Positions 1 to 55,330 of a stretch of DNA of 55,330 bases are shown here, piece by piece. Positions within the stretch are counted from its first letter, which is position 1. The number at the start of each line of letters is the position of its first letter. The stretch lies in assembly GCA_002840555.1 (NCBI GenBank), contig PHBJ01000017.1, forward strand, positions 1 to 55,330. Direction: 5' to 3'. Origin of the DNA: Deltaproteobacteria bacterium HGW-Deltaproteobacteria-13 (lineage in GTDB: Bacteria > Desulfobacterota > Syntrophia > Syntrophales > Smithellaceae). Under the pieces are notes generated by a model. That model was not told the origin of the DNA. It saw nothing but the letters and a program-made list of their open reading frames with translations, and searched no databases. Both the position numbers and the translations under genes were made by a program.

Positions 1-1
1 T

Positions 2-451
2 CCTCATGACAAAATTGAAGCCATCCGCATGGCCGGCGCCATTCATGATATCGGGAAAATTTCGGTGCCGTCGGAAATTCTATGTAAACCGGCGCTTCTG
101 ACCGACCTTGAGTTTTCCTTAATCAAGAATCATTCCGAATATAGTTACGAAATCATTAAAGACGTTGAATCGCCCTGGCCGCTGGCGGATATCGTCCGCC
201 AGCACCATGAGCGTATGGACGGCTCAGGATATCCCCAGGGATTAAAGGATGGAAACATTCTTATCGAATCCCGCGTGCTGGCCGTTGCGGATGTGGTTGA
301 GGCCATGATATCCTACCGTCCTTACAGACCCGCATTGGGACCTGAACATGCGCTTTCGGAAATTGAAAACAATGCGGGAATTCTTTATGATCCCAATGTC
401 GTGAGCGCCTGCTCGAAATTGTTCCGGGAAAAAGGCTACCAGGTTACATGA
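2..451 (+). CDS. HD-GYP domain protein, C-terminal part (5' end off window)
   Basis: The frame is open from the window edge, so only the C-terminal ~149 residues are seen. They contain the HD dyad (AIHDIGKISVP) and the HHE/GYP signature (HHERMDGSGYP), the metal and substrate motifs of HD-GYP phosphodiesterases that hydrolyse cyclic di-GMP. The fragment is closely similar by eye (more than half of residues identical) to the last domain of the 1091-residue sensor protein at 38891-42166, including the ending LFREKGYQ. The missing N-terminus is therefore probably a PAS/GAF sensor region, which is inferred and not seen. It is followed by a separate promoter at 528, so it is the last gene of its unit. 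Confidence 0.9.
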   Translation, partial: PHDKIEAIRMAGAIHDIGKISVPSEILCKPALLTDLEFSLIKNHSEYSYEIIKDVESPWPLADIVRQHHERMDGSGYPQGLKDGNILIESRVLAVADVVEAMISYRPYRPALGPEHALSEIENNAGILYDPNVVSACSKLFREKGYQVT

Positions 452-527
452 GCCATTGATGCGGATCACTCCAAATGATCCGTTCATCGATGGCCCTTCT
501 CTTCACAAGGAAGAGGACGGACAAAAC

Positions 528-556
528 TTGACATGGATATCATTTGAATTTATACT
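528..556 (+). promoter_or_regulatory. Sigma-70 type promoter of the DsbC-like gene
   Basis: TTGACA at 528-533 and TATACT at 551-556 are separated by exactly 17 nt. Transcription would start near 563, giving a short leader with an AAGGAGG ribosome site at 573-579 before the GTG start at 586. Confidence 0.75.
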
Positions 557-585
557 TCGCCATCTTTTAAATAAGGAGGCAGGCA

Positions 586-1284
586 GTGAAAAAATTAACG
601 GCAACCCTTTTATTCATTCTTTTTCTTTTTCCGGCTTTTGTGTTCGCTAAAGATTTTCCCGTAGCGGAACAATTCAAAAAAAGTTTTCCCAAAAATAATT
701 TTGAGAGCATTACGCCTACGGCGATTAAAGGCGTGTACGAAGTCTATACCGGTAATCAGCTCTATTATTACATGCCGAAAGATGATGTCATCATCGGCGG
801 CCCTCTGATTTCCAAAAACGGGGTAAATATCACTCACGAAAGTTTATCCAAAAAGATGGCGCAAAAGATTGCTAAATTGCCTCTGGACAGCGCTCTGAAA
901 ATCGGCAAGGGAAAAACGGCTGTCGTGGAATTTATGGATCCCAACTGTTATCATTGCCGCCTGGCTTATAAATTCTTTTCCCAGCGCCAGGATGTAACGC
1001 TTTATGTTTTCTTTTTCCCGCTGTCTAAAGAATCGGGAGATAAGATTAAACATGTCTTATGCTCAAAGGATGTACTGAAAACATATGATGATGTGATGAA
1101 CGGAAAGCTTGATAATAATGCTCCTCTTAATATCTGCACGGATAAAAAAGTGGATGACACCGTTAAGACGCACATGCAGCTTGCTTCACAAATCGGCGTC
1201 AGGGGAACACCATTATTTTATATCAAGGGCCAGACCGTTGACGGGTTTGATCAACCCGCGATTGAAAAGCTTCTCAAAGATTAG
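586..1284 (+). CDS. DsbC/DsbG-like periplasmic thiol:disulfide interchange protein
   Basis: This 232-residue protein starts with a typical Sec signal peptide (hydrophobic core, cut expected after VFA near residue 21). An N-terminal DsbC-like dimerisation region (about 25-85, with the pattern GVYEVYTGNQLYYY) is followed by a thioredoxin fold with a CYHC active site (Cys121, Cys124) preceded by FMDPN. The cis-proline loop is RGTPLFY near residue 213. Known relatives isomerise wrong disulfides in exported proteins, which fits a genome with a cysteine-rich secreted protein (26320-28083); that link is only inferred. The start is GTG, chosen because AAGGAGG sits 6 nt upstream. It is a single-gene unit with its own promoter and a terminator behind it. 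The CYHC dipeptide differs from E. coli DsbC (CGYC), so isomerase versus reductase role is open. Confidence 0.85.
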   Translation: MKKLTATLLFILFLFPAFVFAKDFPVAEQFKKSFPKNNFESITPTAIKGVYEVYTGNQLYYYMPKDDVIIGGPLISKNGVNITHESLSKKMAQKIAKLPLDSALKIGKGKTAVVEFMDPNCYHCRLAYKFFSQRQDVTLYVFFFPLSKESGDKIKHVLCSKDVLKTYDDVMNGKLDNNAPLNICTDKKVDDTVKTHMQLASQIGVRGTPLFYIKGQTVDGFDQPAIEKLLKD

Positions 1285-1310
1285 GTAAGACGTTTTTTTA
1301 AAAAAAGGTG

Positions 1311-1335
1311 GCCGCTTTTTATAAAGAAGAGCGGC
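1311..1335. terminator. Bidirectional terminator between convergent genes
   Basis: GCCGCT at 1311-1316 pairs with AGCGGC at 1330-1335. Read on the minus strand the stem is followed by a long T run (1294-1306 region), so it ends the metG unit. On the plus strand it follows the DsbC-like gene with a weaker T-rich tail. Confidence 0.7.
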
Positions 1336-3233
1336 TATCTTATTTTTGCTCCTGTTTTTGCTTCGCGGTCAAAGGCCAGGACGGTAAGTCCCGTATCCGT
1401 ATCCGTAGCCAAAAGCATCCCGTGAGATTCTACTCCCATTAATTTCGTCGGTTTTAAATTGGCAACAACGACTATTTTCTTACCGATCAATTCCGCAGGT
1501 GTATAGTCCTTGCTGACACCGGCAACGATTGTGCGCTCCTCGCCGATATCAATTTTAAGTTTTAAAAGTTTATTGGCTTTAGGAACGGCTTCGGCCGCCA
1601 GAATTTTTGCCACGCGTAAATCCACCCTGGCAAACTCTTCATAGTCAATCTGCGGTTTCAAATCAATTGCCGGAGCTTTCTTTTCCAGGGGCTGGCTTTC
1701 CTTTTCCTGATTGATCCGCGGGAAAAGAGATTCGCCGCGGGTTAAGGGACTGCCCGCTTTTAAGTCGTCATCCTTCCTGATACCGGCCATATCCAGGTTT
1801 TGGGGTTCATCGACTCCGATTTGCCGCAGAATTTTTTCCGCGGTTTGCGGCATGAAAGGTGACAGCAAAATGGATATTGCCCGCAGGGCCGCAAGCAGAT
1901 TATACATAATCGCCGTCAGTTTTTCCTTGTTCGCCGGATCTTTGCCTAAACTCCACGGCTCATTCTCAACAATGTATTTGTTGGTGATATTTATAAAATC
2001 CCAAATGGCAATCAGGGCTTTATGCAGGGACATATCCTTGAAGCTTGATTCGACTTCCGCGACGGCTTTCAGAGCGGCTTCATGAAGCGCCTTATTTTTA
2101 TCTTTTTGCTGGATCTGCGGCACCTTGCCGTCACAATATTTGATGGCCATCGTAATGCTGCGGCTGACCAGGTTGCCCAGATCATTGGCCAGATCGGAAT
2201 TCAACCGCTGCACAAATGCTTCTTCGGAAAAATTGGAATCGAGCCCGAAAACCATATCTCTCAAAAGAAAATAACGGAAAGCATCCAGGCCGTATTTATC
2301 TTTCAAATCAAGGGGACGAACGATGTTTCCGAGGCTTTTGGACATTTTGTTTTGATCTGAATTCCAGTAACCATGAACATTCAGGTGCCGGTAAGGTTCG
2401 ATACCGGCGGCTTTGAGCATGGTCGGCCAGTAAATGCCATGCGGTTTCAAAATGTCTTTCGCGATCAGATGTTCCGCCACCGGCCAGAACGTTTTGAATT
2501 TTTCTCCATCGGGATAATCCAGGGCGGTAACGTAATTGATCAAAGCGTCAAACCAGACGTACGTTACATAATTTTCATCAAACGGCAGGGTAATGCCCCA
2601 CTCCAGCCGGGATTTGGGACGCGAGATGCAAAGGTCCTCCAGAGGCTCGCGCAAAAACGCCAGCGCTTCATTTTTATATCTTTCCGGCCGGATAAAATCT
2701 GGATGGTCCGTAATGTGTTTAATCAGCCAATCCTGGTATTTGCTCATTTTGAAAAAATAATTTTTTTCTTCGATATACTGAGGTTCCCGTCCGTGTTCGG
2801 GACATTTATTATCGACGATTTCCTTTTCGGTCAGAAATCTCTCACAGCCGAAACAGTAATAACCGCCGTAACTGCCGAAATAAATATCACCGGCGTCATA
2901 TACTTTTTGCAGAATGTAACGAACCGTTTCGATATGGTTGGGATCGGTTGTCCGGATAAAGTAATCATTGGTAATGGCAAGCTCGGGGCACAAGGCGCGA
3001 AACTGCGCGCTGATTTTGTCCGCGTATTCCTGAGGGGTTATTCCGGCTTTTTGCGCCGCTTCCGCGATTTTATCGCCGTGTTCATCCGTTCCGGTCACAA
3101 AAAAAGTATTATCGCCGATCATGCGGTGATATCTGGCCAGGACATCGGCGACAATGGTCGTATAAGCATGCCCGATGTGCGGTGAAGCATTAACGTAATA
3201 AATCGGTGTCGTTATATAAAATGATTTTGGCAT
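1335..3233 (-). CDS. metG: Methionyl-tRNA synthetase
   Basis: This class I aminoacyl-tRNA synthetase charges tRNA-Met. The HIGH motif (HIGHAYTTI) lies near the N-terminus, a zinc-binding knuckle with CFGC and CPEH follows, and the KMSKS loop is NKMSKSLGN. The last ~105 residues (FARVDLRVAKI to the end) form a Trbp111/EMAP-type tRNA-binding domain, as in many dimeric bacterial enzymes. The frame can begin at 3263, overlapping the ricT stop. I prefer the ATG at 3233 because MPKSFYITTPIYYVN is the usual start of the family and GGAG lies 11 nt upstream. It is the last gene of a tmk-holB-ricT-metG run and ends on the terminator at 1311. Confidence 0.96.
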   Translation of the reverse strand: MPKSFYITTPIYYVNASPHIGHAYTTIVADVLARYHRMIGDNTFFVTGTDEHGDKIAEAAQKAGITPQEYADKISAQFRALCPELAITNDYFIRTTDPNHIETVRYILQKVYDAGDIYFGSYGGYYCFGCERFLTEKEIVDNKCPEHGREPQYIEEKNYFFKMSKYQDWLIKHITDHPDFIRPERYKNEALAFLREPLEDLCISRPKSRLEWGITLPFDENYVTYVWFDALINYVTALDYPDGEKFKTFWPVAEHLIAKDILKPHGIYWPTMLKAAGIEPYRHLNVHGYWNSDQNKMSKSLGNIVRPLDLKDKYGLDAFRYFLLRDMVFGLDSNFSEEAFVQRLNSDLANDLGNLVSRSITMAIKYCDGKVPQIQQKDKNKALHEAALKAVAEVESSFKDMSLHKALIAIWDFINITNKYIVENEPWSLGKDPANKEKLTAIMYNLLAALRAISILLSPFMPQTAEKILRQIGVDEPQNLDMAGIRKDDDLKAGSPLTRGESLFPRINQEKESQPLEKKAPAIDLKPQIDYEEFARVDLRVAKILAAEAVPKANKLLKLKIDIGEERTIVAGVSKDYTPAELIGKKIVVVANLKPTKLMGVESHGMLLATDTDTGLTVLAFDREAKTGAKIR

Positions 3234-3262
3234 ATTCACAGCGTCTCCATACTCATTAATCA

Positions 3263-4042
3263 TTATTGAAAAGGATCTTTTTCATCCATTTTTTCCAAAG
3301 CCAATGTCTGCTTTTCGCACTGTACGGCCGCGTTATCATCGCCGGCCTTAACGGCTTTAGGACATTTTTTCTTACCTGCGTATCCTTCATGTTCAAAAGC
3401 CAGACAGCACATCAGGCGGCCGCACAAGCCGGAAATTTTTTCCGGGTTCAGCGACATGCTCTGCTCTTTGGCCATCTTGACGGTGACTCTCTCCAGATTT
3501 TGCAGGATTCCCGCGCAGCAGACCATCCGGCCGCAAACAGCAAGGCCCTTGGTAATGCGTGTTTCCTGACGGGCTCCTATCTGTTTGAGTTCTATTCTTA
3601 TCTTGAATTTTTGAACGAGGTCTTTGACCAGTTCACGGAAATCCACTCTGCTTTCGGAGGTAAAGTAAAAAATAATTTTACTCTTTTCAAAGAGGCAGTC
3701 CACATCGATTAATTTCATGGGAAGCTCTCTCTTCTGAATCCTTTCCACACAGAACTTCCGGGCTTCCTGCTCCAACTTGTCGTTTTCTTCTTTTATCTGC
3801 AAATCCTGGGCTGTTACTTTGCGAACGACTTTTTTCAGGTTCGGCGGCAGTTCAGACGGCTGACACCTTTTTACGTCATTCGCCACAACCCCCATCGCCA
3901 GACCATTATCGGTATTGACAATCACCTGGTCATTTTTATGCAAAATAAGATCGGCGGTATTGAAACTGTATATCCGGCCCTCTTTTTTAAATTTAACTCC
4001 AATAATATTTACCAGCAATTTTTCTCCACCCTCATTTTTCAA
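3263..4042 (-). CDS. ricT: PSP1-domain protein, RicT/YaaT-like
   Basis: This 259-residue cytoplasmic protein carries the PSP1 C-terminal domain. Two conserved cysteine patches are visible, CGRMVCC and CGRLMCC, which in the RicT (YaaT) family take part in Fe-S binding within the RicAFT complex that influences RNase Y in Bacillus; the role outside Firmicutes is uncertain. It lies between holB and metG, a common order in this phylum. The start is unclear. A TTG at 4042 overlaps the holB stop by 4 nt, but a second TTG at 4018 has GGTGGAG just before it and would give a protein starting LVNIIGVKF, closer to family length. Confidence 0.88.
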   Translation of the reverse strand: MKNEGGEKLLVNIIGVKFKKEGRIYSFNTADLILHKNDQVIVNTDNGLAMGVVANDVKRCQPSELPPNLKKVVRKVTAQDLQIKEENDKLEQEARKFCVERIQKRELPMKLIDVDCLFEKSKIIFYFTSESRVDFRELVKDLVQKFKIRIELKQIGARQETRITKGLAVCGRMVCCAGILQNLERVTVKMAKEQSMSLNPEKISGLCGRLMCCLAFEHEGYAGKKKCPKAVKAGDDNAAVQCEKQTLALEKMDEKDPFQ

Positions 4043-5019
4043 TAATTTAACTTAAATGCCATTGTTTCCAAAGTCAATGATTTGTTAACATTCTGATCCA
4101 GAATCTCCCCCGCTTTTTCGACCTGTGCTATATTCTGAAGGATTTGTTCACCGGACAGACGCGAGGCACAGGCTGCGATAAATGAAGAATGATCCTGATT
4201 GATTAACATTTTATCGTGCCGGACCTCCTTGAAAACCAAAGCATCGCGAAAAAATGTCTTAAGAATATTCAATCCTTGTCTTATTTCTTTTTTTCCCTGT
4301 CCCAGAAAAGATGCGAAATTGATTAAACTGAAAGGATCCTCTGTGTGCGTCATTGAGAGCAGGCTTAACAATTCCGTGCGATAGGCAACAATATCTTCTT
4401 TATTTAATTCCAGTGCGTTCCCGATTGAACCGCCTGACAGGGCCGCCAGAAGCAAAGCCTGTTTGTTATCCATGCCCATCCGTTCGACAAGAAATTTTGC
4501 CACGGCTTCAGAACTCAGTGGATTGAAACGCATGTGCTGGCATCGCGAAACGATCGTTTGCGGCAGGGAATAAGGTCTGGCCGTGACCAGAATTAATATA
4601 TTGGACGGAGAGGGTTCCTCCAGCATTTTTAAAAGCGCGTTTGCCGCCTGGTCGTTCATCTTATCGGCATTATCAATAATAAACGCCCGTATCCTCGCTT
4701 CCAGAGGTTTGCATTTAACTCGTTTCTGAATTTCACGAATGGCGTCAATGCGAATGAACTGGCCGTCGGCTTCAACGGAAAAGATATCGGGATGGCTTTC
4801 ATGCCCGATTTTCCGGCAGGAAGCACATTCGCCGCAGGAATCGCCAAGATCATCAACCTTCTCACAGTTGAGAGCCTTGATCCATTCTCCGGCTAAAGTT
4901 CTTTTGCCGATAGCCTGACTGCCGCTGAAAAGATAGGCATGGCCTACGCGGTTTTGGGCCAGGGTTTTCCGGATAATTTCTATTTTTTTTTCATGACCGT
5001 AAATATCGCGAAAAGACAT
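4039..5019 (-). CDS. holB: DNA polymerase III delta-prime subunit
   Basis: This is a clamp-loader subunit of the AAA+ superfamily, 326 residues. It shows a P-loop-like segment (SGSQAIGKRTLA, degenerate as usual for delta-prime), a four-cysteine zinc module (Cys in CEK, CGEC, SCRK, residues ~50-70) and the conserved stretch NALLKMLEEPSP with the SRC sensor (VSRCQHMRF). It loads the beta clamp on DNA together with gamma/tau and delta. It overlaps ricT by 4 nt and follows tmk after 23 nt, so the genes are likely cotranscribed. The tmk-holB pairing is widespread in bacteria. Confidence 0.93.
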   Translation of the reverse strand: MSFRDIYGHEKKIEIIRKTLAQNRVGHAYLFSGSQAIGKRTLAGEWIKALNCEKVDDLGDSCGECASCRKIGHESHPDIFSVEADGQFIRIDAIREIQKRVKCKPLEARIRAFIIDNADKMNDQAANALLKMLEEPSPSNILILVTARPYSLPQTIVSRCQHMRFNPLSSEAVAKFLVERMGMDNKQALLLAALSGGSIGNALELNKEDIVAYRTELLSLLSMTHTEDPFSLINFASFLGQGKKEIRQGLNILKTFFRDALVFKEVRHDKMLINQDHSSFIAACASRLSGEQILQNIAQVEKAGEILDQNVNKSLTLETMAFKLNY

Positions 5020-5042
5020 AATTCAAAGGATGTTCCGAAAAA

Positions 5043-5690
5043 TTAATTCTGCAAATTTATAAAATCACTAACATGCTTTCGCACTTCTTCCTGAATGGCG
5101 CTCACCTCACGGTTCGCGTCAATTAAACGGAAACGTCCCGGGTCATTTCTTAAAATACTGAGATAAGCGTCCCGAATCCGCTGATGGAAATCTATTTTTT
5201 CTCTTTCAAACCGGTCGATGGAAGAAGGTTCTTTGAGGAGATTATTTCGATCCGTGGCTCTTTGCAGTCCGATTTCCACCGGCAAATCGAATAACAAAGT
5301 CAAGTCCGGTTTTAAACCCATCGCGGAATAGTCGTTGATTAACCTGATAAATTCAGGATCAAGACCGCGTCCCGCGCCCTGATAGGCATAAGTGGCATCG
5401 GAATACCGGTCGCACAAAACAACTTTGTTTAGCTCCAGGGCCGGCATAATGATCTCCCGAACATGTTGCGCCCGGGCCGCGCAAAACAAGAACATTTCCG
5501 TCTCCGCGCACATATCATGATGCTCACGGTTAAAAAGGATGCCGCCAATTTTGCGGCCGATATCCGTGCCGGATGGTTCCTGCGTAACAATAAACGGAAT
5601 ATTTTTCCCGGCGAGATATCCGGCAACAAGCTTAATCTGTGTTGACTTTCCCGAACCTTCAATCCCTTCAAAGGTAATGAATTTTTTCAC
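5043..5690 (-). CDS. tmk: Thymidylate kinase
   Basis: This 215-residue kinase phosphorylates dTMP to dTDP with ATP. The P-loop FEGIEGSGKSTQ is at residues 7-18, the DR(Y/H) substrate motif is CDRYSDATYAYQG, and the lid region contains arginines (LQRATDRNN). The length is normal for the family (~205-215). The start codon is GTG (MKKFITFEG). It appears to be the first gene of the tmk-holB-ricT-metG operon; the 180-nt upstream gap ends at the terminator of the ferredoxin gene. Confidence 0.95.
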   Translation of the reverse strand: MKKFITFEGIEGSGKSTQIKLVAGYLAGKNIPFIVTQEPSGTDIGRKIGGILFNREHHDMCAETEMFLFCAARAQHVREIIMPALELNKVVLCDRYSDATYAYQGAGRGLDPEFIRLINDYSAMGLKPDLTLLFDLPVEIGLQRATDRNNLLKEPSSIDRFEREKIDFHQRIRDAYLSILRNDPGRFRLIDANREVSAIQEEVRKHVSDFINLQN

Positions 5691-5813
5691 TAACCAAACC
5701 TTTCAAACCTGATCTTTTATTAACGGCTTAATAAACGCCCAGCTTAATTTTCGTAAAAATAACAAGACGTTGCCTTGCGGCAAGTGAGGATGAGCTGTAA
5801 TTAAAAAAGGGGA

Positions 5814-5851
5814 AACAGGGAATAGATCCAAATCAGGATCTATTCCCTGTT
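5814..5851 (-). terminator. Strong rho-independent terminator after the ferredoxin gene
   Basis: Two perfectly complementary 16-nt arms (5814-5829 and 5836-5851) enclose a 6-nt loop. On the minus strand they are followed by CCCC and a run of six T. This separates the ferredoxin gene from tmk. Confidence 0.85.
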
Positions 5852-5871
5852 GTAATTTTGCCGCTGATAAA

Positions 5872-6051
5872 TTATTTTCCATCCCCGGGTACGATTGCTT
5901 CCACCGGACATTGATCGGCGCAACTACCGCAATCGTTGCAAAGTTTAGCGTCGATTACATATTTATCTTCGCCTTCAGAAATTGCCTCAACCGGGCATTC
6001 GCTTTCACAAGAACCGCAAGCTATACATTCGTCAGTAATCACATAGGCCAT
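5872..6051 (-). CDS. 2[4Fe-4S] ferredoxin, clostridial type
   Basis: This is a 59-residue protein. Two CxxCxxCxxxCP motifs are visible (CIACGSCESECP and CNDCGSCADQCP), each followed by VEAI, the hallmark of the low-potential 2[4Fe-4S] ferredoxins used as electron carriers by anaerobes. It starts MAYVITDE and ends IVPGDGK, the standard size for this family. A T-tailed 16-bp hairpin follows it. Possible partners in the window are the Fe-S enzyme IspH, the radical SAM enzymes and the dehydratase activase system; none is shown by the sequence to be the specific one. Confidence 0.95.
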   Translation of the reverse strand: MAYVITDECIACGSCESECPVEAISEGEDKYVIDAKLCNDCGSCADQCPVEAIVPGDGK

Positions 6052-6213
6052 AATTCTTTACGCTCCTTCTTCTTATAATTATTTCAATAAAATAAAATTT
6101 CCTCACAAATCGGCTGTCAGGAAATATTTGTTAATCAAAATCACGGATAATTGTCAATTCACAAAAAAAGTTTTTTTAAGGATATTTTTACCGGCCATTG
6201 CCGTAAAATAAAC

Positions 6214-6435
6214 TTAAATGGCAACGACTTCCTTTATATCCGGTACTTGCTTCTTAATCACTTTTTCTATGCCCATCTTTAAAGTCATCTGGGACATGGG
6301 ACAGCCATGGCAGGCACCGGTTAACTTCACCTTGACGATCCCGTCTTCGCTGACATCGACAAGCTCAACATCTCCGCCATCAGCCTGCAGGCTGGGTCTT
6401 ATAAGATCGATGGCTTTTTGCACTTCTTCTTTCAT
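6214..6435 (-). CDS. NifU C-terminal-like Fe-S carrier protein
   Basis: This 73-residue protein is the stand-alone NifU C-terminal (Nfu) domain, with the conserved LQADGGDVELV and the cluster-binding GACHGCPMSQMTL (CxxC). Such proteins carry or deliver [4Fe-4S] clusters to apoenzymes. The open frame could begin upstream at 6498. I chose the ATG at 6435 because AAGGAG lies 8 nt before it and family members begin at this point. It lies downstream of the lipoprotein gene by 43 nt and near the Fe-S enzyme IspH, so a supply role for nearby Fe-S proteins is plausible but inferred. Confidence 0.92.
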   Translation of the reverse strand: MKEEVQKAIDLIRPSLQADGGDVELVDVSEDGIVKVKLTGACHGCPMSQMTLKMGIEKVIKKQVPDIKEVVAI

Positions 6436-6478
6436 ATCATTTCTCCTTAATCGGTTGATATTTATCTGTTTCACCCGT

Positions 6479-7078
6479 TCAATGCGGCATATCGGCAATC
6501 ATCTTCCGGGCAACATTCTGGGCAACCTGAGGCAAGTCTGGTTTCCTGATCACATAATCCTCCATGATCGTATGACCGGCTTTCCACATTAATTTACCGG
6601 AGGAGACATCATAACATTCCATCGTCAGGCCGACCTTAGCCAATTTTTTATCACTGACAACGGTATATTCCCAATCATCAACGGACACCAGTAAAAAGGC
6701 GTCAATATTGGCTAATTCGCCGATTTTTTTACTCAAATCAGGATCAGAAAAAGTAAGCAGCCGCAATTTGGAAAAATACTCCGTTATCGCCTTATTTAAT
6801 TCATCGTTGGCCTGAATTTGTTTTTTCAGATCCTCAGTGTAAACGACACTGGTGAACCATTTCTTTTCAACTAATGAGCCCGCGACAATCTGCTCAACGG
6901 CTTCTCTGGAATCATTGAAATCTTTATGATTCCAGACTTCGACCGGAAAAACAGCCACTCTTTTGGGATGAAAATCCTTTGCCTCCGGCGCCAGTTGGGA
7001 AAAACGCAATCCGGTGCAACCCATTGTTGTTAAAATAAAAATAACTAATATATATTTTACGAACGATTTTCTTACCAT
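6479..7078 (-). CDS. Outer-membrane or periplasmic lipoprotein, LpoB/CsgG-like fold suspected
   Basis: This 199-residue protein has a lipoprotein signal (hydrophobic segment ending in TTMGC, Cys at residue 21). The mature part has the layout of small lipoproteins of the CsgG/LpoB/GNA1162 type: KRVAVFPVEVW early on, a segment on whether a component can be measured as absent or present (ANIDAFLLVSVDDWEY), then a late LMWKAGHTIME strand. The fold assignment is by pattern only and the function is unknown. An AAGGAGG site precedes the ATG. It sits 42 nt downstream of the ispH fusion gene and may belong to the same transcript. Confidence 0.65.
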   Translation of the reverse strand: MVRKSFVKYILVIFILTTMGCTGLRFSQLAPEAKDFHPKRVAVFPVEVWNHKDFNDSREAVEQIVAGSLVEKKWFTSVVYTEDLKKQIQANDELNKAITEYFSKLRLLTFSDPDLSKKIGELANIDAFLLVSVDDWEYTVVSDKKLAKVGLTMECYDVSSGKLMWKAGHTIMEDYVIRKPDLPQVAQNVARKMIADMPH

Positions 7079-7120
7079 AATTTTTTAAAACCTCCTTATT
7101 TCCGGAAGGACATCTCCATA

Positions 7121-8848
7121 TCAAAAAATACGCCACAAGAAAACACAAAAACCAGCTATAACATAGCTGGTTTCCAGAAGACCTTCCTTAACAGCTCCGG
7201 AAAGCACGGCTTTTTTATCACAAAATTGAAAACAAATCCATATATATAATATGCAAATAAGCAGAAAAAGACTCAACGATGGCGTCCAGCCTGCCGGATA
7301 AGAAAAAAGCAGAAGAATGAATAAAATCAATGAAATAATTTTAAGGACGGTTAAGGTCTTTGTTTTTCCGAAAAAAACAGGAATCGTTTCCTGTCCGATC
7401 AATTTATCACTTTGTATCTCCAATATATCCGACATTGCCGAACGGATAAAAACGATTCCAAAAGTAAAGCAAAAAGCAACCATTAACCCGGGATGAATGG
7501 AATCATTTTTGTCCAGGGCCGGCAGAATCGCCGCTACGATTCCCCAGGCCGCGGACATAGATATATTTTTTGAACCGGGCAAATCTTTTAAACTCCGAAA
7601 ATGCCAATGTGCCGGCAGAATATTCATATTATAAAGAACACCGGCCAGTGAAATAATAAATAAAACTGCAAAAACCGTTATCCCGTTATTCACCGCAAGC
7701 GCAAGGGCCGCGGCAATAGAAAGTAAAGCCGTGTATAAATATATTTTTTTATGCCGGTCGTAACTTTCTTCCCGAAAAGACCCGACAAGACCCGCAGGTT
7801 TTCGGGTGATCAAGCGATTTAAAACATGTATCGCATATACATAAAGAGAGGCAATCGCGATAAAAGACAGTTTCACCGTCATCCCCTGCAGCAGCATACA
7901 AACCAGGCAAAGACATCCGGCGCCGAAGGCGGAATAAAGATCAGTTTTAACGGCCGATATCCAGAGATTAAGCAGCTTACCCAGATTTTTCAACTTACGG
8001 CTTTGTCCTTCCATAATTTTGTCCATCACCCGATCGATAATCCAGTTCGGCGTGGAAGCGCCCGCCGAAACGCCGACACGATTGAATGGACCGAAATTGA
8101 TATTTTCCATTTCCGCGGGAGTTTCGATGTGAAAAGTGGAAGATTGCCGCTTTTGCGCAAGATCAGCCAGCCTTCTGGTATTGGCGCTGTTTTTTCCGCC
8201 AACGATAAACATCGCGTCCATTTCGCCGGCCATGGCAATAACTTCCGCTTGTCTTTGTTCAGTGGAAGAGCAAATCGTATTAAACACGACCGCGTGCGGA
8301 CATATTTTTTTTATTTTTTCAACAATCCTGTTGTAATTATCCCAATCCTGAGTTGTTTGAGCAACAACACAAATTTTATCAGGGCAGGACAATTTATCAA
8401 TGTCTTCCAACGTGGATACAATGATGCCCCTGCCTCCGGTGTAACCTAAAAGACCGTCAACCTCCGGATGTTGCCTGTCGCCGACGATCACCACGGTATA
8501 ATCAAGAGCGGTATGTTTTTTAATGATGGACTGCACGTAACCGACTTTCGGACAGGTCGCGTTGACTACTTTGATGCCGCTTTCTTTAATTTTCTTTCTT
8601 TCAGCCGGAGCAATGCCGTGGGCGCGAATAATCAGGATAGCGTTTTGCCTGTCTTTTATTTCTTCGATACTCTCGACAGGCTGGACGCCGCGGCTTTTGA
8701 GTAATTCAATGGTCTGCGGGTTATGAATCAGGGGACCGTAAGTATAAATACGGCGGCTGGTTTCATGCTGCGCTATATCCAGCACGATATCCACGGCCCT
8801 GCGCACGCCCATGCAAAAGCCGGCTGTTTCGGCAAGTTTAATTTCCAT
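7121..8848 (-). CDS. ispH: IspH (HMBPP reductase) fused to a UbiA-like membrane domain
   Basis: Residues 1-~285 are IspH (LytB), the [4Fe-4S] enzyme that makes IPP and DMAPP in the last step of the MEP pathway. The three cluster cysteines are Cys12 (GFCMGV), Cys99 (NATCPKVGYV) and Cys193 (NTICSSTEQRQ), and the catalytic glutamate region is RQHPEVDG. Residues ~295-575 contain about seven to eight hydrophobic segments and resemble UbiA prenyltransferases. The second Asp-rich motif is recognisable (DILEIQSDKLIGQETIP, Asp474 and Asp481), but the first motif, normally NDxxDxxxD, reads NRLIT at 344-348 with no aspartate. The membrane half may therefore not be a standard prenyltransferase. No stop or ribosome site separates the halves. 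Confidence 0.9.
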   Translation of the reverse strand: MEIKLAETAGFCMGVRRAVDIVLDIAQHETSRRIYTYGPLIHNPQTIELLKSRGVQPVESIEEIKDRQNAILIIRAHGIAPAERKKIKESGIKVVNATCPKVGYVQSIIKKHTALDYTVVIVGDRQHPEVDGLLGYTGGRGIIVSTLEDIDKLSCPDKICVVAQTTQDWDNYNRIVEKIKKICPHAVVFNTICSSTEQRQAEVIAMAGEMDAMFIVGGKNSANTRRLADLAQKRQSSTFHIETPAEMENINFGPFNRVGVSAGASTPNWIIDRVMDKIMEGQSRKLKNLGKLLNLWISAVKTDLYSAFGAGCLCLVCMLLQGMTVKLSFIAIASLYVYAIHVLNRLITRKPAGLVGSFREESYDRHKKIYLYTALLSIAAALALAVNNGITVFAVLFIISLAGVLYNMNILPAHWHFRSLKDLPGSKNISMSAAWGIVAAILPALDKNDSIHPGLMVAFCFTFGIVFIRSAMSDILEIQSDKLIGQETIPVFFGKTKTLTVLKIISLILFILLLFSYPAGWTPSLSLFLLICILYIWICFQFCDKKAVLSGAVKEGLLETSYVIAGFCVFLWRIF

Positions 8849-8981
8849 TTATTTTTTCTTCCGCGCTAAAATGAACACACCCTGTAAATATTTATGTTTC
8901 AGTTCATTGATGTCCTTCCTCCCCTGAGGGGAGGAAATCAAAAGGAGGGTGAAAAAATCTTTCTTTCCTTCCCTGTTTTGT

Positions 8982-9013
8982 CATTGCGAGACGCCTCTCA
9001 GGCGTCGCGGCAA
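8982..9013. repeat. REP-like palindrome
   Basis: ATTGCGAGACGCCT at the left and a near-complement ending GCGGCAAT at the right form an imperfect hairpin. The text 'ATTGCGAG...CGCGGCAATC' is a common extragenic palindrome style in bacterial genomes. It lies between the ispH fusion and cruF-like genes. Confidence 0.6.
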
Positions 9014-9020
9014 TCTTTCT

Positions 9021-9048
9021 TTCACTCTTCACACTTCACTCTTCACCC
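9021..9048. repeat. Heptamer repeat block 1 (TTCACNC type)
   Basis: Four consecutive 7-mers: TTCACTC, TTCACAC, TTCACTC, TTCACCC. The last unit supplies the stop codon (TGA on the minus strand, 9043-9045) of the cruF-like gene. It belongs to the family seen more fully at 15286-15560. Confidence 0.8.
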
Positions 9049-9870
9049 GTTACTTTTTAACTGATTGGACCGGCAGCCTAAGAATCCTGTAAGCGCCGCC
9101 AGCGAAAGAACGCCGCCGGTCATCAGCGCGACAAATATGATTCCCGTGTTCGCAAGAACCGCCCATGATTGAATGCATCCCACAGTGATAATCGAAGCGT
9201 AAATCAAACACGGCAGGAAAAATTCACGATCGCGGATGGCGAGGTGGGCCTTATTTCTAAAAAATATAATTCTGTATGGAACAAAGATAATGATCGTCGT
9301 AAGAAGCCATCCGAAATAGTTCTGCACGGGAATCCCATAGAAAACCGAACCGGCAGGCAGGGATTGCACGGCAGTCCATATCCATGTGCCCCGGGTCACC
9401 CATATAGGATCAATCAGCACATCCAGGGCGGTCATCGCCGCGGAATCGAGCATCGCAAAAAGAAACGGCGCGGCCCATCCCGCATAACGGCCGCCAAAAG
9501 CCGCATCCACTGTGACCGTCGAGACGTATATGAACATAAACCAGGAAAGCGGTATCAGCAGTGGAACGGTATCGAGAATTTTCATACCCAGCACATTCCC
9601 GTAATGGTACTCTCCGTAAATGAGTCCTGTTTTTACTCCCGCGTATTCCATGATAAAAGATATCACAAACGTAAGCGCCGCGAGGGAAAAGATACTTTTT
9701 CTTCCCATATACAGGCTGCCATGAAGAAGCGCAAAACAAGTGAAAATCGCGCCCATTACCATATTGTAATAATAGGGAGATGTCATTCCTGCCGCAGTCC
9801 AGGCAAGATCCATATAGGTCGAAATCAATACAACGGTTAAAAGAATATAAATTGTCTTTTTATTTTTCAT
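9043..9870 (-). CDS. CruF-like (carotenoid hydratase family) membrane protein
   Basis: This protein of about 275 residues has roughly seven to eight hydrophobic segments. The region EYAGVKTGLIYGEYHYG and the following IPLSWFMFIY and ALDVLIDPIW resemble the Carotenoid_biosynthesis family (DUF422) that includes CruF, the gamma-carotene or bisanhydrobacterioruberin hydratase. No phytoene synthase or desaturase is in the window, so the substrate is unknown. I start it at the ATG at 9870, which has AAAGGGG just upstream; the frame also extends to 9918. It lies between tlyA and the ispH-ubiA-like gene, in the isoprenoid cluster. Its last codon is followed directly by a stop inside a heptamer repeat. 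Confidence 0.75.
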   Translation of the reverse strand: MKNKKTIYILLTVVLISTYMDLAWTAAGMTSPYYYNMVMGAIFTCFALLHGSLYMGRKSIFSLAALTFVISFIMEYAGVKTGLIYGEYHYGNVLGMKILDTVPLLIPLSWFMFIYVSTVTVDAAFGGRYAGWAAPFLFAMLDSAAMTALDVLIDPIWVTRGTWIWTAVQSLPAGSVFYGIPVQNYFGWLLTTIIIFVPYRIIFFRNKAHLAIRDREFFLPCLIYASIITVGCIQSWAVLANTGIIFVALMTGGVLSLAALTGFLGCRSNQLKSNG

Positions 9871-9931
9871 CTTTCCCCTTTCCGTTTTTCCCTTTAACGC
9901 CGCAATTTTGGCGCCCATGAATGCTTGGGGG

Positions 9932-10678
9932 TCACGTCTTTTCCTTCCGCGCTAAAATAAAAAATTCCCTGTTGCCCGCCGGTCCCAAAACAGGAGAGGA
10001 GCAAGTTCCTTCAACCTCAAGATTCAGCGATTCGCAAAAATCGGAGATTTCCCGCACCACGCGATCATGAACGGAGGCATCCTTAACGACTCCCTTGTCG
10101 CCGACTTCTTCCCGCCTGGCCTCAAACTGCGGTTTAATCAGCGCCAGGATCCGCGCTCCACCTTCCAGAAATTTTAAAACGGACGGAATAACAATTTTCA
10201 GAGAAATAAAGGAGGCATCGATTGCAGCCAGATCAATCCGTTCGTCCAGAGCAGCGCCGTCATAATAACGGATATTTGTGCGTTCGATGACGACGACGCG
10301 TTTGTCTTCGCGCAACTTCCAGGCCAACTGGCCATAACCGACATCCAGAGCGTAAACTTTGCGGGCGCCTGCCTGCAAAAGGCAATCCGTAAATCCTCCG
10401 GTCGAAGCCCCGACATCAAGGGCGACAATATTTTCAGCATTGAATTTAAATTCGTCTAAAGCGGCTTTTAATTTTAGCCCGCCGCGGCTCACATACGGAT
10501 TGTCCTCGCCCTTTATATGAATTTCTGAGTCAACTGCAACAGGCGTGCCCGCTTTATCCGGATAGGCTTCATTGATTTTTACCGCACGGGCCAAAATCAG
10601 CGCGCGGGCTCGCTCCAGCGAGGGCGCGATTCCGCGATCAACCAGCAACTTGTCCAGACGAATTTTTTGAGTGGCCAT
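9932..10678 (-). CDS. tlyA: TlyA-family rRNA 2'-O-methyltransferase
   Basis: This protein has about 248 residues. An S4 RNA-binding domain (RLDKLLVDRGIAPSLERAR, residues ~6-65) is followed by an FtsJ/RrmJ Rossmann methyltransferase domain with the SAM motif ALDVGASTGGFTD, the Asp of IDASFISL and the Lys of LIKPQFEA. Family members methylate ribosomal RNA; the older 'hemolysin' label is historical. The frame is open to 10732, but the ATG at 10678 (MATQKIRLDKLL) fits the family start. It follows dxs, as in the xseA-xseB-ispA-dxs-tlyA order common to many bacteria. Confidence 0.93.
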   Translation of the reverse strand: MATQKIRLDKLLVDRGIAPSLERARALILARAVKINEAYPDKAGTPVAVDSEIHIKGEDNPYVSRGGLKLKAALDEFKFNAENIVALDVGASTGGFTDCLLQAGARKVYALDVGYGQLAWKLREDKRVVVIERTNIRYYDGAALDERIDLAAIDASFISLKIVIPSVLKFLEGGARILALIKPQFEARREEVGDKGVVKDASVHDRVVREISDFCESLNLEVEGTCSSPVLGPAGNREFFILARKEKT

Positions 10679-10739
10679 ATTTATGCAATACCATTTTGCT
10701 TTTAAAAGAATGAAGAAAGCGAATTGCTGCAATCTAAAA

Positions 10740-12656
10740 TTACTGGAGGCCGGATTGTCCCGCCAGCATATCTTTTATCGCCCGGATAATGCCTTCTTCA
10801 TCAATGCCGTACTTATGGCGCTGCTGGGCCTGAGTGGCATGTTTGACAAATTCATCGGGTATGCCCAATCTTTTTACCCAAACGCCGGTGACGCCTCTTT
10901 CGGCCAATAATTCCAGAACAGCGCTCCCGAAACCGCCCTGAAGCATGTTTTCCTCGATGGTAATAATTTTTTTAATCGTTGCCGCCGTTTTCAAGATTAA
11001 CTCGCTATCAAGGGGTTTTACAAAACGGGCATTGATCACTTTAATATTTAATCCCTCCCCGGAAAGCTTCTTTGCCGCAGCCAGCGCCGTATGGACTGTC
11101 GTACCGACAGCCACAACAGCCAGATCGGTACCATCGCGCAATACTTCGCCCTTGCCTATTTCCAGAGTTCCGGGTTCATCATCAAGCACGGCTCCCACCC
11201 CTTTGCCCCGCGGATAACGCAGCGACACCGGATGACCGCAGCCGACAGCCGTTTTGAGCATATGCTGCAGCTCGTTTTCGTCTTTGGGCGCCATGACGAT
11301 AATATCCGGGATGGAACGCAAATAAGAATAATCCAGAAGCCCCTGATGGGTAGCGCCATCTTCACCGACCAATCCGCCGCGGTCAATCGCAAAAACAACA
11401 GGCAGCTTTTGCAGGCAGACATCATAGACGATCTGATCGTAAGCTCTTTGCAGAAAAGTTGAATAAATAGCGACGACGGGAATGAAGCCCTCCGCCGCCA
11501 GGCCCGCAGCGAAGCTCACCGCATGCTGCTCCGCGATACCCACGTCATAAAAGCGTTTCGGAAATTCCTTACTAAACTGATCAAGCCCCGTGCCGTCACA
11601 CATGGCGGCGGTGATAGCCACAATACGGGAATCAGCCCGCGCCAGGTTCACTAACGTCCTGCCGAATACTTTCGTGTAGGTTGGAATATCGGACGGGAGA
11701 GCAAGAGACTTACCGGTTTCCACATTAAAGGGAGCGACGCCATGATACGTCAGCGGGTTTGCTTCAGCAAACCGGTAGCCCTTGCCTTTTTTTGTAATGA
11801 CATGAACGAGCACAGGGCCGGTCAATTCCTTGATATTTTCAAAATTTTTAATCAGATAATTTAAGCGATGTCCCTCCAGCGGCCCGACATACGTGAAACC
11901 CATTTCTTCAAAAAGCGCGCCGGGAACCATCAGGGTTTTTAATATTTCTTCTATCTTTTGAGCAAACTTAATCATGCCGCCGCCAACACCGGGAATGCTG
12001 TTGAGAAAACTTTTAATATCCGCTTTCAATGTGGTTATTTTATGGCCGGTCATCACGCGACTGAGATAGGAGGACATCGCGCCGACATTCGAAGAAATAG
12101 ACATTTCGTTGTCGTTTAACACGATGATCATATTTTTGTTACGGTCTCCGACCCAGTTCAATCCTTCAAAGGCCATGCCCGTGGTCATGGAGCCGTCGCC
12201 GATCACAGCGATTATTTTATTATGATCGCCTTTTAAACAACCGGCTTCGGTGAATCCGGCGGCGGCGGAAATAGAAGTTCCGCTGTGCCCGACATCAAAA
12301 ACATCATAGGGGCTTTCTTCTCTGCGGGGAAATCCGCTGATGCCGTTTTGCTTGCGCAAATGGGCAAAAGCATTTTTGCGTCCGGTGATGATTTTATGAG
12401 CGTAGGACTGATGACCGACATCCCAGACAATTTTATCCTGCGGTGTATTGAAAACGTAATGAAGAGCCAGCGTTAATTCCACCGTTCCTAAAGAGGCGGC
12501 CAGATGGCCGCCGCAGGAAGAAACCGTGTGAATAATCAAATCTCTTACTTCTCCCGCCAGAGTATTGAGCTGGGCAATATTAAGTTTGCGGATATCCGCA
12601 GGAAAATCTATATGCTCCAGAACACCGTAATTTACTGTTTCGGGTTGCTTTACCAA
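10740..12656 (-). CDS. dxs: 1-deoxy-D-xylulose-5-phosphate synthase
   Basis: This 638-residue thiamine-diphosphate enzyme condenses pyruvate and glyceraldehyde-3-phosphate to DXP, the entry step of the MEP isoprenoid pathway. Visible markers are VWDVGHQSYAHKIITGRK, the ThDP motif GDGSMTTGMAFEGLN with NDNEMSIS, and the transketolase pyrimidine domain with DVGIAEQHAVSFAAGLA and YSTFLQRAYDQ. The length is normal. The start is TTG with AAAGGA 7 nt upstream. It lies 30 nt downstream of ispA and upstream of tlyA in one minus-strand unit. Confidence 0.97.
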   Translation of the reverse strand: MVKQPETVNYGVLEHIDFPADIRKLNIAQLNTLAGEVRDLIIHTVSSCGGHLAASLGTVELTLALHYVFNTPQDKIVWDVGHQSYAHKIITGRKNAFAHLRKQNGISGFPRREESPYDVFDVGHSGTSISAAAGFTEAGCLKGDHNKIIAVIGDGSMTTGMAFEGLNWVGDRNKNMIIVLNDNEMSISSNVGAMSSYLSRVMTGHKITTLKADIKSFLNSIPGVGGGMIKFAQKIEEILKTLMVPGALFEEMGFTYVGPLEGHRLNYLIKNFENIKELTGPVLVHVITKKGKGYRFAEANPLTYHGVAPFNVETGKSLALPSDIPTYTKVFGRTLVNLARADSRIVAITAAMCDGTGLDQFSKEFPKRFYDVGIAEQHAVSFAAGLAAEGFIPVVAIYSTFLQRAYDQIVYDVCLQKLPVVFAIDRGGLVGEDGATHQGLLDYSYLRSIPDIIVMAPKDENELQHMLKTAVGCGHPVSLRYPRGKGVGAVLDDEPGTLEIGKGEVLRDGTDLAVVAVGTTVHTALAAAKKLSGEGLNIKVINARFVKPLDSELILKTAATIKKIITIEENMLQGGFGSAVLELLAERGVTGVWVKRLGIPDEFVKHATQAQQRHKYGIDEEGIIRAIKDMLAGQSGLQ

Positions 12657-12686
12657 AACCTAATCCTTTCTCATATCAAGTTTCAT

Positions 12687-13598
12687 CTACGACTTTCTTT
12701 CCATAATATAGCGCGCGATGACTACAAGCGGCATAGCCCTCTCGTCAAAACCGGCGAGACTCGCCACGGCCGCGTCTATATATCTGGCTAATTTTTCTTT
12801 TGCCAGTTCCATGCCCAGCAAAGACGGATAAGTCAGTTTGTTACGGGCGGCATCGCTGCCGGTCTCCTTGCCCATCAACTCACGGTCTCCTTCAACATTT
12901 AAAATGTCATCCGCTATCTGAAAAGCCAGTCCCAAATTTATTCCGTATTCCGCCAGGGCTTGAATCTTATCTTTCCCGGCGTTAAAAATAAAGGCTCCTG
13001 ATTTTACCGCGGCAACAATTAACGCTCCCGTTTTGCGCCGGTGAATTTCCCGGAGCGTGTTTTCGTCGGCCCCGGAATTTCCTGAAAGCACATCCAGAGC
13101 CTGGCCGCCAACCATACCGCCGATGCCCGCGGCATAAGAAATTTCCTGGATGATTGCCAGGCGCCTTTCCGCTGAGAATCCGGATAATCTGACTTTTTCC
13201 GCGCGGGATAAAAGGACAAAAGCTTCCGTCAGCAGCGCGTCACCGGCGAGAATTGCGATATCCTCTCCGAAAACCTTGTGGCACGTAGACTTGCCGCGCC
13301 GGAAATCATCGTCATCCATTGCCGGCAGGTCGTCATGAATCAGCGAGTAAGTATGAATCAATTCCAGAGCGCAGGCCACCGGCATCGCCGAAGCCAAATC
13401 GCCGCCAACCGCTTCTGCCGCCGCCATGCAGAGAATCGGCCGGATCCGCTTCCCTCCGTTAAAAACACTGTAGCGGACAGCCTCATAAATTTTCGGCGGA
13501 ATATCATCCGCGGGAAGATAATGCTGCAGGGCTTCTTCCACAATTTTCTGCCTGTCCTCTAAGTAGGCCTTTAAGAATCCATCATCATTTTCAAACAC
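12687..13598 (-). CDS. ispA: Polyprenyl (farnesyl/geranylgeranyl) diphosphate synthase
   Basis: This is a class I trans-prenyl transferase of about 303 residues that elongates IPP/DMAPP to farnesyl or geranylgeranyl diphosphate. The first Asp-rich motif is LIHDDLPAMDDDDFRRG and the second is FQIADDILNVEGD. The gap of two residues in DDLPAMD is the form seen in bacterial type enzymes. Product length cannot be read with certainty. The frame opens with TTG at 13613, but GAGGGAG followed 6 nt later by GTG at 13598 makes that the better start. It then overlaps the xseB stop by 8 nt (GTGTTTGA), implying coupled translation. Confidence 0.93.
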   Translation of the reverse strand: MFENDDGFLKAYLEDRQKIVEEALQHYLPADDIPPKIYEAVRYSVFNGGKRIRPILCMAAAEAVGGDLASAMPVACALELIHTYSLIHDDLPAMDDDDFRRGKSTCHKVFGEDIAILAGDALLTEAFVLLSRAEKVRLSGFSAERRLAIIQEISYAAGIGGMVGGQALDVLSGNSGADENTLREIHRRKTGALIVAAVKSGAFIFNAGKDKIQALAEYGINLGLAFQIADDILNVEGDRELMGKETGSDAARNKLTYPSLLGMELAKEKLARYIDAAVASLAGFDERAMPLVVIARYIMERKS

Positions 13599-13821
13599 TG
13601 TCGTCTCCCTCAAAGCGTTTTACCTGCAAGGAATCTTCTTTCCCCAAAAGCATTTCTACACGCCGCTCCGTTTCCTCTAATTTCGTCGAACAAAAGCGAA
13701 TGATTTTTATTCCCTCTTCAAAAGATTTCAAGGCTTCATCCAAAGGCATATCTCCTGATTCCATCTTCCTGACGATATCTTCGAGTTTTTCCAACGCGTC
13801 TTCAAATTTTTCTTTTGCCAT
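13591..13821 (-). CDS. xseB: Exodeoxyribonuclease VII small subunit
   Basis: This 76-residue helical protein has the signature FEDALEKLEDIVRKMESG and LDEALKSFEEGIKI of XseB, which binds XseA in several copies to form the single-strand exonuclease VII. The ATG has GGGGAG 5 nt upstream, overlapping the xseA stop codon, and its own end overlaps the start of ispA, so all three are tightly coupled. Confidence 0.96.
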   Translation of the reverse strand: MAKEKFEDALEKLEDIVRKMESGDMPLDEALKSFEEGIKIIRFCSTKLEETERRVEMLLGKEDSLQVKRFEGDDSV

Positions 13822-13823
13822 AA

Positions 13824-15161
13824 TTACTCCCCGGATATTTTCTCTATCTTAGCGTTAAAATTACCTCTTGCCAATTGGATATTGACATCCTCTCCTATGC
13901 TTATGTCAGCCGTTTGCCGGACAATGATTCCGCCGGCAATACGGCGCGTAATGCTGTATCCTCTTTGCAGAACACTTAAAGGGCTGAGCGATTCCAAAAC
14001 AGCGGAATCCTTTTGAAGCCTCTCTCTGAGCGCCGTCAGACGGAATGAAAAATTATTCAATAAATCCTTTTGAATATTACTTAATAAAATTTTCCTTTCA
14101 CCGATCTTTCTTGCCGGACTCTGGTGCCCCAAACGCAATTCCAGCTGCCGCAATTCATTATTCAGGTTTTGTCTCTCATGATAAAAAGAGAATTTAAGTC
14201 TTTCCTTGAGGTCAGCCAGATTCATTTTCAAATTCATCAAAAACCGGCGAGGATCTTTGAGCCTCTCCTGTAATCCGGCAAGCCGCTCTCTGGTGTCTCT
14301 CAGGCGGCGGCAATAACCGCCGATCATTCTCTGCTTTAAAATATCAATCTTCGTTATTAATTCCACCCATTCCGGCACGATTAATTCCGCCGCGGCAGAT
14401 GGCGTGGGAGCCCTCAAATCCGCCACAAAATCACAGATCGTGAAATCCGTTTCATGACCAACCGCGGAGACAACGGGTATCGGCGAATTAAAAATCTCCC
14501 GCGCCAGAGCCTCATCATTAAAAGGCGCCATATCCTCCAGAGAGCCGCCCCCCCGCGCGATAACGATAACATCAACGGTTCCGTGAAATTGCAAATTGCG
14601 CAGAGCCTGAATTATTTCGGGGACGGCATCATTCCCCTGTACCCGCACAGGAGCAATTAATATATCCGCCACGGGAAAACGTCTTTTCGTTATATTTAAG
14701 ATATCCCTGATCACCGCGCCGGTCGGCGAAGTGATGACACCAATTCTTTTGGGCATAAAGGGGATTGCTTTTTTATAGCGTTCATCAAACAAGCCCTCCG
14801 CGAAAAGTTTGGCTTTGAGCTGTTCAAACGCTTTTTGCAAAGCGCCGACGCCGAGAGGTTCGACGGATTCGACAACAAGTTGATATTCTCCGCGCGGCAG
14901 ATAGACGTTGACGCGCGCCCGGCACAAAACTTTTTGTCCCTCTTCCAGTTCAAAATCAGTCCGCCGTTGATACGTTCCGAACTTATGAAAAAAGACCGCC
15001 TTAATCTGGCTTTTATCATCCTTCAGCGTAAAATAAACATGTCCGGATTGCGGCCGCCGCAGATTGGAAACTTCGCCTTCCACCAGAACAATATCAAATG
15101 TCTCCTCCAGAAGAAATTTAATATTATTATTGAGTTGTGAAACTGTAAGAATTTCGTTCAT
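13824..15161 (-). CDS. xseA: Exodeoxyribonuclease VII large subunit
   Basis: This is the catalytic subunit of exonuclease VII, which degrades single-stranded DNA from both ends. An N-terminal OB fold (LTVSQLNNNIKFLLEE to YLPRGEYQLVVE) is followed by the nuclease domain with GVITSPTGAVIRDILNI, IARGGGSLEDM, FNDEALAR and SAVGHETDFTICD, then a long coiled coil (about 260-390). The total of 445 residues is normal. ATG at 15161 has AAAGGA 8 nt upstream. It is the first gene of the xseAB-ispA-dxs-tlyA group; upstream is a 700-nt region of repeats. Confidence 0.96.
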   Translation of the reverse strand: MNEILTVSQLNNNIKFLLEETFDIVLVEGEVSNLRRPQSGHVYFTLKDDKSQIKAVFFHKFGTYQRRTDFELEEGQKVLCRARVNVYLPRGEYQLVVESVEPLGVGALQKAFEQLKAKLFAEGLFDERYKKAIPFMPKRIGVITSPTGAVIRDILNITKRRFPVADILIAPVRVQGNDAVPEIIQALRNLQFHGTVDVIVIARGGGSLEDMAPFNDEALAREIFNSPIPVVSAVGHETDFTICDFVADLRAPTPSAAAELIVPEWVELITKIDILKQRMIGGYCRRLRDTRERLAGLQERLKDPRRFLMNLKMNLADLKERLKFSFYHERQNLNNELRQLELRLGHQSPARKIGERKILLSNIQKDLLNNFSFRLTALRERLQKDSAVLESLSPLSVLQRGYSITRRIAGGIIVRQTADISIGEDVNIQLARGNFNAKIEKISGE

Positions 15162-15285
15162 CAATACAATCCTTTATTGAGAACTACCAGATATTGGAAA
15201 GTAAAACAAGATTGAATCTCTCCCCTGAAATGTGTGCTAATAACATATGATTGTATGGCGGACACATACAACTATAACTCCTCTT

Positions 15286-15560
15286 TTCACTCTTCACTCT
15301 TCACCCTTCAATCTTCACGGTTATTTTCTTAACTACTTAACCCTTAAAACTTAAAACTGTTTTATTCAACCTTGAACATAGAACTTAGAACGTAGAACAT
15401 TCTTTTCTTCACTCTTAACCCTTAAAACTTAAACATTTTTCCTGGATTCCCGCCTGCGCGGGAATGACAGAGGAGGTTTTTTCCCTTCACCCTTCACCAT
15501 TTTTCACTTAACTACTTAATTACTTAAATCTTAAAACTTCTTTTCAATCTTCATATAATC
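15286..15560. repeat. Heptamer/octamer repeat block 2, with a REP-like palindrome
   Basis: This block shows five consecutive TTCACNC-type 7-mers at 15286-15320, CTTAANNN-type units (15328-15360), four TAGAACN-type 7-mers at 15372-15399 (TTGAACA, TAGAACT, TAGAACG, TAGAACA), and then both types again to about 15560. A hairpin ATTCCCGC/GCGGGAAT at 15446-15465 inside it recurs at 28221 and 30371. No reading frame of interest is seen in 15162-15670. Confidence 0.85.
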
Positions 15561-15670
15561 CAAATATATCTTTCAAAAGCCTTAATCTCGTAACGTCCCG
15601 CTTTATATAAGGATGCGCAATACATCTTCTCAAAACTGCTTACACAAAACGTTCTCTTTGCGAATAAAGA

Positions 15671-15699
15671 TTGACTATTGCGCGCTATTGCTGTATCAT
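15671..15699 (+). promoter_or_regulatory. Promoter and long leader of cspA
   Basis: TTGACT (15671-15676), 17 nt, TATCAT (15694-15699). The expected start near 15706 gives a leader of about 160 nt before the cspA ATG at 15868. Such long leaders are typical of cold-shock genes, where leader folding senses temperature. The conserved function here is inferred. Confidence 0.65.
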
Positions 15700-15867
15700 A
15701 CTTTTAACTTCGGATATTTAGAAATAAAGATGTGAAGTTAAGAGTTGGATTTAGACATTTTGAAGCACATAGGTTAGCCACTGAGTACTTTAGAGTCTTG
15801 GTGGTTTTTTTATTTCTGTCATCGTGCTGATTCGACTTTTAAAATTTATGAAAGGAGGATTAGATCT

Positions 15868-16068
15868 ATGTCAGAAGGTAAAGTAAAATGGTTCAATGAA
15901 GGCAAAGGCTTCGGGTTCATCGCGAATGATGAAGGTGGCGACGTATTTGTTCACTTTAGTTCGATTCAGGCCAGCGGTTTCAAGACACTGCAGGAAGGCA
16001 TGAGCGTCAGTTTCGATATCGAAAAGGGTGCCAAAGGCCCGTCGGCAGTCAACGTGAAAGCGCTTTAA
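15868..16068 (+). CDS. Cold shock protein, CspA family
   Basis: This 66-residue protein is one cold-shock domain with the RNP1 motif KGFGFI and RNP2 motif VFVHFSSI, beginning [13 protein letters not shown]. It binds single-stranded RNA or DNA and keeps mRNA unfolded. An AAAGGAGG site lies ahead of the ATG, and a long leader precedes it. A good terminator follows at 16087, after which four small reading frames run in the same direction. Confidence 0.97.
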
Positions 16069-16086
16069 TAAAATCATGTTAATAGA

Positions 16087-16124
16087 AAAGGCGCTCCTTG
16101 AACTCAGTTTCCCGGAGCGCCTTT
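16087..16124 (+). terminator. Terminator after cspA
   Basis: AAAGGCGCTCC (16087-16097) pairs with GGAGCGCCTTT (16114-16124), an 11-bp perfect stem with a 16-nt loop, followed by CTATTTTC. Partial read-through would feed the small genes downstream. Confidence 0.85.
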
Positions 16125-16178
16125 CTATTTTCAACCTGTTCAGTAAAACCTGAAAGGAAGGCAAACAGGTATTAAAAC

Positions 16179-16370
16179 ATGGGAAAGCCTATGTACAATT
16201 TTGGCAAGACCGCCAACTTAAAAAAGCAACAGCAGAAACAAATGGACAGAGATTTAAGACGCCGGGCAGCCAGGCAGAGTAAGGCTAATATAAAGACGAG
16301 CAAGCCGGACAAAGAATCAGCTACAGCCGAATCGAGCCGGGTTGCAGACATCACCGAGGGTACGGTATAA
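16179..16370 (+). CDS. Small basic hydrophilic protein, unknown
   Basis: This 63-residue protein has a central run rich in Lys, Arg and Gln (KKQQQKQMDRDLRRRAARQ) and no hydrophobic segment. It looks RNA-binding or disordered, which is inferred from composition only. GAAAGGAAGG lies some 20 nt upstream of the ATG, rather far. It is the first of four small frames (16179-16945) behind cspA. I do not recognise the family. Confidence 0.5.
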   Translation: MGKPMYNFGKTANLKKQQQKQMDRDLRRRAARQSKANIKTSKPDKESATAESSRVADITEGTV

Positions 16371-16435
16371 TCGACCTGTTCCAAAATAAACGGAACAATA
16401 ATTTTGATGAATTTATTCAAACTTAAGGAGGCATC

Positions 16436-16549
16436 ATGAGCCAGCACAGTGGAGAACGGAGAAAGGAACTGGACCGCAAAAGAAGAAGGCGGAAGGAGAG
16501 TCTGACGCTCCGGGCAAAAGAGACGAAGCCTTTGCACAAGAAGAAATAG
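16436..16549 (+). CDS. 37-residue Lys/Arg-rich small protein
   Basis: The frame reads MSQHSGERRKELDRKRRRRK at the start and ends PLHKKK; roughly half of the residues are charged, mostly basic. An AAGGAG(G) site sits 6-7 nt before the ATG (16425-16431), which is better than chance. In size and composition it resembles the 37-residue Lys-rich protein at 38387-38500, but the sequences are not alignable with confidence. Function unknown. Confidence 0.5.
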   Translation: MSQHSGERRKELDRKRRRRKESLTLRAKETKPLHKKK

Positions 16550-16584
16550 GCAAACGGCGGAAACAATAAAAGAGGAGTTTTAAA

Positions 16585-16743
16585 ATGAAGGATGAGAACG
16601 GTCCGGCATTTCCCAATAGCGATTACCGGAGAAGTAATTGGTGCGACTCAAACCGTGACATCATAGAGGCTTTAATGGCCTCAAAGAATTGCTCAAGAAA
16701 ACAAGAGAACTCATATATCAAGAAGAAAAGGAAGGCGAGTTAA
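16585..16743 (+). CDS. 52-residue small protein, unknown
   Basis: The start is ATG with AGAGGAG 7 nt upstream. The protein begins MKDENGPAFPNSDYRRSNWC and ends in a basic KKKRKAS tail. The stop is followed after one base by the ATG of the next small frame, typical of an operon. There is no recognisable domain. Confidence 0.45.
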   Translation: MKDENGPAFPNSDYRRSNWCDSNRDIIEALMASKNCSRKQENSYIKKKRKAS

Positions 16744-16744
16744 A

Positions 16745-16945
16745 ATGTGGGAAACCTTAATAACTGTTGGTAACGATATTAAAAGTGACAGACAAAAAGT
16801 CCTGGGAGGATGGATTGTCAGAACATTTAAAACAAATGAGTATGGCAAAGCGGTGGATCAATCTTTTGTGAGTGACCCGAATCACAGCTGGAAGGTGTAT
16901 AAAGAGCCATCTAAAACAAAGAAAAAAAACCCTCTAGAAAATTAA
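16745..16945 (+). CDS. 66-residue small protein, unknown
   Basis: The ATG begins 1 nt after the previous stop, with AGGCGAG as a possible ribosome site. The protein has a central amphipathic part (GGWIVRTFKTNEYGK) and a basic tail (KEPSKTKKKNPLEN). It is the last member of the small-gene run behind cspA; the heptamer repeat block starts directly after it. Not recognised. Confidence 0.45.
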   Translation: MWETLITVGNDIKSDRQKVLGGWIVRTFKTNEYGKAVDQSFVSDPNHSWKVYKEPSKTKKKNPLEN

Positions 16946-16956
16946 ACATTTTCTTT

Positions 16957-17263
16957 TTTTTCTTAACCCTTAATTACTTAAAACTTAAATCTGTCTTATT
17001 CAACCTTGAACATAGAACTTAGAACGTAGAACATTCTTTTCCTTATCTTTTCACCATTCACTTGTTTTTCTTCCTTAAAACTGTTTTTTCTATTCACCAT
17101 TCACTATTCACTTGTTTTTAACATTGAACGTTGAACATAGAACAGTTTTTTTTCTTCACCCTTCCCGGTTATTTACTTAACTACTTAACCCTTAAAACTT
17201 AAAACTGTTTTTTAACCTAGAACATTGAACCTAGAACTTAGAACATTCTTTCTTTTCACCATT
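16957..17263. repeat. Heptamer/octamer repeat block 3
   Basis: The interval is made almost wholly of CTTAANNN, TAGAACN/TTGAACN and TTCACNC units. The stretch from 17006 repeats, base for base over about 35 nt, the stretches at 15372 and 18777. No gene is seen. Confidence 0.85.
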
Positions 17264-17269
17264 CTTCCA

Positions 17270-17298
17270 TTGACATACCAGAGGCTTCTTTATATATT
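17270..17298 (+). promoter_or_regulatory. Promoter of pyk, apparently without a 5' leader
   Basis: TTGACA (17270-17275), 17 nt, TATATT (17293-17298). Only 6 nt separate the -10 box from the ATG at 17305, so transcription should start on or beside the start codon. Confidence 0.65.
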
Positions 17299-17304
17299 TT
17301 CACT

Positions 17305-18750
17305 ATGAACAAGGAATTTCTTGTCAAAAAACGTAAGACCAAACTGGTAATCACCATGGGACCGGCCTTGCAAGACGATGGACTCCTGCGGGAGGCCCTG
17401 AAACTCGCCGACGCAGTCCGACTCAACGCCAGCCACAGCCGGCCTGCGGAACGAACACCGGTATTGAAACTCATAAGGAAAATTTCGGATGAACTGGGAA
17501 GGATGATACCTGTCTTTCTGGATCTACAGGGACCCAAGTGGCGTATCGGTCTGCTGGACGAGCCGGTACTTCTGGCGAAGGACAGCATCGGAGTTCTTTA
17601 CGCAGTTGATACACCAGCACCCAAAGGTCATCCATGGGCGGCTCCTCTGCCGCACCCGGAATTGTTTAAGGGCGCTAAAGTAGGCCAAATATGGATGCTG
17701 GACGACGGGGCGCTGAAACTTGAGGTTACGGAAATACGCAATCAGCAAATCCTGCTGAAAGTACTGGTGGGCGGTCTATTGAAAGCTCGCAAGGGCGTCC
17801 ATCCCATCGGATTGGATGTAGCCTTCGATCCCCTGACTCCCCAGGATCTGGAAGATGTCCGCTGGGGTGTCAAAGAGGGCGTGGATCTCTTCGCTCAGAG
17901 TTTCGTGCGCCGTGCTTCCGACGTGGAGGCGCTGAATCTGCATATCCGGGAACTGGGCGGTCCTCAAACCATTATCGCCAAGATCGAACATCCTCAGGCG
18001 CTGGATAATTTGGAAGAGATCCTGCGCGTGAGCTGGGGCGTAATGGTAGCAAGGGGCGATCTGGGAGTGGAATTTGGTGTGGAGAAGGTGCCCGCGCTCC
18101 AGAAGCAAATTATTATGAAGGCGCGTCGAGCCTTGAAGCCCGTCATCACCGCGACCCAAATGCTGGAGAGCATGATCGAGAACCCTCAACCTACCCGGGC
18201 CGAGGCGAGCGACGTCGCCAACGCCATCTGGGACGGCACCGATGCCGTGATGCTCTCTGCCGAGAGCGCCGTGGGCAAGCATCCAATCGAGGCCATTAAC
18301 TTCCTGGACAGCATTGCCGCCGACGCGGACGCGCACTACAAGCCCCGCATCGGCTTGCTGTCTGAAACCCTGGAAGAAAATCTCTCCGGCCGCACGGACG
18401 TATCCGTTGCCTTCGCGGCCTGCCGCACCGCGGAGGAGATTGGCGCCAGGCTCATCGTCGTTTTCACCGAAGGCGGCGGCAGTGCCCGCCTGGTTTCGAG
18501 GTTGGCGGCGGATATTCCCGTTATCGGCGCTACCACGGACATCGCCAACGCCCGACGCATGGGTCTTCTGCGGGGCGTGGAGAGCCTGATCATTCCCCGG
18601 GCGAAACATTTCTCCGAAATGCTGGCCTCCATCCATCCGCTCTTGAAGACCATAAAAGGCCTTGAATCCGGTGATCGTGTCGTCATGACGCTCGGACACC
18701 CGCTGTGGACCACGGGAACAACGAACATGATGAGAGTGGAAACAATCTGA
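17305..18750 (+). CDS. pyk: Pyruvate kinase
   Basis: This 481-residue protein converts phosphoenolpyruvate and ADP to pyruvate and ATP. Family motifs are KLVITMGPA, ADAVRLNASHS, FLDLQGPKWRIG, the catalytic-lysine region IIAKIEHPQALDNLEEIL, MVARGDLGVEFG and the long signature TATQMLESMIENPQPTRAE followed by DVANAIWDGTDAVMLSAES. The C-terminal alpha/beta domain is present. NASHS replaces the usual NFSHG and LQGPKWRIG the usual LKGPKIRTG, so it is a divergent type. No ribosome site is visible and the promoter abuts the ATG, suggesting a leaderless mRNA. The gene looks more GC-rich than its surroundings and sits alone between two repeat blocks, so acquisition by transfer is possible. Confidence 0.93.
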   Translation: MNKEFLVKKRKTKLVITMGPALQDDGLLREALKLADAVRLNASHSRPAERTPVLKLIRKISDELGRMIPVFLDLQGPKWRIGLLDEPVLLAKDSIGVLYAVDTPAPKGHPWAAPLPHPELFKGAKVGQIWMLDDGALKLEVTEIRNQQILLKVLVGGLLKARKGVHPIGLDVAFDPLTPQDLEDVRWGVKEGVDLFAQSFVRRASDVEALNLHIRELGGPQTIIAKIEHPQALDNLEEILRVSWGVMVARGDLGVEFGVEKVPALQKQIIMKARRALKPVITATQMLESMIENPQPTRAEASDVANAIWDGTDAVMLSAESAVGKHPIEAINFLDSIAADADAHYKPRIGLLSETLEENLSGRTDVSVAFAACRTAEEIGARLIVVFTEGGGSARLVSRLAADIPVIGATTDIANARRMGLLRGVESLIIPRAKHFSEMLASIHPLLKTIKGLESGDRVVMTLGHPLWTTGTTNMMRVETI

Positions 18751-18772
18751 TATAGTGACGCGCGAATTATTT

Positions 18773-18970
18773 TACCTTGAACATAGAACTTAGAACGTAG
18801 AACATTCTTTTCCTTTCACACCTAACCCTTCACCCTTCACGGTTATTTACTTAACTACTTAATTACTTAAATCTTAAATCTATCTTTTCAAACCTTGAAC
18901 ATTGAACCTAGAACATAGAACTGTTATTTTTTACCCTTCACCTTTCACTCTTCACCCTTCACTTTTTTGT
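18773..18970. repeat. Heptamer/octamer repeat block 4
   Basis: TTGAACA and three TAGAACN units at 18777-18804, then TTCACNC, CTTAANNN, TTGAACN and TTCACNC units up to about 18966. No gene is seen between pyk and the next promoter. Confidence 0.85.
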
Positions 18971-18978
18971 GTTTTTTC

Positions 18979-19006
18979 TTGAAATGTTTTTTTAAAGGAG
19001 TATTAT
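18979..19006 (+). promoter_or_regulatory. Promoter copy A of a duplicated promoter-leader block
   Basis: TTGAAA (18979-18984), 16 nt, TATTAT (19001-19006). The downstream leader (to ~19085) contains ATGTTAACT and TGAAAACTGATATTTCA, both nearly repeated in copy B at 19892-20008 ahead of the K+ channel gene. Confidence 0.55.
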
Positions 19007-19135
19007 TCGTTTCGCATCATCTAAAAATAAGTAATGTTAACTGGATGCTGAAAACTGATATTTCACGACCGGACCATAATTGCTGCTGATTTCCTGTTAC
19101 TTTTTATAGGCGCCTTGATTGATAGGGAGTGATGC

Positions 19136-19771
19136 ATGTCGGAGCAACCATACTCGGTTACGCGGAAAACCCTGGGACTGATCCTGCTGGTGACGTTTTA
19201 CACGGTAGGATATCTTGGCATCAACTGGATCAACGACCATCGGGACCATTACTATAATGTTTCCCTTTGGTTTGAAAAGACTATCCCCTTTGTTCCCTCC
19301 GCGATTATAGGTTACTCGTTTGTATTCGTTCTCGTCGCGATCCTGTTTCTGATCATCGATAATATGCCGGATTTCTGGGATATGTGCATTCGATTTTTCA
19401 ACATGTCCCTTTTGTGTTTTATCATTTTTCTGATATTCCCCGTGCGGATGGATTTACGGCCGGAAGTGACCATGGCCAATGACTGGATAACGCAAGTCGT
19501 CTGTTTTTACTTCTGGATCGATCACCCGTATAATCTGTTCCCGTCCATGCACCTGTCGGCGTCTTTTTTTGCAGCGTTTTACTGCATGCGCAAGGGGCGA
19601 ATCATCGGCTGGATCACGATGATCATGGCGATGATTGTCGGCGTATCCGTGGTGTTGCTCAAACAGCATTATATCATGGATGTCGTGGCCGGGTTTTCCG
19701 TGGCGTGCTTCTGCTCGTTTTTTTCATTGAAAAAAATCAAAGCCCGGCTCCTCGACGAAATAAGCGATTAG
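19136..19771 (+). CDS. PAP2-superfamily membrane phosphatase
   Basis: This 211-residue protein has about six membrane segments. The PAP2 motifs are NLFPSMHLSASFF (the PSxH motif) and LLKQHYIMDVVAGF (the HxxxD motif), placed in the last third as in the inositolphosphotransferase (AUR1-like) branch. Relatives dephosphorylate phosphatidate or prenyl diphosphates, or move lipid phosphate groups; the substrate here cannot be told. Glycine-rich GGGAG lies just before the ATG. It has its own promoter block, which is near-identical in layout to that of the next gene. Confidence 0.85.
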   Translation: MSEQPYSVTRKTLGLILLVTFYTVGYLGINWINDHRDHYYNVSLWFEKTIPFVPSAIIGYSFVFVLVAILFLIIDNMPDFWDMCIRFFNMSLLCFIIFLIFPVRMDLRPEVTMANDWITQVVCFYFWIDHPYNLFPSMHLSASFFAAFYCMRKGRIIGWITMIMAMIVGVSVVLLKQHYIMDVVAGFSVACFCSFFSLKKIKARLLDEISD

Positions 19772-19778
19772 GCATAAC

Positions 19779-19878
19779 CATTCACCATCCACATTTTTCT
19801 ACTTAATTACTTAACCCTTAAATCTTAATTACTTCTTTTTTACTTAACTACTTAATTACTTAAATCTTAAAACTAATT
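19779..19878. repeat. Heptamer/octamer repeat block 5
   Basis: TTCACCA followed by repeated CTTAATTA, CTTAACCC, TTAAATC and CTTAACTA units, up to AAAACTAA. It lies between the PAP2 gene stop and promoter copy B. Confidence 0.8.
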
Positions 19879-19891
19879 TTCTCCTTTTTTC

Positions 19892-19919
19892 TTGCAATAT
19901 GATTTTAGAGTAGTATTAT
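19892..19919 (+). promoter_or_regulatory. Promoter copy B of the duplicated promoter-leader block
   Basis: TTGCAA (19892-19897), 16 nt, TATTAT (19914-19919). The leader carries ATGTTAACT and TGAAAACTCATATTTCA as in copy A, then GACCATAT, before the K+ channel start at 20025. Confidence 0.55.
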
Positions 19920-20024
19920 TTGCCACGCATCACGTACCAAGCATCACCAAACAATTATAAAATGTTAACTAGGGACTGAAAACTCATATTTCAGACCCGA
20001 CCATATTCCTTTTTATTTGGAGGC

Positions 20025-20798
20025 ATGAAATTCGTGAAAGTCGAAAGGGAGAATATCAATAAACACCATGAAAAATTTGGTCCATATCAAATTTTTATGC
20101 TTGTCCTTTGTGTCTATGCCATTGCCGCTCTTGCATTGAATACAGTCTTATCCTTTGATGAACAAACGAGAAGAGTCATAGATATAGCTGATACTACAAT
20201 CTGTGCGCTCTTCTTTATAGATTTCCTTCTCAATGTAATTAAGGCACCAAACAAATGGCAATATCTTTATACATGGGGATGGATCGATCTCTTGTCAAGC
20301 ATTCCGAGTATAGATATATTAAGAGCCGGAAGAGCAGCACGAATCCTGAGAATCTTTCGAGTCCTTAGGGCTGTTCGTGCAACAAAAATAATAGCAACTT
20401 TTATTTTAGAAAGACGGAAAGAAAGCGCATTCATGGCCGCAACCCTTGTTTCCATTCTGATGATCATATTGGGAAGCCTTTCCGTTTTACATTTTGAGAA
20501 GGGAATACCGTCCGCCAATATTCAAACTGCCGAAGATGCTATATGGTGGGCTGTCGTAACGATGACAACTGTCGGCTTCGGAGATAAATATCCAGTTACT
20601 ATGGAGGGCCGTACCATTGCTGCTATGCTGATGATATGCGGTGTCGGTTTATTCGGCATGTTTTCTGGATTTATCGCATCATGGTTTTTATCGCCGGAGA
20701 AGGTGAAAGAGGAAAATGATTTCGATATTATTCGTAAAGATATTGAAGAATTAAAAAGAATGATTGATTCAAAACAAAGAAATTCAGATAGTAATTAG
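20025..20798 (+). CDS. Voltage-gated-type potassium channel
   Basis: This 257-residue inner-membrane protein has six predicted segments. The selectivity filter MTTVGFGDKYP (near residue 180) is the canonical K+ filter TVGFGD. The voltage-sensor-like S4 carries regular arginines (RAGRAARILRIFRVLRAVRA, residues ~104-123). A charged coiled-coil tail follows (EELKRMIDSKQ). Such channels let K+ flow down its gradient; there is no regulatory RCK domain. GGAGG sits ahead of the ATG. The upstream promoter block is a copy of that of the PAP2 gene. Confidence 0.92.
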   Translation: MKFVKVERENINKHHEKFGPYQIFMLVLCVYAIAALALNTVLSFDEQTRRVIDIADTTICALFFIDFLLNVIKAPNKWQYLYTWGWIDLLSSIPSIDILRAGRAARILRIFRVLRAVRATKIIATFILERRKESAFMAATLVSILMIILGSLSVLHFEKGIPSANIQTAEDAIWWAVVTMTTVGFGDKYPVTMEGRTIAAMLMICGVGLFGMFSGFIASWFLSPEKVKEENDFDIIRKDIEELKRMIDSKQRNSDSN

Positions 20799-20862
20799 AA
20801 GAATAGCAAAGAATAAATAAATGTTACGCTATTAATCCTATCTGTAATGGCGGGAGATAATA

Positions 20863-21528
20863 TTGATAAATCGAATACTGGCGTGCGAGATATCATTAGA
20901 GACGGCATTATTTATCGTACTATTATTCATTATTTTATTCGGCTTTCTGCAAATTATATTCTATGTTTTTACTCTGTGGAAACAGGCAAAGCGGAAGGAT
21001 GTACCGGAAGAAATGTCGATAAAGACACCGGAACAGCAACCAAAAGACAAAGACGTTTTTGCAAATTTGGAAAAAGATTTCTATGCCAAACCGTCAAACG
21101 GGCTAAGAGCCGTTGCGGCAGCTCTTTTCGGTATATCGCTGCTGCTTTTCATAGGCCTGTTTCCTGTTATGATGGGTAGTCATTCACGTTACCAGTCGTC
21201 TCATGAAATGCCTTCCGGGCTGAAATATTTTGCGGGGTTTATATTTTCCGCAACGGCTATTGTCTTTGCTTGTTTGTGGCGTAAGGAATACACTTTTACT
21301 GAAAACAGAAATATACGGACAGCCGAGAATGTTACGAGCAGATTACTGAGGTTTTTTCTTCATAACAGAACAGCAAGCTGTCTTTTAAGTTTAGTGCTGA
21401 TTTTTACTGCTTATGATTTGATAATATTCAATATCACTGATAACGGCTTTATCATAACAGCTTTATTGATCTATGCCTTTATTTTCTTTCTGCTGGCCAT
21501 TGTAAAGAAGAGCCCCTTTCATTCCTGA
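20863..21528 (+). CDS. Membrane protein of unknown function
   Basis: This 221-residue protein has about five hydrophobic segments (residues ~14-40, 85-105, 123-143, 172-190, 196-214) and a charged cytoplasmic loop with KDVPEEMSIKTPEQQPKDKD. The start is TTG with GGGAG 6 nt upstream; the usual ATG is missing. It lies 64 nt behind the K+ channel gene and could share its transcript. The family was not recognised. Confidence 0.6.
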   Translation: MINRILACEISLETALFIVLLFIILFGFLQIIFYVFTLWKQAKRKDVPEEMSIKTPEQQPKDKDVFANLEKDFYAKPSNGLRAVAAALFGISLLLFIGLFPVMMGSHSRYQSSHEMPSGLKYFAGFIFSATAIVFACLWRKEYTFTENRNIRTAENVTSRLLRFFLHNRTASCLLSLVLIFTAYDLIIFNITDNGFIITALLIYAFIFFLLAIVKKSPFHS

Positions 21529-21684
21529 ACATTGTATCAAGCGCCCAGCGCCGTGAGGCACCTATCTCGGAAACCCGGGGAGAAATCCGGGGACACCATA
21601 CTAGTTTTCAAAAAACTTCTCTTATCTCTATTTATTAAAAACTTCCTTAATCGCTACTTTACTAACGAAACGATTGTTTATTCA

Positions 21685-21713
21685 TTGACATGCGCGACTG
21701 AGTTTATTATAGC
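21685..21713 (+). promoter_or_regulatory. Promoter of the 4Fe-4S protein gene
   Basis: TTGACA (21685-21690), 17 nt, TATAGC (21708-21713). A start near 21720 leaves a leader of about 87 nt with an AGGAGG site before the ATG at 21807. Confidence 0.65.
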
Positions 21714-21806
21714 GCACCAATAAATAAAGCCTGATCAAAAAAATATTTCCAGAGAGAAGCATTATAAATAATAATGCCTGCCCGGAATTCAGGAGGATAA
21801 ATTTTT

Positions 21807-22658
21807 ATGTCGCTTGTACATAACCTTTCCGGAGAACACAATCCCTTCAGACGTTTCACGCTCTTTATCTTTGCCCGGTTTATCGAAGTTCCACTCCTGA
21901 AACTTTGCTTTCATATCTTAAGGGGCAGATACCGGCGATTCGGCAAAATGCGATGGGTGCGTGTTCTTGCCGGTTTCCTTCTCGCCCGGCCTTTCGGCTA
22001 TCTCGGAGATACGGCCAAACCAATGCCCTACGACGAAGTGTTGTCCCTGATCGATACCCTGGATGGTCCGATTGCCGTGGGCGCCTGTCGCTGCCGGATC
22101 GGTCATAAATCATGCTCGCACCCGCTGGAGACGGACATCGTCATCCGCACCGGATATAAAGCCTGGATGAAAGCCTTCCCCCGGGAATACCGTCAGATTT
22201 CGAAGGAAGAGGCCAAGGCGATTGTCAAGCAAACCCATGAGCTCGGCATGTTCCACATGATCTTTGTTCATTGCCCGGTGAATTTATATAATGAATATGT
22301 CATCTGCAACTGCTGCACGTGCGGCTGTGTGCCCTACATCATCAACCGCGAACTCACGCAGGAAAATTATCCTCTGATTGACGGTTATTTTATGGCGCAG
22401 ACCGATCGGAGCCGCTGCAAGGCCTGCGGAAAATGCATTGAGGTGTGCCCCTTCTCGGCCCGTCAGATTGTCGAAGGCAAAAGCAAGACTACCGGAAACT
22501 GTTTCGGCTGCGGATTGTGTTCGTATGCCTGTCCGGAAAAGGCCATAACGCTTCGGCGTCTGCGCGATCCGATTCTTCCGCGCGACGAACACGGCAACGC
22601 TCCGCCGCACCATCACGCGGGCCTGTATCATCAACACGCCCCTTTTAAGGAAGATTAA
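21807..22658 (+). CDS. 4Fe-4S ferredoxin-type oxidoreductase-like protein
   Basis: This 283-residue protein has a Cys-rich first half (ACRCRIGHKSCSH near residue 94, then CNCCTCGC near 170) and a bacterial ferredoxin-like second half with two 4Fe-4S motifs, CKACGKCIEVCP and CFGCGLCSYACP. The tail is His-rich (PPHHHAGLYHQH). The N-terminus has hydrophobic stretches but no clear signal. Proteins of this kind are found in anaerobes and are thought to move electrons; the partner is unknown. It has its own promoter and AGGAGG site. Confidence 0.75.
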   Translation: MSLVHNLSGEHNPFRRFTLFIFARFIEVPLLKLCFHILRGRYRRFGKMRWVRVLAGFLLARPFGYLGDTAKPMPYDEVLSLIDTLDGPIAVGACRCRIGHKSCSHPLETDIVIRTGYKAWMKAFPREYRQISKEEAKAIVKQTHELGMFHMIFVHCPVNLYNEYVICNCCTCGCVPYIINRELTQENYPLIDGYFMAQTDRSRCKACGKCIEVCPFSARQIVEGKSKTTGNCFGCGLCSYACPEKAITLRRLRDPILPRDEHGNAPPHHHAGLYHQHAPFKED

Positions 22659-22747
22659 TAAAATTCGAAAGCACCATGTTCTTTTTTAAAAATCTCCCCT
22701 CACCCCTCTTTACAAAAGAGGGGCTTATTGAATAACTGAACAGGACG

Positions 22748-22774
22748 GAGAGACGCCCTTAAAATTCTAAGTTA
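22748..22774. repeat. Left 27-nt direct repeat flanking the higBA module
   Basis: GAGAGACGCCCTTAAAATTC followed by TAAGTTA matches the repeat at 23493-23519 with one mismatch. The copies are 745 bp apart and bracket higA and higB. Confidence 0.8.
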
Positions 22775-22822
22775 CTTGGCAATCAAGAGACAGCATGCTA
22801 GTTTTTTATATCAAGAGACGTC

Positions 22823-23122
22823 TCAACAAGCGGCAACAATGGGTTGTATGTTAAGCCATTCCACGGTTTCGTGTGAAGCATGCCATAAGTCGTAATTATT
22901 CTGTAAGTTAAGCCAAAGTTCCGGTGTTGTATTGAAAGCTTTGGAAAAACGCAGCGCCATATCGGAAGTGATAGAACCGCGTTCGTTCACTATTTTAGAT
23001 AAAGTTTTCCGCGACACCTTAAGACCCTTCGCGAGGTCTGTTAATGTTAAATTTAAAGGTTCGATATAATGAACTTTCAATATATGCCCCGGATGTGCCG
23101 GCGGTCGTTTTCTGTTTTTCAT
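22823..23122 (-). CDS. higA: HigA-family antitoxin (HTH)
   Basis: This protein of about 99 residues has a helix-turn-helix of the XRE/HigA type: AHPGHILKVHYIEPLNLTLT followed by LAKGLKVSRKTLSKIVN, then the HigA tail ALRFSKAFNTTPELWLNLQN. It neutralises HigB and represses the operon. The frame is open from 23155, at the higB stop; ATG at 23122 is preferred because GAGAGG precedes it. The toxin gene is upstream, the HigB-first order typical of the family. Confidence 0.93.
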   Translation of the reverse strand: MKNRKRPPAHPGHILKVHYIEPLNLTLTDLAKGLKVSRKTLSKIVNERGSITSDMALRFSKAFNTTPELWLNLQNNYDLWHASHETVEWLNIQPIVAAC

Positions 23123-23155
23123 ATTTTCCTCTCGACTCTCATTTTTTATATTCAT

Positions 23156-23434
23156 TTAATGATAATCTTCATAATTTACTTCGTAGGCATCGCCATTTTT
23201 AAATTTAAATGTAACTCTCCAGTTGCCTGAGACCGATACCGCCCAGCGGGATTCGCTTTTCGGCTGCAGAGGGTGAAGACCTGAGCCGGGATATCCCATA
23301 TCTTTTATTTCATTTGCCGCATCAAGATGGTCGAGTATATCCAGTAGCTTATCGGTATGTTTTGTTTGTATGCCTTTTTTAAGGCCATCCTCATAAAGAG
23401 TTTTCAGGCCTTTAGGGGCAAATGATTTTATCAT
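23156..23434 (-). CDS. higB: HigB-family toxin (RelE-superfamily mRNA interferase)
   Basis: This 92-residue protein has the HigB/RelE pattern: MIKSFAPKGLKTLYEDGLKK, then DLDAANEIKDM-like region (LDHLDAANEIKDMGYPG), GSGLHPL and the C-terminal SGNWRVTFKFKNGDAYEVNY EDYH. Known HigB proteins cut ribosome-bound mRNA. The frame opens at 23482, but the ATG at 23434 gives the usual HigB length and lies 7 nt from a -10 box, so the mRNA may have no leader. Stop is adjacent to the higA frame. Confidence 0.93.
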   Translation of the reverse strand: MIKSFAPKGLKTLYEDGLKKGIQTKHTDKLLDILDHLDAANEIKDMGYPGSGLHPLQPKSESRWAVSVSGNWRVTFKFKNGDAYEVNYEDYH

Positions 23435-23441
23435 GTTGTGT

Positions 23442-23470
23442 AGTGTAACCATATCGGTTACACATGTCAA
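23442..23470 (-). promoter_or_regulatory. higBA promoter with a palindromic operator
   Basis: On the minus strand TTGACA (23465-23470), 17 nt, TACACT (23442-23447). The perfect inverted repeat GTGTAACC-ATATC-GGTTACAC (23443-23463) covers the spacer and the -10 box, the expected place for a HigA-HigB operator. Confidence 0.8.
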
Positions 23471-23492
23471 GTATTTTTTCATGGTGGAGTGA

Positions 23493-23519
23493 GAGAGACG
23501 CCCTTAAAATTCTACGTTA
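23493..23519. repeat. Right 27-nt direct repeat flanking the higBA module
   Basis: This second copy of the 27-nt repeat (left copy at 22748) sits just upstream of the higBA promoter region. Confidence 0.8.
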
Positions 23520-23532
23520 AGACCTTTTTGCG

Positions 23533-23594
23533 CTGGTTCAATCGTCTTTCGATTGAACCAGAATATTCTGGAGCAATCAGCATGATTGCTCCAG
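23533..23594. repeat. Two adjacent perfect hairpins
   Basis: CTGGTTCAATCG-TCTTT-CGATTGAACCAG (23533-23561), then AATATT, then CTGGAGCAATCA-GCA-TGATTGCTCCAG (23568-23594). Both arms are 12 bp, perfect, and each begins CTGG and ends CCAG. There is no T run, so a terminator is unlikely. They lie between the higBA module and the hicB gene. Confidence 0.75.
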
Positions 23595-23709
23595 CAATGA
23601 GAGCACGCATTTTCTACATGTCACCCCCATCAGAATAGTTATTGAACTCGCCTATCTTCAGTGATATCAATACGGCAATAGTTGACGCTCAGCAACTGGA
23701 GGTAAAATC

Positions 23710-24054
23710 ATGAAAAATCCAATAACCTATAAAGGCTATTGTGCAAAGATTGAATACAGCGACGAACAGGGATGTCTGATTGGCCGTGTTTCCGACATTA
23801 GCCGCAGCATAACTTTTCAAGGTGATTCGGTGGAGAAAATCAGACAAGCCTTTGAGGAAGCCGTTGACTTGTATCTTACTGATTGCGCCGAAAGAAACGA
23901 AGAACCGGAAAAGCCTGCTGCCCGCAAAGTTGTACGCGTCAGTTCGGCACTGTATAGCGTGCTGGCCTTAGCCGCCAAACAGGAAAAAAAGAGTGTCAAC
24001 GAATGGCTTGCCGAGACCCGCAAAAAGAAGAACGACACAGAGGATAAAGAGTAG
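23710..24054 (+). CDS. hicB: Orphan HicB-family antitoxin-like protein
   Basis: This 114-residue protein has the HicB N-terminal partial RNase H-like fold (YKGYCAKIEYSDEQGCLIGRV) and the following ITFQGDSVEKIRQAFEEAVD, then a ribbon-helix-helix-like C-terminus (VRVSSALYSVLALAAKQEK). HicB normally pairs with the toxin HicA, but no HicA is adjacent on either side. CTGGAGG precedes the ATG. A weak promoter (TTGAAC-17-TATCAA, 23642-23670) lies upstream. Confidence 0.88.
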   Translation: MKNPITYKGYCAKIEYSDEQGCLIGRVSDISRSITFQGDSVEKIRQAFEEAVDLYLTDCAERNEEPEKPAARKVVRVSSALYSVLALAAKQEKKSVNEWLAETRKKKNDTEDKE

Positions 24055-24174
24055 CACCGGATTTTATTCTTTTACAACGCCGGAAATAAAAAATGTTGTC
24101 AAGAAAAGGAATGTTTGGAGAACTATTCATTTTTAAAATAACGACTGAATAATTGCGGCCTACAAGGAGGAAGC

Positions 24175-26217
24175 ATGAAAAAGATTACGTTATGTTGTCT
24201 GGTATTGAGTTTAATATTTCTTGCCGGCTGTGCGTCAACGATTCAGACCGGCGCTGTTAAGCCTGACGGTCTGAAGATTTATACGGAGCATTATCCGCCG
24301 CTGAACTACATTGAAAACGGACGGCTCACCGGTCAGGCAACGGAGGTGGTTCAGGAACTGATTAAAAGAACCGGTACGGATGCCGATATTCAAATGGCAA
24401 AATGGGAAGAAGGTTATCAGGCGGTTATGGAGAAGCCGAACGTGGCCCTTTTCTCCGTGGCCATGACACCGGAACGCAAGCCCCTTCTCCAATGGGTGGG
24501 ACCGATTACTTTTCATGACACTAATCTTTACGCCCGGAAAGGCTCGAAACTCGAAATAGCAAGTCTGGACGATGCAAAAAAAGTATCGAAGGTTGTCATC
24601 GTCAAGAATTATTATTCTGAGGAGCTCTTAAGAAAAGAGGGATTCCCGAACCTGGAAAGCGTGGCGACAGAAAAAATCGCCATGAGGAAACTGTTGACCG
24701 GTGATGCAAAACTGTTTCCCAGCAACAACCTCACCATACCGGAACTGCTGAAAGATGTCGGCACGACAACGGATATGAATGATGTGGAAAGCGTCTTGAA
24801 CCTCGCCACGAACATGAGCTACATCACTTTTTCGAAAGGCACGTCGCCCGAACTGGTGGCCCGGTGGCAAAAGGCGCTCGATGAGATGAAGGCTGACGGA
24901 ACCTTCAGGCGTATCTACGCGAAATGGCTTCCCGCCGAAAAAGCGCCGGAAATCATCCAGATGATGACCGAAGAATATCCGCCGGTAACCTTCATGAAGC
25001 ATGGGAAGGTCTCCGGTTTCGTCACGGATATGGTGAGAGAGATCAGCGCCCGTCAGGGTATTCCCGATAACATCCGTTTGACCCGCTGGGATGAAGCGTA
25101 CAAATTGGCGTTGAGCAACCCGAATGTGGTGCTCTTCAGCGCCGAGAGAACGGCAAAGCGGGAGAAGCTTTTTCAATGGGTAGGACCGGTCGGTAAAAAC
25201 AGCTCGATCCTGTACGCCAGAAAAGGTTCCGGTATCAGAATGAACAGTCTGGAAGATGCCCGAAAGGCAGCCGCCATCGGCACGACCGCCAACTGGTTTA
25301 ACGAACAGGATCTCAAGGACAGGGGGTTTACTAATCTGGTCAGCTCTCCGCTGCCCGCCGACAATGTCCGGAAGCTCATGCAGGGCGAAGTTCAGCTGGC
25401 CGTTTTCACGGATATTACGGTCGCGGATATTGTTAAAAATGCCGGATACACCATGGATGATCTGGAACCGGTCGCTGCCTTAAGCAATACTTACTTTTAC
25501 ATTGCGCTGTCGCTGGGAACTCCGCAGGAGATGGTTGAAAAATGGCAGTCTTCTCTGGACAGCATTAAGGCGGACGGCACCTTCGAAAAGATATATCGGA
25601 GCTATATTCCCAATGCGGATATTAAAGATCTGCTGAACACAAAAGAATCCGCCGGCTATTATCCCGGAGAGTGCAGCAATTTATCTTCCCTGCCCCCCAA
25701 AGAAAAGGAACTGGTCGAATTCGTCTGCAAGGCGAAGGCATTAACCTTAGCTAACATGAAAAATATGGGCGAGCAGAAGGGATTGGCCGCCACCTTCAAG
25801 GAATTCGACCGGCAGGCAGGAGACCCGGAATGCAAAGCCGGCCTTTGTCCTTTCCAGCGCGGAGAGCTTTATATGTTTGCTTATGAGAACGAGATGCAGA
25901 ATGGCAAAACGGTGAAGATTAACTGCCGGGCGCACGGCGCCCAACCAGCTATGGTCGGTCAAGATTTTTTCAACACCGGTTTTGTAATGAAGGCCTATCC
26001 GCAATATGGGATCAAAAAGCAGCAGGACGCCAAATTTTTTCAAATGGTTTCCGACGCCGCCTACCGGAAAAGCGGTTATGCCGACGGTTTTGTTTTGTTC
26101 ACCTGGCCCAATCCGATTGATGAAAACAAGATATGGCTGAAAAAAAGCTATTCCACGAAGATCACAGATACTGTCTGGATCGGCTCCGGAATTTACATTG
26201 AAAAGGTTAGCCGGTAA
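24175..26217 (+). CDS. Lipoprotein with two solute-binding modules and a Cache-like module
   Basis: This 680-residue protein begins with a lipobox (FLAGC, Cys19). Two bacterial extracellular solute-binding family 3 modules follow in tandem: residues ~30-260 (KIYTEHYPPLNY, RWQKALDEMKADGTFRRIYAKW) and ~260-485 (QMMTEEYPPVTFMKHG, KWQSSLDSIKADGTFEKIYRSY). The last ~180 residues, from KELVEFVCKAKAL, contain GELYMFAYENEMQNGKTVKI and a WIGSGIYIEK end, resembling single-Cache sensory domains (sCache_2). It is anchored in the outer or inner membrane and has no membrane or kinase part, so it would only sense or bind ligands. GGAGG precedes the ATG. Confidence 0.82.
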   Translation: MKKITLCCLVLSLIFLAGCASTIQTGAVKPDGLKIYTEHYPPLNYIENGRLTGQATEVVQELIKRTGTDADIQMAKWEEGYQAVMEKPNVALFSVAMTPERKPLLQWVGPITFHDTNLYARKGSKLEIASLDDAKKVSKVVIVKNYYSEELLRKEGFPNLESVATEKIAMRKLLTGDAKLFPSNNLTIPELLKDVGTTTDMNDVESVLNLATNMSYITFSKGTSPELVARWQKALDEMKADGTFRRIYAKWLPAEKAPEIIQMMTEEYPPVTFMKHGKVSGFVTDMVREISARQGIPDNIRLTRWDEAYKLALSNPNVVLFSAERTAKREKLFQWVGPVGKNSSILYARKGSGIRMNSLEDARKAAAIGTTANWFNEQDLKDRGFTNLVSSPLPADNVRKLMQGEVQLAVFTDITVADIVKNAGYTMDDLEPVAALSNTYFYIALSLGTPQEMVEKWQSSLDSIKADGTFEKIYRSYIPNADIKDLLNTKESAGYYPGECSNLSSLPPKEKELVEFVCKAKALTLANMKNMGEQKGLAATFKEFDRQAGDPECKAGLCPFQRGELYMFAYENEMQNGKTVKINCRAHGAQPAMVGQDFFNTGFVMKAYPQYGIKKQQDAKFFQMVSDAAYRKSGYADGFVLFTWPNPIDENKIWLKKSYSTKITDTVWIGSGIYIEKVSR

Positions 26218-26319
26218 GTGACCGGGGCATGGCTTCCCATACATCTTGTATTTTATACATTTAACAAGTAGTATTGCGCCACAAAAAAACAACCGGACGC
26301 TAATGAGGAGATCTGCCCA

Positions 26320-28083
26320 ATGAAAAAACTGTTTTCCTTAAGAAGAGATTTCGACCGGCTTGCCGGGTCGTTCATTTTCCTGATAGCCATCATCGCTCTG
26401 CCGGCTGTCTCATTCGGCAGTACAGTTGGAGACTGTTTCAAAACGGCTTCAGGATACAACGCCTTCACCACCGGTCTCACGGATGCCAAGGCGGCTGTCA
26501 CTCTTGCCGTCGAGCATCCGGAATGCGTTCCGCCGATCATCTCGATGGATACCTCCTTTGAGGCCTTAACCGCCGGGATGATTCTCGCGAAAGAGGCCGG
26601 AGTATTCTCGAGCGAGGGACAATGCAAATCCGCGGTATCCGGACCGGCGAAAAAAGCTGTAGCCGGCTTCCTGAAACAGTCTATGGGGGCAATCCTGCCA
26701 TCGGGCTCTCTCGCGACACTCCAGTCGATTGCGGACGGCAAATCGGATGAGGCCTTGAGCAGCATCCCGGTACTGGGACAACTTCTCTCACAACTGCCCT
26801 GCGCATGCACCGTCGCATATTCCGGGTTGAGCATTGCCGAACTCCGCGAGATCATCACGAAGGAAGCGAAGGGCATCAAAGCCTGCGGCAGCCTTATTTC
26901 CGGGGCGGTAGCAACCATGGAGGAAGGAATGGAGGCGCTGGGAGACGCCGTGGGCCTTAGCTGCGACCATCCGAAAATCAACGAGGTCGAGTACTACCAG
27001 AAGTATCTTGCGCCGGTTCTGGACAAGTATGCCGTGGCAACGGATTACGAACGCCATAAAGGCTGCTATGAAAGCGCATGCGGCTCCGCCTGCATGAACT
27101 ATTACACGAGCGGTTCCGGCGCCTGCCGCATGAAAAAAGGAAATGCGCAGCACCTCTGTTTTGATGTGATACTGCCGCAGTTCGACCAAAAGGTGATGGC
27201 GCGTCAGCCCGTGCTTGTTGCCCAGGCGCTGGCTGAATGTACCGCTATGGGCGACGGTTGTGTTATGAATAAGGACTATCCCAAGATGGTTATCGACGCC
27301 TACGGACAGGACACGCTTTCCTCCTGCCTCGGCCTGCTCAAGAACACATACAAGACGACCGGTTGCAAACCGTCGGAGCAGCCCTGCTGTTGGCGCGCAC
27401 CCTGGCCGCCCGCGCTCAAGTGCAAAAAGGCCCGTGCCGATGCCGCCTCTAAATTGGGAAATCTCGGCAGTCAGATCGGACAGTCATTCAACAATCTCCC
27501 AACGACAAATGCTGACGCACAAACGATAGCGGACCGCCAGGCCTGTCAACAGAAGATCATAGGGAATGCTCTTTATTACTTGCAGGAAGCGGCGTGTGAA
27601 GCGGCAATGAAAACGCCGACCGACGACTATAGCGGTATCTGGCCGGCTGTGCTCAAAGCGGCAAAGGAGAGCGGACTGGGCGATGCATATACCAAGTGCG
27701 ACGGCCCGTATAACAGACATGTCAAAATAATCGGTTGCAAGAACAAATGCGCCAATGCCGCCACTCTCCAGGCTGTTTACGGAAACAGCGGTCCGGGAGC
27801 GTCCAATCAGTGCTACAACGATTGCATATCCGGGGCGCTGGTAGGAAAGATGAGCAACCCCGGTCTACAACAGGCCCAGTCACAGCAACAGGCAAGCTGT
27901 GTTGCACAGTGTAAAATTACTTGTGATAACGCACCGACATCGGTGCCGTGTCAGAACTGCAAGAAACCAAACGCCTGCAGTACCTCAGGCTCTAGCTCAG
28001 GATCGGGTTCGGGTTCAGGATCTAGTTCCAGCGGGTCGGCCAAGCCAAAAGTTGGGTCAGGCTCAGGCGGAGTACTCCAATAG
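26320..28083 (+). CDS. Large cysteine-rich exported protein, unknown
   Basis: This 587-residue protein has an N-terminal signal-like segment (hydrophobic FIFLIAIIALPAVSFG, residues ~18-33). More than 30 cysteines are spread through the mature part, several in CxxxC-type pairs (CYESACGSAC, CKNKCAN, CVAQCKITCD, CQNCKK), indicating many disulfides. The last ~35 residues form a low-complexity Ser/Gly tail (SSGSGSGSGSSSSG) that looks like a linker but is not followed by any domain. No family was recognised. It lies ~100 nt after the binding lipoprotein, in the same direction, and may be co-expressed. Confidence 0.7.
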   Translation: MKKLFSLRRDFDRLAGSFIFLIAIIALPAVSFGSTVGDCFKTASGYNAFTTGLTDAKAAVTLAVEHPECVPPIISMDTSFEALTAGMILAKEAGVFSSEGQCKSAVSGPAKKAVAGFLKQSMGAILPSGSLATLQSIADGKSDEALSSIPVLGQLLSQLPCACTVAYSGLSIAELREIITKEAKGIKACGSLISGAVATMEEGMEALGDAVGLSCDHPKINEVEYYQKYLAPVLDKYAVATDYERHKGCYESACGSACMNYYTSGSGACRMKKGNAQHLCFDVILPQFDQKVMARQPVLVAQALAECTAMGDGCVMNKDYPKMVIDAYGQDTLSSCLGLLKNTYKTTGCKPSEQPCCWRAPWPPALKCKKARADAASKLGNLGSQIGQSFNNLPTTNADAQTIADRQACQQKIIGNALYYLQEAACEAAMKTPTDDYSGIWPAVLKAAKESGLGDAYTKCDGPYNRHVKIIGCKNKCANAATLQAVYGNSGPGASNQCYNDCISGALVGKMSNPGLQQAQSQQQASCVAQCKITCDNAPTSVPCQNCKKPNACSTSGSSSGSGSGSGSSSSGSAKPKVGSGSGGVLQ

Positions 28084-28123
28084 AGTCAACACAAACGTTT
28101 ACCTGCTGACATGTATATTACAG

Positions 28124-28172
28124 AATTAAGGGGGCGGTTTTATTTCAATGAAATAAACCCGCCTCTTTAATT
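28124..28172 (+). terminator. Terminator after the cysteine-rich protein gene
   Basis: A long imperfect stem joins AATTAAGGGGGCGG and TTTATTT on the left to AAATAAACCCGCC and CTTTAATT on the right, with a T-rich end. It lies 41 nt after the stop codon. Confidence 0.7.
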
Positions 28173-28220
28173 TCATGTCACCCCCACAAAAAGAAGAGTT
28201 TTTAAAAATTCCCTTTTATA

Positions 28221-28245
28221 GATTCCCGCCTTCACGGAAATGACA
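28221..28245. repeat. REP-like palindrome copy
   Basis: GATTCCCGCCTTCACGGAAATGACA is a variant of the element at 15444-15469 and 30371-30396, giving three dispersed copies in the window. Confidence 0.6.
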
Positions 28246-28349
28246 AAATATTACGTCACCTCAATATCCTGCAACCATTGAATATATAAAGCATATTTAC
28301 ATGTCCGTATTTAAAGCATAAATAATTGCTATTTTTTATGCTTTTTATA

Positions 28350-28378
28350 TTGACAATAATAAAAGCAAGTATTATGTT
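28350..28378 (+). promoter_or_regulatory. Promoter of the 28411-30221 two-gene unit
   Basis: TTGACA (28350-28355), 17 nt, TATGTT (28373-28378). A start near 28385 gives a 25-nt leader with GGAGG before the ATG at 28411. The surrounding 28246-28349 segment is AT-rich and shows no gene. Confidence 0.65.
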
Positions 28379-28410
28379 AACTTCAACAAAACGCAAATGC
28401 CGGAGGAAAT

Positions 28411-28713
28411 ATGGCTATGACAATTTTAAAAAAAGAGCAGAAGAAGCAAATCGGAAACGTGATGTTAAGAGTAAGCATACCGGCGCCGCTGAGAGCCGAG
28501 ATTAGAAAAACCAAAAAAATATGCGCCAATAACGGTTTCTATTTTGACATCAAGCCCGATGTTATCGGTGCCGTTGAAAAAGCGGTTGCAGAAGCAAAAG
28601 AGCGTGTAGCCGACGAAAAGAAGAACAGGGCTGATAACCCGGCCGAATCGGAGGCGCAAATACCGGCGCAGTCCGGTGATTGCCTTGTGGCCGCCGCGCC
28701 GCCAGAAGGATAA
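28411..28713 (+). CDS. Small basic protein of unknown function
   Basis: This 100-residue protein has a central helical stretch (SIPAPLRAEIRKTKKICANN, residues ~23-42) followed by GFYFDIKPDV, and a Glu/Lys-rich helix (AVEKAVAEAKERVADEKK), then a disordered tail with AAAPPEG. It contains few conserved landmarks. Strong promoter and GGAGG site mark it as genuine. It is 26 nt upstream of the next gene, so the two are probably cotranscribed. Confidence 0.6.
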   Translation: MAMTILKKEQKKQIGNVMLRVSIPAPLRAEIRKTKKICANNGFYFDIKPDVIGAVEKAVAEAKERVADEKKNRADNPAESEAQIPAQSGDCLVAAAPPEG

Positions 28714-28739
28714 GACGTCTGATTTTCTGAGAGGAGAAG

Positions 28740-30221
28740 GTGATTGATATGAATGCAATAGTAGGAGCAATTCATCTGGGAGGATTCGTCTCTACCCCGA
28801 GAGATTACATCACGACCAAACTCGGTCTGGATAAGACAACCACCGCGTGGGAATTTTTACGATCAAAATACGCCAAGCATTTCGGCTTCGGCATTGAAGT
28901 CAGGGGACGTGCGCCCCATTTCGAAAGCACCCGGGAAATGCGCCATAGAGCGATGGAGGCTGTAGATCTCGCGCTTAAACATTACGGCGACATGCTGATC
29001 AAAGCGGATGTACAGGTCAAGGAAGGCCGTCTACGTAAGGAAGAAGATATGGTGACGGGTTATGATATCGATTTTTCACTGGATTGGGATTATTCCAAGC
29101 CGGTCCTGATTGAAATAACCTATGACAGAGAAAACCGGTCATACCGGATCATGAGTCTAGTCTATAATCACATCATCGACGGCGTGCCGCTTGCCCTGTA
29201 TACGCATCTTATCCATAATCATCTGGTTCTGGGCAAGGCATCATTGTTAAGTCACAGCAAAAGGACTTTCCCGTTTTCCTACAAGTTCCATCTTTGGGAC
29301 AGTGGAACACTGCCGGATAAAAAAAGCTGGCTGAGATTAAATTGCCTGGGTGAATCGGATCTCCTCCCGATAGGAAGCCAGATTGATGTCACCGGCAGCA
29401 ATATCCTGAAGCTCAGGAATAAAATAGCGCTGGAGATCGGACAGAACGTTTCTAATTCATCCGTTGAAATAGCCCTATTGAGTCTGGAAATGGGAATCAC
29501 CTGGGCCACGGATTATATCGCGCAGGGAGATCAAAATTCCAAGCGGCAGGTTGATGTTCAAAAAGGATACCGCGGCCTGGGAATGGTGCGAACACATCTG
29601 TCCGATGACATCAGCAATGCCGATCCGTCGACTCAGTACAGGTGGATTTGTAATGCCGTGAAGGACGCCGCCAAGGAAATGAATCTCGAAAGGACCGGAA
29701 ATGGTCATGCCAGCAGGTTTTATACACAGTATAGAAAAATCAATCGTTTTTTTGTCAATCTCTTTGACCGGAGAATCAGCCACCAAGACGTGATGAGTGT
29801 TGCCGGCACACAGCTGATCGGATCAAATTTAAACGGAATCGATTACGGCGTGCCCCTCTTTGTGGACGGCATTACTCCGGACGACATGAAGTTTATTTTT
29901 ATTCCATCTCATGGAGAGCACAATGATAAGACAAAGGATGAACGGTCTAAACGCTCGCTGACAACCCATGTCACGGAAGTTTCTTTTGCCTGCGGTCCCA
30001 AAATCAAGGAAAGCAACGGCCGCTCAACGGTGTACAAATCACTGAAAGTTTTACCGCAGAAGGCTGACAATATTCTTTTGGCCTGGGGCCACGCTCGCGA
30101 TAAAATTAAATCTTTATCACAGGCCGAAAAAGTCAAGCAGGTTTTCATGGACGCCTACAGACCCGACAATCCAAACATGGGCAGAATTGAAAAACGCGCC
30201 GGGCTGTATCTGGAGTTATAG
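28740..30221 (+). CDS. Large soluble protein of unknown function, possible CAT-like acyltransferase relative
   Basis: This 493-residue protein has no signal peptide or membrane segment. The segment SLVYNHIIDGVPLALYTHLI resembles the active-site region of chloramphenicol-acetyltransferase-like acyltransferases (HxxxDG), though here the His-Asp spacing is one residue short (HIIDG). A later segment, SNLNGIDYGVPLFVDG, recalls the DFGWG-type motif of the same superfamily. Both matches are weak and made by eye, so the call is tentative; the rest is unassigned. It ends in RAGLYLEL. It is the second gene of the unit starting at 28411. The start is the ATG at 28749 or the TTG-led frame from 28740. Confidence 0.55.
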   Translation: MIDMNAIVGAIHLGGFVSTPRDYITTKLGLDKTTTAWEFLRSKYAKHFGFGIEVRGRAPHFESTREMRHRAMEAVDLALKHYGDMLIKADVQVKEGRLRKEEDMVTGYDIDFSLDWDYSKPVLIEITYDRENRSYRIMSLVYNHIIDGVPLALYTHLIHNHLVLGKASLLSHSKRTFPFSYKFHLWDSGTLPDKKSWLRLNCLGESDLLPIGSQIDVTGSNILKLRNKIALEIGQNVSNSSVEIALLSLEMGITWATDYIAQGDQNSKRQVDVQKGYRGLGMVRTHLSDDISNADPSTQYRWICNAVKDAAKEMNLERTGNGHASRFYTQYRKINRFFVNLFDRRISHQDVMSVAGTQLIGSNLNGIDYGVPLFVDGITPDDMKFIFIPSHGEHNDKTKDERSKRSLTTHVTEVSFACGPKIKESNGRSTVYKSLKVLPQKADNILLAWGHARDKIKSLSQAEKVKQVFMDAYRPDNPNMGRIEKRAGLYLEL

Positions 30222-30233
30222 GAATAACCATTT

Positions 30234-30302
30234 AATGTCCTCCGCTGGCGGAGGTGTCCCATTAAAAAATTCCACCCCCTGCCCCCGCCAGCGGGGGACA
30301 TT
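30234..30302. repeat. Long imperfect inverted repeat (REP- or MITE-like)
   Basis: An 18-nt left arm at 30234-30251 (AATGTCC then TCCGCTGGCGG) and its complement at 30285-30302 differ at one position, with a 33-nt AT-rich interior. Each arm contains its own smaller palindrome (CCTCCGCTGGCGGAGG-like). No gene lies in 30222-30606 besides this and the REP copy. Confidence 0.7.
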
Positions 30303-30370
30303 ACTCATTACGCATAATAAACATTTGCAATTGCGACACAATCTCCTGCGAAGTATGACGGCTGGCTTCT

Positions 30371-30396
30371 GGATTCCCGCCTTCGCGGGAATGACA
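30371..30396. repeat. REP-like palindrome copy
   Basis: GGATTCCCGCCTTCGCGGGA followed by ATGACA, a copy of the element at 15444 with one substitution. Confidence 0.7.
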
Positions 30397-30606
30397 AAGG
30401 AGACTGTTGTCCCCTTAATTTCCCCGCAGATGCATTTCTCCCCATTGCGGGTAAATAATCCCCGACCTTCGATCTATTAAATAAAATAATTGTAGCCGTA
30501 TTTCAAAAAAGATATTAATATCTTGCTTCAAATTTACCGATACCTATGATTCATGCTGGTATGCAAGTTGCAGATTTGTCAGATAATAATATGGAGGTAA
30601 TTATTC

Positions 30607-31815
30607 ATGAAAAAATCTTTATGGCTTCCGGTCCTGGTCATGTTGCTTTTGCCTGTTTTCGCTTTTGCCGCATCGGACCCCTATCCGTTGGTTCAAACCG
30701 ATAAAGACATATATAATTACGGCGAAGAGATAAGAGTACATTTTAGTTATGCGCCTGGCTATTCATCCGATTGGATATGCATTGCGCCGCAAGGTTCGCC
30801 GGATACTTACGTCGGTGACTATAAATACATACCCCAAGGAGCCGGACAGGATGTGATGATTTTCCGTCCTCCACAACCGGGAAATTATGAGGCGCGCGCC
30901 TATTATAACTACAGTCCTTTTCAGTACCATGTATCGGCCCGCTGGCCTTTCACAGTAACACCGGACACAGCAGAGCCGGAAGAATACGGCGACATCGATG
31001 GCGGATATTATGACGCTCCGATTATGTATGGCGAGCCCTGTTATTATCCGCCGCCGTTCGCTGTCGCATTCGCGTTCGATTATTTTACGTATGAACTTTA
31101 CGGTCAGTATGTGGATATAATGTTCTGGCGGGGCGGACATCCTCTCCATCGCAAGCCATGGCGTGACCATGGAAGACGGGTTACTTCCGATTATATTCAT
31201 TCCGGCCAGTGGCATCACAAAATTTCCGGAGACGATTTATCGCGTCATCGCGATAAACTCAAGGAACGTAATAATATTTCTCACCCCGATTCTTATTATG
31301 GAATAAAACCGGGGCATCAGATCAAGACAGGCCAAAGTTATCAGGGTACGGGGGGGAAACCGCAGGCCGGGAATAAGCAAGTTAATAAGGTGTTTCCGCC
31401 CAGGCAGTGGGAACGTAAATCATCACAGGAAACTCCAAAAAGCCAAGTGTGGGGACAACCGTCCGGGCACAAATCATTACAACAAACCCCTAACAATCAG
31501 GTATTGGGACAGCCGTCTTCGCAGACAGTGCATAAAACCGGTTCGCACCGCGAACAGTCTTCGGATAAAGAAAAGCAGTCGGGAGATTCACCCGGCCGGA
31601 CAGATAATAAAACAGATTCTAATCAGGAACCACCTCCGCAGACAGATAACCATTCGCAATCAGGATGGGGTGGACAGTCTCAGCAGTCAGATAATCATCC
31701 GCAATCGGGATGGGGGGGACAGTCTGATAATCATGGATGGGGAGGAAATTCAGGGGGCGGTTCATCCGGACATGAATCGTCGTGGGGAAAACGCAATGAC
31801 AAAAAAGGGCGTTGA
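30607..31815 (+). CDS. Exported protein with a C-terminal Gln/Gly/Trp repeat tail
   Basis: This 402-residue protein has a Sec signal peptide (MKKSLWLPVLVMLLLPVFAFA). The first ~110 mature residues look like an Ig-like fold (YNYGEEIRVHFSYAPG, YEARAYYNYSPFQYHV). After a hydrophilic region with basic patches, the C-terminus is low complexity: QxxxQTPxxQVxGQPS units near 265-310, then QSGWGGQS/DNHPQSGWGGQS units and GGNSGGGSSGH (350-395). Tail-like regions of this sort occur in surface or matrix proteins, which is only suggested here. GGAGG precedes the ATG; no lipobox. The terminator follows at 31839. Confidence 0.7.
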   Translation: MKKSLWLPVLVMLLLPVFAFAASDPYPLVQTDKDIYNYGEEIRVHFSYAPGYSSDWICIAPQGSPDTYVGDYKYIPQGAGQDVMIFRPPQPGNYEARAYYNYSPFQYHVSARWPFTVTPDTAEPEEYGDIDGGYYDAPIMYGEPCYYPPPFAVAFAFDYFTYELYGQYVDIMFWRGGHPLHRKPWRDHGRRVTSDYIHSGQWHHKISGDDLSRHRDKLKERNNISHPDSYYGIKPGHQIKTGQSYQGTGGKPQAGNKQVNKVFPPRQWERKSSQETPKSQVWGQPSGHKSLQQTPNNQVLGQPSSQTVHKTGSHREQSSDKEKQSGDSPGRTDNKTDSNQEPPPQTDNHSQSGWGGQSQQSDNHPQSGWGGQSDNHGWGGNSGGGSSGHESSWGKRNDKKGR

Positions 31816-31838
31816 TAAACCCTGAACGGAAAAACGAT

Positions 31839-31863
31839 AAAGGGAGCGGTTCCTCCTCCCTTT
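31839..31863 (+). terminator. Terminator after the exported repeat protein gene
   Basis: AAAGGGAG (31839-31846) pairs with CTCCCTTT (31856-31863), 9-nt loop, followed by TAATCC after a TTTT run. Confidence 0.8.
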
Positions 31864-31965
31864 TAATCCATCTGCCCTGAATACCCTGAAGGGCACCATG
31901 GGGGCAACACAGCTGCCATCGTGAAAGACAAATGATGGATACCGACCTCCGCCGGAATGGCGGAG

Positions 31966-33852
31966 TTATGCTGCGTTTAACTTCTTCGGTCTGAACCGTA
32001 AGAAAAGAAACGTGGTCAAAAGAAGTCCACCTATCACAAACGGCAGATAACCGGAAATCAGCAGGAAAGAAAAGCCAATCAGAGGATATAGTGAAACTCT
32101 GATTGCCGCCTTTACCAGAGGCTTGTCCTGAATGTAGTTTGCAACAGCGGGACTATTACGATAATACCAGGCAACAAACTTCTGTCCGGGATTATTGGTC
32201 AACAGATACCTGTCTCTAAACTGCCGAAGAATTTCCACCTGTCCCGCAAGAGGCGAACCGAATGCCGCCGTGGCAATGAAACAACCGGTTCTATTACCGG
32301 CGCCGGGCGGAGGTTGCGGTGCTGTGGTAAATGATGTCTGGGCGGAAGGTAAAGATTCGCTGCCCCGGTCATCCAGATAGATCACCTGCCAGTAATACTG
32401 TGCTCCGATTTGAAGAATACCGGAAGGAACCGTGAAAGATGTTTTGTTGTCCGCATCAAAGATACCGGAATAGACGCTGTCGCCGGAAGAATTCTTAATA
32501 ATCCACTGACTTGCCGCATGGCTATCGCCGTCATCATCCGCGAACGCCGAGGCGACAAGCTTTACCGGCAACCGAACGGTCGCCCCATTGGATGGCCATC
32601 GATTTACCGGCTGATCCGGTCTTGTGTTTGTTTGAGCGGAAAGCGGACTTTTTCGAGTTATTCCCGCGGAAACCACACGCAGTTCTCCTGTGTCGGGGTA
32701 TTTCCCTGCCCGGGCGGTATATGTTACCTGAACATCTGCCGAAGCGGCCGATTCTATTGTTGAGACGTTCGGGGGGATAACCGAAAACTGCGGATTTGTT
32801 ACCGAGCAGGAGGTATTCGTTAACGGCAACGATCCGTTATTCGTGATGGTGAAAGGAATGGTTTTAGATGGTTCATCGGGAAGCACGAGCGTTCCGAAAT
32901 CGGCGCTGGAAGGGCTCAGGACAAAGGAAAATCCGGGCACAGTGGCATAGTCTATGGAATAGACCTCACTCTCAATATTGGCCTCATTCGTGCCGGATTT
33001 AATTCTGAAAAACCCGTTTTCACCCCAATCCCGTCCCATGCTGTTTTTAACTATCCATGCCTGTTGAGCATCATCGTAACCGACTATAGTGACTGCATGC
33101 CCCGCCACTGCCGCACCGGTTACGTGACTGTAGACTCCCGATTGGTAATTGAGAAAATCCTGGTAGATGATAAGTCCCGCTACCAACGGCCCATACTGAA
33201 TAAGGGCGCTTTTCATGGCCTCCACGGATGAGGAAACACCCTTATAACCTGTAATCCGATAAGTATTCTGTTGCCAGTCGCTGCATCCTCCGCACTCCCC
33301 GGTTATCCCGCTTTCGCCGGAAGTATATGGAAAGCAGGCTTCAGTGGGAATGCCGGTTGCCTTCAGGTAATCTAATGCGTAGTCGAGGAAGCCGCCGCCG
33401 CATCCCATATTATTTTCATCGCACGAGACCATTGTCTGTTCCGAAAGGTTCAGGTCCTTATCGGGCGTATGGCTTGTAATGAGTATTCGTGATTCGAGAG
33501 CCGCCGTGGCGGAAAAGGCCCAGCAGGCGCCGCATTTCTCTTGGTCTCTGATGCCTGTGACGTAATTGTGGCCGTTGTAGTTTCGCCAATCAAACCTGGC
33601 GGGGAGATCGACCACCTTTGCGGAATACCGATTGGATTTGGCCTTCAGTCCAGTCCTATTGAACGATAGCGGCATGAGGCGGCGCTTTAATTCCTCGGGT
33701 GAGAGTTTCGACATGGACGTTTCCCCGGCAACCCAGTTGGCGCCCTTGTCCTGAATTGCCTTATTTATCTCTGTTGCATCAAGAGCCAGTCCAGGTTTGG
33801 CGATAAGCATAAGCAACAGGCAGGCGATAAAATTAACAATCTTTTTCTTCAT
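31966..33852 (-). CDS. Secreted papain-like cysteine protease with CFI-box C-terminus
   Basis: The protein has about 628 residues. A signal peptide (to ~24) and an inhibitor I29-like propeptide (INKAIQDKGANWVAGETSM) precede a C1 papain domain with Gln104, Cys110 (EKCGACWAFS), His252 (AGHAVTIVGYDD) and Asn270 (AWIVKNSMG). Then come Ig/fibronectin-type regions (VVSAGITRKSPL, YYWQVIYLDDRGSESLPSA) and the C-terminal CFI-box: CFIATAAFGSPLAGQVEILR followed by RFRDRYLLTNNPGQKFVAWYY-type residues and a hydrophobic segment with basic end. The CFI-box C-terminal domain is common in Deltaproteobacteria; its sorting role is unproven. Start ATG at 33852 has GGAG upstream; the frame also opens at 33897. 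Confidence 0.9.
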   Translation of the reverse strand: MKKKIVNFIACLLLMLIAKPGLALDATEINKAIQDKGANWVAGETSMSKLSPEELKRRLMPLSFNRTGLKAKSNRYSAKVVDLPARFDWRNYNGHNYVTGIRDQEKCGACWAFSATAALESRILITSHTPDKDLNLSEQTMVSCDENNMGCGGGFLDYALDYLKATGIPTEACFPYTSGESGITGECGGCSDWQQNTYRITGYKGVSSSVEAMKSALIQYGPLVAGLIIYQDFLNYQSGVYSHVTGAAVAGHAVTIVGYDDAQQAWIVKNSMGRDWGENGFFRIKSGTNEANIESEVYSIDYATVPGFSFVLSPSSADFGTLVLPDEPSKTIPFTITNNGSLPLTNTSCSVTNPQFSVIPPNVSTIESAASADVQVTYTARAGKYPDTGELRVVSAGITRKSPLSAQTNTRPDQPVNRWPSNGATVRLPVKLVASAFADDDGDSHAASQWIIKNSSGDSVYSGIFDADNKTSFTVPSGILQIGAQYYWQVIYLDDRGSESLPSAQTSFTTAPQPPPGAGNRTGCFIATAAFGSPLAGQVEILRQFRDRYLLTNNPGQKFVAWYYRNSPAVANYIQDKPLVKAAIRVSLYPLIGFSFLLISGYLPFVIGGLLLTTFLFLRFRPKKLNAA

Positions 33853-33913
33853 TTTTGTTCTCCAATATCTTGGGGATTGCTCTCCCGCACCGTCCAAAAT
33901 CGCTGTCTCAGAA

Positions 33914-34498
33914 TTATTTAGCGGACGCAGATGTTCTCGCCGGAACCGACCACTGTCCTGCCGCCATGTTCAATTGCCCAACCTGTTTTCCGTTCTCAAA
34001 AAAAAGCACCTTTTTATAATTGTGTTTGGGGATTCTGACGGCCAGGTAGATCTTCCCGTGCCAGTTTGCGTCAGACTCCTGCTTATTGAATCGATAGTGA
34101 AGCGCCAATTCCTGATTCCTTTCGGTGATCCGATCTACTTCAAAGACCGTGTCCATATTCTTTGGATTCAGCATCACCCGTGCAACAACAAGAATCTGTT
34201 CCCTGGCGTACAGGGATGCATCAGGGGAAAATGGACGCAGGGAGCCCATTGTGGCTGCGGGATGGAATAAGGCATTGTACTGGGCGGGTGTCGAAATCAG
34301 GGCATAGAGCACAGGATACTTCTGCTCATCCCAGTTCCCAAGGAAGTTCCGGTAATCGTTCATGTCCATTTTCTTATACGGCACGGACCGCTCTTTCGAC
34401 ATCGTTCCCATGCTGCCGGCAACCGTTGATATCGACAACATCAGTGTTATCATAATTATTCCTAACCCCACAGGGATTAACGTTCTTTTGATGATCAT
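33914..34498 (-). CDS. Exported protein, PrcB-like suspected
   Basis: This protein of about 194 residues has a signal-anchor or signal segment (LIPVGLGIIMITLMLSIS). The core is ALISTPAQYNALFHP, REQILVVARVMLNPKNMDTVFEVDRI and a late KIYLAVRIPKHNYKKVLFFENGK; by eye this resembles the C-terminal domain of PrcB-type protease partners. It sits 62 nt upstream of the papain-like protease gene on the same strand, an arrangement that would suit a regulator or inhibitor, but that role is inferred. Start ATG at 34498 has GAGG 10 nt upstream; the frame continues to a TTG at 34513. Confidence 0.6.
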   Translation of the reverse strand: MIIKRTLIPVGLGIIMITLMLSISTVAGSMGTMSKERSVPYKKMDMNDYRNFLGNWDEQKYPVLYALISTPAQYNALFHPAATMGSLRPFSPDASLYAREQILVVARVMLNPKNMDTVFEVDRITERNQELALHYRFNKQESDANWHGKIYLAVRIPKHNYKKVLFFENGKQVGQLNMAAGQWSVPARTSASAK

Positions 34499-34513
34499 GC
34501 GTAAACCTCGCAA

Positions 34514-34830
34514 TGGGTTGGCAATTATCAGTTAGAGAAAGAGGAGGTCAGGTCCGCCCTCGCCTTAAGGCAGGTCCTGAAATACCATTTCGATCGAGAA
34601 AAAACGGGAAAGCCGGGGATATTGTCTTTCGAAGCGGCAAAATTATTCTAAAGTTTCCGGATGATGATTTGTCGGATACCTTCAAGATACTTTTTATCCC
34701 AAAACGCCTCTTAATATTCTTATCTTTTTTGATAATAATTTCCTTTCACCTTAATGTAAGATAAGGCCGTCAAACTTGTATGTCAAGCACATTAGCCGGC
34801 AATATCTTGCTCAGAGCCGCCTGAAATGAT
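34514..34830. other. Intergenic stretch without a recognisable gene
   Basis: A divergent spacer between the exported protein and the TrpF-like gene. A short frame (34513-34764) is open but has no ribosome site or recognisable sequence. No hairpin or clear promoter was found. Confidence 0.5.
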
Positions 34831-35661
34831 ATGCCTTCCCCCATGGAAAAAACCATTGTACAAATTTATGAAGTTCAAAATCCAAAGGAGGCTGTCGCCT
34901 TAGTCGATTTGGGAGTGGATCATATCGGCAGCGTGCTCACTGATTCGGCCAAGCTTAAAAATGAGATCATCCGTAAAACGGTCCGGGTCATACAGCAGTC
35001 AGGGGCTAAAAGTGGCCTGATCCCGCTGTTTAAAGATCCGGAAATAATTTTTCAGGCGCTTGATTACTATCAGCCGGACTTTGTTCATTTCTGCGACCTG
35101 CTTTCTCCCTTCCCGAATGATCAGGCAATCGCCGCGAACGATTTTGACACACTTCTTTCTTTGCAATCGGCTGTAAAAGACCGTTTCCCGCAGATTGCAA
35201 TTATGCGCTCGCTTTCCGTGCCCCGAACCGGTGTTTCTCAGACCGGCGAAATTCAAAAAAATATCCTGCGTTTTGCCGGACTCTTCGTGCCATCTGCGGA
35301 TTATTTTCTTATCGATACACTTATCGGCAGTCCGGCCGATCAGTCCAATCAACCTGTCGCGGGCTACGTCGGGATCACCGGTGAACTTTGTGATTGGAAT
35401 ATCGCCAAAGCAATCATTACGGCGAGCCCGATACCGGTTATTCTGGCGGGCGGCATTTCCGACGAAAATGTTTTCGACGCCATTACCGCCTTAAAACCGG
35501 CGGGCGTGGACAGCTGTACCAAAACCAACGCTGTGGACAAGAAAGGTCGGCCTATCCGTTTTAAAAAAGATATGCAAAAAGTGCGGCGGCTTGTTGAAGA
35601 AAGCCAGCGGGCCGATGAGTTTATAAGGGAAAGAGAAGATTTAAGATTTAGATTTAAGTAA
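34831..35661 (+). CDS. TrpF-like TIM-barrel protein
   Basis: This 276-residue protein has a beta/alpha barrel layout like phosphoribosylanthranilate isomerase: QIYEVQNPKEAVALVDLGVD at the start and PVILAGGISDENVFDAITAL near residue 208. It is longer than usual TrpF (~200) and has no tryptophan genes beside it, so the reaction may differ. The last residues (DLRFRFK) are encoded by the heptamer repeat in reverse orientation (from about 35638), so the C-terminus may be repeat-derived. No clear ribosome site. Confidence 0.72.
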   Translation: MPSPMEKTIVQIYEVQNPKEAVALVDLGVDHIGSVLTDSAKLKNEIIRKTVRVIQQSGAKSGLIPLFKDPEIIFQALDYYQPDFVHFCDLLSPFPNDQAIAANDFDTLLSLQSAVKDRFPQIAIMRSLSVPRTGVSQTGEIQKNILRFAGLFVPSADYFLIDTLIGSPADQSNQPVAGYVGITGELCDWNIAKAIITASPIPVILAGGISDENVFDAITALKPAGVDSCTKTNAVDKKGRPIRFKKDMQKVRRLVEESQRADEFIREREDLRFRFK

Positions 35662-35735
35662 TTAAGTAGTTAAGAAAGTGGTGAAAGGTGAACGAAAAAG
35701 AATGTTCAACGTTCTACGTTCAAAGTTCTAGGTTA
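35638..35735. repeat. Heptamer/octamer repeat block 6, reverse orientation
   Basis: GATTTAAGATTTAGATTTAA, then TTAAGTAATTAAGTAGTTAAG, then GGTGAAAGGTGAA and GTTCAACGTTCTACGTTC, the reverse complement of the other blocks. Its left part overlaps the end of the TrpF-like gene. Confidence 0.8.
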
Positions 35736-35740
35736 AGACA

Positions 35741-36355
35741 ATGCGTTCTAATAAACCGCGGGATGAAAACAGCCACTGCCCCCGTTGTTATCAGCGTCGG
35801 GAAATCTGCATCTGCCCTATTCTGCCCACGGTAAATACACGAGTAGAATTTTTAATTCTGCGGCATATTTGGGAAGCTGAGCGCCCCAGCAACACAGGCC
35901 GGTTAGCGGCGCTGGCGATGCCGAACTCCCGAATTATCCCCTGCGGGGGTGGAACCCGCACCGGGCTTTCGCCCATTGATGATGAATATCTGCGGGCTCC
36001 CGGAACCTGGCTGTTATGGCCCGATGGGACCGGCACAGAGGCTAATATATCAGATCTGAAACCGCCGGCTCGCGTAGTGGTTATTGACGCAACATGGAGC
36101 CAGGCCCGGCGATTGTATCGCAGTATGCCTGTTCTGCAGGCCCTGCCCCGTTTGATTCTACCGGCGCCAAAACGATTGCGAGACCGGTTGCGGGAGCAGC
36201 ATCGTTCAGACGGGATGTCAACACTCGAGGCGGTAGCGGCCGCAGTCGCGAAGCTTGAGGGAACCGAAACAGCCCGGCCGCTGGAAATACTTTACGATGA
36301 ACTGGTGAAACGAACCACCTCCCTGCGATGGGGGCGGAGGTCATGTGAAAAGTGA
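35741..36355 (+). CDS. DTW-domain tRNA-uridine aminocarboxypropyltransferase-like protein
   Basis: This 204-residue protein shows the DTW motif in IDATWSQARRLYR. An early zinc-like cysteine group (CPRC...CICP, residues 13-28) and the closing element MSTLEAVAAAVAKLEG are typical of the family. Characterised members (TapT, DTWD2) make acp3U in tRNA using SAM. Function therefore is tRNA modification by family assignment. It lies between two reverse-orientation heptamer blocks and has no obvious ribosome site. Confidence 0.88.
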   Translation: MRSNKPRDENSHCPRCYQRREICICPILPTVNTRVEFLILRHIWEAERPSNTGRLAALAMPNSRIIPCGGGTRTGLSPIDDEYLRAPGTWLLWPDGTGTEANISDLKPPARVVVIDATWSQARRLYRSMPVLQALPRLILPAPKRLRDRLREQHRSDGMSTLEAVAAAVAKLEGTETARPLEILYDELVKRTTSLRWGRRSCEK

Positions 36356-36440
36356 AAGGTGAATAGAAAAGATTGTTCTATGTTCAAAGTTCTAAGTCAC
36401 ATAAGATAGTTTCAAGTTTTAAGTAATTAAGTAGTTAAGA
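36345..36440. repeat. Heptamer/octamer repeat block 7, reverse orientation
   Basis: GTGAAAAGTGAAAGGTGAAT, TGTTCTATGTTCAAAGTTCT, TTTTAAGTAATTAAGTAGTT, ending AAGAAAGTGAATAAGG. The first unit overlaps the stop region of the DTW gene. Confidence 0.8.
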
Positions 36441-36482
36441 AAGTGAATAAGGTCTTACTGTAACACCATGATGGCTGCCAAA

Positions 36483-38339
36483 TTACGTAGTGTGGATCAT
36501 CTGTTCTTTTACTGCAAATTCAAGAAATTCTTCAATCTTCTTTCGGGATTTTATATTTTCCTTTTCGCAGATATGCTGAAGTGTTTCGATACCCGTGAAC
36601 GAGCGAAGCAGTCTGCTTAAAGTGCGGTCTATTATCATTGTTTTAACAGCGCCGCCGTAATTATAAACAACCAGGTATGTTTTCTTTCTGTGATGGTGAT
36701 CAAGAAATTCTTCAAAGGTAAGCTCGCCGACCGTCATGAGTTCATCGAAGTCATATTTTAAGGAAAGTGAAATAGTTCCGGGTGATAAACAGAACACGGT
36801 TTCATCATTAAATGTGCCGCTTCCTGCCGTAACCAGCGGCCCTGCATAAAGCGAACTGTTCAGCGCACCGTGAATTGCTATGATATCCTCCATGACAGGG
36901 AAGAGATTTTTTTTGTTATGCCTGATGAACTGTTCTTTTACAAAAGAGGTCTGCATAGCAGTAATCTCCTCTTTTGTGAGCTTCAGCGGTTGTTCGCATG
37001 ACGATAAATGCACTGCGAAATCTGAAAGGAAGTTCACCGGATCAATGCCGAGGGTCTCCAGCGCCATGAACATCCAGCCCGTAGCGCCCCCGCGGTTATA
37101 AAATATTTCACAGGCATTTTTCAGAGATTCGGCCCGCGCCATTTCTGATTCTGAAAAACCCGGCGAGGAGATCAGGGTGTAAGGCGCGTCTTTCAGACAG
37201 TTCAGGGAGAAGGATTCCGCCTGATCATAAAGCGCAGTCCCGGGTATCACAGCCAGCGGAAAAATATCGAGATGGTTCGGCTGAAGCCCCAGAGCATAAT
37301 TCAGACTCTCTTTGAATCCGGCGGGCGTATCACCCGGAAGTCCGTAGATCAGGTCCAGCCCGAAGATGGCGCCGGCCTGGTTCAGCAGTGATATTTTTTC
37401 AGCGAATTTAACGGTGTCGATCTTTCTGTTTATATTAGCGAGCACGTCGGGATGAGCGCTCTGAAGTCCGACCTGGAGACCGCAGTGAAGCCCGGCAAAC
37501 AGTCCGGCGAGTTCACGATCGATAAACTCTGTTCTTATTTCAAAAGTATAATGAATCAGCGGAGCCGTTTTATGAATCATGCGCAGAATTTTTTTGGCGC
37601 GTTTCATGTCACAGTTAAAAGTCGGGTCCAGCACAAAGATCTGGTTTACTTTTTTTTCTTCGAAGAGCTCCAGTTCTTTCTGAATGCGTTCCAGGGAGTA
37701 TTGTCTCACGCCCGCCACGCCCCGTGATTCGAAACAGAAACCGCATTTAAAAGGACAACCGCGGGAGAGTTCCCACCAGAGGCCGGTATAGCGGCAGGGG
37801 TCCATTGTTCCGGAAAGATATGGCGAAGGCAGAACGTTAAGATCCATGACGGGCTGCTGGTCTTTTCCCGGATTAAGCTTTGCGCCTTTCAAAAAAACCC
37901 CGGGTATGTCTGCAAGCGGCTCACCATTGAGCAGCCGGTGCATGACTTCCGTCAGGACGATCTCACCTTCACCTTTAATGACATAGTCAAATGGCGCGCT
38001 GTTCAGCAGTATTAAAGGAAGCGCTGTTGCCTCCGCGCCGCCGGCGAAAAGTAAAATATCCGGGAATTTCCCTTTGATAAGCCGGCAGGTTTCACATACA
38101 AGGTTCTTGTTCCACAGGTATGTGGAGAAACCGATCATATCCGGAATATTTCTGCATAGATCCTCTGCTATAAAGTCCGCAGAGTTATCGATAGTGTAAT
38201 CATGGAATGATACATCAAGCTTTTGGCTTATGGAATCAACCGAGTCAAGCTGCGCTTTGAGAGATGCCGCAGCAAGAGGAACGGCCCGGGGTGAATCCTT
38301 AATGTTTATGGATATAAGTTTAAGTGTTATTTTTTTCAA
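36483..38339 (-). CDS. B12-binding radical SAM protein (DUF4080 type)
   Basis: This 618-residue protein starts with a B12-binding-like region (MKKITLKLISINIKDSPRAV to GGAEATALPLIL, residues ~1-130) and then a radical SAM barrel with the cluster motif GCPFKCGFCFESRG (Cys195, Cys199, Cys202 region). The rest includes DLIYGLPGDTPAGFKESL of the HemN-like family and a long DUF4080-like C-terminus. Such proteins move methyl or other groups with cobalamin, or make tRNA or peptide modifications; the substrate is unknown. The start is the ATG at 38339. The gene at 38387 is upstream on the same strand, and the two may share a transcript. Confidence 0.83.
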   Translation of the reverse strand: MKKITLKLISINIKDSPRAVPLAAASLKAQLDSVDSISQKLDVSFHDYTIDNSADFIAEDLCRNIPDMIGFSTYLWNKNLVCETCRLIKGKFPDILLFAGGAEATALPLILLNSAPFDYVIKGEGEIVLTEVMHRLLNGEPLADIPGVFLKGAKLNPGKDQQPVMDLNVLPSPYLSGTMDPCRYTGLWWELSRGCPFKCGFCFESRGVAGVRQYSLERIQKELELFEEKKVNQIFVLDPTFNCDMKRAKKILRMIHKTAPLIHYTFEIRTEFIDRELAGLFAGLHCGLQVGLQSAHPDVLANINRKIDTVKFAEKISLLNQAGAIFGLDLIYGLPGDTPAGFKESLNYALGLQPNHLDIFPLAVIPGTALYDQAESFSLNCLKDAPYTLISSPGFSESEMARAESLKNACEIFYNRGGATGWMFMALETLGIDPVNFLSDFAVHLSSCEQPLKLTKEEITAMQTSFVKEQFIRHNKKNLFPVMEDIIAIHGALNSSLYAGPLVTAGSGTFNDETVFCLSPGTISLSLKYDFDELMTVGELTFEEFLDHHHRKKTYLVVYNYGGAVKTMIIDRTLSRLLRSFTGIETLQHICEKENIKSRKKIEEFLEFAVKEQMIHTT

Positions 38340-38386
38340 AAAGCAGTCCCCGGCATTTATTGTGAAACGCCCCTCATATCACACGA

Positions 38387-38500
38387 TCAGGGCTTTCTTT
38401 TGGGCTGCTTATCAAACCTGTCTTTTGACTTTTGTTTCTGTTTCTCAGCGTTCTGCTTCTGCCCCTTCGCCTTATCTTTCTTGCCGCCTTTGTCGCCCAT
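38387..38500 (-). CDS. 37-residue Lys/Gln-rich small protein
   Basis: The frame starts MGDKGGKKDKAKGQKQNAEK and ends RKP. GGAG(AG) lies 9 nt before the ATG. Lysine makes up over a third of residues and there is no hydrophobic core. I believe similar short frames occur in related genomes, but have not checked. The style resembles the 37-residue gene at 16436-16549. Function unknown. Confidence 0.6.
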   Translation of the reverse strand: MGDKGGKKDKAKGQKQNAEKQKQKSKDRFDKQPKRKP

Positions 38501-38749
38501 TGAGCCTCTCCTTTTCTGTTATCAAAAAACATCTTTTTGTGAGGTGTTTCTGTTAAACTTCAGTGAGTCCCTTATCTTAATCTCGCATAGTTTTTAAAAT
38601 CAGTCAATCACCGCTTCCGGTTCCGGACACAAAAGACGGTTGTACTCGCTCACTAATGATCTAATGATAAATTTATTTTTCCCGATAATTTTGTTTCTCC
38701 TATTTCCCGAATTTACATCAGCATTTCAATTCAGCAGCGGCTATTCCAC

Positions 38750-38779
38750 TTGACATAATATAAATATAAGCGCTATATT
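38750..38779 (+). promoter_or_regulatory. Promoter of the PAS/GAF/HD-GYP gene
   Basis: TTGACA (38750-38755), 18 nt, TATATT (38774-38779), in an AT-rich setting. The leader would be about 105 nt. The rest of 38501-38890 shows no gene. Confidence 0.65.
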
Positions 38780-38890
38780 ATTGCATAGATAAGTTCATGT
38801 AATCATGACGGAGAACCATCACCCGCTCATGGCAGTCACCGGTTAACTTCCCAACCCCACAGATCATTAAGACGTGCTGGGGACCCCCCC

Positions 38891-41800
38891 GTGAAAGATC
38901 AATCCAAGACAAAGCAGTTGCTGATTCAAGAACTGGTTTCTCTCCGGCAGAGAATTGCGGGGATGGAGCAATCGGAATCGGAGTGGAAGAAGGAGAAGGA
39001 AGAACTAAAAAATAGTGAGGCCCGCTTCCGCAATTACTTTGCTTTGCCTTTGCACGGTATTGCCATAACCTCTCCCGAGAAAGGATGGATTGAGGTTAAT
39101 GACCGGATCTGCTTCATCATGGGCTATTCCCGGGATGAAATCGTCCGCATGACATGGTCGGAGATGACACATCCTGATGATCTTGCCGCAGACATGGAGC
39201 AATTTAATCGTATTCTATCCGGTAAAATTGAGAATTATAATATGGATAAGCGTTTTATCCGCAAGGATGGAACGGTTGTCTGGACCAATCTCTCTGTAGG
39301 GTGCGTTCGGAAATCCGACGGCAGTGTCGATCATATAATTGCTTTGGTTGACGACATCACCGACCGCAAGCGAATGGAGAGTATTATGCAGGCGCGACTT
39401 CATCTGCTGGAATTTGCCAATTCACACGCAATGGATGAATTACTGACTGCAGCCTTGGATGAAATTGAAGCCCTGACCGGAAGTACGATCGGTTTTTATC
39501 ACTTTGTCGAATCAGATCAAAAAACGCTTTCTTTGCAGAATTGGTCAACGAATACAATAAAGAACATGTGCGCAGCTGAAGGAAAAGGCAGCCATTATGA
39601 TGTTGACCAGGCAGGTGTATGGGTGGATTGTGTACATGAGCGTCGCCCCGTTATTCACAACGACTATGCTTCTTTACCTCATCGCAAAGGAATGCCTGAA
39701 GGCCATGCTCCGGTCATAAGAGAAATCGTTGTCCCGATTTTCAGAAGTAACCAAATAAAAGCGATCATCGGTGTCGGCAACAAATCTACGAACTATGATG
39801 ACAGTGACATCGAGATCGTATCACAATTGGGTGACCTTTCGTGGGATATTGCCGAGCGCAAGCGGGCGGAGGAGGTGTTGCGAATCAACGAGGGACGCTA
39901 TCGCAAGGCGGAGGCTATGGGGCACGTAGGCAACTGGGAGTACAACCTGCAAACCACAAAATTCTGGGGATCCGGCGAGGCCAAGCGCATCTATGGATTT
40001 GATCCCGAGACTTTGGATCTCTCCACGGACGAAGTTGAAAACTGTATTCCTGAACGGGAGCGGGTACATCAGGCATTGATCGACCTCATCCAAGCAGGCA
40101 AGCCGTACAATCTGGAATTCGATATCCACCCGAAAAACTCTTTGAAGCCAAGGATCATCTCCTCCGTCGCCGAGTTGAAGCGAGACGAACACGGCAAACC
40201 GCTGCTCGTCACGGGCGTCATTCAGGATATCACTGAGCGCAAACGGGCGGAAGCGGAGATTACCGGCATGAACCGCGCATTGCGAATGCTCAGCGCCACC
40301 AATCAGGCGCTGATCCACGTTGCGGATGAACCGACGTTGTTGACCGAGGTCTGCCGGATCATCGTTGAGGTGGGCGGATATTTGATGGCGTGGGTCGGGT
40401 TTGCGGAACAGGACGAGGCAAAGACTGTGCGCCCGGTAGCCCACGCAGGCTTCGGTTCGGGATACGTCGAATCAGCCGAGGTTACGTGGGCGGATAACGA
40501 ACGAGGCCGCGGCCCGGGCGGCACCGCAATTCGCACCGGGCAGCCGTGCATCGCACGCAATATTCTGCTGGATCCGGCCTTCGCTCCCTGGCGCGAGGCA
40601 GCCATTGAGCGCGGATATAAATCCAACATTGCTTTGCCGCTCATCAATGAAGGCCGAACTTTGGGAGAGCTGGCAATCTATTCCGTTGAGACAGAGGCAT
40701 TCGATACCGAGGAAGTTGAAGTTTTGAAAGAAATGGCGGACGATCTGGCATTCGGCATCACCGTATTACGGACACGAGTAAAGCGCGATCAAACAGTGGT
40801 TGCGTTGCACGAAAGCGAAGAGAGATACCGTCTCATTGCCGAAAACACAGCGGATACAATCGCCGTATTCGACCTGAACTTCAAAACGACCTATGTCAGT
40901 CCGTCAATGTTAAAGCTGCGCGGCTACACGGTTCAAGAAGCGATGACACAAACATTGAATCAAATACTGACACCCGATTCTCTGCTACAAGCAAGCAAGA
41001 TGTTAGCCGATCAAATGGCCCTGGAATTCAGCGGAACCGCCGATCCGGCGAGAACGACTTTGATTGAGCTTGAAGAGTATTGTAAAGATGGTTCTACTAT
41101 TTGGGTGGAGCTTTCGGCATCATTTTTAAGGGACGGCAATTTCAAGCCGACCGGAATATTAACGGTAACAAGGAATATCACCGAGCGCAAGCAGGCGGAG
41201 GAGGCGTTGCGCAATAGTGAAAGCCGCATGCGTACGCTGGTGCAGACTATCCCTGACCTGATCTGGCTGAAAGACCCCGCTGGCGTCTATCTCTCATGCA
41301 ATACAATATTCGAGCGTTTATTCGGCACCAGTGAAGCGGCCATCGTCGGTAAAACCGATTACGACTTTGTAGACAGGGAACTCGCCGACGCCTTCCGCGA
41401 AAATGATCGTAAGGCCATATCAGCAGGGAAACCCACCAGTAACGAAGAATGGATCACCTTCGCAGACGACGGCCATCGCGTATTGCTGGAAACCATTAAA
41501 ACGCCCATGTACGATGTCCAGGGAATACTCATCGGCGTTCTGGGTATCGGGCATGATATCACTGATCGCAAACAGGCCAGTGAGCGGATAAGAAGGGTTT
41601 TGGGAGCGACGGTTCAGGCCATGGCTGTGACCGTTGAGGCAAGGGATCCCTACACTGCGGGCCATCAACGGAGAGTGGCTGATCTGGCTCGTGCCATCGC
41701 TACGGAGATGAATCTTCCTCTCGATATTATCGAGGGTCTCCGCATGGCCGCGTCCATTCATGATCTCGGCAAGATATCCGTTCCGGCAGAGATTCTCAGC

Positions 41801-42166
41801 AAGCCGACAAAACTGACGGACATCGAATTTATGCTCATCAAAACCCATTCTCAATCCGATTACGATATATTAAAGGACATTGATTTTCCCTGGCCGTTGG
41901 CACAAATTGTTTACCAACACCATGAACGGATGAACGGATCCGGCTATCCGAGAAATCTGAAAGGGGATGAAATTATTATAGAGGCCCGCATTATGGCTGT
42001 AGCCGATACGGTGGAAGCCATGGCCTCCCATCGACCCTATCGTGCCGGCTTGGGCATTGAGTCGGCCCTTGAAGAGATCGCGAAAAATAAGGGAATTCTT
42101 TATGACGATGCTGTCGTAGATGCCTGCCTGAGATTATTTCGGGAGAAAGGGTATCAGCTTTCATAA
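38891..42166 (+). CDS. Multi-PAS/GAF sensor with HD-GYP phosphodiesterase output
   Basis: This 1091-residue soluble protein has domains in order: coiled coil, PAS (~45-160), GAF (~170-320, with HDYGSHYDVDQAGVWVDCVH-like text), PAS (~335-455), GAF (~460-635), PAS (~645-770), PAS (~775-900), then HD-GYP (~905-1091). The HD motif is SIHDLGKISVPAEI, and the signature HHERMNGSGYPRNLKG is complete. Each PAS ends with the DITxRKR linker. No GGDEF or kinase is present. It should degrade cyclic di-GMP in response to several signals. It is similar in its last domain to the partial protein at 2-451. The start is GTG, with a weak upstream ribosome site. Confidence 0.95.
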   Translation: MKDQSKTKQLLIQELVSLRQRIAGMEQSESEWKKEKEELKNSEARFRNYFALPLHGIAITSPEKGWIEVNDRICFIMGYSRDEIVRMTWSEMTHPDDLAADMEQFNRILSGKIENYNMDKRFIRKDGTVVWTNLSVGCVRKSDGSVDHIIALVDDITDRKRMESIMQARLHLLEFANSHAMDELLTAALDEIEALTGSTIGFYHFVESDQKTLSLQNWSTNTIKNMCAAEGKGSHYDVDQAGVWVDCVHERRPVIHNDYASLPHRKGMPEGHAPVIREIVVPIFRSNQIKAIIGVGNKSTNYDDSDIEIVSQLGDLSWDIAERKRAEEVLRINEGRYRKAEAMGHVGNWEYNLQTTKFWGSGEAKRIYGFDPETLDLSTDEVENCIPERERVHQALIDLIQAGKPYNLEFDIHPKNSLKPRIISSVAELKRDEHGKPLLVTGVIQDITERKRAEAEITGMNRALRMLSATNQALIHVADEPTLLTEVCRIIVEVGGYLMAWVGFAEQDEAKTVRPVAHAGFGSGYVESAEVTWADNERGRGPGGTAIRTGQPCIARNILLDPAFAPWREAAIERGYKSNIALPLINEGRTLGELAIYSVETEAFDTEEVEVLKEMADDLAFGITVLRTRVKRDQTVVALHESEERYRLIAENTADTIAVFDLNFKTTYVSPSMLKLRGYTVQEAMTQTLNQILTPDSLLQASKMLADQMALEFSGTADPARTTLIELEEYCKDGSTIWVELSASFLRDGNFKPTGILTVTRNITERKQAEEALRNSESRMRTLVQTIPDLIWLKDPAGVYLSCNTIFERLFGTSEAAIVGKTDYDFVDRELADAFRENDRKAISAGKPTSNEEWITFADDGHRVLLETIKTPMYDVQGILIGVLGIGHDITDRKQASERIRRVLGATVQAMAVTVEARDPYTAGHQRRVADLARAIATEMNLPLDIIEGLRMAASIHDLGKISVPAEILSKPTKLTDIEFMLIKTHSQSDYDILKDIDFPWPLAQIVYQHHERMNGSGYPRNLKGDEIIIEARIMAVADTVEAMASHRPYRAGLGIESALEEIAKNKGILYDDAVVDACLRLFREKGYQLS

Positions 42167-42392
42167 GATAGGAAAACCAATCCCGCAGAAAACATTTTAC
42201 AAATTTTAATCATCAATCTTAAGAAATAATAATGGGAATCATGAGGTTATCTGCAACCGGCATGACAAGGTGCGTTTTTTACTTTGATGTTCTGAATTAA
42301 TTTGTTATAAAAATTTTAGTAAGGCGGACTCTTATAATTATATGAGTGCCGGCCCCCTATTGATTACAATTATAAATTAAAATAAGCGAGGT

Positions 42393-43166
42393 ATGACGAT
42401 GAGTGATACGGTTTTAAAGGAATTAAAAGACGGCGTTCTGTTATTGACATTAAATCGCCCCAACACAAAGAACTCTTTCAACCTGGAACAGTGGACGGCT
42501 TTTGCCGCGGAACTGGATACGGCACGTGTTGACGATGACGTTACGGTGGTCGTTATCACCGGCGCGGGCAATGATTTTTCGGCGGGCCAGGACTTGAGAG
42601 ATTACGCAGTTTCCGGCGCGGCGCACAGTTATCAAATTACGGAACGCGCGGTGGTTGATTTTGATAAACCGCTCATTGGCGCGGCCAAGGGGGTCGCCGT
42701 CGGCGGAGGCGCGACCATGCTGTTCCATTGCGATGTGCTCTATGTCGGTGAAAGTCTGCGCATGCGTCTGCCCTTCAACAGCCTGGGCATGGCGCCGGAG
42801 TTCGCGAGCAGTTATATGCTGCAAATGCTCATCGGACCGCAGCGGGCGGCCGAGCTGCTTTTTACCACGGAATGGATTGACGCTGATAAAGCGCTGAATG
42901 CGGGCATCGCCTCCCTCAAGTTCAAGGATGACGAACTTTTGCAAAACGCGATGACGAAAGCCGCCGAAATAGCGCAGTTGCCTTTGAGCTCCCTGCTGGA
43001 AACGAAAAGGTGCCTGAAACTGGCGCATAAAGCGGGTATCGAAGCGGCTTTAAAAATTGAGCGGGAGGCCATGGACAGACTGGCGGGTGGACCGGCAAGC
43101 ATGGAGGCCATGATGGCCTTTATGGAAAAGCGCAAACCAAATTTCCGCAACCTGACGAAAAAATAG
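42393..43166 (+). CDS. Enoyl-CoA hydratase/isomerase
   Basis: This 257-residue crotonase-fold protein has LTLNRPNTKNSFN, the oxyanion-hole motif ITGAGNDFSAGQDL, AAKGVAVGGGATMLFHCD and the segment MAPEFASSYMLQ. A glutamate in APEFASS at this place is typical of delta3,delta2-enoyl-CoA isomerases rather than hydratases (which need two Glu), so isomerase is favoured. It acts on acyl-CoA in fatty acid or aromatic acid breakdown. The start is MTMSD with AGCGAGG upstream. It appears to be a single-gene unit. Confidence 0.9.
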   Translation: MTMSDTVLKELKDGVLLLTLNRPNTKNSFNLEQWTAFAAELDTARVDDDVTVVVITGAGNDFSAGQDLRDYAVSGAAHSYQITERAVVDFDKPLIGAAKGVAVGGGATMLFHCDVLYVGESLRMRLPFNSLGMAPEFASSYMLQMLIGPQRAAELLFTTEWIDADKALNAGIASLKFKDDELLQNAMTKAAEIAQLPLSSLLETKRCLKLAHKAGIEAALKIEREAMDRLAGGPASMEAMMAFMEKRKPNFRNLTKK

Positions 43167-43185
43167 AGATAGATTCTATCAGCAT

Positions 43186-43213
43186 GTCATTCCGAACGGA
43201 GGTGAGGAATCTT
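43186..43213. repeat. Extragenic repeat GTCATTCCGAACGGAGG type
   Basis: GTCATTCCGAACGGAGGTGA then GGAATCTT, a widespread bacterial extragenic sequence. It stands directly before the gene remnant at 43242. Confidence 0.5.
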
Positions 43214-43241
43214 AAGATGATTATAAATTAAGATTTCTCCC

Positions 43242-43405
43242 CCGGATATGAACGCGCTCTTCTCTGTTACGGACCCGATATCCATGCCGGCAGTGCATGT
43301 TTCAGGATGCCCCTTTTTTCGCGCGGATCATTTCCATAAAGGCGTCGATCCGCGTCTGAATCTGAGCCTCGGAAAAATTCCGTTCATCGCACATATCGGC
43401 TTCCA
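43242..43405 (-). pseudogene. Remnant of a 2-hydroxyacyl-CoA dehydratase subunit/activase junction
   Basis: These 164 bases align with 54481-54644 without a net gap, with about 90 percent identity by eye. The matching part there is the end of the dehydratase-type subunit (with NFSEAQIQTRIDAF) and the start of its activase (MDIGSVTEK). Here both ends are cut off and no full frame exists. It is therefore a degenerate partial copy, likely left by recombination or by loss of a second cluster. Confidence 0.8.
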
Positions 43406-43520
43406 CCAGCGGCCTCTATGACTGGGCACTGGGTATATGATGTTTGATGTATCCGGCTTCGCACTGAAAAATATAGCGGCACGTGACGGAAGGCACACTG
43501 CTGTCATGCCCGCCACCTTT

Positions 43521-43549
43521 GTCATTCCGGCGCATCCGGCATGCGCCGG
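43521..43549. repeat. REP-like palindrome in the remnant spacer
   Basis: CCGGCGCAT-CCGGC-ATGCGCCGG (43527-43549) preceded by GTCATT is a perfect 9-bp stem with a 5-nt loop. The rest of 43406-43671 has no gene. Confidence 0.65.
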
Positions 43550-43671
43550 AGTAAACGGCCCCAAGTCCGGCGAATGCCGGAGGAATCCAGTGTTTCTTTC
43601 CAACATGAGTCAAGAGCAGATTTGACCCATTCGCCCTTCCGGGGTTTCAAATCGCTCTTTTGCCGTTGTGC

Positions 43672-43983
43672 TTATTCTCCGGAAACGATAACTTTGTATG
43701 TTCCGTAGATTCCCAAAATATTTTTGACTTCCACATCAACATTATATACTTTCGTTATGCCTCCGTTTTTCTTCGCGGCATCAATACTGCAATCGCCGAA
43801 AGCAACCAGGGCACATACGCTTGTGCACTGTGCTTCTCCCGTCTTAGGTGAAACGCCGCCGTTGCTGGTTGCTATCCCCGGCAACTTTGCGTCGGTGTAC
43901 AAGCTGCCTATCGGGATCAGAGTGGCGCAACCCATAAGCATGCCAACGGCAACAAGAGTAAAAACTGACCAGAATTTTTTCAT
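43672..43983 (-). CDS. TRL-like lipoprotein
   Basis: This 103-residue protein has a lipobox (GMLMGC, Cys19) and the TRL-family core: CTSVCALVAFGDCSIDAAKKNGG then ITKVYNVDVEVKNILGIYGT. TRL ('tRNA-associated locus') proteins are small lipoproteins of unknown function. Two extra cysteines (C-S-V-C and GDC) may form a disulfide. ATG has AGGAGG nearby. It probably forms its own unit. Confidence 0.82.
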   Translation of the reverse strand: MKKFWSVFTLVAVGMLMGCATLIPIGSLYTDAKLPGIATSNGGVSPKTGEAQCTSVCALVAFGDCSIDAAKKNGGITKVYNVDVEVKNILGIYGTYKVIVSGE

Positions 43984-44080
43984 TGTTCCTCCTTGATCGT
44001 TTATTTTTTATAGCAGGTAATCTTATTAATTCTTCGGAATCATTTAATGAACACATAGCTTAAAATCGGATTACCGGCAA

Positions 44081-44509
44081 TCACGACTTCTTCCATTTGT
44101 TGCAGATCTCCGCGTGATCTTTTTCATCCTGAATGATTCGTTTCACGATGTCGATATATTTGTTTTTCGCGCCGGCGGCGAGATCTCTTTCAAACTGTTT
44201 CACGGCCAGCAGCTCCGTTATCCGAGCCAGTTTTAATTTCAACGATACAGGCAGAACAAATAAAAAATACGACTGGCAAAAACCGAATCCGAGCCAGAAC
44301 TTTTCGCCGCCTAATTTTTTATTGAACAACCCGGAATAACACGCACTGAATAATTTGCTGTGTCCGTATTCCTGAGCAGCCGCATGATCCAGCATTTTGG
44401 TCAAATCCGGATATTTCGTATTGTATTGTTTTGATAATCCCCGGTAAAAACCTGTTCCGAACAATTCAACTCTGTAAGCCAGTTTAATCTGAAATTTTAA
44501 TACATTCAT
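44081..44509 (-). CDS. Ferritin-like domain protein
   Basis: This protein of about 142 residues has the pattern of a four-helix diiron protein: a first Glu (AYRVELFG), EYGH (AAAQEYGHSKLF), a later Glu (ITELLAVKQFER) and DEKDHAEI (EKDH). Such E, ExxH pairs bind two irons in ferritin-like or COQ7-like oxygenases and rubrerythrins. The central helix is hydrophobic (YFLFVLPVSLKLKLA), so it may be membrane-linked as in COQ7-type proteins. Function is not established. Start ATG at 44509 is preferred to 44527. Confidence 0.72.
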   Translation of the reverse strand: MNVLKFQIKLAYRVELFGTGFYRGLSKQYNTKYPDLTKMLDHAAAQEYGHSKLFSACYSGLFNKKLGGEKFWLGFGFCQSYFLFVLPVSLKLKLARITELLAVKQFERDLAAGAKNKYIDIVKRIIQDEKDHAEICNKWKKS

Positions 44510-44608
44510 GCAAATCGCCCCTGCCATATTTATTTTTTGTTTTCCTGATGATGACTTTCAATAACTTTAATTTAATCAATGCCAGACGGCATAGATGGTG
44601 ATGAGAAT

Positions 44609-44740
44609 TCAGGAAATAATCGTTAAGCTGAAATGCACTTTTTTGAATCGGTGTTTATCAGCGGCAAATTTCGAAAGATAAATTCCCGAAAGCCATGTTA
44701 CGATGTACGATAAAACGAACAGTATCAATAGGATCTTCAT
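44609..44740 (-). CDS. 43-residue small membrane protein
   Basis: The frame starts MKILLILFVLSYIVTWLSGI and ends in KVHFSLTIIS. One membrane segment (residues 3-20) is followed by a basic region (KFAADKHRFKK). AAGGGGA lies 5 nt before the ATG, and the sigma-factor gene ends 13 nt upstream, so it may be expressed with it. Too short for secure recognition. Confidence 0.55.
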   Translation of the reverse strand: MKILLILFVLSYIVTWLSGIYLSKFAADKHRFKKVHFSLTIIS

Positions 44741-44753
44741 ATTTCCCCTTATT

Positions 44754-45629
44754 TTAGTGAATATTTAAAAGCTGTTTGAACTCTTTATTCTGCAACATGT
44801 TCCGGAGCCACCTGGTCATGTCGGGAGCATCGTAAAAAGGCTGTTTCCGGAAGAGTTCCAGAAACGGAACGTAATAAGATTGGTCAAATTCATCGAGCCG
44901 TTCGATGATCACATCCTTCACGCGCTGAAATTCCGGACGGTGAAATCTCGGTTTGCGGGGATCGATCATTCCCAGTTCCAGAAACGTCTTGATCTTGCCT
45001 TCGCACCGGCAGGGATTGTTTTTATTCACATGACAGCAGACTCCGTTCATGTATGAATAAATCTTGAGCCTGCTGCGGGAGAGCATTTTTCTGAAATTGG
45101 CCTTACTGACCTCCAGAAGTTCGGCGCCCACGGCATCGGTAATGCCGAAAACGGCGCCGAGCAAAAAGACCAGACGTTCCGTTCGATTCAAGCACATGAG
45201 CATGCCCATGACGCATCCTGTTTTCAGTTCTTCAGCAAGAATTTCCCTGTCGGGATGAGCGAAATCACGATCATCGGGCAGCGCTTCGATAAGCGACACA
45301 TAGGTATCGAAGTCCTGAATACGCGTTTCGAACTTCCGCTTTTTCATGCTGATGATATGGTTTGCGACAATTCTGTAGAGCCATGTCCGGAAGAGCCCCT
45401 TTTGCGGGTTATACGATGACAGGCCGGTGATCATTTTAATGAGAATTTCCTGCGTGATGTCTCCGGCGTCGTCATGGTCCATGACCATTTTAAAGGCGAT
45501 ATTATATATCCAGGCCTGATGCCGGAGGATGAGCTTCTCCAGCGCTTCCTGATTCCCTTCAAGAGAAGCTTTGATCAACTCGAGATCATCTTCATCCCGG
45601 TCGATTTTTTCGATGAATGGATTGTACAT
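44754..45629 (-). CDS. ECF-type sigma factor with a cysteine-rich C-terminal tail
   Basis: This 291-residue protein has sigma region 2 (AWIYNIAFKMVMDHDDAGDI and TQEILIKMITGL with FRTWLYRIVANHII) and region 4 (LNRTERLVFLLGAVFGITDA and LLEVSKANFRKMLSRSRLK). A C-terminal extension of ~90 residues starts with a Cys/Arg group, CCHVNKNNPCRCEGKI, and ends LLNIH. Similar 'NPCRC' tails occur in some ECF sigma groups and may bind metal or sense redox. No anti-sigma factor gene is adjacent. The small gene at 44609 lies directly downstream. Confidence 0.88.
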   Translation of the reverse strand: MYNPFIEKIDRDEDDLELIKASLEGNQEALEKLILRHQAWIYNIAFKMVMDHDDAGDITQEILIKMITGLSSYNPQKGLFRTWLYRIVANHIISMKKRKFETRIQDFDTYVSLIEALPDDRDFAHPDREILAEELKTGCVMGMLMCLNRTERLVFLLGAVFGITDAVGAELLEVSKANFRKMLSRSRLKIYSYMNGVCCHVNKNNPCRCEGKIKTFLELGMIDPRKPRFHRPEFQRVKDVIIERLDEFDQSYYVPFLELFRKQPFYDAPDMTRWLRNMLQNKEFKQLLNIH

Positions 45630-46047
45630 AGCTTATCCTTAATGTAGTGTCTATTACACTGATACGGATGAATGTGGCAAGTGTGACAAAAGAAATGATT
45701 TTGTGGAGAGAATGTTTTCAGAATCAATTCCGCAAATTGCAATCCTGCGGTTCCTGCCCGGAAGGGTCGGGAGTATTTTAAAAAAACATCCGGTTCGATG
45801 CTGAACTTTCCCGTAAATGGATAATCGAGTGAGATAATCGTAGAAAGTGTAAAGGCAATCATCGCGGCCAGGGCCGAAGTCATGATTAAATGCCCGGTGA
45901 AATCTGTGACGCCATCAGATACTGACCATCATACGACACCTTCCCGTTAGATGAATACCACCATGTATCCATAAATAAGGGCGTCGCATAAATGTTTATG
46001 CGACGCCCTGTTTCAATTTTCCAAATCAAAATTTTAATTCAATTCAG
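45630..46047. other. Intergenic stretch, promoter region of the sigma factor
   Basis: No convincing gene. It carries the terminator at 45979 and otherwise degenerate sequence. A short minus-strand frame (45575-45883) starts with a hydrophobic segment (SALAAMIAFTLSTIISLDYP) but then runs into the sigma-factor start and has no further landmarks. Confidence 0.5.
45979..46008. terminator. Strong hairpin terminator
   Basis: A perfect 14-bp stem (GGGCGTCGCATAAA / TTTATGCGACGCCC, loop TG) lies 40 nt beyond the stop of the repeat lipoprotein gene. On the minus strand TTATTTATG follows. Confidence 0.85.
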
Positions 46048-47664
46048 TTACTCTACAATCGGGAAGTAACCGCCAACCGTGCTGATAGTCAGAGAATAAA
46101 TGTTTGGTGTGGTGTGGTTTGTCATTGTACCCACTGTAAATGTCCCGTCGTCTGACACCTGCCCATGGTATGTGGGCAATGCAGTTAATGTTACGACGCC
46201 CGACGAAGTGATCGTGCCTGTGGTATCTGACGGAGCTAAAGCGCTATCACTGTTCGCCCAGTCATTATTTTCAGCCATTGTTCCGGCGGTCGTTGTAGTA
46301 GTCCAATGAGCCCAGAAAGGCGCCGGCGCATCACCGACCGCCAGCATATGCATTGCCTGGATGTTGGCGGGCAAACCATCGTAACTGTAAGTCCGGCCGG
46401 TAATCTGGATGATCATCATCTTTTGGTTAGTTCCATCTGTAAATGTCCCCACTATTGTCTTTTTGTCGTACGAAAGGAATCCCTGGTAAGTGGCCATACC
46501 TGTTCCAGACATCGTGACGATTCCACTGCTATTGACCGATATTGTCGATCCGACATCTCCCGGCGCTGGCGTTGTATCGCCGGCAGGAGTGGTCTCACTG
46601 CTTATATTGATGGCGCCGGCTGAGGAGGTGGTTCCAATCCCGCGCCGCCACAGAGAATTCGCGCCATCAGCTTCCAACTGGTGATAAACAAAATTCTTGC
46701 TCTGTACATCGGTACCGCTGTAAGAAGCCGCCGCTTTCTGCAAGACCTGCAAGCAATAATTACCACCGCCACTCGTTTCTGTTCCGGCCGCGAATCTCTT
46801 ATTAGCCGCCATCGTCATATGAGCGGCAGTGCTGCCGCCGCCGGTTAAAGTTATCTCGCCAACTGGATTAATCGTTACAGTCAGAGTACCCGGGGCTGGA
46901 CAAGTCGTTTCTCCATCACTGTCTGCACAGGAGGTGAAGGAGACAGATCCTGTGCCGTCAATTGTTAAAATGTCACGTTCCCATTTATTGTTGGTGCCTG
47001 CCTTAAGCTGCTGCAAACTCCATGTTCCCACAAGGTCAGCCTGCGTAAATAGAGCCGTCGCTATAAAATTAACATTCGGATAATCGGCGCCCCCTACCGG
47101 CACCCATCGGTCGGCAGGTGTAAATGCGTATCCCGAAAGACTCGGTGTCACGGTATAACCGCCGTTCAGAACGTTCGGGAAACTGTATTCTCCACTGGCA
47201 TCCGTTACGGTCGAACCAATTGCCCCATCACTCAATGCCATCGTCACTCCCGCAGCCACGGCACCGCTTACCGTGCCGGAAATCGTGTAGGTAGAAGTAC
47301 CTCCGGGAACGGATATTGACGCAAAATTGGCGACCATGTTTGATCCGTTGACGACAACGGCCGTACTGATCGGATCGAAACGATAAGTGGCAAGTGAGGG
47401 CACCACGGCGTAGCTGCCATTGGCCAGACCGGTAAAACTGTACGTTCCATCCGCGGCGGTTGTTGTGGTGGCGCTTGACGCGCCGCTCAACGTTATGGTT
47501 ACATTCGCTCCCACGTCGCCGCTCACCGTACCGGTAATGCTGTAGGTAGTAGCTGCCGGTGGAGCATTATCGCTTTTGCTGCAGCCCGTTCCAACCGCGA
47601 CCACCAGAAACATCATCATCAGAAAACATATTAAAATCCTGGTTGAAAAACTTCTCCTCGTCAT
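46048..47664 (-). CDS. Lipoprotein with carboxypeptidase-regulatory-like repeats
   Basis: This 538-residue protein has a lipobox (VAVGTGC, Cys28). Two ~75-residue modules follow, each with YSITGTVSG or YTISGTVSG, then ADGTYSFTGLANGSYAVVPS or ASGEYSFPNVLNGGYTVTPS; these match carboxypeptidase regulatory or Cna-B-like beta-sandwich repeats. The remaining ~320 residues contain several Thr/Ser-rich beta-type units without clear family. It would be a surface-exposed lipoprotein. The direct repeats within the DNA follow from the module copies. Confidence 0.78.
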   Translation of the reverse strand: MTRRSFSTRILICFLMMMFLVVAVGTGCSKSDNAPPAATTYSITGTVSGDVGANVTITLSGASSATTTTAADGTYSFTGLANGSYAVVPSLATYRFDPISTAVVVNGSNMVANFASISVPGGTSTYTISGTVSGAVAAGVTMALSDGAIGSTVTDASGEYSFPNVLNGGYTVTPSLSGYAFTPADRWVPVGGADYPNVNFIATALFTQADLVGTWSLQQLKAGTNNKWERDILTIDGTGSVSFTSCADSDGETTCPAPGTLTVTINPVGEITLTGGGSTAAHMTMAANKRFAAGTETSGGGNYCLQVLQKAAASYSGTDVQSKNFVYHQLEADGANSLWRRGIGTTSSAGAINISSETTPAGDTTPAPGDVGSTISVNSSGIVTMSGTGMATYQGFLSYDKKTIVGTFTDGTNQKMMIIQITGRTYSYDGLPANIQAMHMLAVGDAPAPFWAHWTTTTTAGTMAENNDWANSDSALAPSDTTGTITSSGVVTLTALPTYHGQVSDDGTFTVGTMTNHTTPNIYSLTISTVGGYFPIVE

Positions 47665-47842
47665 GGTTTCTCCTTTTTTTAAAAAAATGTGATTAAAAAC
47701 TGAAAACCTCTTTGCATCCTTCTCTTTTTATTAAATATTTCCGAATTTTACGCTTTTGCGGAAATCATTAATGGCTAAACGGTATTACAAAAGAACAGGC
47801 CTGTCAAAACATTTGGAAGATCGAAAATTTATCTCTGATTAA

Positions 47843-49729
47843 TCAGGGCTTTGCAGACGGGGTCGAAGAGCCATCTTCCTCAAACAAATCACTATCCCAG
47901 GCGTGATCGTTGATATTCGGATTTACTTCCCTGTCTCTGGTCAGCAATTGTTCCTGTATCTGAATCTGTTCACGTGAATTGAAAATGTAAGTGCTCTGAT
48001 CATGACGATGCGGAGCAAGCTCACGCAGCGCCGTTTCATCGTATTTAATAAAATTCTGGCCCGCGCGCGTCGCGCTGTATTTGCGAACGCCCAGTTTCGC
48101 TAAAACATCAATTCCCAGCCGCACGGATGTATCCAGAGATTCCCGATAAATGTCATTTATTCCCATGTCGAGCATTTCATAGGCATCCAGACGATTTCTG
48201 GCACGCACCATAACCGTAAGATTGGGAAATGTTTTTTTTGTTTTTTCCACCAGGTCAAAATTAATCTCCGGCGAATCAATGGCCGCGATAAGAATTCGGG
48301 CATCGCCCGCGCCGGCTGATTTCAAAATATCAATCCTGGTTGCGTCTCCATAAAAAACTTTAAACCCCATTTTTCTCAATAAATCAACCCTGTCGGAATC
48401 ATTATCCAGAATGGTCGCTCCAACGCCGTTGGCTCTCAGAAATCTGCCCAGGGTGCTGCCGAAATGGCCGAAACCGGCAATAATAACCGGATTGCTCTCA
48501 TCAATCGCGTCAGCTTCTTTTTCTTCCTTTTCTTTCGTTCCGAAACGGGGAAGAATCAAACGCTCATTGATTAAAAGCAGTAAAGGCGTGATCGTCATGG
48601 TAATGGCCGTAACGCCCATCATCATATCCGTCCACCGGGCGGATAAAATATCGAGCTGATGAATGAATGAAAAAAGGACAAAGGCGAATTCTCCCACCTG
48701 CGCCAGCCCCAGCGTGAACAGTAAATTTTGATCAAAACTCAATTTCACCAGCGAACCGCCGAAAAAAAGCACAGCGGCCTTGATCAGGATGATGGAACAA
48801 ACGAGGAGGATGATCATCAAAGGATTGCTGATAATCAGACTGAAGTTGATGGATGCGCCGACGGAAATAAAAAACAAACCGAGCAAAATGCCTTTAAACG
48901 GTTCAATGTCGCTTTCCAATTCGTGCCGGAATTCGCTGTTGGCCAGAACAACGCCGGCCAGAAACGTCCCCAGCGCGGGGCTAAGGCCCACCAGTATCAT
49001 GACAGAGGCGGTGCCGACGATGATTAACAGCGCCGCCGCCGTGAATAATTCGCGCAGATGAATACGGGCGATAAAACGCAGAAAAGGAACCACCAGAAAA
49101 CGTCCGCAGAGAACCACCAGATTGACAGCAATCAACAATGTCAGTGTCTGCGCCCAGCCGGGCATCCCGGAAATAAATGAAACATGCTCGCCTGACGGAA
49201 CTTGCGAACCTGATAAAGCCAGAAGAGGCAGGAGCGCCAGAATCGGAATAACGGAAATATCCTGAAAAAGCAGCACCGCGAAAGAAGTCTTTCCCGCTTC
49301 CGTTTTCGTTAATCCTTTTTCCCTGAGCGTCTGCATGACGATGGCGGTCGAAGACATCGCCATAGCCAAACCGCCGGCCAGCGCGGCCTGCCAGGTGAAT
49401 CCGATAAATAATAAAAGAGCGAATATCAGTATCGTCGTCGCGCATAACTGCAGAGAACCTGCTCCCAGAATCAGATTGCGCATCCGCCAGAAATTTGATG
49501 GTTCCAGTTCCAAACCGATGAGAAACAGCATCATCACCACGCCGAATTCGGCAAAGTGCATGATGTCTTTGCCTTCCTGACCAACCAAACCGAGGACAAA
49601 AGGACCAATGATGATACCGCCCAGCAGATAGCCGAGCACCGAGCCCATCCCCAGCTTTTTAGACACGGGAACGAAGACCACCGCGGCGGCCAGATAGATC
49701 AGAGCATCATGGAGAAAAGTGCTGATCAT
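47843..49729 (-). CDS. kefC: Potassium efflux antiporter, KefB/KefC type (CPA2)
   Basis: This 628-residue protein has 12-13 membrane segments (CPA2 antiporter, residues ~1-385; GLELEPSNFWRMR and DLxxLLALLPLLALSG-type text), then a TrkA-N NAD-binding domain (VIIAGFGHFGSTLGRFL, residues ~412-530) and a tail with NSREQIQIQEQLL. KefB/C move K+ out in exchange for H+ under electrophile stress. Unlike E. coli KefC the regulatory HALGNTQ-like loop was not confirmed. The kefF-like gene overlaps by 4 nt (49726-49729), as in E. coli. Both are probably cotranscribed. Confidence 0.9.
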   Translation of the reverse strand: MISTFLHDALIYLAAAVVFVPVSKKLGMGSVLGYLLGGIIIGPFVLGLVGQEGKDIMHFAEFGVVMMLFLIGLELEPSNFWRMRNLILGAGSLQLCATTILIFALLLFIGFTWQAALAGGLAMAMSSTAIVMQTLREKGLTKTEAGKTSFAVLLFQDISVIPILALLPLLALSGSQVPSGEHVSFISGMPGWAQTLTLLIAVNLVVLCGRFLVVPFLRFIARIHLRELFTAAALLIIVGTASVMILVGLSPALGTFLAGVVLANSEFRHELESDIEPFKGILLGLFFISVGASINFSLIISNPLMIILLVCSIILIKAAVLFFGGSLVKLSFDQNLLFTLGLAQVGEFAFVLFSFIHQLDILSARWTDMMMGVTAITMTITPLLLLINERLILPRFGTKEKEEKEADAIDESNPVIIAGFGHFGSTLGRFLRANGVGATILDNDSDRVDLLRKMGFKVFYGDATRIDILKSAGAGDARILIAAIDSPEINFDLVEKTKKTFPNLTVMVRARNRLDAYEMLDMGINDIYRESLDTSVRLGIDVLAKLGVRKYSATRAGQNFIKYDETALRELAPHRHDQSTYIFNSREQIQIQEQLLTRDREVNPNINDHAWDSDLFEEDGSSTPSAKP

Positions 49730-50337
49730 GGTTTGGGCGCTCCCCTTTCCTTTTGAAGCCAGTCATTCAGGAACTCCACCCTCTTGAGCGCTTCAATATC
49801 GAACTCACCTTTTGTCAGCATCTCCAAAAGCGTGTGATACATAGTCACATGAAATTTCAGCGCCTCTGCGGTCAGCAGATGCGTTCCCTGAACGGCAAAG
49901 GGCGGCAGATAAGTCATTTTACAAAGAGTTGCCGTCTGTTCAAACGGCACAAGAAATTCTCCTATCGTAAAGCGATTATAGGCGTTGGCCGCGTAGACCT
50001 CTCTCGTTCCGCCCGACGTAATGACATTAAAGATGATTTTATTTTTGAGATGATCGCCGTTTTTGCCATGCGCCCATCCGTGTTCCAACACCAGATCAAT
50101 CCACTGCTTCAGCAGGGCCGGAGCGCTGTACATGTAAAAAGGGTGATGCCAGATAATAACCTGATGTGCCGACAGAAGTTCTTTTTCACGATCGGTGTCA
50201 ATATTGAAATCCGGATACTGCTCATACAAATCGTTTAAAGTAACGCCATTGATACGATCTAAATTCGTCAGCAGCGCGCGATTTGTCCTGGACTTTTCAA
50301 AACGCGGATGAGCAAATAGTATTAGAATTTTATTCAT
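49726..50337 (-). CDS. kefF: NAD(P)H oxidoreductase, KefF-like ancillary protein
   Basis: This 203-residue flavodoxin-fold protein has KILILFAHPRFEKSRTNRAL and IWHHPFYMYSAPALLKQWID, typical of the NAD(P)H dehydrogenase (quinone) family, which includes KefF and KefG, the activators of the K+ efflux channels. The kefC gene begins in its last codons (4-nt overlap), so its partner is clear. The ATG is preceded by AAAGGTG. Confidence 0.92.
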   Translation of the reverse strand: MNKILILFAHPRFEKSRTNRALLTNLDRINGVTLNDLYEQYPDFNIDTDREKELLSAHQVIIWHHPFYMYSAPALLKQWIDLVLEHGWAHGKNGDHLKNKIIFNVITSGGTREVYAANAYNRFTIGEFLVPFEQTATLCKMTYLPPFAVQGTHLLTAEALKFHVTMYHTLLEMLTKGEFDIEALKRVEFLNDWLQKERGAPKP

Positions 50338-50632
50338 TAATCACCTTTGCGTAATTGAAACCGCCATCACTATGATGGTATTTTTAGCATATTTAGAGGC
50401 AGAGTTCTTCAACTATTTTATTTGTGAGACTAAAATTAAGGAACCGGTTTCATCATTAAGGAAAGTCAAGGAAGATTCCGACAAGGCGGAATGAAGTATG
50501 CGTCGCCGGTCGAATTATTCAAGAGCCGATTATCCCATGCACGTAATGCCGTGGCAGAGCCATGCCCCATTACTTTCCCCCTGCCTTTTGTTAGCCGTGA
50601 CAGATACACCTGTTTATATCCTTCGGTATCCT

Positions 50633-51868
50633 CTACCGGCCGCAGCACTTCTTGTACTTGAGCCCACTCCCGCACGGGCATGAGTCGTTGCGGCCAACGG
50701 ATCCCGCGAGCGCTACCCGTGCTATGCGCTCCCTTTCGGCCTCTTGCTGATTGCGCCGCGATGCCGCAAGCTTTTTAAGTTCTGCGCCCGCGTGCCCGAA
50801 AAACATTTTGTACGCCTCGCAGAAGTGGCTTACACCACGGTCACGGGGATCGCGCAGGCGGTCCTTGGGACAGCCGCCCCGGCACAACGCGACCCAGGGA
50901 CAGGATTTACAGAGCGCTGTGAGCGCGGCCTTGCGAGCCCCGAACTCCCGCTGGCGTTCTGATTCGAACATCGCGGCCAGCTTCACCTCCATAACGTTGC
51001 CGAGTTTCCATTCCGGCTCCACGAAAAAGTCGCACGCGTACACATCACCGTTGTGCTCGACCACCAGGTAGGTCCCGCATGTTTCGCACAGGGTACAGTC
51101 CGGCGGAGGCAAGCAGGCGCAGGCAAACAGGAGCGACTCGAAGAAGCGGACCGACGACGTCGGTGCGCCGTTTCGAAAATCGGCGCGCCACCGGTCGAAC
51201 ACGCGGCAGAGGAACGCGCCGTATGCTTCGGCGCTCACGGAGAAGGGCGCGGCGCGTCCCGGATCCGACGGGTCCGTCTCCACGCAGGGGATGAATTGCA
51301 TGAAGTCAAGCCCGAGTTCCCGGTGGTGGTCGTATATCTCGTCCGGAAAGCGCACGGAATGGTCGTTCACCACAGTGAGGGCGTTGACGGGGACTCCCTC
51401 GTTCCGGAGCATGCGCGCGGCCGCGGCGACTTGCGCGTGGGTCCCGCCCCCGCCGCGCAATACGCGGTAGTGGTCATGGACATCCTCCGGTCCGTCGATC
51501 GATAGCCCCACCAGGAAATTGTACTTTCTCAGGAATTTAGCCCACGCCCGATCGATCAGGAGGCCGTTCGTCTGGAGTCCGTTGCCGATCGTTTTACCGG
51601 CGCCGTGCTTCTCTTCAAGTGCAACAGCTTTTTCGAAAAAAGGAAGGCCCATCAGGGTCGGCTCTCCCCCCTGCCAGCCGACGGTGAGTTCGCCGGCAGG
51701 CGTGGACAGAAAGTCGCGCATGATCCGTTCCAGCACCTCGTTGGTCATGCGGTGCGTGCCCCCGGAATAGAGGGATGACTTGCCCGAGTAAAAGCAGTAG
51801 CCGCAAGCCATTGAGCAGTCGGGGCCTGCGGGCTTAACCAGTATGGATGTGAGAACCGGCTGATCCAT
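50633..51868 (-). CDS. Anaerobic sulfatase-maturating radical SAM enzyme with SEC-C tail
   Basis: This 411-residue radical SAM protein has the CxxxCxxC cluster motif (Cys18, Cys22, Cys25: CSMACGYC) and the anSME pattern VGWQGGEPTLMG, QTNGLLID, VGLSIDGPEDVHD. SPASM-type auxiliary cysteines follow (CTLCETCGTY, YACDFFV, CKSCPWVALCRGGCPKD). These enzymes oxidise Cys or Ser to formylglycine in sulfatases without oxygen. A SEC-C zinc motif (NDSCPCGSGLKYKKCCGR, 394-411) ends the protein, an addition not typical of the basic form. The sulfatase at 52593 is two genes upstream, its expected substrate. Confidence 0.92.
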   Translation of the reverse strand: MDQPVLTSILVKPAGPDCSMACGYCFYSGKSSLYSGGTHRMTNEVLERIMRDFLSTPAGELTVGWQGGEPTLMGLPFFEKAVALEEKHGAGKTIGNGLQTNGLLIDRAWAKFLRKYNFLVGLSIDGPEDVHDHYRVLRGGGGTHAQVAAAARMLRNEGVPVNALTVVNDHSVRFPDEIYDHHRELGLDFMQFIPCVETDPSDPGRAAPFSVSAEAYGAFLCRVFDRWRADFRNGAPTSSVRFFESLLFACACLPPPDCTLCETCGTYLVVEHNGDVYACDFFVEPEWKLGNVMEVKLAAMFESERQREFGARKAALTALCKSCPWVALCRGGCPKDRLRDPRDRGVSHFCEAYKMFFGHAGAELKKLAASRRNQQEAERERIARVALAGSVGRNDSCPCGSGLKYKKCCGR

Positions 51869-52018
51869 GGGCTGCTACTTCGCCCCGCCGCTGAAATACC
51901 TAAAGCCCGGCCATACAGCCCTGGCTATTCCCGGCCCGGTATCAGTAAGAATGAATTCTGTTTCTGTTTTTTTCATATGTTTATTTCTTTTGCAGGATAT
52001 TACAAAACTATGATTCCT

Positions 52019-52603
52019 TTATTTAAATATCAGCTTATACAATTCACTATATACAAAAAATGCCGTTCCACCCGCATCATAAATAAAGAAGAAATATATT
52101 GCCGTCATGGAAACAATTAATACGGCAAGGGGACCGGCAGTGACTGCGTTCCCGTCGTAGAGATTACGTTTTTTATAATATTTCCTGCAGAGCATTTCGC
52201 TCAAGGCCATGAGCCCGGCCTGACCCACGAACATTCCCAGTACCGGATAGGTACACAGACAGTAAAAGAATGATTCTCCAATGGTAAAAAACTCGCTGAC
52301 GCGGATGATTTCTTTGACGGCGTAGGCCAGTGGTGTCACATAAGAACCTGCAATCCGTTCTGCCAGGCCCGCGCCCCTCATGAGCATGGCCCGGTACACG
52401 AAAAATCCGTTAAACGCCAGGTAGAAAAAAAGGGCAACATGAACTGTATTCATAGCGAATTTGTATATCCCTCGATTTTCAATCCAGCCCAGGTTCTCAC
52501 TGATAAAGTGAAGCGCCAGCCACCCGAGAAGAGCCGTTCCGGCGGGTAGAATAAACCTCTTAAGGAAGGAAGCCTTTTCGATTTGCCGATACTTATTTTC
52601 CAT
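52019..52603 (-). CDS. Membrane protein of the sulfatase cluster, unknown
   Basis: This protein of about 194 residues has four to five hydrophobic segments (residues ~20-37, 53-72, 95-150, 165-185). Start ATG at 52603 has GGAGG 8 nt upstream, and the frame also extends to 52630. It overlaps the end of the sulfatase gene by 11 nt, so translation is coupled. No family was recognised. The position between sulfatase and maturase suggests a role in transport or anchoring in the same process, which is inferred. Confidence 0.65.
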   Translation of the reverse strand: MENKYRQIEKASFLKRFILPAGTALLGWLALHFISENLGWIENRGIYKFAMNTVHVALFFYLAFNGFFVYRAMLMRGAGLAERIAGSYVTPLAYAVKEIIRVSEFFTIGESFFYCLCTYPVLGMFVGQAGLMALSEMLCRKYYKKRNLYDGNAVTAGPLAVLIVSMTAIYFFFIYDAGGTAFFVYSELYKLIFK

Positions 52604-53972
52604 CGTCGGCACCTCCACGATATTGGGCAAGCAGACGTTTCATTTCAGGGAGAATTCTTTTGCCTTCCGGTGTTTCAATGAGATTGTTCCTGTAACCGGG
52701 GTCTTTATTCACGTCAAAGATTCCGGCCTTCCTGCGCCCCTGGTACGTGATGTAGATGTGGCTCCCGGTACGAACGCCGTACTGCTCCGGCACATTGTAG
52801 GGGAAATCCTTGAAGTACTCATACAAAAAGGAATCCCGAACCTTTTCCTTCCGGTTTTCCAGCAACGGTTTCAGGGAAATCCCGTCACAGTCTCTTTTCG
52901 GCGCAGCTCCGGAAAGATCAAGAAGTGTGGGCGCCAGATCGATATTCAGGGCCATACCTTCGGACCTCCTGCCGGGTTTCACGGTTCCCCGGGGATAACG
53001 GACCACGAACGGTATGCGTATATTCACCTCCGAGGCGTCCCGCTTCCCCACATCCATATGCTCGCCCCATGAATAACCGTTGTCGCTTGCCAGCACCACT
53101 GCCGTGTTACGCGTTATACCCAGTTTATCAAGCTCTTCAAGGAGCCGTGCCAGCTCGCGGTCGAACGCTGTCAGGCTCTCGCAATACCTGCGGTAATTAT
53201 ACTCAGTCGTAACAGGCGGGGCCCCTTCTATGGCTTTGCCGCTCAACAGGCTTATAAAAGAGAAATATTCCTTCGGAAGAAATGAGAGGTCTTCTTTTTT
53301 ATAGATGCCATCCAGGTCCTTCGGGGGTCTCCAGGGCGAATGCACCGCCTTGTGGGAGAGGTACAGGCAGAAGGGTTTGTCGCTTTTCTCTTTGATGAAC
53401 TGAATGGCATAGTCCGTCAGGTCAGTTGTTATATATTTGCCGGGCCGTTCCGTCTTCACGCCATCAATGATGAGCGGGCAGTTGTAATAGTAGCCCTGAC
53501 CGCCGCTCGCGTCAAAGGTGATGAACCGGTCAACGCTGTTGATTTTCGGGATCTTCCCCGGCATGTGCCATTTGCCGATGAACGCGTTCCTGTATCCGGC
53601 GTCTTTGATGTTGTCGAAGAATGTCCTGTTTTTCTCATTATCCCAGGCAGAGAGGTTGTCTTTCACGCCGTGGTTGTGAGCATATTGTCCGGTGAGAAAG
53701 CTGGCCCGGGAAGGACTGCACAGCGACGTGGTACAGAAGGCGTTGGTGAAATGCACACCCTCCCTGACGAGTCTGTCCATGCCCGGTGTTTTCAGGAAGG
53801 GATGGCCCATGCACCCCAAATGATCCCACCTCTGGTCATCAGTGAGGATGAATATAATGTTGGGTTGTTGCTCCCTGGCAAACAGATTTTTCGGTACAAG
53901 TCCCGCCACGGTGGCCCCGGCAGCCAGCTTTCCTGTCATGGAAAGAAGCTCCCTCCTCGTCATGTTTTTCAT
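52593..53972 (-). CDS. Tat-exported cysteine-type sulfatase
   Basis: This 459-residue alkaline-phosphatase-superfamily sulfatase has the formylglycine motif CSPSR with Cys85 (TTSLCSPSRASFLTGQYAH), plus metal-binding ILTDDQRWDHLGCMGHP and LASDNGYSWGEH. It would hydrolyse sulfate esters. The N-terminus is a Tat signal (MTRRELLSMTGKLAAGA), so the enzyme should be matured in the cytoplasm before export, matching the anSME two genes downstream. GGAGG precedes the ATG. The length is normal. Confidence 0.92.
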   Translation of the reverse strand: MKNMTRRELLSMTGKLAAGATVAGLVPKNLFAREQQPNIIFILTDDQRWDHLGCMGHPFLKTPGMDRLVREGVHFTNAFCTTSLCSPSRASFLTGQYAHNHGVKDNLSAWDNEKNRTFFDNIKDAGYRNAFIGKWHMPGKIPKINSVDRFITFDASGGQGYYYNCPLIIDGVKTERPGKYITTDLTDYAIQFIKEKSDKPFCLYLSHKAVHSPWRPPKDLDGIYKKEDLSFLPKEYFSFISLLSGKAIEGAPPVTTEYNYRRYCESLTAFDRELARLLEELDKLGITRNTAVVLASDNGYSWGEHMDVGKRDASEVNIRIPFVVRYPRGTVKPGRRSEGMALNIDLAPTLLDLSGAAPKRDCDGISLKPLLENRKEKVRDSFLYEYFKDFPYNVPEQYGVRTGSHIYITYQGRRKAGIFDVNKDPGYRNNLIETPEGKRILPEMKRLLAQYRGGADDGK

Positions 53973-54199
53973 TCCAAAGCCTCCATGCTGTTATTTTGCT
54001 AACCGTCTATAGAAAAAAAGAGTTGTCGTTCACAATAATAATCATGACCTTTTTTCATTGTCATTTTACCGGATATGCCGAATCCCCGTGAACCGTTCAA
54101 TTGAATTGCATTGATAAGAACTTCCTTTTAGCGGGTATGAGTATAAGAAGCACACTCTTGTGTGTCAAGATGATTTTAGCTACGATAAAGCCGTTGCGC

Positions 54200-54563
54200 T
54201 CATCGTTGCGTTTTGTTAAATAAATCGGACCAGTGAAGCACCATCCGGCAGGAGCCGGAGGCTTCCATGAATAAAGCGGCCTCACGCCGGTGGCACATGA
54301 TTTCCCTGAGGGTCCTGTCGGCAAACGACACGCTGTTGCGGCCGTATCCTGTGGCCACGACGCCATGAACGTCTGATGGGCTCAACTGTTTTTCGGACAG
54401 AAGACGATAAAAAATATTTACGGGCGGCGGCTGCGGCATTACGGCCGGTAAAGCAGACCCTGGAGGCGACGAGAGCGTCGCCGGATATGAACACGCCCTT
54501 CTCCGTTACAGACCCGATATCCATGCCGGCCGTGCACGTTTCAGGATGGCCCTTTTTTCGCAC
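54200..54563 (-). pseudogene. Frameshifted, truncated activase (BadF/HgdC-type) gene
   Basis: The reading starts RKKGHPETCTAGMDIGSVTE, matching activases of 2-hydroxyacyl-CoA dehydratases (ASKHA fold, CxxGIDxGS-like start). Past KYF the frame must shift by one base, within a run of six A at 54409-54414 (plus strand), to continue IFYRLLSEKQLSPSDVHGVV, then ATGYGRNSVSFADRTLREIM and the CHRREAALF part. The homology stops at MEASGSCR, before the DIGGQD and cluster cysteine region. The enzyme would be nonfunctional. It follows the dehydratase subunit by overlap (54541-54563). Confidence 0.82.
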
Positions 54564-55329
54564 GGATCATTTCCATAAAAGCGTCGATTCGCGTTTGAAT
54601 CTGAGCCTCGGAAAAATTCCGTTCGTCGCACATATCGGCTTCCAGCATCAATGAGGGAATGCCCCGTTCACGCTCAACGATTTTCTGGATGTCATACTGA
54701 CCGAAGGAATAAGGCTTGCAGCTGCGGTTGGAGTGCATGACGATCCCGTCGGCGCCGTATTTATCAATCATGGAAAGGACGATTTCGGCCATCTTGTCCA
54801 CGCCGATATTCAAATAAATGCGCGTGTAGGATTCCGCCGCTGATCCGAGGAAATCATTTTCGTTGACGTATTTCAGAGAACCGCACCAGGCTGATGTGTA
54901 AGTGTCGGCCACCAGACAGGCTTCATGCTTGGCAAATTCCTGAGACAGCCATTTGAGCCGGTACCAGATCGGCAGGTTGTCCCACAGCAGGCGGTATCGC
55001 TCCCGGGGAATGGCCCCTTTTCCCTCGCCGGCCCGTCTGCGCATTTCATCCCGGAGTCCCCGGTAAAAGTCAACAGCCTGTGACGTTCCCCGAAGTGTGA
55101 CGATCAGGGCGAGATAAAAAAAGGCGTCAAAGGCGGTCATGGGAGAGGGTCTGTTCATGGTCGTATCTAAAACCTCCTGCCAGAGCTGCTGCGCTTCGAA
55201 GGAAAGCTTGCCGACATCCATCATGCGGTCCCGATCCATCTTGCGGCCGGAAACATTTTCCAGAAAAACAATATATTCTTCCATCTGCCGCTGCACGTAG
55301 GTTTTCATCTCCCGCGTGAATTCCGTGTG
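54541..55329 (-). CDS. 2-hydroxyacyl-CoA dehydratase / benzoyl-CoA reductase family subunit (5' end off window)
   Basis: The frame is open through the window edge, so the N-terminus is missing; about 262 residues are seen. Typical features are DGIVMHSNRSCKPYSFGQYD, GIPSLMLEADMCDERNFSEA and TRIDAFMEMIRAKKG, as in BcrB/BcrC/HgdB subunits that bind a [4Fe-4S] cluster and cause radical dehydration or ring reduction. A Cys (SCKP) at ~200 and CDERNF fits the cluster-binding pattern. The activase gene overlaps its 3' end but is broken, so electron supply must come from elsewhere if this protein is active. A remnant of the same junction lies at 43242. Confidence 0.85.
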   Translation of the reverse strand, partial: HTEFTREMKTYVQRQMEEYIVFLENVSGRKMDRDRMMDVGKLSFEAQQLWQEVLDTTMNRPSPMTAFDAFFYLALIVTLRGTSQAVDFYRGLRDEMRRRAGEGKGAIPRERYRLLWDNLPIWYRLKWLSQEFAKHEACLVADTYTSAWCGSLKYVNENDFLGSAAESYTRIYLNIGVDKMAEIVLSMIDKYGADGIVMHSNRSCKPYSFGQYDIQKIVERERGIPSLMLEADMCDERNFSEAQIQTRIDAFMEMIRAKKGPS

Positions 55330-55330
55330 G

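What the first reader, a model, noticed from the sequence alone, without database searches (positions are those of the whole stretch)
7121..8848. IspH fused to a UbiA-like membrane domain that has lost the first Asp motif
IspH (complete with its three cluster cysteines) is joined in one frame to a ~280-residue multi-span domain. The second UbiA motif is DILEIQSDKLIGQETIP, but the first, normally NDxxDxxxD, is NRLIT. The neighbour upstream is a CruF-like protein. In haloarchaea, UbiA-type lycopene elongase and CruF work together, so a membrane-bound isoprenoid process is a hypothesis. Alternatively the membrane half only anchors or channels IspH.
Basis: partly seen in the sequence, partly recalled or inferred. 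Interest (0 to 1): 0.6.

Follow-up and report, generated by a model that had tools for sequence, protein, structure and literature searches.

The report
IspH fused to an eroded UbiA domain
An essential isoprenoid-making enzyme is permanently joined to a membrane protein that resembles a prenyl-transferring enzyme but lacks a key metal-binding motif; the fusion was already in print, while the missing motif looks like a lineage-wide change that casts doubt on the role proposed for that half.

Summary
In detail: ORF 8848-7121 (minus strand, 575 aa) is a complete IspH, the only one found in the genome, joined in frame to a UbiA-fold membrane domain; motif 1 is NRLIT, motif 2 is intact. The fusion is not new: Rao et al. 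2015 (PMC4746011) described IspH-UbiA in sulfate reducers and thought prenyl transfer likely, partly from 'two DXXXD repeats'. In my 110 aligned Desulfobacterota fusions (their 47 were not checked one by one) none has NDxxD and 2 have NxxxDxxxD. The Asp that I align with AfUbiA D72, whose mutation abolishes GPP binding, remains in 45 of 60 non-Syntrophales but 6 of 50 Syntrophales fusions; an unfused relative in the same genome keeps both Asps. Yet the domain is under purifying selection and keeps Y406, H341, N344, D481 and K427. I read it as a membrane anchor with a crippled but still ligand-shaped prenyltransferase cavity, perhaps an isoprenoid sensor; altered catalysis is not excluded. A CruF-like neighbour recurs beside the fusion in several lineages, but no phytoene/squalene synthase was detected here, so a carotenoid role is unlikely. 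New variant of a known kind.

The parts
7121..8848 (-). ispH-ubiA-like fusion gene, 575 codons plus stop
   Evidence: homologous in-frame fusions
8003..8848 (-). IspH domain (residues 1-282), cluster Cys12/Cys99/Cys193 and other active-site residues conserved; only IspH match in the genome
7976..8002 (-). linker (residues 283-291), poorly conserved
7124..7975 (-). UbiA-fold membrane domain (residues 292-575), nine long helices in a low-confidence model
7793..7828 (-). eroded first Asp motif, residues 341-352 (H341, N344, R345 kept; T348 and A352 where an unfused relative has Asp)
7769..7783 (-). Syntrophales-specific loop GSFRE (residues 356-360) in place of the NDP-type loop of other fusions
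   Evidence: this loop type in 47 of 50 Syntrophales and 0 of 60 others
7568..7633 (-). conserved Y406 ... LKDLPGSK427 segment; Y406 probably equals AfUbiA Y139
   Evidence: AfUbiA and MenA mutagenesis in PMC4106721
7379..7429 (-). intact second Asp motif, residues 474-490
9043..9918 (-). CruF-like PF04240 membrane protein, directly upstream, same strand

Best explanation
IspH, the last enzyme of the MEP pathway, is held on the cytoplasmic face of the inner membrane by a fused UbiA-fold domain. That domain descends from a UbiA prenyltransferase but has lost the first Mg-diphosphate site, probably stepwise: Arg in place of the first Asp is shared with an unfused relative, the third Asp is missing in 99 of 110 fusions, and the second Asp is missing in 44 of 50 Syntrophales ones. 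Its cavity-type residues are still maintained by selection, so it most likely still binds an isoprenoid diphosphate or lipid but no longer carries out the standard two-metal prenyl transfer. Its job is then to place IspH at the membrane and perhaps to make IspH respond to the isoprenoid pool there. Shown: fusion, family and (at low model confidence) fold, motif loss, selection. Inferred: order of the losses, membrane location, loss of catalysis, ligand binding, any control of IspH.
For: Fusion conserved over the phylum: 144 of the 148 phylum genomes with the domain have it in frames of 565 residues or more (read from its table). Motif-1 counts in 110 aligned fusions: NDxxD 0, NxxxDxxxD 2; D348 in 6 of 50 Syntrophales and 45 of 60 others; D352 in 0 of 50 and 11 of 60. 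A relative in the same genome keeps NRLTDVEED, aligned at N344-A352 by hhalign (probability 98.2). Mutating N68 or D72 abolishes GPP binding in AfUbiA, and the equivalents are needed in E. coli MenA (PMC4106721, passages). The domain is still selected: NG86 dN/dS 0.113-0.225 against 0.053-0.118 for the IspH half in the 16 pairs printed. Lowest-entropy UbiA-half positions include Y406, H341, W435, D481, T488, R469, N344 and K427, besides Gly and Pro. A MenA and two weaker MenA-like UbiA proteins are encoded elsewhere. In family f50 the fused domain is further eroded (hhalign 87.4 to this family) yet kept. It can be lost: G047 and G155 have an IspH without it, and no match to the domain profile anywhere in the genome, in families whose other members are fused.
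Against: Among the best conserved positions are catalytic-type residues, including motif 2 (D481 in 108 of 110) and Y406 (109 of 110), more than a mere anchor needs. D348 survives in 45 of 60 non-Syntrophales fusions. The Syntrophales loop brings a conserved Glu (E360, 47 of 50) that could be a substitute metal ligand. R345, fixed in 50 of 50 Syntrophales, could replace a metal in binding diphosphate. The structural model is too weak to judge the metal site, and nothing here tests membrane location or activity.
Confidence: 0.5

Rival explanations
1. Active, atypical prenyltransferase fed in cis: IspH makes DMAPP/IPP and the UbiA half uses it directly, with the first metal site replaced by R345, R359, K427 or the new Glu of the GSFREE loop (the Rosetta-stone idea of Rao et al., adapted).
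For: Second motif, Y406, N344, H341 and K427 nearly invariant; new conserved loop in Syntrophales; UbiA fold; proposal in PMC4746011.
Against: NDxxD in 0 of 110 and NxxxDxxxD in 2 of 110; in AfUbiA loss of D72 abolishes GPP binding; f50 domains keep still less of the motifs; no acceptor or pathway partner recurs phylum-wide next to the gene in the 60 loci clustered.
Confidence: 0.25
2. Plain membrane anchor: the cavity is an evolutionary leftover and only tethering matters.
For: Motif loss; further erosion in f50, and in f47 a fused membrane domain without detectable UbiA similarity; missing in G047 and G155.
Against: Cavity-type residues are among the slowest-changing positions of the domain; dN/dS well below 1.
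Confidence: 0.17
3. Carotenoid (lycopene-elongase type) enzyme working with the CruF-like neighbour.
For: PF04240 within about 2 kb of the fusion in 16 of 27 genomes having both; in G186 the fusion lies near a CrtD/CrtI-family desaturase, a CruG/HpnB-like glycosyltransferase, a CruF-like gene and PF00494.
Against: No PF00494 match in the window genome; PF04240 in only 10 of 140 genomes of the class while the fused domain is matched in 128 of 140; the fusion is the genome's only IspH, so it must serve all isoprenoids.
Confidence: 0.05

Closest known systems
IspH-UbiA fusions of sulfate-reducing bacteria (Rao et al. 2015, PMC4746011)
   Same: Same architecture and order of domains; a separate MenA/UbiA elsewhere in the genome.
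   Different: They report 47 sequences with two DXXXD repeats; here 110 fusions, 50 of them from Syntrophales, with the first repeat absent in nearly all. Their own sequences were not examined here.
UbiA prenyltransferases with solved structure (AfUbiA 4tq3/4tq4, ApUbiA 4od5, DGGGP synthase 6m31/7bpu)
   Same: Fold (VIA Z 16.8 to 6m31 over 259 residues, low-confidence model), second Asp motif, conserved Tyr and Asn.
   Different: First-motif Asps missing; fused to IspH.
NR-type UbiA relative in the same genome (G000:C6, L004)
   Same: N-R at the start of motif 1, LK...KN segment, second motif.
   Different: The relative keeps both remaining Asps (NRxxDxxxD) and is not fused.
Human UBIAD1 with HMG-CoA reductase (eLife 2015, PMC4374513, abstract; PDB 8djk listed)
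   Same: A UbiA-fold protein physically paired with a flux-setting isoprenoid enzyme and responding to an isoprenoid.
   Different: Separate proteins, eukaryotic, degradation-based; the analogy is a hypothesis here.
IspH-RPS1 fusions (Rao et al. 2015)
   Same: IspH with a C-terminal partner in anaerobes.
   Different: Partner is ribosomal protein S1, not a membrane domain.

Membership tests
IspH (LytB) | Full PF02401 match with the three cluster cysteines | tested here: met
   302 bits, residues 3-278; Cys in 108, 110 and 110 of 110. Which Cys bind the cluster is recalled.
UbiA superfamily (fold) | Sequence family match and UbiA fold | tested here: met
   PF01040 above cut-off; 29 of 29 members of A1 match PF01040; low-confidence model best matched by UbiA structures
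Canonical UbiA prenyltransferase | First Asp motif NDXXDXXXD (definition in PMC4106721) | tested here: not met
   window NRLIT; NDxxD 0 of 110, NxxxDxxxD 2 of 110
Canonical UbiA prenyltransferase | Second Asp motif DXXXD | tested here: met
   D474/E477/D481 in the window (Glu at the first place of DXXXD); D481 in 108 of 110
Canonical UbiA prenyltransferase | Mg2+-dependent prenyl transfer | not testable with these tools
   needs protein
IspH-UbiA fusion of Rao et al. 2015 | IspH N-terminal, UbiA-like domain C-terminal in one chain | tested here: met
IspH-UbiA fusion of Rao et al. 2015 | Two DXXXD repeats in the UbiA domain (a property they report, not their definition) | tested here: not met
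   first repeat absent in the window protein; any DxxxD there in 9 of 110
Lycopene elongase / bacterioruberin pathway | Phytoene synthase in the genome (requirement recalled) | tested here: not met
   no PF00494 match in G000; 7 of 14 control genomes ring
Lycopene elongase / bacterioruberin pathway | CruF neighbour | tested here: inconclusive
   PF04240 directly upstream, but below the NCBIfam cut-offs of all three CruF models

The most novel reading that the evidence does not exclude
The UbiA half is a pseudo-prenyltransferase that senses membrane isoprenoid diphosphates and tunes IspH in cis, a one-chain bacterial counterpart of UBIAD1 acting on HMG-CoA reductase; in Syntrophales the metal-binding loop was rewritten into a new conserved GSFREE loop for this purpose.
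Probability: 0.18. Interest if true: 0.8.

Novelty: new variant of a known kind. Interest (0 to 1): 0.42.

Why it matters
The published account that I found (Rao et al. 2015) thinks the membrane half of IspH-UbiA is a working prenyltransferase that may also localise IspH. The phylum-wide loss of its first metal motif, with other cavity-type residues maintained, suggests instead a membrane-placed and possibly regulated IspH. If so, the last step of the MEP pathway in many Desulfobacterota is membrane-bound, and a broad set of UbiA-annotated proteins may not be ordinary prenyltransferases. It gives a direct test of how bacteria might couple isoprenoid supply to the membrane.

Tried and rejected
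AlphaFold2 on the whole fusion with 8 rows (window plus L037-L043) gave pLDDT 58.8 and a poor UbiA half; the half alone gave pLDDT 59.8 and pTM 0.58, enough for a fold comparison but not for metal-site geometry. Foldseek had no hit at E <= 0.001 (best 1.5e-3). The VIA Z values of the UbiA rows run from 16.8 down to 11.3 and overlap with soluble trans-prenyl synthases at 11.7 and less, which share the helical fold; the tool warns that Z under about 13 may mean little for helical bundles. The family profile found no PDB sequence at E <= 1.

Selection of rows. The 50 order-level fusions were kept because they aligned over more than 480 residues in one frame; L064, L065, L066, L073, L074 and L075 did not and were left out of the 110. 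The 60 phylum loci were picked from places with long frames. L031 and L175 have incomplete or odd IspH starts and L053 ends at a contig edge; they stay in the counts. Of the 148 phylum genomes with the domain, four have a frame under 565 aa: G401, G321 and G362 lie at contig ends, and G162 has in-frame stops. In one search, 129 of 140 genomes match, but G002 only through its unfused relative, hence 128. Of the 16 short or odd loci checked, L064 has IspH without the UbiA half and no tblastn remnant (E 1e-5); L065, L066, L208 and L212 show frame changes; L194 aligns end to end in one frame; the other ten are contig ends or fragments.

CruF as fixed partner: in 35 of 35 other Syntrophales loci with flanks the next of the twelve window genes upstream of the fusion is tlyA, with no CruF-like blastp hit (E 1e-4) between; G004, not among them, has one, 76.7% identical over the aligned part. 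Genome-wide, 27 genomes hold both PF04240 and the fusion where about 22 are expected from 58 and 148 of 395, so co-occurrence alone is no signal; the adjacency is. Families f25 and f69 share one divergent arrangement and may be one event. The distances are estimates from match positions.

f47 as a degenerate UbiA: hhalign gave probability 3.4, so homology of that membrane domain is not shown; it rests on position, on a few letters near motif 2, and on the IspH tree, where f47 sits with L187, whose domain does match. Single origin of the fusion is not settled: fused/unfused needs 4 changes on a quick, partly weak IspH tree, and there the f50 fusions group with unfused rows. The UbiA tree has long branches and a warning; the 10 changes of D348 counted there are rough and cannot tell gain from loss. 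Spread outside Desulfobacterota was not tested, beyond one viral-contig scan that found only an IspH match. The mapping to AfUbiA (N68=N344, D72=D348, Y139=Y406, D202=D481) is by motif and alignment, not by superposition; K146 could be K421 or K427.

Full report
What is there. The frame 8848-7121 on the minus strand encodes 575 residues. Residues 3-278 are LytB/IspH (302 bits) and 369-545 match PF01040 UbiA (49.5 bits, cut-off 34.2). It is the only IspH match in the 3.5-Mb genome, which also holds four other UbiA matches: a MenA above the TIGR00751 cut-off, two weaker MenA-like ones and one NR-type relative. The gene lies in a run xseA, ispA, dxs, tlyA, cruF-like, fusion, lipoprotein-like, nifU-like, tmk, holB, ricT-like, metG; these names rest on Pfam where I scanned and otherwise on recall. 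The seven named relatives found with the C-terminal half are four Smithella, two Syntrophaceae and one 'Deltaproteobacteria bacterium'; I call the window's order Syntrophales on that basis.

How widespread. In the relatives search P0001 aligned over nearly its whole length in 50 of 60 genomes. With a profile of the C-terminal half, 129 of 140 genomes of the class match at 1e-12, one of them only through its unfused relative, and 148 of 395 of the phylum; 144 of those 148 lie in frames of 565 residues or more. I extracted 50 distinct fusions from the order (kept by their length) and fetched 60 further phylum loci with long frames, 60 of which were fused. Among 148 genomes searched for IspH, 141 have a match; ten with long frames were fetched, and seven of them, in families f47 and f50, are IspH joined to membrane domains that the profile had missed at 1e-12, while three are unfused.

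Already in print. Rao et al. 2015 (PMC4746011; parts 1-3 of 5 and the sections on possible roles and conclusions read) described 47 IspH-UbiA sequences in sulfate reducers, noted two DXXXD repeats, thought prenyl transfer likely, proposed that UbiA localises IspH to the membrane and receives its products, with a sensor role as another possibility, and did not obtain full-length protein. A full-text search for 'IspH-UbiA' finds that paper and one that cites it (the citation seen). The listings (12 of 12 papers; 20 of 201; 20 of 166; 15 of 28; 10 of 428) showed, by title and start of abstract, no paper on the loss of the first motif; that covers part of one open-licence library only.

The first motif. 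In an alignment of 110 fusions no sequence has Asp at 345, so none has NDxxD; NxxxDxxxD occurs in 2 and any DxxxD in that stretch in 9. Asp348 is in 6 of 50 Syntrophales and 45 of 60 others; Asp352 in 0 of 50 and 11 of 60. The window protein has T348 and A352. The NR-type relative in the same genome reads NRLTDVEED, and hhalign aligns its two Asps with T348 and A352. So Arg at the first place is shared with a relative that keeps the other two Asps, which suggests that those went later. In Syntrophales the following loop is GSFRE-type (47 of 50, against 0 of 60 others) where the others have an NDP-type loop (54 of 60, against 0 of 50); R359 is kept in 49 of 50. In AfUbiA, N68A, D72A, R22A and K146A abolish GPP binding while D198A and D202A weaken it 45- and 21-fold; in E. 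coli MenA the N68, D72, D198, D202 and Y139 equivalents are needed (PMC4106721, passages).

Still under selection. dN/dS (NG86) in the 16 pairs printed, lowest IspH dS first and not independent of each other, is 0.113-0.225 for the UbiA half and 0.053-0.118 for the IspH half. The UbiA half changes faster overall (mean entropy 2.21 against 1.61 bits), but its lowest-entropy positions include, besides Gly and Pro, Y406 (109 of 110), H341 (108), W435 (108), D481 (108), T488 (107), N344 (105), R469 and K427 (100, plus 9 Arg). That is not the pattern of a decaying domain, nor clearly that of an anchor alone. That these residues line a cavity is inferred from the UbiA literature.

Fold. The UbiA half modelled without templates on 8 rows has pLDDT 59.8 and pTM 0.58. 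The first 11 Foldseek rows are UbiA-family chains, all with E above 0.001 (the two 8j8 entries are a membrane PRTase that I recall as UbiA-family). Realignment gives Z 16.8 to DGGGP synthase 6m31 over 259 residues, 14.3 to chain B of the HMGCR-UBIAD1 complex 8djk, which I take to be UBIAD1, and 14.0 to ApUbiA 4od5; soluble prenyl synthases begin at 11.7.

Further erosion and loss. In f50 (4 loci) the fused domain keeps GLKxxExDxxxG near motif 2 and nothing like motif 1; hhalign links it to this family (probability 87.4). In f47 (3 loci) an equally long fused membrane domain has no detectable similarity (probability 3.4) apart from a QTDG string that I place at motif 2. The IspH tree puts f47 among fused relatives but f50 beside unfused rows. 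G047 and G155 have an IspH without the domain, and no profile match in the genome, in families whose other members are fused. Such losses say that IspH can do without it; its wide retention says that it usually pays.

The CruF-like neighbour. PF04240 occurs in 58 of 395 phylum genomes. Of these, 27 also have the fusion, and in 16 of the 27 the two lie less than about 2 kb apart: in the window (same strand), in f29 (same strand, in a carotenoid gene group), and in f25 and f69 (divergent, 14 genomes). In the window's class it is in 10 of 140 genomes and beside the fusion in 2, G000 and G004. PF00494 is in 40 of 395 and not in the window genome; 10 of the 58 PF04240 genomes have it (searches compared). 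So the neighbourhood looks like more than chance in several lineages, yet carotenoids do not explain it here. What the CruF-like protein acts on is open.

Verdict. Observation confirmed; the fusion is known; the loss of the first motif, its likely stepwise course and the new loop are the new part as far as my searches go, and they argue against an ordinary prenyltransferase. I put a membrane-placed IspH with a crippled but ligand-shaped UbiA cavity at 0.5, altered but real catalysis at 0.25, a plain anchor at 0.17 and a carotenoid enzyme at 0.05. The boldest open reading, a cis-acting isoprenoid sensor like UBIAD1 on HMG-CoA reductase (abstract of PMC4374513), I put at 0.18, as a special case within the first.

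Noticed in passing
window 9043-9918 (-): CruF-like PF04240 gene between tlyA and the fusion, seen beside the fusion in this genome and one congener (2 of 140), in a genome without detected phytoene/squalene synthase; its substrate is unknown.
   Followed up: partly
window 8980-9014: Imperfect palindrome resembling a REP element in the gap between the CruF-like gene and the fusion; the exact pattern searched occurs twice in the genome.
   Followed up: partly
L223, L225, L231 and L224, L228, L229, L230: IspH fused to membrane domains that keep almost nothing of the UbiA motifs (families f47 and f50).
   Followed up: partly
L074 about 3275-4093 (-), i.e. G040:C32:101274-102092: A second, 36% identical IspH-like domain in a 912-residue frame in genome G040, which also has the usual fusion.
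   Followed up: no
L142 8380-9333 (-); counterpart in L145 3441-4292 (+): Near the fusion and the CruF-like gene lies a HpnG-like phosphorylase (L142: 80.9 bits, below cut-off; the L145 gene is in the same blastp cluster, not scanned), which may point to another lipid pathway.
   Followed up: no
L159 85-4002: CrtD/CrtI-family desaturase, an acyltransferase-like gene (by eye), a CruG/HpnB-like glycosyltransferase and a CruF-like gene before the fusion in one genome.
   Followed up: partly
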